A stretch of DNA of 45,113 nt from Candidatus Polarisedimenticolaceae bacterium (lineage in GTDB: Bacteria > Acidobacteriota > Polarisedimenticolia > Polarisedimenticolales > DASRJG01): the NCBI GenBank assembly GCA_036376135.1, contig DASVAW010000039.1:1-45113 (forward strand). The letters are read 5' to 3'. Positions 1-45,113 of this stretch are shown piece after piece; the stretch's first letter is position 1; every line of letters starts with the position of its first letter. Both the position numbers and the translations under genes were made by a program. The notes beneath the pieces were generated by a model. The model did no database searches. It was not told the DNA's origin and was given only the letters and a program-made list of their open reading frames with translations.

Positions 1-687
1 CTCGAGGTCGAGCACGCCCACCCGGTCGAACGGCGGGGTCTGGATCGCCCGCACGAGCGCCCCGAGGTCGACCCCCTGTCCCTTCCCCCATGCGTCGTCG
101 AGGATCCGCGCGATCAGGATGTGCTCGCGGCTTCGCACCGGGTCGGCGTCGATCCCGAGCAGGCCCAGCAGCCCCGCCGCCGCACCGGCGATCCGCTCGC
201 GCCGGGTGTCCGGGTCGCCGTCCCCGCCGGCGGGGGGGTCGAGCGACCGCAGCACCGAAAGCGGCGCCCCTCCCGACAACCCCGGCGTGTAGAGAACGAC
301 GTCGCAGGCCGCCCGCATCTTCGCGATCCGCGCGGGCTCCTGCCCCCAGTCGCCGAGCCCCTGCCTCCAGGTCTCGGCGACCCGGGTGGGATCGCCGTCG
401 TCGACCCACGGCCGGAAGTCCTCGGCGCGCATCTCCGGGAACTGCAGGAGCAGGTTCCCGAGGTCTCCCTTGGGGTCGATCGCGATCGCCGGGATCCCGT
501 CGATCGCCGCCTCCTCGAGGAGGCCGATCGCGAGTCCCGTCTTGCCGCTGCCGGTCATCCCGACGATGACACCGTGCGTCGTCAGGTCCTTCGAGTCGTA
601 CAGGAGCGGCTCGTTTCCGGTCTTCCCGGTCGCCGGATCGACGACCTTGCCGAGGTAGAACGCGCCGAGCTTCTCGTAGTCGAGCAT
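1..687 (-). CDS. HerA/FtsK-like P-loop ATPase, partial (C-terminal part beyond the window)
   Basis: The 229 visible codons open in-frame to the left edge, so only the N-terminal part is present. A Walker A motif GMTGSGKTG lies near residues 43-51, followed by an AIAIDPKGDLGNLL segment near residue 72. That pairing is typical of HerA/DUF87-type ATPases, which act as DNA-processing or translocating motors, often membrane- or nuclease-associated. The ATG at 685-687 is preceded by an AGGAG ribosome-binding site. The gene sits 37 bp downstream of the EAL gene on the same strand and could be co-transcribed with it. Family assignment rests on the P-loop and its surroundings; the precise role cannot be seen because the Walker B region and C-terminus are missing. 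Confidence 0.75.
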   Translation of the reverse strand, partial: MLDYEKLGAFYLGKVVDPATGKTGNEPLLYDSKDLTTHGVIVGMTGSGKTGLAIGLLEEAAIDGIPAIAIDPKGDLGNLLLQFPEMRAEDFRPWVDDGDPTRVAETWRQGLGDWGQEPARIAKMRAACDVVLYTPGLSGGAPLSVLRSLDPPAGGDGDPDTRRERIAGAAAGLLGLLGIDADPVRSREHILIARILDDAWGKGQGVDLGALVRAIQTPPFDRVGVLDLE

Positions 688-724
688 GGGAGACTCCTGG
701 AGAAGGGTCCCATCCTAGACGACC

Positions 725-1927
725 TCATCCCCGGCGGCGGTGCCACCAGGCGCTGACCTCCGCCGCGTCCATCGGCCGGGCGATGTGGAAACCCTGCGCG
801 AGGTCGCAGCCGATCTCCCCGAGGAATCGGAGCGTCGAACCGTCCTCCACTCCTTCCGCGGTCGCCCGCAGATCGAGGCTGTGCCCGAGGTCGACGATCG
901 ACTTCACGACCGTCCGCGACTCCTCGGACTGCATCGCCGTCATGACGAACGACCGGTCGACCTTGATCTCGGAGAAGGGGAGCCGCACGAGCTGCAGCAT
1001 CGAGGAGTACCCCGTCCCGAAGTCGTCGATCGAGAGCTGGAACCCCTTCATGCGAAGCCGCGTCAGAAGGCCCAGCGAGGCGACCGGATCCTCCATCGCC
1101 CCGGTCTCCGTGAGCTCGAAGGTGAGGTTGCCGGGCTTCACCCCGGTCTCCGCGCATCGCGCGGCGATCCGGTCGACGAAGTTCGGGTCCCGCAGCGTGC
1201 GCGCGGAGAGGTTCACCGAGACCGACACCCGCGAGGCCGCGCGGCCGTTCCGCACGTTCTTCGCGTACCAGTCGAGCACCTGCTCGAGGACCCGGTCGGT
1301 CAGCGCGTCGATCAGCCCGCTCGACTCGGCCAGCGGAACGAACCGGTCCGGCGGCACGATCCCGTGCTCCGGGTGCTTCCACCGCACGAGCGCCTCGAAC
1401 CCCGCGAGCGCCCCGCCGCCGCAGGAGACCTTGGGCTGATAGAAGACCACGAGCTGGTCCCGCTCGATCGCGTCCCCCAGCGACTCGGCGGTGGCCTCCC
1501 ACCGGGCGCCCGCGTCGAGCGACGTCGAACGCGCGAGCCGGACGGGTCCGTTCTCGGGTCCGATCGCCAGGAGCGCGCCGAGCGACGCCGCCGTGAACGG
1601 CTTGGAGAGTACCCCGGCGATGTCGAGGCCGTGTTCGCGCGCCGCGCGACCCGCGGCGTCGAGCACGCGGCTCCCCACCCCGCTCGTGAGGATGATCCGC
1701 GCGGTGCACCCGCGCAGCGCCAGCTGCAGCAGGACCTCCACGCCGTCCATCTTCGGCATCACGAGATCCAGTGCGATGTGCGTCGGGTCCCAGCGTTCGA
1801 CGAGGAGGAAGAACTCGGCGGGATCGGTGGTGGCGCGCGCTTCCAGTCCGGAAGCTTCGGCGACCGACTGGATCAACCGGCCGACGACGGGCTCATCGTC
1901 GAGGACCAGCAGTCGTCCGTTCTGCAT
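725..1927 (-). CDS. Response regulator with EAL cyclic-di-GMP phosphodiesterase domain
   Basis: A 400-residue two-domain protein. An N-terminal receiver (residues 5-120) has acidic pair D10/D11, phosphoacceptor D54, T81 and K109. A C-terminal EAL domain (about 143-395) follows. The EAL signature is intact: E178-A-L in GFEALVRW, NLSART, FELTET, DDFGTG (D301/D302), K322 in IKVD, and E358 in AEGVED. All metal-binding and catalytic positions therefore look present, and hydrolysis of c-di-GMP to pGpG is expected, as in PvrR/RocR-type regulators. I chose the internal ATG at 1927 because the receiver begins there; a TTG at 2005 would add 26 residues of no recognisable domain. A partner kinase is not adjacent. 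A c-di-GMP effector candidate (PilZ) lies at 35551. Confidence 0.88.
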   Translation of the reverse strand: MQNGRLLVLDDEPVVGRLIQSVAEASGLEARATTDPAEFFLLVERWDPTHIALDLVMPKMDGVEVLLQLALRGCTARIILTSGVGSRVLDAAGRAAREHGLDIAGVLSKPFTAASLGALLAIGPENGPVRLARSTSLDAGARWEATAESLGDAIERDQLVVFYQPKVSCGGGALAGFEALVRWKHPEHGIVPPDRFVPLAESSGLIDALTDRVLEQVLDWYAKNVRNGRAASRVSVSVNLSARTLRDPNFVDRIAARCAETGVKPGNLTFELTETGAMEDPVASLGLLTRLRMKGFQLSIDDFGTGYSSMLQLVRLPFSEIKVDRSFVMTAMQSEESRTVVKSIVDLGHSLDLRATAEGVEDGSTLRFLGEIGCDLAQGFHIARPMDAAEVSAWWHRRRG

Positions 1928-2095
1928 AAACACTCGACCTCTCGGGCCCCGTGCCGAACCGTGCGACTGCCTGCGAGGATCGTCCTCCCACGACGCGCTT
2001 GTCAAGGACTCCGAGGCGGAGCCGATTACGGTTGCGTGATCCTCGATCGGTTCCCGGCGCCTCCGGCTTCCTCAATGAGCGCGGATCACGCACAC

Positions 2096-2605
2096 TCAGC
2101 CCGAATCGGCCTCGCTGAGAATGTCGAGATTGAAAGTGACGGCGATCGCGCGCGCCGCCTCCCGTCGCTCGAGTCCCGCCGCCATCACGCGTACCGCGTC
2201 GAGCTTCGACGTCTGAAGGCCGTCGCCCCGATACGGAGACGGGTGGAAGTGGGCGTCCCACCCGAACGCGAGCAGCAGCGCAAGCCAACCGGTGACCTCG
2301 GCCTTCTCCCCGCTCTCGAAGACGTGCCCCGGGGCCTCGAGCACGCGGCGCCTGTCCCCGTGGCCGCGTCGCAGCGCATCGACGATCGCCATCTCCTCGG
2401 GTCGGTCCTGCGGCCACTCGGTCAGTTGAACGAGGACGGCGTCGAAGGGCCCGAGCCAGTCGAGGAGGGCGCGGGAGAGGCGCGCCTGGTTCGCCGACTC
2501 CGGCGGCACCGCGAACCGGATCTCGAACAGCCCCGTCGCGGGAGCGAGCGGGACGTTTCGCGCGTTCGACCAACGCGCGATCTCGGCTTTCGTCAGGACT
2601 CGCAT
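2096..2605 (-). CDS. Hypothetical protein, 169 aa
   Basis: No family recognised. The product is soluble, with no signal peptide or membrane segment. It mixes charged helices with a hydrophobic stretch around residues 103-113 (GWLALLLAFGWD). Two Trp-rich patches (ALLDWLGPF, LTEWPQDRPEE) may be structural. The ATG at 2603-2605 follows a GGAG element at a suitable distance, and codon use looks normal for the window. It is 64 bp from the membrane protein upstream on the same strand and 168 bp from the EAL gene downstream. Coding status is supported by frame length and ribosome-binding site only. Confidence 0.6.
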   Translation of the reverse strand: MRVLTKAEIARWSNARNVPLAPATGLFEIRFAVPPESANQARLSRALLDWLGPFDAVLVQLTEWPQDRPEEMAIVDALRRGHGDRRRVLEAPGHVFESGEKAEVTGWLALLLAFGWDAHFHPSPYRGDGLQTSKLDAVRVMAAGLERREAARAIAVTFNLDILSEADSG

Positions 2606-2669
2606 TCCCGCTCCGCGGCGCCTCGCGCCCCCGATGGCCGCATCGTACCGCGAAGCGCCTTCCCGGAGA

Positions 2670-3269
2670 TCAGGCCGCCCCGCCGGCGGGCTTCGTTCCC
2701 CTCCCCATCACCCCTTCCGCGATCTCCACCCCCAGCGCCGCCCCGTCCCCGAGGACGAGCCCGAGGAAGCCGTTGAGGAGCAGCTCGAGCAGGTACGGCT
2801 CGCGCGGCGTTCCACCCAGGAGCAGGAGCGGCGTCGCGAAGAAGAAAACCCCCGCGACGATCGGGCCGACGACGAGGAACTTCCCGAAGCGGTGGCCGCT
2901 GCGCGCGAGGGCGTCGTAGACGAACGCCGCCAGGACGAGGGCGGCGGCGACGGCGGCCATCCACAGCGGACGCGTGAGCACGCGCGGGAAGCCGCCGCTC
3001 AGGTGAATGCCGAACTGCATCGCCGAGGCGGCGACGGCGATCAGAAGGCACACCGCCGGCTTGCCGACGCGCACGAACGCGAGCATCGCGGCGAAGAGGA
3101 GGCCCGTGCTCAGGCACTGGAAGCCGGGGCGCGACGGGTCGAGCACGGAGATGCGCGCAGGGCCGGCGAGGCCGAAGGCGCGGAAGACGTCGAGGGCCAG
3201 CCAGCCGGCGCCCGCGGCCCCGGCGAAACCGGACGCGATCCGGAGGGCGGCGGAAAGGCCGGAGTCCAA
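2670..3269 (-). CDS. Predicted polytopic membrane protein, unknown function
   Basis: 199 residues with five or six hydrophobic helices, at roughly 8-30, 52-68, 72-90, 100-120, 129-152 and 160-180. No motif I can assign to a transporter or enzyme family. The assumed start is a TTG at 3267-3269, one base after the stop of the ClpX-like gene, so translation is probably coupled to it; no strong ribosome-binding site is visible and the start is uncertain. The tight arrangement implies co-transcription with the ATPase, which could mean the two act together at the membrane. That link is inference from spacing alone. Confidence 0.6.
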   Translation of the reverse strand: MDSGLSAALRIASGFAGAAGAGWLALDVFRAFGLAGPARISVLDPSRPGFQCLSTGLLFAAMLAFVRVGKPAVCLLIAVAASAMQFGIHLSGGFPRVLTRPLWMAAVAAALVLAAFVYDALARSGHRFGKFLVVGPIVAGVFFFATPLLLLGGTPREPYLLELLLNGFLGLVLGDGAALGVEIAEGVMGRGTKPAGGAA

Positions 3270-3270
3270 C

Positions 3271-4359
3271 TCAGACCGGCGGACGCAGGGCCCGGTTGAC
3301 GACGGCCTCGTCCACGACGAGCCGGCGGCGGTCGCCGACCTGCTTCACGTCGTCCTGCGAATACGGATCGAACTCGAACGGCTTGATGATCTTCCCCCAG
3401 ACCGCCTTCAGGGCGCGGGCTCCGATACGGCTCGAGCGCGCCGCTTCCTCCGCGACCTTGCGGATCGCCCCCTCGGTGATCTCGAGATCGATCCCGTATT
3501 TCTTGAAGAAGCCCTGCGAGGCGCGGAAGACCGCGTCATCCGGCTCGACGAAGATCCGGGACAAGGTGCCCGCGTGCAGGTCCTCCAGGATGATCGCGTT
3601 GTCGAAGCGCGAGAGGAACTGCGGCTGCATGCCGTAGTCGAAGAGGTCCTCCTGCTTGAACCAGTGGCGCAGGGTGAAGTACTCCTTGATCTGGACCTCG
3701 CCGTCGGCGTAGACGGTCTCGGTCGGGAGCTTCACGCGGCTCGTCGGCGAGGTGACGCGCCGGTACACCTGGTCGTACAGGGTCTCGAAGGCCCCCGCGC
3801 ACAGGAACAGCATCTTCCCGGTGTCGATGTGCACCGGGACCCTCTCGATCTGCTTGTTCCGGAACTGCGTGACGGGGAAGAGGATGCGCTCCCCCTCGAT
3901 CAGGGTCAGCAGGCCCTGCTGGATGTTGATGCCGGTGACGTAGGGCTTGCCGCCGACCGTCGCCGAGATCTTGTCGATCTCGTCGATGCAGACGGTGGCG
4001 TGCTCCATGTAGTTCCCGATCTCCTCGGCGGTCGCGTCCTCCCCGAGGATCTCCCTCGCCCGCTCCTCCAGGCGCGTGAGCAGGCGGTTGGGGTCGACGA
4101 TCCCCTCCTCGCTCGCGAACTGGTTGGCGTTCATGATCACGACCGACCGGTACTCGTGGAAGGCCTCGGTCGACTCGTAGAGGCGCTCCATGGCGCGCAT
4201 GATCGTGGTCTTGCCGGTGCCGGAGTTCCCGATCATCAGGAGGTTGCCGTAGCGCTCCCCCTGGACGTGCTTGAAGATCGCGACGGAGACGAATCGGAGG
4301 GTCTCCTCCTGGCCGATCACCCGGGCCTGGAGGAAGGCGTTGATCTCGGTGGGCTTCAT
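3271..4359 (-). CDS. ClpX-like AAA+ ATPase lacking zinc domain and ClpP-docking loop
   Basis: 362 residues forming an AAA+ module of the ClpX/HslU type: Walker A GNSGTGKT (44-51), Walker B VCIDEIDK (123-130), arginine-finger box PQFLSRFD (R251) and sensor 2 RIGARALKAV (311-320). It starts directly at the AAA+ core with IGQEE, so the N-terminal C4 zinc-binding domain of ClpX is absent. I find no GYVG pore loop after Walker A and no IGF tripeptide for ClpP docking. It is thus probably an unfoldase or remodeller acting without ClpP, not the housekeeping ClpX. The ATG at 4357-4359 has a GGGGAG site. It is divergent from the prohibitin gene and followed one base later by a membrane protein gene. 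Confidence 0.85.
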   Translation of the reverse strand: MKPTEINAFLQARVIGQEETLRFVSVAIFKHVQGERYGNLLMIGNSGTGKTTIMRAMERLYESTEAFHEYRSVVIMNANQFASEEGIVDPNRLLTRLEERAREILGEDATAEEIGNYMEHATVCIDEIDKISATVGGKPYVTGINIQQGLLTLIEGERILFPVTQFRNKQIERVPVHIDTGKMLFLCAGAFETLYDQVYRRVTSPTSRVKLPTETVYADGEVQIKEYFTLRHWFKQEDLFDYGMQPQFLSRFDNAIILEDLHAGTLSRIFVEPDDAVFRASQGFFKKYGIDLEITEGAIRKVAEEAARSSRIGARALKAVWGKIIKPFEFDPYSQDDVKQVGDRRRLVVDEAVVNRALRPPV

Positions 4360-4403
4360 CGGGCTCCCCGGCTCCGGGTCGAAACGCCCCGGGCGAACTC
4401 GGG

Positions 4404-4409
4404 ATTATA
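4404..4409 (-). promoter_or_regulatory. -10 box (TATAAT) for the ClpX-like operon
   Basis: A perfect TATAAT on the minus strand, about 45 bp before the ATG at 4359, in the 87-bp gap between divergent genes. No good -35 hexamer stands 16-18 bp upstream, so recognition may rely on the strong -10. The same gap must also hold the promoter of the prohibitin gene; GTATAC at 4416-4421 is only a weak candidate. Confidence 0.5.
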
Positions 4410-4446
4410 GGGCTCGTATACAGTCTCGGCACGGGAGGGGCCCGCC

Positions 4447-5400
4447 ATGCAGATCATCCTGCTCTTCGTCCTGGCCGCCGCGGCGGTCGGAGCGTTCCTC
4501 TTCGCACGCGCGCGCCGGCGCCGGGGGGGCGAGATCCTCGACCGGGACGGGATCCCCGTCCGGGTCCGGGGGGTCCTCCCGATGGTCGCGGCGCTCGCGG
4601 TCGTGTTCCTGGTGCTGATCGCGTCGGTCCGGGTCGTCCCGGTGGGTCACAATCTCGTGATCTTCAACACGGTGACGAAGTCGTTCCGGGCGGCGGAGCA
4701 GGGGGTCGCGTTCGTGCCCCCCTTCATCGCCTCGACCCACCTCTACGACATGCGGCGGCTCGAATACACGATGTCCAAGATGACCGGGGAAGGGCGTCGC
4801 CCGGACACCGACGACTCGTTGTGGTCGCCGACGGCGGAGGGGCTGCAGGTCGGGATCGACATCACGGTCTGGCACCACATCGCGCCCGACAAGGTCATCG
4901 AGATCCACCAGAAGATCGGGCCGGATTTCGAGGAGAAGATCATCCGCCCGGCGATCCGGTCGGTGATCCGGCTCGTCATCTCCGAATACGCGGTCATGGA
5001 CGTCTACTCCTCCAAGCGCGCGAGGATCCAGGAGGAGATCAACGCGAAGGTCAAGGCGCTCGTCGAAAAGGACGGGTTCGTGATCGACGAGATCGTGCTG
5101 CGCGACGTCCGCTTCACCGACCAGTTCGCCCAGGCGATCGAGCAGAAGCAGATCGCCCAGCAGTCCGCCGAGCAGATGAAATACGTGCTCGAGAAGGAGC
5201 AGCGCGAGGCGGAGCGGAAGGTGATCGAGGCGGAAGGGCGCGCCAACGCGATCGAGAAGATCAACGAGGCGCTGCGACAGAATCCGAACTACATCCGATA
5301 CCTTTACGTGGACAAGCTCTCCGACAAGATCTCCGTGATCGTCTCCGACCAGAACACGATCATGGATCTCAAGGGGATTCTCGACGCGAGGAAGCCATGA
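4447..5400 (+). CDS. SPFH/prohibitin-family membrane protein
   Basis: 317 residues. An N-terminal hydrophobic helix (1-20), a short basic stretch and a second hydrophobic helix (about 44-62) precede an SPFH/prohibitin domain (about 64-230). A charged coiled-coil follows (EKEQREAERKVIEAEGRA), and the tail ends in a hydrophobic segment typical of prohibitins. Such proteins form large membrane-associated rings that scaffold or regulate membrane proteases and other complexes. A GGGAGGGG site lies just before the ATG. The stop overlaps the start of the S9 peptidase (ATGA), so the two are translationally coupled, and a ClpX-like ATPase is divergent. A joint role in envelope protein quality control is plausible but inferred. 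Confidence 0.88.
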   Translation: MQIILLFVLAAAAVGAFLFARARRRRGGEILDRDGIPVRVRGVLPMVAALAVVFLVLIASVRVVPVGHNLVIFNTVTKSFRAAEQGVAFVPPFIASTHLYDMRRLEYTMSKMTGEGRRPDTDDSLWSPTAEGLQVGIDITVWHHIAPDKVIEIHQKIGPDFEEKIIRPAIRSVIRLVISEYAVMDVYSSKRARIQEEINAKVKALVEKDGFVIDEIVLRDVRFTDQFAQAIEQKQIAQQSAEQMKYVLEKEQREAERKVIEAEGRANAIEKINEALRQNPNYIRYLYVDKLSDKISVIVSDQNTIMDLKGILDARKP

Positions 5401-7445
5401 TCCGTGCCTTCGTTGCGGCGTGCGCCGCCGTTCTCGCCACGGCGACGCCCGCCGAATCCGCCGCGAAGCGACCCATGACCGTCGAGGACCTCTGGGCGAT
5501 GACGCGCGTGGGCGCGCCTTCGCTCTCCCCCGACGGGAAGTGGGCGGTGTTCTCGGCGACCGACTGGTCGATGGAAGAGAACAAGTCCAACTCGGATCTT
5601 TGGATCGTGCCGACGGACGCGAGCGCGCCGCCGCGGCGGCTGACCTTCCACGAGGGGTCGGACGGCGGCCCGTCGTTCTCCCCCGACGGGCGCTTCATCC
5701 TGTTCAGCTCGAAACGCGGCGACGGGCCGTCGCAGCTGTACCGCCTGCCGGTCGACGGCGGCGAAGCGGAGAAGCTCACCGACCTTCCCGTGCCCCCGGA
5801 GGATCCGAAGTGGTTCCCGGACGGGACGAAGATCGTCTTCCTGGCGCACACCTGGCCCGACCTCAACGACGACTTCGCCGCGGTCAAGAAGCGGCTCGAC
5901 GAGGCGGAGAAGGCGAAGGCGAAGGCGTTCGTCTCCGAGAACCGTCTCGTGCGGTACTGGGATCGCTGGGTCACCGACGGGCGGTATCCCCATTTCTTCG
6001 CCCTCGATCTCGCGACGCGGAAGGTCACCGACCTCACGCCGGGAATGGCCCGCCACATGGGCCTGATGGAGACCGGGGGCGGCTGGGACCTCTCCCCGAG
6101 CGGCGGCGAGATCGCCTTCACCGCGAACGCGACCGAGCCCCCCTATGCGACGCTCAACTACGACGTCTTCGTCGTCGGGGCCTCGGGCGGCCAGATCGTC
6201 AACCTCACCGCCGACAACCCGGCCGACGACGGCCGGCCGCGCTACTCCCCCGACGGACGCTGGCTCCTCTACGGCCGCCAGACGCGCGCGAACGTCGACC
6301 CCGACTTCACGAAGCTGACCCTGCGCAACCGCGATTCGGGAACGACGACGAACCTCGCCGCGGGTTGGGACTTCAACCCCTCCGGCTGGGAATTCGCGCC
6401 GGACTCGACGACGATCACCCTCGTCGCGGAGCAGGGCGGGCGCGACCACCTCTGGGCGCTCACGCTCGACGGAACCCCGCCGCGCCTCGTGCGCCGCGGG
6501 GGATCGATCGGCGGCGCGCGGCCGGGACCGGACGGGCTCGTCGTCTACTCGAAGCAGTCCATCCTCTCCCCGGCGGAGCTCTTCGCGACGACGCTCGCCG
6601 GCGAGGCCGAACGCGCGCTGACCGCCTTCAACCGCGAGCGCCTCGAGGCGCTCGACCTCGGCTCCTACGAGGACGTCCGCTTCCGGGGGGCCGGCGGCGA
6701 CGAAGTGCAGATGTTCGTCGTCTACCCGCCCGGGTTCGACCCGAAGAAGAAGTGGCCGCTGCTGCAGGTCCTCCACGGCGGACCGCACGGGTCCACGACC
6801 GACAGCTGGCACTACCGCTGGAATGCGGCGTTGTTCTCCTCGAACGGGATCATCGGGGCCCACGTCAACTTCCACGGCTCGATGGGCGAGGGCCAGAAGT
6901 TCGCCGAATCGATCGTCGGCGCGCACGGCGACAAGCCGTACGAGGACGTCATGAAGTCCACGGACGCGCTGATCGCCCGCGGCTTCGTCGACCCGGAGCG
7001 GATGGCGGTCTCCGGCGGCTCGTACGGCGGTTACCTGACGTCGTGGACGATCAGCCAGACCCCGCGCTTCAAGGCCGCGATCGTCCATGCCGGCGTGTAC
7101 GACTTCCTCTCGCAGATGGCCTCGGACGTCTCGTACGGGCGCCTCGAGAACTACGGAGGGACTCCTTGGGACTCGCCCGAGAAGATCGACCGCTGGTCTC
7201 CGAGCCGGCAGGCGAAGGGGTTCCGGACACCCACCCTCGTGATCCACGGAGACAAGGACTACCGCGTCCCGGTCACGCAGGGGCTCGAGCTCTACGGGGT
7301 GCTCCAGGCCAAGGGGGTCCCCTCGCGGCTCGTGGTCTTCCCCGAGGAGAACCACTGGGTGCTCAAGCCGCAGAACGCGAAGCTGTGGTGGTCGGAGTTT
7401 TTCGGCTGGCTCGACCGTTACGGGGTGACGGGGGGCGGGAAGTAG
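5397..7445 (+). CDS. Secreted S9 family (prolyl oligopeptidase-like) serine peptidase
   Basis: 682 residues. A signal peptide occupies about 1-22. A WD40/TolB-like beta-propeller (about 30-420), with repeated SPDGK/SPDGR blades, is followed by an alpha/beta-hydrolase domain. The catalytic triad reads as S542 in GGSYGG, D621 in HGDKDYRVP and H653 in ENHW. This fits dipeptidyl-peptidase 5 / acylaminoacyl-peptidase relatives that cleave short peptides after export. The ATG overlaps the prohibitin stop codon by four bases. The next gene is convergent (vapC, one base away), so this is the end of a two-gene operon. Identification of the family is firm; substrate preference is not visible. Confidence 0.93.
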   Translation: MIRAFVAACAAVLATATPAESAAKRPMTVEDLWAMTRVGAPSLSPDGKWAVFSATDWSMEENKSNSDLWIVPTDASAPPRRLTFHEGSDGGPSFSPDGRFILFSSKRGDGPSQLYRLPVDGGEAEKLTDLPVPPEDPKWFPDGTKIVFLAHTWPDLNDDFAAVKKRLDEAEKAKAKAFVSENRLVRYWDRWVTDGRYPHFFALDLATRKVTDLTPGMARHMGLMETGGGWDLSPSGGEIAFTANATEPPYATLNYDVFVVGASGGQIVNLTADNPADDGRPRYSPDGRWLLYGRQTRANVDPDFTKLTLRNRDSGTTTNLAAGWDFNPSGWEFAPDSTTITLVAEQGGRDHLWALTLDGTPPRLVRRGGSIGGARPGPDGLVVYSKQSILSPAELFATTLAGEAERALTAFNRERLEALDLGSYEDVRFRGAGGDEVQMFVVYPPGFDPKKKWPLLQVLHGGPHGSTTDSWHYRWNAALFSSNGIIGAHVNFHGSMGEGQKFAESIVGAHGDKPYEDVMKSTDALIARGFVDPERMAVSGGSYGGYLTSWTISQTPRFKAAIVHAGVYDFLSQMASDVSYGRLENYGGTPWDSPEKIDRWSPSRQAKGFRTPTLVIHGDKDYRVPVTQGLELYGVLQAKGVPSRLVVFPEENHWVLKPQNAKLWWSEFFGWLDRYGVTGGGK

Positions 7446-7446
7446 C

Positions 7447-7827
7447 TCAGAGCTTTCCGAGCGGAAGATCCGGCACGCGATCGAAGTGACGGCGATTCCG
7501 GGTCAGAAGCGTCGCCCCGTGCTCGAGCACGACCCCGGCGATCAGGCTGTCCGCCATGCCGATCGGCTCGCCCTTCGATTCGAGGTGCGTGCGGACGGCA
7601 GCGGCCCGATCGGCCCCCGACGGATCGAGCGCCAGACAACGAACCGCTGCGAGGAGGCGCTGGAGGCTCGCTCGCTGCCGCTCGCTGCGCGCGCCCGCGA
7701 GCAGCTCGAAGCGCGTCACGACCGTCGTGACGAGCCTCCCCCGCTCGAGTTCCCGCGCGACGCGTGCGGCTGCGGGCTCGCGGCCCTGTAGAAAGTCGAT
7801 CAGGACGTCCGTGTCGGCGACGATCAT
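7447..7827 (-). CDS. vapC: VapC-type PIN-domain ribonuclease toxin
   Basis: 126 residues, the usual VapC size. The acidic PIN active site is complete: D5 and D7 in VADTDVLIDF, E41 in RFELLAG, D93 in MADSLIA, and D116 after TRNRRHF. These residues coordinate Mg2+ for single-strand RNA cleavage, commonly of tRNA or rRNA in this family. The ATG overlaps the stop of the upstream vapB-like gene (ATGA), the classic coupled order antitoxin-toxin. The stop codon is one base from that of the convergent S9 gene. Nothing suggests inactivation. Confidence 0.9.
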   Translation of the reverse strand: MIVADTDVLIDFLQGREPAAARVARELERGRLVTTVVTRFELLAGARSERQRASLQRLLAAVRCLALDPSGADRAAAVRTHLESKGEPIGMADSLIAGVVLEHGATLLTRNRRHFDRVPDLPLGKL

Positions 7828-8063
7828 CGCCAGGACTCGCGGATGCGCGACACGGCCTCCCGAAGCGCGTCGGCGTCCTTCGCCGAGAGGGAACCCCGGA
7901 GCGCGAGCGCGCGCTTGCGTCGTTCCGCTTTCTCGGCCTCGGCGTCGAGGTAGGCCTCGAGCGCCTCGGCGACGAGACCGGAGAACCCCTTCTCGCCCTT
8001 GCGGGCCGCGAGGTCGAGCAGGCGCGCCCGGTGGTCCTTCCGCATCTCGATCGTGGTCCGCAT
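7824..8063 (-). CDS. vapB: VapB-like ribbon-helix-helix antitoxin
   Basis: 79 residues from the ATG at 8061-8063. The N-terminus MRTTIEMRKDHRARLLDLA fits a ribbon-helix-helix DNA-binding fold, in which the beta-strand reads the operator. The Ala/Glu/Arg-rich C-terminal helix would wrap around VapC. An upstream in-frame start at 8108 would add 15 residues that read through the promoter, so I reject it. An inverted repeat inside the promoter spacer (8082-8093) is a likely self-operator. No ribosome-binding site precedes the ATG, and the -10 box lies 9 nt upstream, so the message may be nearly leaderless. Confidence 0.82.
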   Translation of the reverse strand: MRTTIEMRKDHRARLLDLAARKGEKGFSGLVAEALEAYLDAEAEKAERRKRALALRGSLSAKDADALREAVSRIRESWR

Positions 8064-8072
8064 GGCGCGCCG

Positions 8073-8101
8073 AATATACATGCATGTGCATGCGGGTTCA
8101 A
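8073..8101 (-). promoter_or_regulatory. vapBC promoter with embedded operator
   Basis: Minus strand: -35 TTGAAC (8096-8101), 17-bp spacer, -10 TATATT (8073-8078). Inside the spacer is the inverted repeat GCATG-TG-CATGC (8082-8093), placed so that a bound dimer would block RNA polymerase, as expected for conditional autorepression by an antitoxin/toxin complex. The predicted transcription start falls within about 3 nt of the vapB ATG. Confidence 0.65.
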
Positions 8102-8104
8102 GGC

Positions 8105-8575
8105 TCAAGGGTACAGCGCCTTCGGCTCCGCGTCCCTCGCCCCCGCCGCGACCAGGAGCGCGATCGCCTCGGTCGAACCTTCCGCCTTCGCAGCGCCCAG
8201 GGCGGTGCGTCCGGCGGCGGCTTCGAGGTTCACGTCCGCTCCGGCGTCGATCAGCAGGCGCATCGCCTCGGTGCGGTTCGCCGCCGCCGCGACCATGAGC
8301 GCCGTCCGCCCCACGAAGTCACCGCGATTCGGGTCCGCACCGAGCTCGATCGCGGTCTTCACGCCGGAGGCGCTCGGAAGGACTGCGAGACGCACGAGGA
8401 TCGGCTCCCCGTAGCGGACGCTCTGCGGGGCGTTGATGTCGGCGCCCTCCTTCACCAGGCGCCGCGCCTGCTCCACGTCCCCGCCGATCAGCGCGCGTCC
8501 GAGGTCGCGGTCGAGCGGTTTCGTGCAGGCCGCGAGGATCGCGACGCCCGCGAGGAGGACGGGGAGGCGCCTCAT
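8105..8575 (-). CDS. Ankyrin-repeat lipoprotein
   Basis: 156 residues. A lipoprotein signal ends in the lipobox LAAC with Cys17. The mature part holds three to four ankyrin-type repeats, recognisable by KEGADINAP, IELGADPNRGDFVGRTALMVAA and IDAGADVNLEAAAGRTALGAA. Ankyrin repeats mediate protein-protein contacts, so an envelope-anchored adaptor role is likely; no enzymatic motif is present. The ATG at 8573-8575 overlaps the stop of the flavin reductase-like gene upstream (ATGA). The gene ends 42 bp before vapB on the same strand, but vapBC has its own promoter. Confidence 0.85.
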   Translation of the reverse strand: MRRLPVLLAGVAILAACTKPLDRDLGRALIGGDVEQARRLVKEGADINAPQSVRYGEPILVRLAVLPSASGVKTAIELGADPNRGDFVGRTALMVAAAANRTEAMRLLIDAGADVNLEAAAGRTALGAAKAEGSTEAIALLVAAGARDAEPKALYP

Positions 8576-9123
8576 GGCCCGACCGGATCCCCGGTCCTGA
8601 GGAAGTGTCCTCCCGCGACGTGATGGATCGTGCGGTGCGCGTCGTCGGGAAACGCCCAGCGTCCGTCGCGGAACGAGGCGTCGTCGGCCCACGCGGCGAC
8701 GACCTCGGCGACGAACAGATCGTAGCGCTGCGCGATCGCGGGCTCCGGGATCACCCGGCACTCCAGCCACGCGGCGCACCCCGCGATCAGGGGGGGCGCG
8801 ACCTTCGAGGCGGGCTCGACGGCGAGGGCGTGTTTCGCGAACTTGTCGACTCCGGACCCCGATTCGCTCCCGAGCGCCCGCGTGAGGGCGGTCTGCGCCG
8901 CGGTGGGAACCGCGATCACGAACTCCCCCGAGGCCTCGACGAGGGACCGGGTGTACGTCCCCTCCGCGATCACCGCGGCGACCCGGGGAGGGTCGAAGTC
9001 GATCCCCATCACCCACGCCGCCGCCATCACGTTGCGACGCCCCGCGTGGGCGGAGGTGATCAGCGTGGTCGGACCGTGGTTGATCAGGCGGTAACACTTC
9101 GGGAGCGGAACGGCGACGCGCAT
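8572..9123 (-). CDS. Flavin reductase-like (FMN-binding split barrel) protein
   Basis: 183 residues matching the flavin reductase-like / DIM6-NTAB family. The N-terminal pattern with TTLITSAHAGRRNVMAAAW fits the FMN phosphate-binding region, and GEFVIAVPT matches the conserved FVxNVP-like strand. The ending GGHFLRTG is characteristic of this family. Members bind FMN and reduce flavins or act as small oxidoreductases; the actual electron partner is not visible. It overlaps the ankyrin lipoprotein gene by four bases, forming a two-gene unit. A terminator-like hairpin stands upstream, separating it from the pyrophosphatase operon. Confidence 0.85.
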   Translation of the reverse strand: MRVAVPLPKCYRLINHGPTTLITSAHAGRRNVMAAAWVMGIDFDPPRVAAVIAEGTYTRSLVEASGEFVIAVPTAAQTALTRALGSESGSGVDKFAKHALAVEPASKVAPPLIAGCAAWLECRVIPEPAIAQRYDLFVAEVVAAWADDASFRDGRWAFPDDAHRTIHHVAGGHFLRTGDPVGP

Positions 9124-9138
9124 CGCACCCTCGAAACA

Positions 9139-9166
9139 GCGACGGCCGCCCGGAGGCGGCCGTCGC
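9139..9166 (-). terminator. Intrinsic terminator after the pyrophosphatase operon
   Basis: A perfect 12-bp GC stem (arms 9139-9150 and 9155-9166) with a CGGA loop. On the minus strand it is followed by a short T-containing stretch (TGTTTCG). It lies 21 bp past the stop of the small secreted protein gene and ahead of the flavin reductase gene. The T tract is weak, so termination may be partial. Confidence 0.7.
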
Positions 9167-9187
9167 GTCGGAGACTCGGAACCGGGA

Positions 9188-9502
9188 TCAGGCCTTGCCG
9201 GCCTTCGAGATCGCGGCGACCTTGACGGTATCGCCCTCGAGCGTGCCCGTCACCTGGACGGCGAACCCGATGTTCTCCTTCGCCAGCTTCTGGTCGTCGA
9301 TCTTGTAGATCTTGTCGCCGACCGAGAGGACGAGCGGAGAGCCGTTCTTGTTGCAGGACTTGATGCACTCGGCGCCCTTGGCGTTGGCGTTCGACTTGCC
9401 GCACTGGGCGTCCACGATCCATCCGGTGGCCTTGAACTCGCCGGCCATCGCCGGCAACGCCGCCAGGGCCAGGGCGGCCAGGAACAATGGGGCCTTTCTC
9501 AT
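9188..9502 (-). CDS. Small secreted cysteine-containing protein coupled to the pyrophosphatase
   Basis: 104 residues with a clear signal peptide ending after AMA (about residue 20). The mature part begins GEFKATGWIVDAQCG and has three cysteines in the pattern C-x(11)-C-x3-C. It ends in VQVTGTLEGDTVKVAAI, which looks like the last strands of a small OB-type barrel. From memory, similar short proteins (W-D-xx-C, CxxxC, then VTGxV) recur in acidobacterial genomes without known function. Its ATG directly follows the stop of the pyrophosphatase gene (TGA-ATG), with an AAGGAGG site inside that gene, so its translation is coupled. Role unknown; heme or metal binding via the cysteines is only a possibility. 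Confidence 0.8.
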   Translation of the reverse strand: MRKAPLFLAALALAALPAMAGEFKATGWIVDAQCGKSNANAKGAECIKSCNKNGSPLVLSVGDKIYKIDDQKLAKENIGFAVQVTGTLEGDTVKVAAISKAGKA

Positions 9503-11977
<2,475 letters not shown>

Positions 11978-12074
11978 AGGCCCCTCGCTTAGAGTTGTTC
12001 TTGGGGTTGGCCGCCTGCGGGACGCAGACGCTTCAGCACCCGTCGTTCCGAGGACCCGCCCTCGAAACCGTGTC

Positions 12075-12104
12075 CTTATAGCAGCGAAGACGGCGAGGTG
12101 TCGA
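12075..12104 (-). promoter_or_regulatory. Sigma-70-type promoter of the hppA operon
   Basis: Minus strand: -35 TCGACA (12099-12104), 18-bp spacer, -10 TATAAG (12075-12080), five of six consensus bases in each box. Predicted start near 12068 gives a leader of about 90 nt before the ATG at 11977, which has a GAGGGG site. The rest of the 233-bp divergent gap shows nothing else I can support. Confidence 0.65.
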
Positions 12105-12210
12105 ACGCGGAAAGGGCCGAACGAACCTCCGTCAAACCGCGTCTTCGACGCACTTTCGCCGCGGCCCCTTCCGCCCCGCGCTAGCATCGCCGCATCCGAA
12201 GGGGTGACCC

Positions 12211-13086
12211 ATGCCGAAACGCCCGCTCGCCCTCGCCGTCGCGTTTCTCCTCGCCGTCGGCCACGCTCCGGCGGCCGGTCTCGAGCCCGAGCAGAAGCTC
12301 CAGCTCGCCAAGCTCGACCTCGGGCTGATCGCCCTGCTGGTCGCCGGCTTCGAGGGGGTGATCCCCGAGGACCCGAGCGGCACGGGGTCGGAGAAACGCG
12401 GACCCGAGATCGACGGGCTCCAGAGCGTCCCGGATCTGCTGAAGTACCTCGGGCCGGTCCGCGCGGTGCGCGTTCCGCTCAGGGATCCCTGGGGGCACAC
12501 CTACGGCTGCGCCGTCACGGAGCAGCACCTCGTCCTCGTGAGCGACGGCCCCGACGGCACCCCCGACCTGGACTGGGGCACGGACGACGCGGCCGTCGAC
12601 GCCGTGGTCCAACGCCTCACCTCCGGGAGCACGTTGGTGCGCGACGACATCGTCTGGATCGACGGGAAGACGTTCGGCGCCGATCCCGAGCGGGCGTCGA
12701 AGGAGGCGATGGCGTCGCTGCGCTCGATCGCCGTGGCGGTGGAGTCGTACGCCGTCGACGCGGATGTCTACCCCTCGTCCGAGGGGCGCCTGGTGCCGAT
12801 CGACGCGGTGACGGGAATGCTCGAGCCGGCGTACATCAAGTCGGCGCCGCGCACCGACCCCTGGGGGTTCCCGATCCTCTTCGTCTCGGACGGCAGCCAC
12901 TACCTGCTCGTATCGCACGGAGCGGACGGCCTGCTCGAGCAGACGTACACGATCGAGGGCTTCGTCCTCGGCGACGGAAAGAACCGCGGTCGCGGCGCGG
13001 TCGGCAGGCCCGGGGACGATCTCGTGTTCTGCGACGGCTCGTTCGCCCAGTGGTACGAGCCGGTCGACGCTGCGGACGAGCCGTGA
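12211..13086 (+). CDS. Secreted protein with two GspG/pseudopilin C-terminal-like units
   Basis: 291 residues with a cleavable-looking signal peptide (about 1-22), not a prepilin leader. Two similar halves follow. The first carries LRDPWGHTYGC then VSDGPDGTPDLDWGTDD; the second carries RTDPWGFPILFVSDGSHYLLVSHGADG. DPWG-x(1-3)-Y followed by SxGxDG is the signature of type II secretion major-pseudopilin (GspG) C-terminal domains, which bind Ca2+ in that loop. The N-terminal pilin helix is missing in both units, although each is preceded by a short amphipathic helix (for example LRSIAVAVESYAVDADVYP). So it resembles two fused pilin heads without the shaft. Its stop overlaps trpF (GTGA). ATG has an AGGGGTG site. 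Confidence 0.75.
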   Translation: MPKRPLALAVAFLLAVGHAPAAGLEPEQKLQLAKLDLGLIALLVAGFEGVIPEDPSGTGSEKRGPEIDGLQSVPDLLKYLGPVRAVRVPLRDPWGHTYGCAVTEQHLVLVSDGPDGTPDLDWGTDDAAVDAVVQRLTSGSTLVRDDIVWIDGKTFGADPERASKEAMASLRSIAVAVESYAVDADVYPSSEGRLVPIDAVTGMLEPAYIKSAPRTDPWGFPILFVSDGSHYLLVSHGADGLLEQTYTIEGFVLGDGKNRGRGAVGRPGDDLVFCDGSFAQWYEPVDAADEP

Positions 13087-13742
13087 GCGTGGCCCCCACC
13101 CGGGTCAAGATCTGCGGCATCCGCTCCGACCGCGACCTCGCGCTCGCCGTCGAGGCCGGGGCCGATGCCGTCGGCTTCCTCGTCGGGCTCGACTACGAGA
13201 CCGACGACGCCCTCCTCCCCGAGGCCGCCGCCGCGCTGGCGCGCCAGGTTCCCCCCTTCGTGACCCGGGTCGTCGTGACCCACCGGACGACGGTCGACGA
13301 GGTGGCGGAGCTGGCGTACGCGGTCCCCTGCGACGCCGTGCAGCTGCACGGGGAGTTCCCTCTCGATCGGATCGACCTGCTCCGTCTCTCCCTTCCCCCT
13401 CCGGTGCGGGTCCACCGGGTCGTGCACGTGACCGGCCCCGAGGCCGTTCCCTTCGCCGCGGAGGTCTCCCACGTCGCGGACGCGGTGCACCTCGACACCC
13501 GGACCGACGACCGCGTCGGCGGAACGGGGCTGGTCCACGACTGGAAGCTGAGCATGCGCATCGTGAAATGGGTGCGGAAGCCTGTCGTCCTGTCGGGCGG
13601 GCTCACCCCCGAAAACGTCCGGGACGCGATCCGCGCGGTCGCCCCGGCCGCGGTCGACGTCAACACCGGGGTCGAGGACGCCGACGGGGCCAAGGACCCT
13701 CATCGCCTGCGCGCCTTCGTGAAGGCGGCGCGGGGAAGTTGA
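13083..13742 (+). CDS. trpF: Phosphoribosylanthranilate isomerase
   Basis: 219 residues forming the single-domain TIM barrel of TrpF. The N-terminal KICGI motif holds the catalytic Cys. Other hallmarks are GFL near residue 32, VQLHG, HLDT with the catalytic Asp, GGTG phosphate loop, and LSGGLTPENV. It isomerises N-(5'-phosphoribosyl)anthranilate to CdRP in tryptophan synthesis. The GTG start overlaps the preceding stop by four bases, so it is coupled to the pseudopilin-like gene. No other trp gene is in the window, so the gene has been separated from any trp operon. A remote alternative is a moonlighting or PriA-like function, but nothing in the sequence calls for it. Confidence 0.93.
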   Translation: MSVAPTRVKICGIRSDRDLALAVEAGADAVGFLVGLDYETDDALLPEAAAALARQVPPFVTRVVVTHRTTVDEVAELAYAVPCDAVQLHGEFPLDRIDLLRLSLPPPVRVHRVVHVTGPEAVPFAAEVSHVADAVHLDTRTDDRVGGTGLVHDWKLSMRIVKWVRKPVVLSGGLTPENVRDAIRAVAPAAVDVNTGVEDADGAKDPHRLRAFVKAARGS

Positions 13743-13776
13743 CGACTTCGGGCCCGGACCTGCGTAATCCTTCCCC

Positions 13777-14385
13777 GTGATCCCCGCCACCCCCCTCGTC
13801 TTCGTCGTCGACGACGACGCCGCCGTCCGGCGGTCGCTCGCGCGCCTGCTCGACTCCGTCGGGCTGCGATCGGAGACCTTCGGCTCGGCCCAGGAGTTTC
13901 TGGCGCGGCAGGACCCCGGAGGTCCCGCCTGCCTCGTCCTGGACGTCCGGATGCCGGGGCTCTCGGGGCTCGACCTCCAAGATCGGCTCGCCTCCCGCGC
14001 CGAGGTGCTCCCGATCGTCTTCATGACCGGCCACGGGACGGTCCCGATGTCGGTCCGCGCCATGAAGGCCGGGGCCACGGACTTCCTCCAGAAGCCGTTC
14101 GACGACCAGGCCCTCCTCGACGCGGTCCTGGCGGCGCTCGACCGGTCCCGCGCGGCTCGCGAGGCCCGCTCCCGTCGCGAGGAGGTCCTCGCCCGCCTCG
14201 CGACGCTGACCCCGCGCGAGCGGGAGGTCTTCGACGGCGTCGTGCGGGGACTGCTCAACAAGCAGATCGCCGCCGAGCTGGGAAGCGCCGAGAAGACGGT
14301 GAAGATCCACCGGGGCCGGGTGATGCAGAAGATGCGGGCGGAGTCGGTCGCCGACCTCGTGCGCATGGCGGGACTGCTGGCGTGA
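13777..14385 (+). CDS. FixJ/NarL-type response regulator (receiver plus LuxR HTH)
   Basis: 202 residues. The receiver (about 5-120) has acidic pocket D12-D14, phosphoacceptor D56 in VLDVRMPG, T84 and K106 in QKPF. A linker leads to a LuxR-type helix-turn-helix (about 140-200): LTPREREVFDGVVRGLLNKQIAAELG with the recognition helix near KTVKIHRGRVMQKM. This is the FixJ arrangement. The probable partner is the TPR kinase at 14872, whose H-box is FixL-like. The GTG start at 13777 has no ribosome-binding site; TAATCC at 13765-13770 lies 6 nt before it and TTGACG at 13739-13744 overlaps the trpF stop, so a leaderless transcript is possible. Confidence 0.93.
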   Translation: MIPATPLVFVVDDDAAVRRSLARLLDSVGLRSETFGSAQEFLARQDPGGPACLVLDVRMPGLSGLDLQDRLASRAEVLPIVFMTGHGTVPMSVRAMKAGATDFLQKPFDDQALLDAVLAALDRSRAAREARSRREEVLARLATLTPREREVFDGVVRGLLNKQIAAELGSAEKTVKIHRGRVMQKMRAESVADLVRMAGLLA

Positions 14386-14443
14386 CGATGTCGAACCTTG
14401 GTCCTATTTCGCGCGGGCCCGTCCCCTTCGTACCTTCGGCCCG

Positions 14444-14875
14444 ATGCCCGCAGCGTCCAGGTCCGTCGTGGGGATCGTCGACGACGATCCCGCCGTCCGT
14501 CGCGCGCTCGCGCGCCTGGTCGCGTCGATGGGGCACGCCGTGAGGGTGTTCGCGTCGCCGTCGGAGATCCTGTCGGCGGGCGGGACGCGGGGGCTCGACT
14601 GCCTCCTGCTCGACGTGCGACTCCCCGGGATGGACGGGTTCTCCCTCTACGCACGGCTCTGCGAGGAGCGTCGCCTCCCGGTGATCTTCGTGACCGCCCA
14701 CGACGACGCGGCGGCGCGCGCCCGGGCGGCGCAAGCGGGGGCGGTCGCCCTGCTCGCCAAGCCGTTCGACGACGGCCGCCTCCTCGACGCCCTTCTCGAG
14801 GCCACCGCCGACGGCCCCTCGGCGCCCCTCGAACGGACGCGTCGCCGTCCTCCCGTCCCTCCGGAGGCCCGTTGA
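14444..14875 (+). CDS. Single-domain (receiver-only) response regulator
   Basis: 143 residues. A complete receiver has acidic residues D13-D15, phosphoacceptor D57 in LLDVRLPGMDG, T84 and K106 in AKPF. After about residue 120 there is only a short Arg/Pro-rich tail and no output domain. Such proteins act by protein contact, as phosphate sinks or as allosteric partners of kinases. It overlaps the kinase gene by four bases, so the two should be made in step. Its receiver aligns residue for residue with that of the neighbouring FixJ-type regulator, suggesting a duplication followed by loss of the DNA-binding part. The ATG is 7 nt after TACCTT (14431-14436) and lacks a ribosome-binding site. Confidence 0.9.
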   Translation: MPAASRSVVGIVDDDPAVRRALARLVASMGHAVRVFASPSEILSAGGTRGLDCLLLDVRLPGMDGFSLYARLCEERRLPVIFVTAHDDAAARARAAQAGAVALLAKPFDDGRLLDALLEATADGPSAPLERTRRRPPVPPEAR

Positions 14876-16827
14876 TCGGCGCCCTCGCCGCCGTCGTCTT
14901 CGCGGCCGCCGCCCAGGGGACCGAAGCGTCGCGCCTCGACGAGTTGCACCGCCTCTCGCACGAGACCCGCACGACGGCGCCCGCGGACGCGATCCGCCAC
15001 GGCGAGGAGGCCGTCGCCCTCGCCGAGCGGACCGGCGACGACGCCGCGCTCGCCCGCGCCCTGAACGACGTCGGCGCCGGGCACTACTTCCTTTCCGACT
15101 ACGGGCGGGCCCTGGGGTTCTGGGAGCGCAGCCTCGCGGTCGCCGAGCGCGTCGGCGAGCCGTCCCGGATCGCGGACGCGCTCAACAACCTCGGCATCCT
15201 CCACTACGTCTGGGGGGACTGGGAGCGCGCGCTCGAGGCTTACGGCCGCGCCCTCGAGATCCGCCGCCGCACCGGCGACCGGAAGGGGATCGCGGCCGGG
15301 TACAACAACCTCGGGAACGTCGCCTACGCGGCGCACCGCTACGAGGAGTCGCTCACCTGGTATGCGGACGCGCTTCCGCTCTACGAGGCGCAGGGCGAGG
15401 CGTCGATGCTCGCCAACACGCTCGACAACATGGGGCTGTCCCTGCAGGCGCTCGGGCGCCTGGACGAGGCGAGGCGGCGCCTCCTCGAGGCGCTCGCGAT
15501 CCAGGAGCGGATCGGGGACGAGCCGGGGATCGCCCTCACCCTGAACAACCTCGGCGACGTGGACGTCGCGGCGGGCCGCCACGACGACGCGGAGCGCGGA
15601 TACCGACGCGCCCTGGAGATCCGCGAGCGGCTCGGCGACCGGCAGGGAGCGGCGATCGTCCTCCAGAACCTCGGACGGCTGCACTCGCGCCGGGGTCGTC
15701 ACGAGCCCGCGCTGCGGGACCTCGAGCGGGCCCTCGCGATCGCGCGCGAGCTCGGCGTGCGGGAGATCGAGCGCGACGTGCACCTCGCCCTCTCGGAGAC
15801 CCACGAGCGGATGGGGCGCAGCGACCTCGCCCTGGCCGACCACAAGCGGTACAAGGCGGTCGCCGACGCCCTGCTCGACGGCACGACCGCGCGGCGCCTG
15901 GCGGACTGGAAGGCGCGTTACGACGTCGAGAAGAAGGACCGGGAGATCGAGCTGCTGCGCCGCGACCGGAGGTTCCAGGCCCTCGTCCGGAACGTGACGA
16001 TCGGCTCGGGCGTGCTCGCGTTCGTCGTCGGCGCGCTGCTGTGGAACCGGTCGCGCCTGAAGTCCCGCGCGCGGCTGGAGCGGACCCGGGCCGAACTGAC
16101 CCACGTCTCGCGGGTCGCGGTCCTGGGCGAGATGGCCTCCACGCTCGCGCACGAGGTGAACCAGCCTCTCACCGCGATCCTCAGCAACGCCCAGGCCGTC
16201 CGCAGGCTCGTCGCGTCCGGGCGCCTCGACCCCGCCGAGCTCGACGAGGCGCTCGCCGACATCGCGGACGGGGCGGAGCGGGCCCGCGAGATCGTCTCGC
16301 GCCTGCGCACGATGATGCGGCGCGGCGAGGCGAAGCGCGAGCGCCTGTCGGTCGACGAGGCCTTCCGCTCGATCGAGAAGATCCTCCGCGCCGACGCCCG
16401 ACAACACGGCGTGAACCTCGAGCTCGAGCTGGGATCCGCCCCGGCCGCCGTGCTCGGCGACACCGTGCAGCTCCAGCAGGTCCTGCTGAACCTCGTGCGC
16501 AACGGCGCCGAGGCGACCGCCGGCAGCGACGGCGAGCGGCGGCTGACGGTGACCACGCGCAGGGAGGGGGGGCGCGTCGTCGTCGCGGTCCGGGACCAGG
16601 GGCGTGGGGCCGACGACGCGGTGCTCTCCGCGATGTTCGACCCCTTCGTCACGACCAAGCCGGAGGGGCTCGGGATGGGACTGCCGATCTCGTCGGCGAT
16701 CGTCGAGGCCCACGGAGGGACGCTCACGGCGACGCGCAACGACGACGCCGGGCTCACCTTCCGCTTCGACCTGCCGGCCGCGGTCACCCCTGCGGCGGCT
16801 TCTTCAGCACCATCAAGAAGAACTTGA
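14872..16827 (+). CDS. Sensor histidine kinase with TPR input domain
   Basis: 651 residues from a TTG at 14872 that overlaps the preceding stop and has a CCGGAGG site. An N-terminal hydrophobic segment (1-14) leads into six or so tetratricopeptide repeats (about 40-330), marked by repeated LNNLG and GDWERALEAYGRALEI-type units. A coiled linker precedes one membrane helix (about 374-391). The kinase core follows: H-box with H427 in LAHEVNQPLT, N-box near QVLLNLVRNGAEA, G-boxes DQGRGA and GLGMGLP. The H-box is of the FixL/NtrB subgroup. The TPR region is most likely periplasmic and senses a protein or peptide rather than a small ligand. Partners are the two regulators just upstream. The 3' end overlaps the 34-residue minus-strand gene. 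Confidence 0.92.
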   Translation: MIGALAAVVFAAAAQGTEASRLDELHRLSHETRTTAPADAIRHGEEAVALAERTGDDAALARALNDVGAGHYFLSDYGRALGFWERSLAVAERVGEPSRIADALNNLGILHYVWGDWERALEAYGRALEIRRRTGDRKGIAAGYNNLGNVAYAAHRYEESLTWYADALPLYEAQGEASMLANTLDNMGLSLQALGRLDEARRRLLEALAIQERIGDEPGIALTLNNLGDVDVAAGRHDDAERGYRRALEIRERLGDRQGAAIVLQNLGRLHSRRGRHEPALRDLERALAIARELGVREIERDVHLALSETHERMGRSDLALADHKRYKAVADALLDGTTARRLADWKARYDVEKKDREIELLRRDRRFQALVRNVTIGSGVLAFVVGALLWNRSRLKSRARLERTRAELTHVSRVAVLGEMASTLAHEVNQPLTAILSNAQAVRRLVASGRLDPAELDEALADIADGAERAREIVSRLRTMMRRGEAKRERLSVDEAFRSIEKILRADARQHGVNLELELGSAPAAVLGDTVQLQQVLLNLVRNGAEATAGSDGERRLTVTTRREGGRVVVAVRDQGRGADDAVLSAMFDPFVTTKPEGLGMGLPISSAIVEAHGGTLTATRNDDAGLTFRFDLPAAVTPAAASSAPSRRT

Positions 16828-16888
16828 CGGTGAAGTAGATCACGATCGTCCAGGTGGCGACGAGCATCACCCACGCGCCGGCCGTCAT
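16784..16888 (-). CDS. 34-residue membrane peptide, putative small subunit of the NSS transporter
   Basis: A single transmembrane helix (about residues 5-27, WVMLVATWTIVIYFTVKFF) with a short basic, Pro-containing tail (LKKPPQG). Its ATG overlaps the transporter stop (ATGA), so the two are translationally coupled. NSS-family amino-acid importers such as MetP of Corynebacterium need a tiny one-helix subunit (MetS) encoded directly downstream. Gene order, size and topology fit that arrangement, although sequence similarity cannot be judged for so short a protein. The 3' 44 bases lie antisense to the end of the sensor kinase gene. Confidence 0.7.
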   Translation of the reverse strand: MTAGAWVMLVATWTIVIYFTVKFFLMVLKKPPQG

Positions 16889-18525
16889 GCCTTGCCCCCT
16901 TCCCCGCGCTTGCGGCGCCACGCCAGCCAGACGAGCCCGCCGATCCCGACGAACAGCGCCGACAGGAGCAGACGCGTGAGGTCCTTGACGAGCTTCGGCG
17001 TGGCGTGCCCGGTGTCGGAGAACCACCGCCCGGCGTCTCCGACGTGCAGGAGCTTGCCGACGACGCTGTCCGCGGCGAACGGCCAGCCTTCCCCGGAGGC
17101 GAGCGAGGCGAACGCCGCGCTCCAGTCCCCGGCGGGCTTCACGAGCGAGGTCGTGAAGATCACGATGAGGAAGACCGGGGTGACCCACTGGATCACGAAG
17201 CGGAAGGCCCGCGGCACCACCATGTCGGCGCCGCGCGTGATCTCTTCCCATCCCTTCTTCATGCCGAAGATGTAGGCGAAGATCACCGCCTCGCCGAGGG
17301 CGAAGACGACGAGCGAGAAGGTCCCCGTCCAGTAGTCGAACTCGTCGAACGCGCCGCCGGGGTAGAGCCAGACGCAGAAGAAGCCGAGCGCGAGCGTCGA
17401 GGCCCCGAAGGCGAGCGCCGACTTGACCCGCGGGAGCTTGAACTCGTCCTCGAGGAACGCCATCACGGGCTGCCCCATCGCCAGCGACGAGGTGATCCCG
17501 GCGAAGAAGAGCAGGCCGAACCACATCGCGCCGGCGAACGGCGCGAACCAGCCCCAGTTGTTGAACAGCGTGGGAAGCGTCAGGAAGCCCAGGCCGAACC
17601 CGCTCCCGCCGGCGGTCGCGGACTGCACGGCGGCCAGGCCGAGGTAGGCCGTCGCGATCGGGATCAGGATCGAGCCGCCGAGGATCACCTCGACGAACTC
17701 GTTCATCCACCCCGCCGAGGCGCCGTTCAGCGCGATGTCGTCGTTCTCCCGCACGTACGACGCGTAGCACTGGATCGAGCCCATCCCCACCGACAGCGTG
17801 AAGAAGATCTGCCCCGCGGCGGCGAGCCACACCGAGGGGTTCCCCAGTCCGTCGAAGTTCGGGGCCCAGACGAAGTTCAGACCCTCGAGCGGGCTCTGCA
17901 CGACTCCGGGATCGGAGGTGCCGAGGGTGAGCCCGCGCACCGCGAGGACGATCCCGAAGAGGATCAGCAGCGGCATCCCGATCTTGGCCGCCAGCTCGAT
18001 CCCCTTCGCGAGCCCTTTCGAGAGGATCCAGACGTTCAGCGCGAGGGTGAGCAGGAACCAGAAGAGCGCCTCCATCGGGACGGCGAACAGCGACGTCTCG
18101 TGCACGCCGAGGTAGGCCGGGAAGAAGGTCTTCGGGTCGGTGGTCGAGAAGGTCCCGACGACCGAGTGGAAGACGTACGCGAGCGTCCACGACTCGATGT
18201 AGCAGTAGTACGCGGCGACCGTCAGGTTCGTGAAGATCCCGAAGACGCCCAGGTACTTCAGCCACCGGTGCTTGCCGAGACGGTCGAGCATGCCGGGTGC
18301 GGAGTGGTGGCCGTACTTGCCCCCATGGCGACCGATCGCCCACTCGATCCAGAGGAGCGGGATCCCCATCAGCAGGAACGACACGAGGTACGGAATCAGG
18401 AACGCCCCGCCGCCGTTGGCCGCGGCCTGCGCCGGGAAGCGCAGGAAGTTCCCCAGACCCACCGCGTTCCCGGCCATCGCCAGGACGAGCCCGACGCGGC
18501 TTCCCCAGCGCTCGGTTTGGCTCAC
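16885..18525 (-). CDS. LeuT-type neurotransmitter:sodium symporter (amino-acid importer)
   Basis: 546 residues with about 12 membrane helices, very close to LeuT in sequence. AGNAVGLGNFLRFP near residues 18-31 is the Na+/substrate segment of TM1, FFTLSVGMGS belongs to TM6, and FFAGITSSLAM to TM8. Substrate-site residues keep the FxTLS core, but positions equivalent to LeuT F259 and I359 are both Met, so the side-chain pocket differs. A loop of about 50 residues before the last helix is longer than in LeuT. I chose the GTG at 18525 over a TTG at 18543 because the family begins here. Uptake of a neutral or hydrophobic amino acid driven by Na+ is expected. The coupled 34-residue gene follows. 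Confidence 0.92.
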   Translation of the reverse strand: MSQTERWGSRVGLVLAMAGNAVGLGNFLRFPAQAAANGGGAFLIPYLVSFLLMGIPLLWIEWAIGRHGGKYGHHSAPGMLDRLGKHRWLKYLGVFGIFTNLTVAAYYCYIESWTLAYVFHSVVGTFSTTDPKTFFPAYLGVHETSLFAVPMEALFWFLLTLALNVWILSKGLAKGIELAAKIGMPLLILFGIVLAVRGLTLGTSDPGVVQSPLEGLNFVWAPNFDGLGNPSVWLAAAGQIFFTLSVGMGSIQCYASYVRENDDIALNGASAGWMNEFVEVILGGSILIPIATAYLGLAAVQSATAGGSGFGLGFLTLPTLFNNWGWFAPFAGAMWFGLLFFAGITSSLAMGQPVMAFLEDEFKLPRVKSALAFGASTLALGFFCVWLYPGGAFDEFDYWTGTFSLVVFALGEAVIFAYIFGMKKGWEEITRGADMVVPRAFRFVIQWVTPVFLIVIFTTSLVKPAGDWSAAFASLASGEGWPFAADSVVGKLLHVGDAGRWFSDTGHATPKLVKDLTRLLLSALFVGIGGLVWLAWRRKRGEGGKA

Positions 18526-18543
18526 GTCTCCCCCCGGAAACAA

Positions 18544-18576
18544 GAAGGCCCGAACCGTAACACGGTCCGGGCCTTC
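18544..18576 (-). terminator. Intrinsic terminator of the tonB-exbBD operon
   Basis: Hairpin with outer arms GAAGGCCCG (18544-18552) and CGGGCCTTC (18568-18576) and a further CCGT/ACGG inner stem. On the minus strand it is followed by TTGTTT. It lies 31 bp after the last exbD stop and 19 bp ahead of the NSS start, separating the two transcription units. Confidence 0.8.
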
Positions 18577-18606
18577 CGAAGCCTCGTTGTCGGTGGAACG
18601 GTCCGG

Positions 18607-19098
18607 TCAGCTCTCCATCCGGGCGATCTTCTCGTCGGTGACGATCCCGACCTTCAGGTCCTCACCCACCGCCTTGCGCGCGATGTCGAGGATCTTGACG
18701 ATCGCCTCGTAGTTGAGCTTCTCCTCGGCCGCCAGGAACAGGATGCGGTCGACGGACTTGCGGTTCTCGAAGGTCTCCTTGAACCGCTTGGCCATGTCGG
18801 CCATCGGGACGGGATCCTTGTTGATGAAGATCGTGCAGGTGGACGGCAGGTCCGCGCCGTTCAGGGGCTCGACGATGTTGCAGTTCTGCGTGTTGACCGC
18901 GACGATGATCTGCTTGGCATCCGGCGAAGGGGGCGTCTCCTGCGGCGGCGCCTCGCGCGGGATCTTGATCTCGAAGCCCATCTGCGCCATCGGCGCGACG
19001 ACCATGAAGATCACGAGCAGCACCAGCAGGACGTCGATCAGCGGCGTGACGTTCATGTCGGACTTGAGTCCGCCGGTGTCTCCGACTTGCATGCCCAT
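18607..19098 (-). CDS. exbD: ExbD/TolR-family protein (second copy)
   Basis: 163 residues: a short cytoplasmic N-terminus, one membrane helix (about 17-38) with the key Asp in VTPLIDVLLVLLVIFMV, and a periplasmic domain. The Asp is the proton-conducting residue of the ExbB-ExbD motor. Compared with the first copy it carries an insertion (about 60-95) with two Cys, NTQNCN and STCTIF, that may form a disulfide in the periplasm. It is the last gene of the operon, 10 bp after the first exbD, and is followed by a terminator. Two ExbD paralogues could form a mixed dimer. Confidence 0.92.
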   Translation of the reverse strand: MGMQVGDTGGLKSDMNVTPLIDVLLVLLVIFMVVAPMAQMGFEIKIPREAPPQETPPSPDAKQIIVAVNTQNCNIVEPLNGADLPSTCTIFINKDPVPMADMAKRFKETFENRKSVDRILFLAAEEKLNYEAIVKILDIARKAVGEDLKVGIVTDEKIARMES

Positions 19099-19108
19099 GG
19101 GGATCTCC

Positions 19109-19529
<421 letters not shown>

Positions 19530-19543
<14 letters not shown>

Positions 19544-20213
19544 GCGTGGCTTCGTGCTTCTTGAGGAAGAAGTCCACCAGCTCCGCGGAGGAGTTGGACA
19601 TCTCGATCATGAAGCGCTCGTGGCGGGTGGTGAAGTAGTTGTACGCCATGACCGCGGGAACGGCGACGCCGATGCCCAGGGCCGTCGCGTACAGCGCCTC
19701 GGCGATGGCGCCCGAGACGGCGCCGATGTTCCCCGCGCCGGCGGTCGAGATCGTGCCGAACGCCGCGATGATCCCGAGCACCGTGCCGAACAGGCCGATG
19801 AACGGGGCGGCGGAGCCGATCGTCGCGAGCCCGGAGAGGCCCTTCTTCATCTCGGCGGCCGTGAGCGCGACGGAGCGGTCGAGGGCGCGCCCGACGGCGG
19901 AGACGAGGTCGTGCGTGTTCTTCATGTCCTTCTCGTCGTTCTGGTACTCGAGAAGGCCCGCGATGACGACCTTGGCGATGTGCGAGCTCTTGAACTTGCG
20001 CGCCGTGGCGACCGCCTCGTCGAGCTTGTTCTCCTTCAGGCACTTCACGAAGGCCGGCAGGAACTGCAGCGACTCGTTCCGCGCGTTCCGGTACGACTTC
20101 CAGCGGTCGAACATGACCGCCAGCGAGTACACGGACAGGATCACCAGCATCACCCACGTGAACTTGCCCACGAAGGATGCGTGCGTGAAGGCCGACCACA
20201 TAGTGTGTTCCAT
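19530..20213 (-). CDS. exbB: ExbB/TolQ-family proton channel protein
   Basis: 227 residues with three membrane helices: about 15-34, then the conserved pair around residues 122-145 (IGSAAPFIGLFGTVLGIIAA) and 160-190 (ALYATALGIGVAVPAVMAYN). The GLFGTVLGI and ALGIGVAVPAV blocks are the ExbB/TolQ/MotA signature. It forms the pentameric channel around ExbD. An AAGGAG site precedes the ATG at 20211-20213. It lies between tonB (59-bp gap) and exbD. The order tonB-exbB-exbD-exbD is common in Gram-negative groups that lack a separate Tol system. Confidence 0.94.
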
Positions 20214-20272
20214 CGACAGGGCTCCTTCTCTCTCGGAATCTTCTTAGAGGCCGGATCTCGAGGCTTCGAGAA

Positions 20273-21013
20273 TCACCGCAGCTTGAACTGGACGACGATC
20301 GTGAAGTAGATCGCCACCGGACGCCCGTTCTGCAGTGCCGGCTTGTATTTCCACTGCTTCACGGCCGCGATCGCCGGCTCGTTGAACATCGGGTTCGAGG
20401 ACGCGAGGACGACGCACTCGCCGACGTCCCCGTTGGTCTGGATCACCGCCTGGATCGTCACCTTCCCCTCGATGCGCGCGCGACGCGCGACGTCGGGGTA
20501 GAGGGGCTCGACCTTCTTGAGGATCGTCGGGAGCACGACGTCGCCCGTCGGGAGGATCGGGACCTCCGCGTCGCCGACGCCGCCGAGGACGCCACCGACC
20601 ACGCCGCCGACCACGCCGCCGACCACGCCGCCGGGCACGCCGCCCTCGACGCCGCCCTCGACGCCGCCTTCAACGCCCGCGTCGTCCGACCCGGTGTCGG
20701 TGATGATCTCCTCGGGAGTCTCCACCGGCTGCACGATCTCGTCGGGGCGCACCGGCTCGATCTTCTCGACCTTGGGGGTGTCCGGCTTCTTGGCGGCCGG
20801 CGGAGGAGGAGGGGGCGGAGGGGGAGGCGGAGGGGGCGCGGCGCCGATGAAGGAGATCATGAGGTCCGGGTCCTCGACCGCCTTCACGACGAGGTACGAC
20901 GCGCCGACGATCCCGCCGATCACGACCACGTGCAAGAGCAGCGCGATCGGGATCGTCCACCACTGCCCCTTGCCGACCCCGCCCTTCCGGCTCTCGATCA
21001 TCGAGTCGAACAT
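20273..21013 (-). CDS. tonB: TonB energy-transducing protein with Gly-Gly-Val repeat linker
   Basis: 246 residues. A single membrane helix (about 20-44) follows a basic N-terminus. The periplasmic linker holds an uninterrupted run of about 13 prolines from residue 60, a Lys/Pro stretch, and a tandem repeat built from EGGV, PGGV and VGGV units (about 114-146). The TonB C-terminal domain (about 165-246) follows, with VEPLYPDVARRARIEGKV and the YxP-like KQWKYKPAL. It spans the periplasm to open TonB-dependent receptors. The repeat is encoded by near-identical 12-bp DNA units, so linker length could vary between strains. It is the second gene of the operon, 12 bp after the TPR lipoprotein gene. 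Confidence 0.94.
   Translation of the reverse strand: MFDSMIESRKGGVGKGQWWTIPIALLLHVVVIGGIVGASYLVVKAVEDPDLMISFIGAAPPPPPPPPPPPPPAAKKPDTPKVEKIEPVRPDEIVQPVETPEEIITDTGSDDAGVEGGVEGGVEGGVPGGVVGGVVGGVVGGVLGGVGDAEVPILPTGDVVLPTILKKVEPLYPDVARRARIEGKVTIQAVIQTNGDVGECVVLASSNPMFNEPAIAAVKQWKYKPALQNGRPVAIYFTIVVQFKLR
20577..20679 (-). repeat. 12-bp tandem repeats inside tonB
   Basis: On the plus strand three adjacent CCGACCACGCCG units and further variants (CCCTCGACGCCG twice, CCGGGCACGCCG once) run in frame without interruption. They encode the GGV-rich linker of TonB. The unit length is a multiple of three, so slippage would change linker length but not the frame. Confidence 0.8.
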
Positions 21014-21025
21014 GCTCGGGATCTC

Positions 21026-21877
21026 CTAGGCCTTGCCCTTGGCCGGGGCCTGCGCCAGGAGCTTCTTGCGAAGCTCCAGGGCCTGGTTGCGGAGCTCTTC
21101 GGCCTTCATGATCGCCTCGCCGGCTTCCATGTTCTTGCCGACGTTGGCGAACGCCTTGGCCTGCTCACGATAGAGGAGGTTCTTGTACGTGATCGCGTCG
21201 AGGTATTCCTTCTCGATCGCGAGCGCCTTGTCGGCGGCGGCGAGCCCGCGGGCCACCACCTGCTCGCGCTCGTCCTGGGAGACGGTCGCTCCGCCGTGAT
21301 AGGAGCGCGCCCAGCAGGCGACCGCGATCGAATACCACGCTTCCTTGTTGTCCGGCTCGAGCTGCGCGCGTTTGTCGAGATAGAGCAACCAGTTCTGGAC
21401 GTCGCCCTTCTTCTGGTACATCCCGGCGAGCTGGCTGATCAGCTCCTTGTTGTCGGGTTTCTTGGCGAGCTCCTGCTCGAGAAACGCGATCGCCTTGTCG
21501 GCCTGGCCGGAGGAGTCGAGAAAGGCCAGGTAGTACTTCCTGACCTTGTCGGCCTGGTCCTCGTCCGGAGCCTTGAGCGTCAGGAGCTTCTCGAAGGCGA
21601 GAAGGCCCTTGGTCTCGTATTCCTTGTCCTTCGCATGGGTCGAACCGGGCTTGTAGAGCGCGATGTAGGACATCGCGGTCAGGTAGTTGGCCAGCCAGTC
21701 GTCGGGCGTGCGCTGCAGGATTCCCTGGTAGATCGGAAGGGCCTCTTCGTAGCGCTGCGCCTTGTAGAGCTCGTTGGCCTTGTTGATGTCGACCCGGTTC
21801 TGGAACGTCGTGCATCCGGTGGAGACGGTCACGACGGCGGCAATCGCCGCTCCCCCCACGAACACGCCCAGCCTCAT
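21026..21877 (-). CDS. TPR-repeat lipoprotein at the head of the tonB operon
   Basis: 283 residues. The signal peptide ends in a lipobox with Cys22 (VSTGC), so the protein is lipid-anchored. The rest is helical with several tetratricopeptide repeats (for example ANELYKAQRYEEALPIYQGI, EQELAKKPDNKELISQLAGM and LDKRAQLEPDNKEAWYSIAV). The start at 21877 is chosen because of an AAGGAG site and the signal peptide; the frame is open further upstream but without features. A TPR lipoprotein with tonB-exbBD suggests a periplasmic adaptor for the motor or its receptors. A promoter candidate lies at 22036-22065. Confidence 0.85.
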   Translation of the reverse strand: MRLGVFVGGAAIAAVVTVSTGCTTFQNRVDINKANELYKAQRYEEALPIYQGILQRTPDDWLANYLTAMSYIALYKPGSTHAKDKEYETKGLLAFEKLLTLKAPDEDQADKVRKYYLAFLDSSGQADKAIAFLEQELAKKPDNKELISQLAGMYQKKGDVQNWLLYLDKRAQLEPDNKEAWYSIAVACWARSYHGGATVSQDEREQVVARGLAAADKALAIEKEYLDAITYKNLLYREQAKAFANVGKNMEAGEAIMKAEELRNQALELRKKLLAQAPAKGKA

Positions 21878-22035
21878 TCGCACTCCTTCGGAGAACGGCA
21901 TGATCCACGCCGACTCCGGGCTCGCGCCACCCGGGGGCCTTCCCACCGCTGCGCCTGCTCCGCAGCGCGCCCCGCGCGTTCGCGAGCGTGTCCACCCTGG
22001 CCTTCTAGACCCTTTTGGAGCCAAGGCAAAGGCGG

Positions 22036-22065
22036 ATGTTAGCCCAATCCCCTTTTTCGAGCCAA
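22036..22065 (-). promoter_or_regulatory. Candidate promoter of the TPR-tonB-exbBD operon
   Basis: Minus strand: TTGGCT (22060-22065), 18-bp spacer, TAACAT (22036-22041). It would give a leader of about 150 nt. Match to consensus is moderate. I see no obvious Fur-like palindrome overlapping it. Confidence 0.45.
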
Positions 22066-22113
22066 CCTCCCCGCACGAGGACCGCGGACGGGAGGTCCGG
22101 GGCCGCGCCGCCG

Positions 22114-22142
22114 TTGACCGGACGGGTTTTCAGGGGTATACG
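22114..22142 (+). promoter_or_regulatory. Promoter of the secreted protein-matrixin operon
   Basis: TTGACC (22114-22119), exactly 17-bp spacer, TATACG (22137-22142). The predicted start is at about 22149, where an in-frame ATG lies. The transcript could thus be leaderless from 22149, or begin translation at 22182 after a GGGGGT element. Confidence 0.7.
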
Positions 22143-22181
22143 CGGCGCATGGCACGTCCGCGTGCCGTGGGGGTAAACCGC

Positions 22182-22751
22182 ATGAAAAGACTCGTCTTGG
22201 CGGCAGCCGTGACCACCCTGTCCGGAGTGGCCATGGCCTCGACGGTGATCGGCCTGAGTCTCGAAGACCAGGCCCGGCTTGCGACCCAGGTGGTCGTCGG
22301 AGAGGTCCTCACCCTCGAGGGGGTCGACCATCCTGAAAACGGCCTCGAGACCGCGGTCACCGTCCGGGTGATCCGCAGCCTCAAGGGGGACGTTTCCCCG
22401 GGAGGGACGGTCACCTTCCACACCCGCTCCGGGGAGCTGGACGGGGAGATCTCGACGGCCGTCGGAGAGGCGGTCTTCCGCCCCGGCCAGAGGACCCTGG
22501 TCTTCGTCGAGTCGATCGACGGCCGGCTCTACAACCTCGGCCTCTCGTACGGGGTCTTCGACGTGCGCGAGGACGACCGAGGCCGGATCTCCGTCGTCCG
22601 CGCGATTCAGGACGGCCTGGACATCGTCGGCGACGGCCCCGGGGACGGACCGTTCTCCCTCGAGGAGATCGCCGCGCGCGTCGCCTACACCCGCAAGAAC
22701 CCGCGCTTCGACCACCCGATGGTGCGCGAAGCCTTCGGCGAGGGGAGGTAG
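22182..22751 (+). CDS. Secreted protein encoded with a matrixin, unknown function
   Basis: 189 residues with a typical signal peptide (MKRLVLAAAV..., cleavage after AMA near residue 20). The mature part looks all-beta: GEVLTLEGV, TAVTVRVIRSLKGDVSPGG, VTFHTRSGELDG, GQRTLVFVESIDGRLYNLGL. The pattern of a strand-rich domain with VxxSLKGxxxPG and a later GLSYGVFDV is one I recall from proteins that sit next to secreted matrixins, but no function is known to me. The alternative leaderless ATG at 22149 would add 11 residues to the signal region. Only 2 bp separate it from the metalloprotease gene. It could be an inhibitor, chaperone or co-factor of that enzyme. Confidence 0.78.
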   Translation: MKRLVLAAAVTTLSGVAMASTVIGLSLEDQARLATQVVVGEVLTLEGVDHPENGLETAVTVRVIRSLKGDVSPGGTVTFHTRSGELDGEISTAVGEAVFRPGQRTLVFVESIDGRLYNLGLSYGVFDVREDDRGRISVVRAIQDGLDIVGDGPGDGPFSLEEIAARVAYTRKNPRFDHPMVREAFGEGR

Positions 22752-22753
22752 CC

Positions 22754-23359
22754 ATGCGCCGCATCCACGTTCTCGTCGCCCTGGCCCTCGGGGCGCTCGT
22801 CGCGACCGACGCCGCCGCGTATTGCCTGACCGGGGTCCGCTGGCCGGCCTCGGCCGGGGTCTACTACAACCCCGCCGGCAAGATCACGAGCGGGCAGTGC
22901 ATCAGCGCCTCCCAGATGGACTCCGCCGTGACCGGCGGCATCACCCCCTGGAGGGCGCTGACGTACGCCGGGACGACCGGCGCCGCGCCCAACAAGCGGG
23001 ACGGCCGCAACGTCGTCGGCTGGGCGAAGCTCGGCGGCGGGACCCTCGGGATCACGAACTACCTCAGCAACGACCGGACGCGCACGGTCGCCTGCAAGGG
23101 CAACCTCTTCGCGAACCTCTACGAGGCGGACGTCCGGATCACGACGTCGTACCGCTGGACGGCCGGGGGAGGCGGCTGCCCCTGCGCGGCGGGGTCGGCG
23201 TTCTACGTCGACGGCGTCTCGGAGCACGAGTTCGGCCACGTGGTCGGTCTTTGCCACGTGAACCAACCCTCCTCGCTGATGTACCCCTCGTTCGGCGTCT
23301 GCGAGAACAAGAACAAGGGGAGCGACGAGACGGCGGGCGAGTCGGCGCTCTGTTACTGA
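22754..23359 (+). CDS. Secreted matrixin-like zinc metalloprotease
   Basis: 201 residues with a signal peptide (about 1-22). The metzincin site is complete: H158-E159-F-G-H162-V-V-G165-L-C-H168, followed by the Met-turn SSLMYPS (M176). Upstream, DGRNVVGW, LGIT and YEADVRIT match the typical matrixin fold. It has many Cys for its size (including CPC near 142-144 and CKG near 114), suggesting disulfides in the secreted enzyme. No propeptide with a cysteine switch can be seen, so latency control may rest with the upstream partner. The ATG follows a GGGGAGG site; a hairpin follows the stop at 23374. Confidence 0.9.
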   Translation: MRRIHVLVALALGALVATDAAAYCLTGVRWPASAGVYYNPAGKITSGQCISASQMDSAVTGGITPWRALTYAGTTGAAPNKRDGRNVVGWAKLGGGTLGITNYLSNDRTRTVACKGNLFANLYEADVRITTSYRWTAGGGGCPCAAGSAFYVDGVSEHEFGHVVGLCHVNQPSSLMYPSFGVCENKNKGSDETAGESALCY

Positions 23360-23373
23360 ACCGAGAGGGGGCG

Positions 23374-23403
23374 GGCACCGTTTCGCTGGCGCGAGACGGT
23401 GCC
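23374..23403. repeat. Imperfect palindrome, REP-like element or terminator
   Basis: GGCACCGT (23374-23381) pairs with ACGGTGCC (23396-23403), with an inner TCGC/GCGA stem and a TGGC loop. It starts 15 bp after the matrixin stop, lacks a T tract, and is flanked by TGTCGCC. That makes it look more like a mobile palindromic element of the kind mobilised by REP-associated transposases than a plain terminator. Confidence 0.6.
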
Positions 23404-23423
23404 TGTCGCCATCTTCCCCACTC

Positions 23424-24980
23424 ATGACCGACCCCTCCCCCAAAGGCTGGCGTGCGTTCGTCGCCGCCATGCGCTCCTGGCGCACGGCGTCGGTCGCCCT
23501 GCAGTCGTTCGCGTCGGGGCTCCCGCTCGGATTGATCCTGATCGCGATCCCCGACTGGATGCGCTCGATCGGGGTCGACATCAAGACCGTCGGCCTCATC
23601 ACCCTCGCCCAGGCGCCGTGGTCCTTCAAGATCCTCTGGTCCCCGCTGATGGACCGATGGTCGCCCCCCTTCCTGGGGAGACGGCGCGGGTGGATCGCGA
23701 TCGCCCAGGTCGTGCTCCTGGCCCTGATGCTGGGCCTCGCGGGGGTCGGCGGGCACCCCGACACGCCCTGGGTCGTGGGCGCCTTCGCGCTCGCCATCGC
23801 CTTCGCCGGGGCGACGCAGGACATCGCCATCGACGCCTACGCCGTGGACGTCCTCCGCAAGGAGGAGCACGGCGTCGCGGTCGGCGCGCGCACCGCGCTT
23901 TATCGCGCGGCGATGATCCTCGCGGGGAACCTCGCGATCTGGGCGGCGGCGTCGATCTCGTGGCCGCTCGTGCTCGTCGGGCTCGCGCTGATGTTCCTGC
24001 CGATGCTCCTCGTGGTCGCACGATCTCCGGAGCCGCCGGAGCCGGCGGTGGCGCCGAAGACGATCCGCCAGGCGGTCTGGCTCCCGTTCCTGGGGTTCCT
24101 TTCCCGCCACCGCGCCCTCGAGATCCTCGCCTTCGTCGTCTGCTACAAGCTCGCCGACAACCTGGCGGGGGCGCTCGTCAGCCCGTTCCTCATCGACATG
24201 GGGTACGGACCGACCGATCGCGGATTCTGGCGCGGGTGGATCTCGACGTTCGGAGTCGTCGGCGGGACGTTTCTCGGCGGCGCCCTCACCCCGGTGCTCG
24301 GGATGGGTCGCGCGCTGTGGATCTTCGGATTCCTCCAGATCGCCTCGAACGTCGGATACGTCTTCGTCGCCGACGCCGGACCCGACCGGTGGCTGATGTT
24401 CTCCGCGGTGGCCGTCGAGGCCGCCACGACCGGGCTCGGGACCGGCGCCTTCTTCGTGATGCTCCTGCGTCTCACGCAGAAGCGCTTCTCCGCGACCCAG
24501 TACGCCCTCTTCTCGAGCCTGTTCGGGATCCCTCGCATCGTGTCGGGGCCGATCTGCGGGTTCCTCGTCGACGCCGTCGGGTGGAAGGCGTTCTTCTGGT
24601 TCACGATCGCGATGGGGATCCCGGGGCTCTTGTTCCTCGCGCGGTTCGTCCCCTGGGGGGTGCGCGAGGTCGAGTTCGAGATCGAGCCCCCGAAACGCGA
24701 GCCGATTTCCGCCGCGGGACTGCGGCGCCGCGCGTTCTTCGGCGGTGCGGGCGCCCTCGTCGCGGCCGTCCTGATCGTCGCGACCCTCGACGCCCTGAAG
24801 GCGATGCGCGGGAAGCCCGAGGCGAGCTTCGACCTCGTCGCCGCGCTCGGCGCCCTCGCCCGGCCGGACGACGTGGGCTCGTGGACGACCGTCGGCGGTA
24901 TCCTCGTCGTGGGTGCCGCCGGCGCCCTCTTCGCCGCGGCGTACGCCGCCGCGCGGAGCGGCGCGGGCCAGGACGAATAA
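23424..24980 (+). CDS. AmpG-like major facilitator permease
   Basis: 518 residues with 12-14 membrane helices. The segment AGATQDIAIDAYAVD (about 131-145) is the hallmark of the AmpG/acetyl-CoA transporter branch of the MFS, and LLRLTQKRFSATQYALFSSL matches the TM10 region of AmpG. AmpG imports anhydromuropeptides for cell-wall recycling in proteobacteria; related proteins carry other substrates, so specificity here is open. Two additional C-terminal helices (about 437-460 and 490-510) flank a soluble stretch. The gene precedes an SDR gene by 12 bp and is probably co-transcribed with it. No ampD or nagZ gene is nearby. Confidence 0.85.
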   Translation: MTDPSPKGWRAFVAAMRSWRTASVALQSFASGLPLGLILIAIPDWMRSIGVDIKTVGLITLAQAPWSFKILWSPLMDRWSPPFLGRRRGWIAIAQVVLLALMLGLAGVGGHPDTPWVVGAFALAIAFAGATQDIAIDAYAVDVLRKEEHGVAVGARTALYRAAMILAGNLAIWAAASISWPLVLVGLALMFLPMLLVVARSPEPPEPAVAPKTIRQAVWLPFLGFLSRHRALEILAFVVCYKLADNLAGALVSPFLIDMGYGPTDRGFWRGWISTFGVVGGTFLGGALTPVLGMGRALWIFGFLQIASNVGYVFVADAGPDRWLMFSAVAVEAATTGLGTGAFFVMLLRLTQKRFSATQYALFSSLFGIPRIVSGPICGFLVDAVGWKAFFWFTIAMGIPGLLFLARFVPWGVREVEFEIEPPKREPISAAGLRRRAFFGGAGALVAAVLIVATLDALKAMRGKPEASFDLVAALGALARPDDVGSWTTVGGILVVGAAGALFAAAYAAARSGAGQDE

Positions 24981-24992
24981 CGGAGCTCACCC

Positions 24993-25748
24993 TTGGCCTC
25001 TTGGCCCGTCGTCGCGATCACCGGCGCCTCGAGCGGAATCGGGCGGTCCCTCGCCGTGAAGCTCGCGGCCCGCGGGTCGGCGGTGGCCCTGCTCGCAAGA
25101 AGACCGGACGCCCTCGAGGAGACCGCCGCGCTCGTTGGCGCGGCGGGCGGACGGGCCGCGGTGCTCCCCTGCGACGTGCGCGACCGTGCCGGGACCGCGG
25201 CGGCCCTCGCCGCCGCGGCGGCGGAACTCGGCCCGATCGATCTGCTGCTCGCGAACTCGGGGATCGCCGTTCCCGCGAAGGCGACGCGCTACGACGCCGC
25301 CGCGATCGCCGACACCTTCGAGACGAACGTGATCGGCGTGACGAACGCCATCGCCGCGGTGCTCCCCTCGATGCTCGAGCGCGGCCGGGGCCACCTCGTC
25401 GGCATCTCGAGCATCCTCTCGTTCCGCGCGCTCGCCTCGCACGCGCCGTATTGCGCGAGCAAGGTGGCGGTGAACTACCTCCTCGAGGGGCTGCGCACCC
25501 AGGTCGCTCCCCGCGGGATCAAAGTCACGACGGTGTGCCCCGGCTTCGTCGAGACGCCGATGATCGAGCGCAACCGGCACCCCAAGCCCGGGCTCGTCAC
25601 CGTGGACGACGCGGCGAACCGGATCCTGCGCGGCCTCGATCGAGGAAAACGGGTCGTCGCCTTCCCCGCGCACATCGCCCTTTTCATGCGGATCGTGACG
25701 CTGCTTCCGGCGCCGGTGTGGGAGCGGATCGCGCGGAAGGTCGGATGA
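24993..25748 (+). CDS. Short-chain dehydrogenase/reductase
   Basis: 251 residues of the classical SDR fold. The dinucleotide motif GASSGIG (about 11-17), CDVRD, LANSG (NNAG-like), catalytic Ser in VGISSIL and the YCASK motif (Y..xK) are all present, ending PGFVETPM. NAD(P)-dependent oxidoreduction of an unknown carbonyl or alcohol. The position after the first strand has Arg (ARRPD), favouring NADP. A TTG start at 24993 has a GGAG site 7 bp upstream. It overlaps the next gene by four bases. The C-terminal hydrophobic tail (FMRIVTLLPAPVWERIARK) resembles DltE/YqjQ-type SDRs that associate with membranes. Confidence 0.92.
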   Translation: MASWPVVAITGASSGIGRSLAVKLAARGSAVALLARRPDALEETAALVGAAGGRAAVLPCDVRDRAGTAAALAAAAAELGPIDLLLANSGIAVPAKATRYDAAAIADTFETNVIGVTNAIAAVLPSMLERGRGHLVGISSILSFRALASHAPYCASKVAVNYLLEGLRTQVAPRGIKVTTVCPGFVETPMIERNRHPKPGLVTVDDAANRILRGLDRGKRVVAFPAHIALFMRIVTLLPAPVWERIARKVG

Positions 25749-26155
25749 TCGAGTGGCTCCTCGCGGTGGCCCTCGCCGCTCCGAGAGATCCGCTCCCCGA
25801 CGGCGTCTCCTGCAACACCGCCAGGAACGCGGTCCCGAAGGAGAAGGAGATCGCCGGGGCGCCGGAGTTCGAGCCGCCGCAGATTCTCGAGAGCCCCGGC
25901 GCGGTCGCCCCCGCCGGGCGCGAGACGGAGAGCGTGAAGGTCCTCGTGCGCGTCGTCGTGTGCACCGACGGAATCCCGCGCACGCCCACGATCGTGATCA
26001 GCGGAACGAAGGAGTTCGACGCGGCCGCCGCGACCGCCGTGCTCCGCTGGCGCTTCGTTCCCGGCAAGCGCCACGGCGTCCCCGCCGCGATGAGCTACAC
26101 CACGCTCGTGCGGTTCGGGCCGGTGACGGCACCGCAGGAGCCGAGCGGGAGCTAG
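25745..26155 (+). CDS. Secreted TonB C-terminal-domain protein
   Basis: 136 residues. A short N-terminal hydrophobic segment (1-12) looks like a signal sequence rather than the long TonB anchor. The C-terminal part VRVVVCTDGIPRTPTIVISG...FDAAAATAVLRWRFVPGKRHG matches the TonB C-terminal domain (DGxVxxxxVxxSSG, FDxAAxxAVxxWRFxPA). It has no Pro-rich spanning region, so it is unlikely to be a full TonB. Such stand-alone domains may bind receptor TonB boxes or peptidoglycan. Two Cys (NTA.. region and VVCTDG) may form a disulfide. Its stop shares four bases with the convergent aldolase gene. Confidence 0.75.
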   Translation: MIEWLLAVALAAPRDPLPDGVSCNTARNAVPKEKEIAGAPEFEPPQILESPGAVAPAGRETESVKVLVRVVVCTDGIPRTPTIVISGTKEFDAAAATAVLRWRFVPGKRHGVPAAMSYTTLVRFGPVTAPQEPSGS

Positions 26156-27066
26156 CTCGCGTAGATCTCCATGATCTTCCCGAGCAGCTTCACGGCTTCG
26201 GCCTTCGGGCGCTGGAAGGCGTTCCGTCCCATGATCGAGCCGAAGCCGCCGCCGTCGCGGATCGCCTTCGCCTCCTCGAACAACTTGTCGTCCGAGGTCT
26301 TCGCGCCGCCCGAGAAGATCACGATGCGGCGGCCGGCGAACGAGGACTGCACGACGTGCCGCACGCGCTCGGCGAGGGTGCCGATCGGGATCTTCTCCCC
26401 CTCGTAGACCTTCTTCGCCGCGGCCTGCTCGAGGTGGGCGGTGGGGAGCTTCACCTTCACGATGTCGGCGCCGAGCTGGCAGGCGATCTGGGCGGCGTAC
26501 GCGCAGACGTCCATCCCGGTCTCGCCGTCCTTCGACAGCTGCTCGCCGCGCGGGTAGCTCCAGATCACGGCGGCGAGGCCGTGTTCGTGGGCCGTCTCGA
26601 TGAGCTCGCGCACCTGCTCGTACATGCGGCCGTTGAGCGAGGAGCCGGGGTAGATCGTGTATCCGATCGCGGCGCACCCGAGACGCAGCGCTTCGTGCAC
26701 GCTCGACGTCTGCACCGAGATCGGGTTCGCCTCCTCGTGCAGCGTCTCGTGGTTGTTCACCTTCAGGATCAGCGGGATCTCGCCGGCGAAGACGCCCGCG
26801 CCCGCCTTGAGGAAGCCCAGCGGCGCGGCGTAGGCGTTGCAGCCCGACTCGATCGCGAGCTGGAAGTGGTAGTGCGGGTCGTACCCCGGAGGGTTGGGCG
26901 CGAACGAGCGCGCGGGACCGTGCTCGAACCCCTGGTCGACGGGGAGGATCACCATCCGGCCGGTTCCCGCGAGGGTGCCGTGGTTGAGCATCCGGGCCAG
27001 GTTCGTGCGGACACCCGGGTTCTCCGCGTCGTAGTTCGAGAGGATCTGGCGGATTCGTTCGTTCAT
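26152..27066 (-). CDS. fbaB: Class I fructose-bisphosphate aldolase (FbaB/DhnA type)
   Basis: 304 residues with the FbaB pattern: ILPVDQGFEHGP near residue 40, VWSYPRGE-like segment near 168, and ADIVKVKLPT with the Schiff-base Lys at 204. A later SGGAKTSDD phosphate loop and IMGRNAFQRP complete it. It cleaves fructose-1,6-bisphosphate reversibly in glycolysis and gluconeogenesis without a metal. The ATG at 27064-27066 is used; the frame stays open upstream but reads through the divergent promoter region. It is a single gene, convergent with the TonB-domain gene and divergent from the M61 peptidase. Confidence 0.93.
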   Translation of the reverse strand: MNERIRQILSNYDAENPGVRTNLARMLNHGTLAGTGRMVILPVDQGFEHGPARSFAPNPPGYDPHYHFQLAIESGCNAYAAPLGFLKAGAGVFAGEIPLILKVNNHETLHEEANPISVQTSSVHEALRLGCAAIGYTIYPGSSLNGRMYEQVRELIETAHEHGLAAVIWSYPRGEQLSKDGETGMDVCAYAAQIACQLGADIVKVKLPTAHLEQAAAKKVYEGEKIPIGTLAERVRHVVQSSFAGRRIVIFSGGAKTSDDKLFEEAKAIRDGGGFGSIMGRNAFQRPKAEAVKLLGKIMEIYAS

Positions 27067-27178
27067 CGCTCGTTCGCTCCGTGATGAGGTCCGATCGCGG
27101 CGTAGGATCGCGCATCCGGGCGGAACGGCGCAAGCCGTGGGGGTTGTCGGTATCTTGCTCCCGTTCCGAGGAGGCCTC

Positions 27179-28930
27179 TTGAAACGCCCTCGCATCGCCT
27201 ATCGCGTCGCCATGAGCCGGCCGAACAGCCACCTCTTCGAGGTGACGATGACCGTGGAGCGCCCCGGCGGCCCGACGGTCAACCTCGTGATGCCGGCCTG
27301 GACGCCGGGGTCGTATCTCATCCGGGAATACGCGCGGCACGTGCAGGAGTTCTCCGCCGAGGCGGACGGCGTCCCCGCGACCTGGCGCAAGGCCGCCAAG
27401 GACACCTGGCGCGTGCGTACGGGGCGAGCGCGCAGGCTCGTCGTCCGCTACAAGCTCTACGCGTTCGAGTTGTCGGTCCGGACCAACCACCTCGACGCGT
27501 CCCATGGCTTCTTCACCGGGGCGGCGACGTTCCTCTTCGTCCCCGGACGCACCGCCGAGCCGCACGGGCTCACCGTCGAGGCGCCGGACGGCTGGTCGAT
27601 CTTCACCGGCCTCCGGAAGAGCGGGCGCGCGTTCGTCGCGGAGGACTTCGACGAGCTCGTCGACTGCCCGGTCGAATGCGGCCCGCACCGCGATCTGCCC
27701 TTCCGCGTCGACCGGAAGCCGCACCGGATCGCGATCTGGGGGCGAGGGAACGAGGACGAGAAGACGCTCGTCGCCGACGTCCAGGCGATCGTCAAGGCGC
27801 AGGCGGAGTTCTTCGGCGGGCTGCCCTACCGCGACTACACCTTCATCGTGCACCTCGCGAACGGCCGCGGCGGGCTCGAGCACCGCAATTCGACCGTGCT
27901 CCTGTGCGACCGCTGGACGTTCCGGCCGCAGACGGCGTACGAGCGGTTCCTGGCGCTCGTGTCGCACGAGTTCTTCCACGTCTGGGTCGTGAAACGCCTG
28001 CGCCCCGAGACGCTCGGCCCCTTCGATCCCCGCGCCGAGAACTACACGCGGCAGCTGTGGACGATGGAAGGGATCACGACCTACTACGAAAAACGGTTCC
28101 TCGTGTCGGCCGACCTCATGTCGGGGCGGAGGTGGATGGAGCTTCTCGCCGACGACGTCGTCGCGCTGCAGTCGCAGCCCGGACGCCGGCTGCAGAGCCT
28201 CGAGGAGTCGAGTTTCGACACCTGGATCAAGCTCTACCGCCCCGACGAGAACAGCGTCAACTCGGGGATCTCGTATTACCTCAAGGGCTCGATCGTCGCG
28301 TTCCTGCTCGACCTCGAGATCCGGCACCGGACCTCGGGCAAAACCTCGCTCGACGACGTCCTCCGCCATCTCGTGGCGGCGCACCCCGCGTCGCGCCCGG
28401 GGTTCGCGGAAACGGACGGGTTCCTCGCCGCGGTCGAGAAGGTGGCGGGGGCGCACGGCGGGGCCTTCCGGCGGTTCTTCGAGCGCTACGTCGCCGGGCG
28501 CGACGAGCTCGACCTGGCGCAGGGGCTCGCCTACGCCGGACTCGTCCCGGAATGGGGCTGGAGGCGGCCGGTCGACGGGCGCTCCCCGGCGTGGCTGGGC
28601 GCGAGCTTCCGGAAGGAAGGGGAGCGCACGCTCGTCGCGACGAGTCGTTCCGACGGCCCCGCCCACGCCGCGGGGCTCTACCCCGGCGACGAGCTGCTGG
28701 CCCTGGACGGCCGTCGGGTGGACGAGACCTCGCTCGCGGCGCGACTGGCGGAGCGCAAGCCCGGCGACGTCGTCACGCTCACCGCGTTCCGCCGCGACGA
28801 GCTCGTGGACGTTCCGGTGCGCCTCGCGGCCGCTCCCAAGGACCAGCTCCGCATCGTCCCCTCCCCCCGGCCCGATGCCCTCCAGCGCAAGATCCGTCGC
28901 GATCTGGGGCTCGCCGAGCTGCGGGGCTGA
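27179..28930 (+). CDS. M61 family metallopeptidase with PDZ domain
   Basis: 583 residues. A beta-rich N-terminal M61 domain (MPAWTPGSYLIREYARHV is diagnostic) is followed by a thermolysin-like catalytic domain with H263-E264-F-F-H267 and the third ligand E297 in WTMEGITTYYE, then a PDZ domain (about 465-545; AWLGASF, LYPGDELLALDG). M61 enzymes are glycyl or broad aminopeptidases. No signal peptide is evident, so it may be cytoplasmic. I chose the TTG at 27179 because AGGAGG lies 4 bp upstream; the longer frame begins at 27137. The copper ATPase gene follows 3 bp after the stop. Confidence 0.92.
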   Translation: MKRPRIAYRVAMSRPNSHLFEVTMTVERPGGPTVNLVMPAWTPGSYLIREYARHVQEFSAEADGVPATWRKAAKDTWRVRTGRARRLVVRYKLYAFELSVRTNHLDASHGFFTGAATFLFVPGRTAEPHGLTVEAPDGWSIFTGLRKSGRAFVAEDFDELVDCPVECGPHRDLPFRVDRKPHRIAIWGRGNEDEKTLVADVQAIVKAQAEFFGGLPYRDYTFIVHLANGRGGLEHRNSTVLLCDRWTFRPQTAYERFLALVSHEFFHVWVVKRLRPETLGPFDPRAENYTRQLWTMEGITTYYEKRFLVSADLMSGRRWMELLADDVVALQSQPGRRLQSLEESSFDTWIKLYRPDENSVNSGISYYLKGSIVAFLLDLEIRHRTSGKTSLDDVLRHLVAAHPASRPGFAETDGFLAAVEKVAGAHGGAFRRFFERYVAGRDELDLAQGLAYAGLVPEWGWRRPVDGRSPAWLGASFRKEGERTLVATSRSDGPAHAAGLYPGDELLALDGRRVDETSLAARLAERKPGDVVTLTAFRRDELVDVPVRLAAAPKDQLRIVPSPRPDALQRKIRRDLGLAELRG

Positions 28931-28933
28931 GCC

Positions 28934-31159
28934 GTGCGTCTCGACCTCCCCGTGACCGGCATGCACTGCGCCGGCTGCGTCGTCGCGGTCGAGAAGGCGA
29001 TCGCCGGCGTCGGGGGGGTCGGGTCGGTCGTCGTCAACCTCGCGACGCAGCGCGCGACGGTCGTTTTCGACCCGGCGATCGCGACGGCCGACGCGATCGC
29101 CGACGCCGTCCGCCGCGCGGGGTACGACGCCGTCGTGCCGAAGGACGCCGGCGAGGCCGACGCCGCCGAGGTCCGCGCCCGGGAACGGGAGTGGCGTTCG
29201 GTCCGCCGGCGGTTCGCCGTCGCGCTCGTGTTCGGGCTTCCGGTGCTGGTGCTGGGGATGTCGCACGGGGCGCTCGCCGTCCCGGGAGCGCGCTGGATCC
29301 AGCTCGCGCTCACCGTGCCGGTGCTCGCCTACGCCGGCGCCGAGTACTACGTGCGGGCCTGGGCGTCGCTGCGCCATCGCGTCGCGGAGATGAGCACGCT
29401 CATCGCGATCGGGACCGGCGCGGCGTTCGTGTACTCCCTCGTGGCGACCGTCGCCCCGGATCTCGTGCGCTCCCCGGGGGCGCACCATGCTCCTCCCGTC
29501 TACTTCGAGGCGGCCGCCGGAATCGTGCTGCTCGTGCTCGTCGGCAAGCTCCTCGAGACGCGCGCCCGCGCGCGCACGTCGGGGGCGCTGCGCGCGCTCG
29601 CCGGCCTGCAGGTGAAGCGCGCGCGCCTCCTGCGCGACGGCGTCGAGACCGAGGTCGCCGTGGAATCGCTGGCGCCCGGCGACGTCGTGCTCGTGAGACC
29701 CGGGGAGCCGATCCCCGCCGACGGACGCGTCGAGGAGGGCATGTCCGCCGTCGACGAGTCGATGATCACCGGGGAGAGCATGCCGGCGGACAAGCGGCCG
29801 GGGGACGAGGTCGTCGGCGCCACCGTCAACCGCCAGGGTGCGCTCCGGATTCGCGTGACCCGCACCGGCGCCGACACCGTGCTCCAGCAGATCGTTCGCA
29901 TGGTCGCCGAGGCCCAGGGCTCCCGCGCGCCGATCCAGCGACTCGCCGACCGCGTCAGCGCGGTCTTCGTGCCCGTGGTTCTCGCGATCGCGGCGGTCAC
30001 CTTCGTCGTCTGGTTCGCCGCCTCGCCGGCGGACGTCCGTCTCTCCCACGCCCTGGTCGCGGCGGTGTCCGTGCTGATCATCGCCTGCCCGTGCGCGATG
30101 GGGCTCGCGACCCCGACCGCGATCCTCGTCGCGACCGGGCGAGGCGCCGAAGGGGGCGTCCTGTTCAAGGGGGGCGAGGCGCTCGAGACGGCGGGGCGCA
30201 TCGACACGATCGTGCTCGACAAGACGGGGACGATCACTTCCGGCGAGCCGGTGCTGCTCGACGTCCTCCCGGCGGCGGACGTCTCCGAAGAGGAACTGCT
30301 CAAGGTCGCCGTCGCCGCGGAGGCGATGAGCGAGCACCCGGTGGCGAAGGCGATCGTCGCGGAGGCGGTGAAGCGCAGGCTGGGGTTCCCGTTCCCCGAG
30401 TCGTTCGAGGCGATCGCCGGGCGCGGCGTCGTGGCGGTCGTCGGCGGACGGCGGATCCTCGCCGGCACCCCGGAGTTCCTGGCCGGGGACGGCGTCGCGT
30501 CGGACGATCTCCGCGACGCCGCTTCGGACCTCGCCGCCCGGGGACGCACCATCGTCGCGCTCGCCTCCGACGGTGCGTACGTGGGGATGCTCGGCATCGC
30601 CGACCCGATCCGCCCCGGCTCGGCGGAGGCGATCGCCGCGTTCAAGTCGGCGGGACTCGAGGTCTGGCTGCTCTCGGGAGACCGCCGCGCGGTCGCCGAG
30701 GCGGTCGCGAAGCAGGTCGGAATCGAGCACGTCCTCGCGGAGGTCCTCCCCGACGGGAAGGCCGAGGCCGTGAAGCGCCTTCAGGGCGAGGGGCGTGTGG
30801 TGGCGATGGTCGGGGACGGGATCAACGACGCCCCCGCGCTCGCCACCGCCGACCTCGGCATCGCGATCGGCACCGGGACGGCGGTCGCGATCGCCGCGTC
30901 GGACGTGACCCTCGTCGGCGCCGACCTCCGTGCGGCCGTCGCGGCGATCCGTCTCGCGCGCCGTACCCTCGGGACAATCCGCCAGAATCTCGGCTGGGCC
31001 TTCGGCTACAACGTGCTCGGCATCCCGATCGCGGCGGGGGTCCTCTACCCGTGGACCGGGTGGCTCCTCTCCCCCGTCTTCGCGTCGGCGGCGATGGCCC
31101 TGTCGAGCGTGTCGGTCGTCATGAACTCGCTGCGGCTGCGAAGCGTCCCGTTACGCTGA
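28934..31159 (+). CDS. copA: Cu(I)-translocating P1B-type ATPase
   Basis: 741 residues. One N-terminal heavy-metal domain carries GMHCAGC (C12, C15). Then come the A-domain (DESMITGES), CPC in the membrane (385-387), phosphorylation motif DKTGT (D429), SEHP, and the hinge [10 protein letters not shown] in GYNVLGIP and the MxxSS motif MALSS in the last helices define the Cu+ (P1B-1) subgroup. It exports Cu(I) from the cytoplasm. The GTG start is 3 bp after the M61 gene, so the two are an operon. No copZ chaperone or CueR/CsoR regulator is adjacent. The last 41 bases overlap a small minus-strand gene. Confidence 0.95.
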
Positions 31160-31334
31160 GCTCGGCGACGCGGCGGGCGGCATCGAGGCGGCGGCGGCGC
31201 GAGGCGGCCGTCGGCGCGGAGGTCGCGGCGCGAACCGCTTCCCGGAGCCCGGACGCGGCGATACGGCGCCCGTTCGCCTCGAGGCGATGGGCGGCCTCGA
31301 GCAGCAGCGTTTCGAGCTGGGTGACTTCCTGCAT
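31119..31334 (-). CDS. Small hypothetical protein, 71 aa
   Basis: No family recognised. The N-terminal half is a predicted amphipathic helix ([20 protein letters not shown]). The second half is Ala/Arg-rich with an [15 protein letters not shown] stretch, so it is basic and could bind nucleic acid or a partner protein. The ATG at 31332-31334 is preceded by a GGAGG-containing ribosome-binding site, the main argument that it is real. A longer version from 31361 is possible. The last 41 bases are antisense to the end of copA. Confidence 0.5.
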
Positions 31335-31434
31335 GGCGCGTCCTCCGTTCCTCCGATGCATGCCTCGGAGGAAGGGATACGCGCCCGAGGTGAACGCCCC
31401 GTCGCGCCGTCGTGAACTTCCTGCGAACCCGCGA

Positions 31435-31797
31435 TCAGCGCTTGGCGAGCAGGTCCCGGATCTCCCGGAGGAGGACCTCCTGCGGCGGCGGGGGCGCCGG
31501 CGCGGCCGGCGGCTCGGGCTTTCTCACGAACCGGTTCATCGGGACCACGATGAGGAAGTAGAGGCCGGCGGCCGTGAGGATGAAGCTCACCAGCGCGTTG
31601 AGGAACTTGCCGATCATGATCGGACCCGCCTGGATGGCGGAGAAGTCGGGCTTCCCGAAGATCGCGCCGATGAGCGGGGTGATGAGGTCCCCCACCAGCG
31701 AGCTGACGATCGCGCCGAACGCCCCGCCGATGATCACGCCGACCGCGAGATCGATCGCGTTGCCGCGAGAGATGAACTCCTTGAAGCCTTTCAACAT
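31435..31797 (-). CDS. mscL: Large-conductance mechanosensitive channel
   Basis: 120 residues, the usual MscL size. MLKGFKEFISRGNAIDLAVGVIIGGAFGAIVSSLVGDLITP covers the N-terminal amphipathic helix and pore-lining TM1 with the small-residue packing face; TM2 (about 65-88) and a Pro-rich, charged C-terminal bundle follow (EVLLREIRDLLAKR). It opens under membrane tension to release solutes upon osmotic downshock. The ATG has a GGAGGAAGG site. It is a single-gene unit, divergent from the gene at 31854. I break the quoted N-terminal stretch only to identify TM1 at about residues 15-42. Confidence 0.95.
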   Translation of the reverse strand: MLKGFKEFISRGNAIDLAVGVIIGGAFGAIVSSLVGDLITPLIGAIFGKPDFSAIQAGPIMIGKFLNALVSFILTAAGLYFLIVVPMNRFVRKPEPPAAPAPPPPQEVLLREIRDLLAKR

Positions 31798-31853
31798 GGT
31801 CCTTCCTCCTGGGTTCCGTCGGATTGTTTCACACCTTCGGCTATCCTTTCCGC

Positions 31854-32240
31854 GTGCGCCCGTTCGACGAGGTCTACGCCGAGGCGGTCGATGCGGAAGG
31901 GGTCTCCCCCGAGGTCGTGGAGCGCCTGCGCGGGATCTACGAGGGCGTGGTCTGGGGCGCCGGACCGGCCGTCGTGAAGCCGCAGCTGCTCGCGCTGTTG
32001 CGTTTCCTGAATTCCGCTCAGGGGCGCACCGACGCGAATTGCCGCGCGATCGACTACTTCTTCTGTCTCGGCGATTGGGACTGGGAGGCGATGCCTCAGG
32101 GCTACCAGACGCTCTTCGCCGACATGGGGGGCGGGCTGCACGAGGCGGTCGCGGCCCCGGACATCGCGGAGGCCCTCGACGCCACCCCCGAGTCGCTGCT
32201 CGCGCGGGCCGAGGCGTTGACGCCGAAGTCGATGCGTTAG
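31854..32240 (+). CDS. Hypothetical protein, 128 aa
   Basis: No family recognised. The product is soluble, acidic and mostly helical, with VKPQLLALLRFLNSAQGR and an aromatic CLGDWDWEAMPQGY segment in the middle. No signal peptide or metal motif. The GTG at 31854 lies 6 nt after TATCCT (31842-31847) and has no ribosome-binding site, a leaderless pattern; a TTG at 31824 would add 10 residues. The stop overlaps that of the convergent DUF3052 gene by four bases. Confidence 0.6.
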   Translation: MRPFDEVYAEAVDAEGVSPEVVERLRGIYEGVVWGAGPAVVKPQLLALLRFLNSAQGRTDANCRAIDYFFCLGDWDWEAMPQGYQTLFADMGGGLHEAVAAPDIAEALDATPESLLARAEALTPKSMR

Positions 32241-32647
32241 CCCCGGTCCCTCAGCCGGCGGACGAACTTCAGCCCCGACCAGATCTCGTCGACCGCGCAG
32301 ACCTTCACGTCGACGAGCCCGTTCGCCAGCCCGACCTCCCGGGCGACGTTTTCGTTGACGTCGGTGCGGACCCCGGAGCCCCCCTTCGGCCACGAGACCC
32401 ACAACGCGCCGTCGTCCCGGAGGGCCCGGGCGAGAACGGGGAATCGTCTCTCGAGCTCCTTCCGGTCGACCGTGAAGAACTGGATGAAGTCGAGGGGCCC
32501 CCTCACGCTCGCCACCCGCTGCACCCCCCCGGGGAGCGGGCCCAGGGTGCGGTCGTACCCGTCGGGCGGGTTGAGGATCGCCACCTTGACGTCGGGCTTG
32601 ATGCCGAGCTTCTCGACGAGCGTTCGCTTCGAATAACCGGCGGGCAC
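32237..32647 (-). CDS. DUF3052 family protein
   Basis: 136 residues. The opening AGYSKRTLVEKLGIKPDVKVAI and the middle LGPLPGGV, VSWPKGGSGVRTDVNENVAR match DUF3052, a widespread soluble family of unknown function. The motif WxSWPK is its hallmark. A GTG start at 32647 follows AAGGGGAG. The frame remains open much further upstream on the minus strand because of GC bias, but that sequence is antisense to ftcD. It is divergent from ftcD, with an 81-bp gap. Confidence 0.85.
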   Translation of the reverse strand: MPAGYSKRTLVEKLGIKPDVKVAILNPPDGYDRTLGPLPGGVQRVASVRGPLDFIQFFTVDRKELERRFPVLARALRDDGALWVSWPKGGSGVRTDVNENVAREVGLANGLVDVKVCAVDEIWSGLKFVRRLRDRG

Positions 32648-32728
32648 GTGGCGGCTCCCCTTGCGCGGATCGTGGCCGTTGTCGCATCTTCGCGCCCGGC
32701 CCGCAAGGCCGTGCCCAAGCGAGGAACC

Positions 32729-34399
32729 ATGAAGCTGATCGAGTGCGTCCCGAACTTCAGCGAAGGCCGCGACCGGGCGGTGATCGACGCGATCGCCGCC
32801 GAGATCTCCGGAACGCCGGGAGCGATGCTCCTGGACGTCGATCCCGGCGCGGCCACGAACCGGACCGTGGTGACGTTCGTGGGGCCTCCGGAGGCGGTCG
32901 GGGAGGCCGCGTTCCGGGCGATCCGGAAAGCCGCGCAGCTCATCGACATGAGCCGCCACCGTGGCGAGCACGCACGCATGGGGGCGACCGACGTCTGCCC
33001 GTTCATCCCCGTGGAGGGGGCGACGATGGAGGACTGCGTGGCGATCGCCCGCGACCTCGGGCGGCGGGTCGGCGAGGACCTGGGGATCCCCGTCTATCTG
33101 TACGAGTCCGCCGCAACGCGTCCCGAGCGCCGCTCGCTCGCGGAGATCCGCAAGGGCGAATACGAGGGGCTGCCGGCCAAGCTGCAGGATCCCTCGTGGA
33201 AACCCGACTTCGGAGAAGCCGCTTTCAACGCCCGCTCGGGGGCGACGGTGATCGGCGCCCGCGAGTTCCTGATCGCCTACAACGTCAACCTCAACACGCG
33301 CGACAGGAAGGTCGCGCACGAGATCGCGCTGGCGATCCGCGAGGCGGGACGGCCGCGCCGCGGCCCGGACGGAAAGCTCGTCAAGGACGCCGCGGGGAAA
33401 ACGATCAACGAACCGGGTCGATTCAAGGAATGCCGCGCGGTCGGCTGGGTCATCGAGGAGTACGGTCGCGCGCAGGTCTCGATCAATCTCACGAACTGGA
33501 AGGTCACTCCGGTGCAGGCGGTGTTCGACGCGTGCTGCGAGGAGGCGGGCCGGCTGGGCGCGCGCGTGACGGGCAGCGAGCTCGTCGGCCTGATCCCGAG
33601 GGAGGCGCTGCTCGCCGCCGGGGATCACTACCTCACGCGGCTCGGGAAACCCACCGGCGTTCCCGAGCGGGAGCGCGTGCATGCCGCCGTGTTGTCCCTC
33701 GGACTGGGCGAGCTCGCTCCGTTCGATCCGGCCGAGCGCGTTCTCGAATACAAGTACCGCGGCGGACCCGCGGGGCTCCGGGCGATGCCCCTCACCGCGT
33801 TCGCCGACGAGTTGTCCAGCGATTCTCCCGCCCCGGGCGGCGGCAGCGTCGCGGCGTTGTGCGGCGCGCTCTCGGCCGCCCTCTCGGCGATGGTCGCCGC
33901 GCTGACCTGGTCGAAGAGCGGCATGGAATCGGCGCGCGGTTCGATGGGGCCCCTCGGGATCGAAGGGCAGGCCCTCAAGGCGTGGTTTCTCGAAGCCGTC
34001 GACCGGGACACCGACGCCTTCAACGCCGTGCTCGCGGCGGTGCGCCTCCCCAAGAAGACCGAGCCGGAGCAGGCGGCACGCGCCGCGGCGATGGAGGCCG
34101 CGAACCAGGGAGCGGCGCGGGTCCCGCTGGAGGTACTCGAATCGGCGGTGCGCGCGCTCGAGCTCGCCCTCGCCGCCGCCCGCGACGGAAACCCCAACTC
34201 CGTTTCCGACGCCGGCGTGGCGGGTGCGTGCGCGCTCGCGGCCGCCGAGGGGGCCGCGCTCAACGTGCGCATCAACCTGCCGGGGCTGGGGGATCGCCGC
34301 ACGGCGGACGGGATGGCCTCCCGCCAGAGCGCGGCGCTGGCGAAGGCCCGCGAGCTCGCGGACGAGGTGCGTCGGGTCGTGGACGAAAAGCTCGGTTAA
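32729..34399 (+). CDS. ftcD: Bifunctional glutamate formimidoyltransferase / formimidoyl-THF cyclodeaminase
   Basis: 556 residues covering three domains: formiminotransferase N-subdomain (1-180; IECVPNFSEGRD), C-subdomain (about 181-330), and cyclodeaminase (about 345-556; PAPGGGSVAAL with SLSA-like helices). The catalytic His of the transferase is H81 in HRGEHARMGATDVCPF. It moves the formimino group of the histidine breakdown product to tetrahydrofolate and then releases ammonia, giving 5,10-methenyl-THF and glutamate. The fused form is the animal/acidobacterial type. No hutHUI genes are in the window. A GAGGAA site precedes the ATG. The stop shares four bases with the Fic gene. Confidence 0.94.
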   Translation: MKLIECVPNFSEGRDRAVIDAIAAEISGTPGAMLLDVDPGAATNRTVVTFVGPPEAVGEAAFRAIRKAAQLIDMSRHRGEHARMGATDVCPFIPVEGATMEDCVAIARDLGRRVGEDLGIPVYLYESAATRPERRSLAEIRKGEYEGLPAKLQDPSWKPDFGEAAFNARSGATVIGAREFLIAYNVNLNTRDRKVAHEIALAIREAGRPRRGPDGKLVKDAAGKTINEPGRFKECRAVGWVIEEYGRAQVSINLTNWKVTPVQAVFDACCEEAGRLGARVTGSELVGLIPREALLAAGDHYLTRLGKPTGVPERERVHAAVLSLGLGELAPFDPAERVLEYKYRGGPAGLRAMPLTAFADELSSDSPAPGGGSVAALCGALSAALSAMVAALTWSKSGMESARGSMGPLGIEGQALKAWFLEAVDRDTDAFNAVLAAVRLPKKTEPEQAARAAAMEAANQGAARVPLEVLESAVRALELALAAARDGNPNSVSDAGVAGACALAAAEGAALNVRINLPGLGDRRTADGMASRQSAALAKARELADEVRRVVDEKLG

Positions 34400-35442
34400 T
34401 TCGTCGCGGGCTCGCCGGTGGCGATGCGGTAGAACGCCCCCTTGCTCCGGCCCACGCGCTCGATCAGCCCGCGGTCGACCATGCGCCGCAGGTTGTCCTT
34501 GAGCGTGTTGCGGTTGGTTCCCGTCGAGGCCAGAAGCAATCCCGCGCGGGCGGTGCCGTGATCGCGCACGGTCTCGAGGATCTGGCGCTGGAGCGGCGGG
34601 AGATCGAGCGCGCGGCGCTCGAGGTCGAGCTTGGCGGCGATGCGGTCGACGTGGATCCTGAGCATCTGCAGGAACGAGAGAGTCCAAGGCTCGAGGTCGG
34701 CTTCGCCGGTCCACAGGCGCGTCGAGGACGCATCGAGCCCGTCGTAGTAGGCCTCGCGGGACTCCTCCATGGCCCGTTCGAGGCTGCCGAACGAGACGTA
34801 ACCGTACCCCGCCCGTCGAAGGAGGTGGCTCGCGAGGGCCCGCGCCGTTCGCGTATTCCCCCCGGTGAACGGGGCGATGTTCACGAAAACGAGATAAAAC
34901 GCCGCGATGACGAGCAGCGGGTGATGCTCGCCCGATCGCAGCTCGAGTTCGAGCCACGTGCAGGCCGAGTCGAGCTTGTCCTCGATCAGGCGCGGCGGTA
35001 GAGTCTGGAACACGCGACCGAGCGCGTGCCCCTCGGCATCGAACGCCTCGAGATGAATCGGTTCGTGTCGCCAGGGGCTGGGGTCCGCGTGGTCCGGGCT
35101 CGCTCCCTCCACGATGGCGTTGAGACGGGCGATCTCGGCCGGGGTCACGAGGGCACCGCCGCGCGGGAAGGTCGTGTCGAGGGCGTTCGCGTAGCCGAGG
35201 ATCGCGTCCCCCTCGCGTAGCAGCGGGGATTCCCCCCGCAGAAGGGCGGCCGCTTCCGTGTCTGAGATCCGGATACCGATCAGCCGGCAGGACGACGCGA
35301 CGGACTGGACCTTCGCGGCCTCCCGGAGCCGGGCGAGCCGATCGGGTGGAAGCGACGCCTCCATCGACCACGCCCCTCGAAAACGGTCGATGTGCGCGAC
35401 CAGCTTCAAAATTTCGCGGGAGGTCGGGAGATTCAGCTCCAT
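34396..35442 (-). CDS. Fic-fold protein with degenerate active site and C-terminal winged helix
   Basis: 348 residues. A Fic core (about 100-265) is followed by a winged helix-turn-helix (about 283-342). The active loop reads IAPFTGGNTRTAR (189-201), where active Fic has HPFx(D/E)GNGRxxR: the catalytic His is Ala190, the Mg-binding acid is Gly194 and the second Gly is Thr197. The anchor Arg201 remains. The inhibitory motif (S/T)xxxE(G/N) reads SSCRLIG (50-56), so its Glu is Leu54. Both halves of the usual switch are thus lost, and AMP transfer is unlikely. A role as a DNA-binding regulator or nucleotide sensor is inferred. The ATG has a GAGGAG site and an AT-rich inverted repeat lies just upstream. 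Confidence 0.88.
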   Translation of the reverse strand: MELNLPTSREILKLVAHIDRFRGAWSMEASLPPDRLARLREAAKVQSVASSCRLIGIRISDTEAAALLRGESPLLREGDAILGYANALDTTFPRGGALVTPAEIARLNAIVEGASPDHADPSPWRHEPIHLEAFDAEGHALGRVFQTLPPRLIEDKLDSACTWLELELRSGEHHPLLVIAAFYLVFVNIAPFTGGNTRTARALASHLLRRAGYGYVSFGSLERAMEESREAYYDGLDASSTRLWTGEADLEPWTLSFLQMLRIHVDRIAAKLDLERRALDLPPLQRQILETVRDHGTARAGLLLASTGTNRNTLKDNLRRMVDRGLIERVGRSKGAFYRIATGEPATN

Positions 35443-35455
35443 GGACTCCTCAAAT

Positions 35456-35498
35456 CACACCCAATTCCACCGTATTTTTTGGGTGGTTTTGGGTGTTG
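35456..35498 (-). promoter_or_regulatory. AT-rich inverted repeat upstream of the Fic-winged-helix gene
   Basis: Left arm 35456-35471 (CACACCCAATTCCACC) and right arm around 35481-35498 match at 13 of 16 positions, separated by a T-rich spacer. The region stands out as a local AT patch in very GC-rich DNA. It sits 14-56 bp before the ATG, where an operator or promoter is expected. Each arm has an ACACCCA and a CCACC half-site. Likely autoregulatory, but this is inference. Confidence 0.55.
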
Positions 35499-35550
35499 AC
35501 CTGCGCATCCTACTGCCGAACGCCTCCAAGTGTCGACCGGGTCGCCCCAC

Positions 35551-36354
35551 ATGACCGGCGCACGACCCGGCCCCCCGACCGCGCGGCGCGGCCGCCACGC
35601 TCGATTCGCCGTCGAAGCCTCGGCGATCGTGCACGCCGCCCAAGGGGACTACCCCTGCACGGTCGAGGATCTGAGCCAGAGCGGGGTCCGTTTGACGGGT
35701 CCGCTGCCGCCGACGCTCGACCGCATTCTCGATCTTACGCTGCGAGGGGGCCGATCCGAACCGGAACTGCGGGTGCGCGCCCGGCCCGCACGGCGAGTCG
35801 AGAGAGGTTCGGCGACGGGGGCGGCGTTCGAGTTCCTCGACGTCGCCCCGGACCAACTTCGGGGAATCGGCCGCCTCGTGGAGAGCGGCGTGATCCGAAG
35901 CGCAAGCCCTGTCACGGGCCTCGAAACGCTCCGGCCGGCGGCTTCGATCCGTGAGATACGGGGTGCCCTGGAAGCCATTCCCCTCCCGCAACGCATCGCC
36001 CTGGCGACCCGCGCGTCGAAGAAGGAACGGGACGCGCTCCGGCACGATACCCACGCTGCGGTCCTCGACGCCCTCGCGCGGAACCCGCAGCTCTCCGTCG
36101 CCGAGGCCCGCGCCCTGGCCGCCTCTCCCCACCTCGCCGCAGGAACGCTCGACGCGCTCGCGGGCGACGCCCGGTTCGCGCGCGACGAGGAGCTGCAGAT
36201 GGCGATCGCCGGTCACCCGCGCGCGTCGATCCCCCTCGTCGAGCATCTCCTCGCGGAGTTCGACGCGGACCGGGCGAGGCGGTGGCTCCGACGCCCAGGC
36301 CTCGCGCCGCAGGTCCGCGAGCGGCTCTCCCGGCGCGTCGCACGCGGTCACTGA
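35551..36354 (+). CDS. PilZ-domain protein with helical repeat C-terminus
   Basis: 267 residues. The N-terminal part (about 10-105) has the PilZ c-di-GMP pattern: RRGRHAR, then EDLSQSGVRLTG (the D/NxSxxG motif). The rest (about 120-267) is helical with Leu-rich repeats such as LDALARNPQLSVAEARALAAS and VEHLLAEFDADRARRWL, similar to the leucine-rich or HEAT-like tails of other unclassified PilZ proteins. It would bind c-di-GMP and pass the signal by protein contact. The start is uncertain: the ATG at 35551 or a GTG at 35530. The stop overlaps the convergent asparaginase by seven bases. Confidence 0.8.
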   Translation: MTGARPGPPTARRGRHARFAVEASAIVHAAQGDYPCTVEDLSQSGVRLTGPLPPTLDRILDLTLRGGRSEPELRVRARPARRVERGSATGAAFEFLDVAPDQLRGIGRLVESGVIRSASPVTGLETLRPAASIREIRGALEAIPLPQRIALATRASKKERDALRHDTHAAVLDALARNPQLSVAEARALAASPHLAAGTLDALAGDARFARDEELQMAIAGHPRASIPLVEHLLAEFDADRARRWLRRPGLAPQVRERLSRRVARGH

Positions 36355-37478
36355 GTCAGGATCTCCTGGTCGAGGAGCGGTTCGGTCGGGACGAAGCGGG
36401 GCCCGTCCGCGTCGCACACGGCGAACCGGGCCCGCGGGCCCCGGTAGAGGGACCCCGCCGCGAAGCGGCCCCCGGCGTCCAGGGCGTAGAACTTCACGTC
36501 GAATCCCGGCAGTCCGCGGGCATCCAGCAGGCGCTTCTCCGCGATCCCCTCGCGCACCCTCCGCAGCGCCGCCATCACCGCGTCCTTCGGGTGGGACCCG
36601 AGCCGAAGCTGCTCGACGATCCAGAACGACCCCAGCGAGAAGAGGTTCGCCTCGCCCCTTCCCGTCGACCCCGCGGCGCCGACCCCATCCGCGCAGTAGT
36701 TCCCCGCTCCGAGGATCGGGGAGTCGCCGACGCGACCGGGGATCTTCCACGCCAACCCGCTCGTCGTCGTGACCGAGGCGAGCGCCCCCGCCGACGTCAC
36801 CGCCGACGCGTGGATCGTCCCCCAGGCCTTCTCCGGATCGAGCCGTCCGGCGGCGATCATCTCCCGGCGCGCGGCGGCGGCGGCGCGCTCGCGCCGGTCG
36901 GGGTCGAGCCAGTGCCCGGGATCGATCCGTCGCTTCCACTCCAGCCACTTCCTGCGCGAGTTCTCGGTGTTCAGGTCGTCCTCGATGCGGAACCCCATCC
37001 CGCGCGCGAACTCCTGCGCGCCGCGTCCGACCAGGAGGTGATGATCGGTGTGGTCCGCGACCGCCCGGGCGACCCGGGCGGCGGTCCGGACTCCTTCGAG
37101 CGCCGCGACGGCGCCGGCGCGCCGCTTCGGACCGTGCATCACGCAGGCGTCGAGCTGCACGACGCCGTCGGCGTTGGGTAACCCGCCGAAACCGACCGAA
37201 TCGTCGAGAGGATCGAGCTCCACGATCTCCACGCCGGCGACGAGCGCGTCGAGCGGGTCTTCCCCGCGGACGATCCTCTCCCAGGCCTCCTGCACGCAGG
37301 TCCGCGGTCCGCCGTTCGTGAACTCGTGGCCGTTCGCGGAGGCGACGACGGCGGGGCGTGCCGTCTTCGGCCGGACGACGGCGGGGGCCTGCCCCAGCGC
37401 GCCGCGCGGCAGCATGGCGGCCACGCCCGCCGTCGCGCCGGCTCGAAGGAACTCCCTCCGTCGGATCCTCTCCGCCAT
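36348..37478 (-). CDS. Tat-exported N4-(beta-N-acetylglucosaminyl)-L-asparaginase family Ntn hydrolase
   Basis: 376 residues. A twin-arginine signal RRREFLRAG (6-14) with a hydrophobic segment marks folded export. The mature protein follows the aspartylglucosaminidase pattern: GVEIVELDP, DSVGFGGLPNADG, then the autocleavage site before T221 in GTIHASAV and the substrate loop GRVGDSPILGAGNY (248-261). The enzyme precursor cleaves itself so that Thr221 becomes the N-terminal nucleophile. Bacterial members hydrolyse glycosylated asparagine or isoaspartyl peptides. A GGGAGG site precedes the ATG at 37476-37478. The upstream frame to 37616 reads through spacer DNA and is excluded. Confidence 0.92.
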   Translation of the reverse strand: MAERIRRREFLRAGATAGVAAMLPRGALGQAPAVVRPKTARPAVVASANGHEFTNGGPRTCVQEAWERIVRGEDPLDALVAGVEIVELDPLDDSVGFGGLPNADGVVQLDACVMHGPKRRAGAVAALEGVRTAARVARAVADHTDHHLLVGRGAQEFARGMGFRIEDDLNTENSRRKWLEWKRRIDPGHWLDPDRRERAAAAARREMIAAGRLDPEKAWGTIHASAVTSAGALASVTTTSGLAWKIPGRVGDSPILGAGNYCADGVGAAGSTGRGEANLFSLGSFWIVEQLRLGSHPKDAVMAALRRVREGIAEKRLLDARGLPGFDVKFYALDAGGRFAAGSLYRGPRARFAVCDADGPRFVPTEPLLDQEILTQ

Positions 37479-37566
37479 GACGTCCCTCCCGAGGGCGGCA
37501 AGCATACGGGAAGGCGCGCGCCGCAAACGACGCGCGAAGCGAATAAGCGGGGCCGGGTGCGGACCG

Positions 37567-38523
37567 TCAGCGACCGGCGGACACCGTGACGGATACGGCC
37601 CGGGTCGGTCCTCCATCGCGCATCTCGGCGACGAGGCGGGACTGCAGATCGCGCGTCAGCGCATCGGCCGCCGCCCTCGCCTTCGCCTCGCCGGGCTTCC
37701 CCGACTCCGTCGGCGCGCCGGGACGCGCGCTCCAGTCGATCCAGCTGCCGTCGTAGAGGCGCACGTCCCGGAAGCCGAGATAGTGCTTCAGCACGAACCA
37801 TCCCAAGGCGGCCATGTGGCCGCTGTTGCAGTAGACGTAGACCGTCTTGTCCGGCGTGATGCCCAGGGCGCGATAGGCCTCGAGCAGCTCGCGCGCGCTT
37901 CGAAGGCACCCGGACGCAGAAACGCCCTCCTCGGGCCACAGGTTCCGCTTCCAGAAGAACGAAACCGCGCCGGGGATTCGCCCCGCCTCGTACTGTTCCG
38001 GCGGACGCACGTCCACGATCACCGCGTTGCCGCGCGACTTCGACGCGGCGAGCACCTCGTCGTAGGCGGCGATGGCGCCGGTCGCCCGGGCGACCCTGGG
38101 CCGGCTGGTCGGGGGACGAGGGAGGTCGTTGGAGATCGGCCGCCCCTCACGCTTCCAGCGGTCGATCCCGCCGTCGAGGATCGCGGCAGCCAAGCCGTGC
38201 ATGCGCAACACCGAGGCGACGAGCGCCGCGTCGGGATCGCTGATCGCTCCGTAGACGACGATCTCGTCGTCCGGACGGAGCCCCAGGCGTCCGAACAGGG
38301 TGCGGAACACCTCGGGAGGGTGGATCTCCCCGGGTACGCCCTCCGCCGTCGAGCGCCAATTGTCTGGCCCCACCCAGAGGGCTCCCGGAAGATGGCCGGC
38401 CAGGTAGTCCTTCATCGACGCGCGCGCATCCAGGATCACCCGCTCCGGCCCCGGCCCGGCGAGGTCCGCGGGCTGGACGACGGAAGGCGGCAGGAACATC
38501 GAGGCGAACAGGACGGCGAGCAT
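37567..38523 (-). CDS. Tandem-rhodanese sulfurtransferase
   Basis: 318 residues with two rhodanese domains. The first (about 25-130; ILDARASMKDYLAGHLPGA) has no Cys at the catalytic loop (VVYGAISD), so it is structural. The second (about 150-290; VIVDVRPPEQYEAGRIPGA) carries the active C232 in VYCNSGHMA. It transfers sulfur from thiosulfate or 3-mercaptopyruvate to an acceptor. The N-terminal hydrophobic segment (1-12) may be a weak signal sequence. A GGGGGAG site precedes the ATG. It follows the DUF1015 gene by 13 bp and is probably co-transcribed. Confidence 0.92.
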   Translation of the reverse strand: MLAVLFASMFLPPSVVQPADLAGPGPERVILDARASMKDYLAGHLPGALWVGPDNWRSTAEGVPGEIHPPEVFRTLFGRLGLRPDDEIVVYGAISDPDAALVASVLRMHGLAAAILDGGIDRWKREGRPISNDLPRPPTSRPRVARATGAIAAYDEVLAASKSRGNAVIVDVRPPEQYEAGRIPGAVSFFWKRNLWPEEGVSASGCLRSARELLEAYRALGITPDKTVYVYCNSGHMAALGWFVLKHYLGFRDVRLYDGSWIDWSARPGAPTESGKPGEAKARAAADALTRDLQSRLVAEMRDGGPTRAVSVTVSAGR

Positions 38524-38536
38524 GACTCCCCCTTCC

Positions 38537-39760
38537 CTACTCCTCGTCGAACACGTGAACGACCATTCCCGAGCGGAGCTTCGGCTCGAACCACGTCGAC
38601 TTGGGAGGCATCACGAGACCCGCGTCGGCGACGGCCATCACGTCGTCCATCCGCGTCGGGAACATCGAGAACGCCGCTGCGAACTCCCCCGAGCGCACGC
38701 GCCGCTCGAGCTCGTCCATGCCGCGGATCCCCCCCACGAACTCGATGCGCCGGTCGGTGCGCGGGTCCCCGATCCCGAGGATCGGACCCAGGATCTTCTC
38801 CGCGAGAACCGACACGTCGAGTCGACGGACGGGATCGTCCTGCGGCACGACGCCCGGCGTCGCCTTCAGCAGGCGCCACGACCCGCCGACGTACAGCCCG
38901 AACGTCGCCGCCGCTTCGGGTTTGCGGGCGGGCCAGGGATCGACGAGATCGAAGCCCGCCGCCCGGATCCTCTCGAGAAGCGCGGGAACGTCGAGACCGT
39001 TCAGGTCCCGGACCAGCCGGTTGTAGTCGAGGATCTTGAGCTGGGATGCGGGGAAGTGGGCGGCGAGCAGGCGGGACGACGACGCGTCGCCGCGCTCGCG
39101 CGCGACCCGGGCGTAAGACGCGGCGCGGTGGTGGCCGTCGGCGATGTACGTCGCGGGGAGATCCCGGAACGCCGACTCGATCGCCGCAACCTCGAGCGGA
39201 TCGTCGACGACCCACAACGTGTGCGCGACGCCGTCGGCGGCGACGAAGTCCGCCGCGGGCGTACGCGCCGCCGCGCGCGACGAGGCCGCCTCGAGCCCGT
39301 CGTGCCCGCGATGGGCGAGGAAGATCGGTCCGGGGTTGGCGCCGAGCGTCGCGGCGTGGCGCGTGCGGTCGTTCTCCTTCTCCGGACGGGTGTGCTCGTG
39401 CCTCTTGATGCGCCCCGCGTCGTAGTCGGCGACCGCCGCCGTGCCGACGATTCCGGTCTGCGCGTGCGAGCCGAGCGCCTGCCGGTAGACGTAGTACGAC
39501 GGGGAAGCGTCGCGGACGAGCCAGCCCGACGCGCGCATCGCGCGGAAGTTCTCGAGGGCCTTGGCGTACACGCGATCGTCGTAAGGGCCGATCGAGGGGT
39601 CGAGGTCGATCTCGGACTTCACGACGTGAAGGAAGGTGTACGGATCCCCCGCGGCGAGCCGCCGCGCCTCGTCGGAGTCGAGCACGTCGTAGGGAAGGCT
39701 GGGGATCCGCGAGGCGAGCGCGGCGCTCGGCCTGAGCCCTCGGAACGGCTTCACGATCAT
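38537..39760 (-). CDS. DUF1015 family protein
   Basis: 407 residues of DUF1015: IVKPFRGLRPS at the N-terminus, SLPYDVLDSDEARRLAAG, HEHTRPEKENDR, and YIADGHHRAASY, the family's most conserved block, which has the look of an active site. Function is unestablished; in other genomes the gene is often linked with serine biosynthesis (serA/serC), but no such gene is in this window. The DGHHR and HEHT elements suggest metal or phosphate binding. The product is soluble with no export signal. It is followed by the rhodanese gene and divergent from the M28 peptidase gene. Confidence 0.9.
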   Translation of the reverse strand: MIVKPFRGLRPSAALASRIPSLPYDVLDSDEARRLAAGDPYTFLHVVKSEIDLDPSIGPYDDRVYAKALENFRAMRASGWLVRDASPSYYVYRQALGSHAQTGIVGTAAVADYDAGRIKRHEHTRPEKENDRTRHAATLGANPGPIFLAHRGHDGLEAASSRAAARTPAADFVAADGVAHTLWVVDDPLEVAAIESAFRDLPATYIADGHHRAASYARVARERGDASSSRLLAAHFPASQLKILDYNRLVRDLNGLDVPALLERIRAAGFDLVDPWPARKPEAAATFGLYVGGSWRLLKATPGVVPQDDPVRRLDVSVLAEKILGPILGIGDPRTDRRIEFVGGIRGMDELERRVRSGEFAAAFSMFPTRMDDVMAVADAGLVMPPKSTWFEPKLRSGMVVHVFDEE

Positions 39761-39814
39761 GACGGCCTCCGGGAAGGGCTACGGTACCATTCCGGCTTTC
39801 GCCGGGAGGCCCCG

Positions 39815-41206
39815 ATGCGTCGCCGAATCCTCGCCCTGCTCGTGGTCGCGATCCCGGCGCTCGGCTTCGCCGCCGAGGCGCCTCCGGCCCAGCGCATTCT
39901 CGACGCCGCGCTCGCCGACTCGACGGCCTACGACCGGCTCGCGCACCTGTGTGATCGGATCGGCCATCGACTTTCCGGTTCCCCCCAGCTCGAGCGCGCG
40001 GTGACCTGGGCCGAGGCGACGCTGAAGGCCGACGGCGCCGACCGCGTGTGGAAGGACGACGTTCCGGTCCCCGTCTGGATCCGCGGCGAAGAGCGCGGTC
40101 GGATCGTGGCGCCGGTCGAGCATCCGATGAAGCTCCTGACCCTGGGCATGAGCCTGGCGACGCCGCCGGAAGGGATCACCGGAGAGGTGGTGATGGCGGC
40201 GAGCCTCGACGAGCTGCGGGCGCTGGGGGAGAAGGTCCGGGGGAAGATCGTCTTCTTCAATCGTCCGATCGAACGGAACGGCGAAGGGGAGCGCGGCTAC
40301 GGGTTCGCCTCGAACCTGCGTTACGCGGGGGTGATCGAGGCGGCGCAGCTCGGCGCCGTCGCGATGATCATCCGATCGCTCGGCACCGTCGACTATCACC
40401 TCCCGCACACCGGCACGACCGCCTACGACGAGACCAAGCCCCGCGTCCCCGCGGCGGCGATCACCGCGGAGGACGCCGGACGCATCGCGCGTTTCCTCGC
40501 CGCCGGCGAAACGGTGCGGGTGCACCTCGTCCTGCGCCCCGAGCGGCGTGCGGACGGCCCGTCGCACAACGTCCTCGCGGAGATCCGCGGCCGGGAAAAA
40601 CCGGACGAGGTCGTCGTCCTCGGCGGGCACCTCGACTCGTGGGACGTCGGCTGCGGCGCGCAGGACAACGGTGCCGGCGTCGTCGTCACGATGGAGACGA
40701 TCCGCCTCCTCAAGAAGCTCGGCCTTCGGCCGCGTCGCACGATTCGCGCGGTGCTCTTCACCAACGAGGAGAACGGCGGCCGCGGCGGCAAGGACTACGC
40801 CACGCGATACGCCGCCGCGATGGACCGGCACGTGGCCGCGATCGAGATCGACAGCGGCGGCGCACGGCCGACCGGATTCGGCGTCTCGGCGGGGACCGGA
40901 GGCCTCGAGATCGTCTCCCGCCTGGCGGCGCCTCTCGCCGTCATCGACGCCGACACCGTCAAGGAGGGCGGCGGCGGCGCGGACACCGGTCCGATGCGCA
41001 AGCACGGCGTCCCGCTGCTCGGTCTGCGGCCGGATACGACGCGGTACTTCGATATCCACCACACCGAGGCCGACACGCTCGACAAGGTCGATCCCCACGA
41101 CCTGGCGATGCTCTCGGGGGCGATGGCGGTGATGGCCTTTTCCCTCGCCGACGCGGAGGAGACCCTGCCGCGCATCCCGGAGGACCGGCGCGACTCCCGC
41201 CGCTAG
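39815..41206 (+). CDS. Secreted M28 family zinc aminopeptidase with PA domain
   Basis: 463 residues. A signal peptide covers about 1-20. A protease-associated domain (about 120-235) is inserted ahead of the catalytic M28 core. The zinc ligands and catalytic acid are visible: H272 in GGHLDSWD, D284 in AQDNGAG, E318/E319 in TNEENGG, D346 in EIDSGG and H416 in DIHHTEADT. It removes N-terminal residues from peptides outside the cytoplasm. A GGGAGG site precedes the ATG at 39815. The stop TAG lies at 41204-41206, overlapping the palindromic element and, by four bases, gluQ. Confidence 0.93.
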   Translation: MRRRILALLVVAIPALGFAAEAPPAQRILDAALADSTAYDRLAHLCDRIGHRLSGSPQLERAVTWAEATLKADGADRVWKDDVPVPVWIRGEERGRIVAPVEHPMKLLTLGMSLATPPEGITGEVVMAASLDELRALGEKVRGKIVFFNRPIERNGEGERGYGFASNLRYAGVIEAAQLGAVAMIIRSLGTVDYHLPHTGTTAYDETKPRVPAAAITAEDAGRIARFLAAGETVRVHLVLRPERRADGPSHNVLAEIRGREKPDEVVVLGGHLDSWDVGCGAQDNGAGVVVTMETIRLLKKLGLRPRRTIRAVLFTNEENGGRGGKDYATRYAAAMDRHVAAIEIDSGGARPTGFGVSAGTGGLEIVSRLAAPLAVIDADTVKEGGGGADTGPMRKHGVPLLGLRPDTTRYFDIHHTEADTLDKVDPHDLAMLSGAMAVMAFSLADAEETLPRIPEDRRDSRR

Positions 41207-42120
41207 AAAAAGGGGCCTGGCCCCTTTTTCACGCGCCGGAGGTCGAAATCGGCGATGAGGGAGCGCGCCGGGGTGGGAGTGGGTTCCGGACGAAGGCCGA
41301 GCCACGCGGCGAGTCGGCCGACCACCGCTTCCGGTCGCCAGCCGGCATCGCGGAGCGCCGCCAGCGTGGTCCCGTCGTGGCGTTTCGAAAGGCGCACGCC
41401 GTCGGCGCCGAGCAGCAGGGGTGCGTGGGCGAATCGGGGCGCCGCGAACCCGAGCGCCCGGTACAACGCGAGTTGTCGCAGGGTCGAGACGAGCAGGTCC
41501 TCGCCTCGCACCACCTCGGTGATCCGCATCGCGGCGTCGTCCACCACAACCGCGAGCTGATAGGCGGGAGTTCCGTCGTTCCTCCACACCACGAAGTCGG
41601 TGGGAAGGGGCGCCACGAAGCGGCCGAACACCGCATCGTCGAACGCCGACGCCGCTTCGGAGGCCATGCGAAAACGCCACGCCGGGCGCCGACCCGGCGG
41701 CGCGTCGGCCCGGTCGCGGCAGGTTCCCGGATACGGCGTTTCGTCCCCGGGTTGCTGCGGGGCGCTCGCCGCCGCCGCGACATCCTTCCTCGAGCAGAAA
41801 CACGGGTAGACATGCCCCGAGGATCTCAGCCGCTCCAGCGCGTCCCGATACCGATCGAACCTCGCGCTCTGAACGTACGGGGCGTACGGGCCGCCGACGT
41901 CGTACCCCTCGTCCCAGTCGAGGCCGAGCCAGCGGAGGTCCTCCGCGATCCGCTCCGCCGCCCCCGGGCGCACGCGCGGTCCGTCGAGGTCCTCGAGACG
42001 CATCACGAACGCCCCGCCCTGCGAGCGCGCCGAGAGCCAGGCCAGAAGCGCGGTGGAGGCGTTCCCGAGGTGAACCTCCCCCGTCGGGCTGGGGGCGTAA
42101 CGACCGCGCGTCCCGGTCAC
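41203..42120 (-). CDS. gluQ: Glutamyl-Q tRNA(Asp) synthetase
   Basis: 305 residues: a GluRS catalytic core without the anticodon-binding domain. HLGN (17-20) is the HIGH motif, LSKRHDG the KMSKS equivalent, and C107-F-C109 with C134 (YPGTC) form the zinc site. It charges glutamate onto queuosine of tRNA-Asp. The GTG start overlaps the CAP gene stop by four bases. The last eight residues KKGPGPFF and the stop codon are encoded by a palindrome (41206-41230), so the natural C-terminus (near LRRV) has been extended or replaced. Otherwise the sequence is complete. Confidence 0.92.
   Translation of the reverse strand: MTGTRGRYAPSPTGEVHLGNASTALLAWLSARSQGGAFVMRLEDLDGPRVRPGAAERIAEDLRWLGLDWDEGYDVGGPYAPYVQSARFDRYRDALERLRSSGHVYPCFCSRKDVAAAASAPQQPGDETPYPGTCRDRADAPPGRRPAWRFRMASEAASAFDDAVFGRFVAPLPTDFVVWRNDGTPAYQLAVVVDDAAMRITEVVRGEDLLVSTLRQLALYRALGFAAPRFAHAPLLLGADGVRLSKRHDGTTLAALRDAGWRPEAVVGRLAAWLGLRPEPTPTPARSLIADFDLRRVKKGPGPFF
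41206..41230. repeat. Perfect palindrome at the M28/gluQ junction; bidirectional terminator or REP-like element
   Basis: Arms GAAAAAGGGGCC (41206-41217) and GGCCCCTTTTTC (41219-41230) with a one-base centre. As RNA it would form a GGGGC/GCCCC stem with A and U tracts on both sides, which suits a terminator for both convergent genes. It also encodes the GluQ C-terminus, as noted there. Confidence 0.8.
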
Positions 42121-42986
42121 TCGTCCCCCGCCGCCTCGAGGGGCCGGAGGAATAGCTGCGTGAAGACCAGGCGACGCTCGTCGACGTCCACGGCGACTCC
42201 CACCGCCGATCGGGTGAACTCCCGCGCGAGCACGTTCTCCCGGTGACCGGGACTGGTCATCCACTGCTTCACGGCCTCGGCCGTCGGGTCCTTGACGCGC
42301 ACGTTCTGGGCGATGTTCTCCGCGACGAGCCGGTACGGAATCGACGCCGCCGTCACGCGTGCGGCCGGCCCCTCCCCTTCGGGGGAGCGGTGCGAGAAGT
42401 ACCCCCGCTCGAGCATGTCCCTGCTGTGGGCCCGCGCGACGGCCGCGAGCCTCGCGTCGAACGCCAGCGCCGGCAGCCCGCGCACCTCGCGTTCGCGATT
42501 CAGCGCGTCGAAGGCGCTTCGCTCGATCGCCTCGACACCGGGAAGCTCGGGAGACGGTTCGACGAACAAGGCGACGATCACGACGGTTCCGTCGGCGGCC
42601 TTCGCGGTCGCGAATCCTGCACGCCTCCAGGAGGGATCGAGGGCCCGCTCCCAGCTCGGCCGGTACGCCCGCCAGTTGGCGACCGCAGCCGGTGCGTCGT
42701 CGGCGTACCCACCCTGCCAGGCGAGGTACACCCAGGCCCGGAGGAAGTCGCCGATCCCCGCGGACCGCAGCAGCTCCTCCGCGGTCGCCTTCGGCTCGAA
42801 GCGCCGTTCCTCCGGGAGGCCCGCCGCTTCCGCCGCCCGCGTGGCCGCAACGGCGTCGAGCTCCCGGACGCGCTCGACGTGGGGAACCCCCGCCCCCGCC
42901 CGGGCCGCATTGACCTCGCGCTCGAGCGTCGCGGGGACGTCGGGCGAGGGGACGGTCCCCGCGAGCGCGAGAAAAAACGCCAGCAT
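42117..42986 (-). CDS. CAP (SCP/PR-1)-domain protein with a degenerate duplicated half
   Basis: 289 residues with a short hydrophobic start (MLAFFLALAGTVPS) that may be an export signal. The C-terminal half (about 163-280) is a typical bacterial CAP domain: LNREREVRGLPALAFDARL, AHSRDMLERGYFSH, AENIAQN, SPGHRENVL. The N-terminal half repeats the opening pattern in weaker form (VNAARAGAGVPHVERVRELDAVAATRAAEA) but lacks the HENILxx features, so it is probably a decayed CAP unit. Bacterial CAP proteins are secreted and of unclear enzymatic role. The ATG at 42984-42986 is favoured; gluQ overlaps its stop. Confidence 0.82.
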   Translation of the reverse strand: MLAFFLALAGTVPSPDVPATLEREVNAARAGAGVPHVERVRELDAVAATRAAEAAGLPEERRFEPKATAEELLRSAGIGDFLRAWVYLAWQGGYADDAPAAVANWRAYRPSWERALDPSWRRAGFATAKAADGTVVIVALFVEPSPELPGVEAIERSAFDALNREREVRGLPALAFDARLAAVARAHSRDMLERGYFSHRSPEGEGPAARVTAASIPYRLVAENIAQNVRVKDPTAEAVKQWMTSPGHRENVLAREFTRSAVGVAVDVDERRLVFTQLFLRPLEAAGDE

Positions 42987-43053
42987 CACGCCCCAAGGAT
43001 CGCATTGCCGGGGGTCGGCTTGCATCCCCGAAGACCGACCCCATATTGCCCGC

Positions 43054-43359
43054 ATGCGTAGACAAGGTGGCGGATTCGGCACGGTCATCCTGCTCGTCGT
43101 GGTGGCGGTGGTGCTCTTCCTCGTCGCCCGCAATTGGAAGTCCGTCGCTCCGACGGCGATGGAGATCCACGACCGCAACGAACGGCGCGCGGGCGCCGGC
43201 TCGGAGTACGTGCCGGAGAAGGTGGAAGCCCCCTCCGGTGGGAAGTCCGAGGACGCGTGGACCCCCGCGCCCCCGGTCAATCCGAGCCTGGGCGCGATGG
43301 AGAGCCGCACGTCGGCGCACACGCAGGCGGTGGACGAGGCGCTCAAGCAGTCGCAGTAG
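43054..43359 (+). CDS. Small single-pass membrane protein, 101 aa
   Basis: A short basic N-terminus (MRRQGGGFG) and one hydrophobic helix (about 10-25, VILLVVVAVVLFLVA) are followed by a hydrophilic, Pro/Ser-rich tail of about 75 residues with no known motif. It should be anchored in the inner membrane. The ATG is 6 nt after CATATT (43042-43047), with TTGCAT 16 bp further upstream, a leaderless pattern. It precedes the PruA gene by 34 bp on the same strand. No function can be assigned. Confidence 0.7.
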   Translation: MRRQGGGFGTVILLVVVAVVLFLVARNWKSVAPTAMEIHDRNERRAGAGSEYVPEKVEAPSGGKSEDAWTPAPPVNPSLGAMESRTSAHTQAVDEALKQSQ

Positions 43360-43393
43360 CTAGAATGCGGCTCCTTCTCACGAGGAGCCCTTC

Positions 43394-45028
43394 ATGGCGC
43401 ACAACGGCATCGTCCACGTCCCCGTCCCGCGCAACGAACCCGTCCTCGGCTACGTCCCCGGAAGTCCCGAGCGCCGTGCGCTGAAGGCGGAAGCCGCGCG
43501 CCTCGCCGCGCGCGAGATCGAGATCGCTCCGGTGATCGGCGGGCGGCGCGTGCGCACGGGAGCGATCGCCAAGTCGGTGATGCCGCACGACCACGGGCAC
43601 GTCCTCGCGACGTGGCACAAGGCCGGGAGGAAAGAGGTCGAGCGCGCCGTGGCCGCGGCCCGCGCCGCCTTCCCCGCCTGGTCCCGGATGCCGTGGGACC
43701 AGCGGGCCGCGATCTTCCTCAAGGCGGCCGATCTGCTCGCCGGCCCGTGGCGTCCGAAGCTCAACGCCGCGACGATGCTCGGCCAGTCGAAGACGTGCCA
43801 CCAGGCCGAAATCGACGCCGCCTGTGAGCTGATCGACTTCTTCCGCTTCAACGTCCACTACATGCAGCAGATCTACGGCGAGCAGCCCTCGTCGGTGCCG
43901 GGGATGTGGAACACGCTCGAGTACCGGCCTCTCGAGGGGTTCGTCTTCGCGGTGACGCCGTTCAACTTCACGAGCATCGCCGGGAACCTCCCGACGGCCC
44001 CCGCGATGCTCGGGAACTGCGTCTTGTGGAAGCCGGCGTCGTCCGCCGTCTACTCGGCGCACTTCATCCTGGAGCTGCTCGAGGAGGCCGGGCTGCCCCC
44101 CGGCGTGATCAACTTCCTGCCGGGCTCCGCCGGCGAGGTCGGCGATCCCGCGCTCGCGAGCCCCGAGCTCGCGGGGATCCACTTCACCGGATCGACCTCG
44201 GTCTTCCAGGCGATGTGGGAGACGGTCGGCGGGAACATCCGCCGGTACCGCGGCTATCCGCGAATCGTCGGCGAAACGGGGGGGAAGGATTTCGTCTTCG
44301 CCCATCCGTCTGCGGACGTCCCGGCGCTCGCGACGGCGCTGGTGCGGGGCGCGTTCGAATACCAGGGGCAGAAGTGCTCCGCCGCCTCGCGGGCGTACAT
44401 CCCGAAGTCGATCTGGCCGAGGGTGCAGAAGGCGATGCTCTCGCAGATCGCCGAGATCCGCATGGGTGACCCGTCCGACTTCACGAACTTCATGGGCGCC
44501 GTGATCGACCGCGGGGCGTACCAGACGATCAAGGGGTACATCGACCACGCGAAGCGCTCGAAGGACGCGAAGATCGTCGCGGGAGGCGGCTGCGACGCGC
44601 GCAAGGGTTACTTCATCGAGCCCACGGTCGTCCTCGCGAAACGCCCCGACTTCAAGCTGATGCGCGAGGAGATCTTCGGGCCGGTGCTGACCGTGTACGT
44701 GTACGCCGACAAGGACCTCGACAAGACGATGGAGCTGTGCGACCGGGGCTCCGCGTACGCGCTGACCGGGGCGATCTTCTCGCAGGACCGCCAGGCGATC
44801 GTCCACATGGCGCAGGCGCTCACGCACGCCGCAGGGAACTTCTACGTCAACGACAAGCCCACGGGCGCCGTCGTCGGCCAGCAGCCCTTCGGAGGCGGCC
44901 GCGCGTCGGGGACGAACGACAAGGCGGGGAGCTACCTGAACCTCGTGCGCTGGGTCTCCGCGCGCGCGATCAAGGAGACCTTCGATCCCCCGAAGCACTT
45001 CGCGTATCCGTTCCTGCAGCGCGACTGA
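43394..45028 (+). CDS. pruA: L-glutamate gamma-semialdehyde dehydrogenase (1-pyrroline-5-carboxylate dehydrogenase)
   Basis: 544 residues of the ALDH4A1-like branch: an N-terminal extension (about 1-60), TPFNFTSIAGNLP (NAD-binding), GSTSVFQAMW, GETGGKD with the general-base Glu, and GQKCSAASR with the nucleophile Cys328. The stretch KPTGAVVGQQPFGGGRASGTND at the end is typical of this dehydrogenase. I refer to it only as a C-terminal signature near residues 500-520. It oxidises glutamate semialdehyde to glutamate in proline breakdown. The ATG has a GAGGAG site; TAGAAT at 43361-43366 is a candidate -10. No proline dehydrogenase gene is adjacent. Confidence 0.93.
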   Translation: MAHNGIVHVPVPRNEPVLGYVPGSPERRALKAEAARLAAREIEIAPVIGGRRVRTGAIAKSVMPHDHGHVLATWHKAGRKEVERAVAAARAAFPAWSRMPWDQRAAIFLKAADLLAGPWRPKLNAATMLGQSKTCHQAEIDAACELIDFFRFNVHYMQQIYGEQPSSVPGMWNTLEYRPLEGFVFAVTPFNFTSIAGNLPTAPAMLGNCVLWKPASSAVYSAHFILELLEEAGLPPGVINFLPGSAGEVGDPALASPELAGIHFTGSTSVFQAMWETVGGNIRRYRGYPRIVGETGGKDFVFAHPSADVPALATALVRGAFEYQGQKCSAASRAYIPKSIWPRVQKAMLSQIAEIRMGDPSDFTNFMGAVIDRGAYQTIKGYIDHAKRSKDAKIVAGGGCDARKGYFIEPTVVLAKRPDFKLMREEIFGPVLTVYVYADKDLDKTMELCDRGSAYALTGAIFSQDRQAIVHMAQALTHAAGNFYVNDKPTGAVVGQQPFGGGRASGTNDKAGSYLNLVRWVSARAIKETFDPPKHFAYPFLQRD

Positions 45029-45036
45029 GGGTAAAT

Positions 45037-45113
45037 AGGGACAGTCCCTCTTTTCCCTGTCTTCCATGCGCCGGGACGTGCGCTTAGGGGCATGGAAGAC
45101 AGGGAAAAGAGGG
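45037..45113. repeat. Palindrome and long inverted repeat after pruA, cut by the window end
   Basis: First comes AGGGAC-A-GTCCCT (45037-45049), 9 bp after the pruA stop. Overlapping it, a perfect 24-bp inverted repeat has arms 45046-45069 and 45090-45113 with a 20-nt loop; the right arm ends exactly at the last base given. Internal CTCTTTTCCCTGTCTTCC has low GC for this DNA. It may be a REP/MITE-like element or a terminator, or a fold-back artefact at a contig end. Confidence 0.7.

Follow-up and report, generated by a model that had tools for sequence, protein, structure and literature searches.

A perfect palindrome at the overlapping ends of gluQ and an M28 peptidase gene

The window, by which we mean the whole stretch of 45,113 nucleotides analyzed here, contains two convergent genes that share a four-base overlap of stop codons, and a perfect palindrome that begins within this overlap. 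The features are as follows.

39815 to 41206, plus strand: gene for an M28 peptidase of 463 aa, facing gluQ (Peptidase_M28, PF04389)
41203 to 42120, minus strand: gluQ, tRNA glutamyl-Q(34) synthetase, 305 aa (GluQRS, TIGR03838, above cut-off)
41203 to 41206, unstranded: CTAG, in which the convergent stops overlap (M28 TAG at 41204-41206, plus strand; gluQ TAG at 41203-41205, minus strand)
41206 to 41230, unstranded: palindrome with GGGGCCTGGCCCC core, probably a singlet copy of a dispersed REP/TIR family
Adjoining 41206 to 41230: upstream tag of the window copy, CGCTAG, degenerate against the consensus ~TTTGNAAG
41206 to 41229, minus strand: eight palindrome codons, AAA AAG GGG CCA GGC CCC TTT TTC, giving KKGPGPFF, the GluQRS C-terminus

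A sequence-only reading of this DNA had named both genes, let a perfect palindrome start on the final base of the M28 stop codon and ascribed the last eight residues of GluQ to it. The profile matches agree with both gene names, and the other two claims hold as well: the arms are fully complementary (GAAAAAGGGGCC-T-GGCCCCTTTTTC, 12+1+12, 41206-41230), the palindrome takes its first base, 41206, from the end of the M28 TAG, and the minus strand reads KKGPGPFF and then stops at 41203-41205. No other perfect 12+1+12 palindrome occurs in the window, the number expected from composition being 0.016 per window, and dinucleotide shuffles gave no match to it within 3 mismatches. An Rfam scan of the window and a plasmid BLAST with the junction as query returned no match.

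The gluQ tail is not the ancestral one

The catalytic-domain match of GluQ in Pfam covers residues 5-270, and the KKGPGPFF tail lies beyond it. Orthologous gluQ genes continue for 11-22 more residues of a loosely common type after an F-D/S-L motif, with tail lengths of 14 to 25 residues across the order, and in each of the eight relatives whose tail can be read this end is unlike KKGPGPFF. A tail shared with distant orthologues would have told against a mobile palindrome; the comparison of C-termini reveals none, and an ancestral KKGPGPFF is ruled out (0 orthologues with such a tail). The native gluQ end must therefore have been replaced or displaced by the palindrome. A proline at tail position 10 is common in the orthologues and also falls within the palindrome, a coincidence that may be due to chance.

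A dispersed palindrome family with copies bounding a RAYT gene

The genome of origin comprises 4.38 Mb in a fragmented assembly of 179 contigs. Searching it for further copies, as had been proposed, yielded about 37, so the palindrome is not unique: 33 sites lie within 3 mismatches of the 23-mer, with 0 in the reversed control, and 37 within 1 mismatch of the core AAAAGGGGYCWGRCCCCTTTT. Full copies consist of an upstream tag with the consensus ~CTTTGNAAG followed by AAAAAGGGGCCTGACCCCTTTTC. The window copy differs from the TIR core by 1-2 mismatches over 21-23 nt, i.e., it is the same repeat family, and its symmetrical GGGGCCTGGCCCC core recurs in three other tagless copies (C30:17917, C158, and C167).

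The link to a transposase comes from contig C30, where a RAYT (Y1_Tnp) gene at 11733-12437 (PF01797, E 2.8e-14; NF047646, 77.7 bits, just below the cut-off of 80) is bounded by inverted full copies of the family, 32 nt long and 94% matching. These repeats carry GGGGTCAG, which fits the GGGGWSAS form of TIRYT repeats. The protein has the motifs NHAH and YVERNP, the latter fitting the Y---NP motif of Y1 HUH transposases (defined in PMC6006769). A Pfam search of it for a second domain, such as a C-terminal HTH/DnaA-like one, found none at E 0.001. In addition, the family forms six head-to-head doublets (C35, C50, C104, C129, C152, and C164; starts 42-56 nt apart), whose two copies have the same relative orientation as the ends of the C30 gene. 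These doublets have the arrangement of REPINs, and the window copy is a singlet.

Taking these sequence comparisons together, we put at roughly 85% the probability that the gluQ palindrome is a lone member of a family of short palindromes dispersed through the genome, and that other members of this family flank a resident HUH/Y1 RAYT gene of the TIRYT type. The window copy may not be a directly transposed unit, its tag being degenerate, and for tagless copies another origin could be conceived.

Two RAYT genes of this genome end within their own repeats. The frame of the C30 gene stops inside its right-hand repeat (NLKEKGA-stop; L027:2917-2948), so the element also writes the C-terminus of its transposase. 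A second RAYT gene, on C179 (L028:2554-3457), has a perfect 25-nt inverted repeat, TTAAATAGGGACAGCAACCTATTTC, at both ends, and its stop codon likewise sits within the right-hand repeat.

Copies at gene ends and palindrome-free junctions in relatives

Scoring of codon usage, counted by eye from the tables, gives about 16 loci with convergent neighbors, about 10 with neighbors in tandem, 1 inside a gene, and 3 at contig ends; no family locus lies clearly between divergent genes. Convergent gene ends thus hold most of the 37 sites, and there the stop codons are 1-15 nt away from the palindrome. Where a single copy separates convergent genes, the spacer is 22-33 nt, barely more than the palindrome itself, and the element ends often supply part of a neighboring stop codon. 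Both the supply of stop codons and the placement at gene ends match published REP behavior (PMC3733652). For example, the gene to the left of the copy at G000:C8:17994 (L007) ends in RRAIL-stop, as opposed to RKAIVPGLL-stop in the relative G001; here about four residues seem to have been lost to the tag of the element, which would also supply the new stop.

Three syntenic convergent junctions, C104, C129, and gluQ/M28, are palindrome-free in relatives. The C104 spacer measures 74 in the genome of origin versus -4, 7, and 32 in G001, G002, and G004, and the C129 spacer 82 versus 5, 12, and 34. Relative to G001, each has gained ∼77 nt, the size of a doublet, and on this comparison both doublets read as clear insertions. 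The convergent gluQ/M28 arrangement is kept in the same three relatives, with a spacer of -4 in the genome of origin, the palindrome lying within gluQ, and of -4, 7, and 7 in G001, G002, and G004. The G001 junction shows the same CTAG and the same M28 end, CCGCCGCTAG, and the core was found nowhere in these three genomes.

The sequence-only reading had suggested a mobile palindrome inserted at a gene end, where it created a new C-terminus. The mobile nature and the new C-terminus are both upheld, by the dispersed family, the inverted copies around the RAYT gene, the palindrome-free junctions, and a gluQ tail unlike that of its orthologues. Insertion as the mode of arrival may not stand, the data also allowing a replacement of existing codons.

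Insertion or overwriting

Such a replacement would be a variant of the mobile-palindrome explanation, differing only in the mode of arrival: the palindrome would have overwritten 24 existing gluQ nucleotides by a templated process, leaving the gene length unchanged. Proposed routes are the annealing of single-stranded REP DNA at a partly matching site and short-tract gene conversion. Counted from the FDL motif, the tail has 14 residues both in the gluQ under study (FDLRRVKKGPGPFF) and in that of G001 (FDLDALGGVTDRIV), the two genes also sharing the CTAG overlap. G001 is, however, the sole genome of the same family in this comparison, and with tails ranging so widely in the order, equality with one relative may be a coincidence. 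GluQ identity to the nearest relative is no higher than 65%, which leaves the locus without an empty site at the nucleotide level.

The sister copy inside malate synthase (C117:4857-4877; L018:1502-1522) adds a second case. It is read in frame as EKGSGPFF over a conserved GSGPYF motif, KALL EKGSGPFF YLPK standing where native forms read, for instance, ARGSGPYFYLPK (e.g., ARGSGPYF), and there is no indel against 13 close orthologues. Base by base, eight orthologues match the element at 11-17 of 24 positions, compared with 24/24 in the gene itself. Within the scored part of malate synthase, the codons TTT and TCA occur only in the palindrome copy. Given the rest of the gene, such a codon choice has a probability of ∼1e-6, a figure that is optimistic because AT-ending codons are enriched just outside the core as well, over a few codons, which weakens the codon argument somewhat. 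Replacement in place is the simplest reading of the malate synthase sequence.

Equal tail length in gluQ together with the gap-free malate synthase copy thus makes overwriting, rather than insertion, possible, although the doublets at C104 and C129 were clearly inserted. For the gluQ copy, we give overwriting slightly less than an even chance. The broader proposal, that the family spreads by length-neutral overwriting of stretches that partly resemble it, with the gluQ and malate synthase copies as two cases, is more tentative, and we consider it somewhat more apt to be wrong than right. Gene conversion as the way REPs evolve is an older suggestion (Higgins et al. 1988, as cited in PMC3116915 and PMC3733652), to which overwriting, if true, would lend sequence-level support; alternatively, it would support a route in which single-stranded REP DNA made by the transposase anneals at replication forks. 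Either way, the gap-free malate synthase copy is a concrete, checkable case for the unsettled question of whether REPs spread by insertion or by overwriting.

A putative two-way terminator within coding sequence

The RNA hairpin folds strongly on the two strands, with -21.2 and -24.6 kcal/mol (z = -3.8 and -4.5), and five T follow each stem in both directions, the structure of an intrinsic terminator. The palindrome would likely act as a two-way terminator. Judging from structure and position, it may plausibly be terminator and coding sequence at once, the other option raised by the sequence-only reading.

Could it be just an intrinsic terminator, unlinked to mobile DNA, that formed where the two genes converge and came to be read as part of gluQ by drift? 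The site between convergent stops, the G-C stem, the U/A tracts on either side, and the strong fold would all suit this explanation, yet independent terminators would have differing stems. A sequence-neutral pattern, AAAAGSSSN(1-8)SSSCTTTT, which fixes only the A/T tracts and the first stem pair, finds 29 sites in the genome (reversed control, 3), and all 29 belong to this palindrome family with one stem-loop sequence; moreover, the same sequence bounds a transposase gene. We therefore regard independent origin as very unlikely, and reject an ordinary terminator as the sole explanation on the 29 of 29 hairpins found with this pattern. A chance palindrome or an assembly artifact, the latter favored by the fragmented assembly and by three family copies near contig ends, is next to negligible given the empty shuffles and reversed control and the intact state of M28 and gluQ, both syntenic with relatives.

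Returning to the mobile palindrome, we envisage that the transposase, or its single-stranded intermediates, would have brought a copy to the point where gluQ and M28 lie tightly packed. gluQ would then read through the element to the stop that it shares with M28, acquiring the KKGPGPFF tail, because 24 nt keep the frame and no stop occurs on the element's 'CAG' strand. Whichever gene is transcribed, the G-C stem and five U in the RNA would serve as a two-way terminator, or have been kept as such. A transposase-linked palindrome would in this manner alter the C-terminus of a tRNA-modification enzyme and offer a putative two-way transcription stop at an overlapping junction. Such tails call for caution, as they are not to be taken for conserved protein sequence.

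Relation to known repeat systems

The closest known elements are TIRYTs/TIRtrons of RAYT group 1 (Di Nocera et al. 2013, PMC3733652), covered as subclass 2.1 TnpA-REP in PMC6006769, with the repeat consensus GGGGWSAS, TIR dimers, occurrence in Acidobacteria, and a self-complementary TIR family in S. maltophilia, ORF 1152 (PMC3733652). Like these, the present family has a Y1 tyrosine transposase gene bounded by GGGGWSAS inverted repeats, here GGGGTCAG, the repeats also exist as singles and dimers, and some TIRs overlap the end of the transposase gene. It differs in the tag next to the palindrome (~TTTGNAAG) and in having members at the gluQ end and inside malate synthase, and its sequence is not among the families named in the portion of the TIRYT literature considered.

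With REP/REPIN and RAYT systems (PMC3116915, PMC8266576) it shares a short palindrome in tens of copies, inverted doublets, a position adjoining gene 3′ ends, and the RAYT link, but it has ∼37 copies, a nearly perfect stem, and no GTAG tag: in place of the canonical REP foot GTAG/GTGG stands the consensus ~TTTGNAAG, with CTAG in the window copy. Rickettsia palindromic elements resemble it in being read in frame within host proteins (as summarized in PMC3733652). In that account, those of R. conorii either bear a CGTC tag or are longer, and no transposase is linked to CGTC repeats, whereas the present repeats are carried by a RAYT gene. Bidirectional intrinsic (Rho-independent) terminators, finally, likewise place a G-C stem with an A tract on one side and a T tract on the other where genes converge; what sets the palindrome apart is one repeated, transposase-linked sequence with gluQ codons in its stem.

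The sequence-only reading had considered a gene-end palindrome that writes a C-terminus unusual. This cannot be maintained, since REPs have already been described at ORF ends and as the source of stop codons or C-terminal residues (PMC3733652). The unusual side is the gap-free coding copy; otherwise, the event is of a known kind.

Related palindromes and other inverted repeats

Near-identical palindromes are present in two other genomes, with 18 copies in G006, which is Ca. Polarisedimenticola svalbardensis of the same order within the Acidobacteriota (exact sequence identity with its record), and 22 in G008. Most G006 copies have a different upstream tag, GGCG (loci L249-L281 for both genomes), and RAYT homologues in G001, G006, G008, and G090 have their own inverted repeats, similar in A-tract/GGGG design and different in sequence. 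The pattern in G006 and G008 suggests that tag and transposase may change together while the core stays.

Among the matches listed, the exact core appears in many other phyla (L075-L150, e.g., L098, L122, and L130). Olsenella and relatives, also among the matches listed, have the core with longer outer arms (TTGCCT...AGGCAA), terminator-like in appearance. At the contig end (window positions 45046-45113), AAATAGGGACAGTCCC is followed by an inverted repeat of 27 nt (96%), TIR-like as in RAYT elements; a 31-nt stretch of this region occurs once in its own genome.
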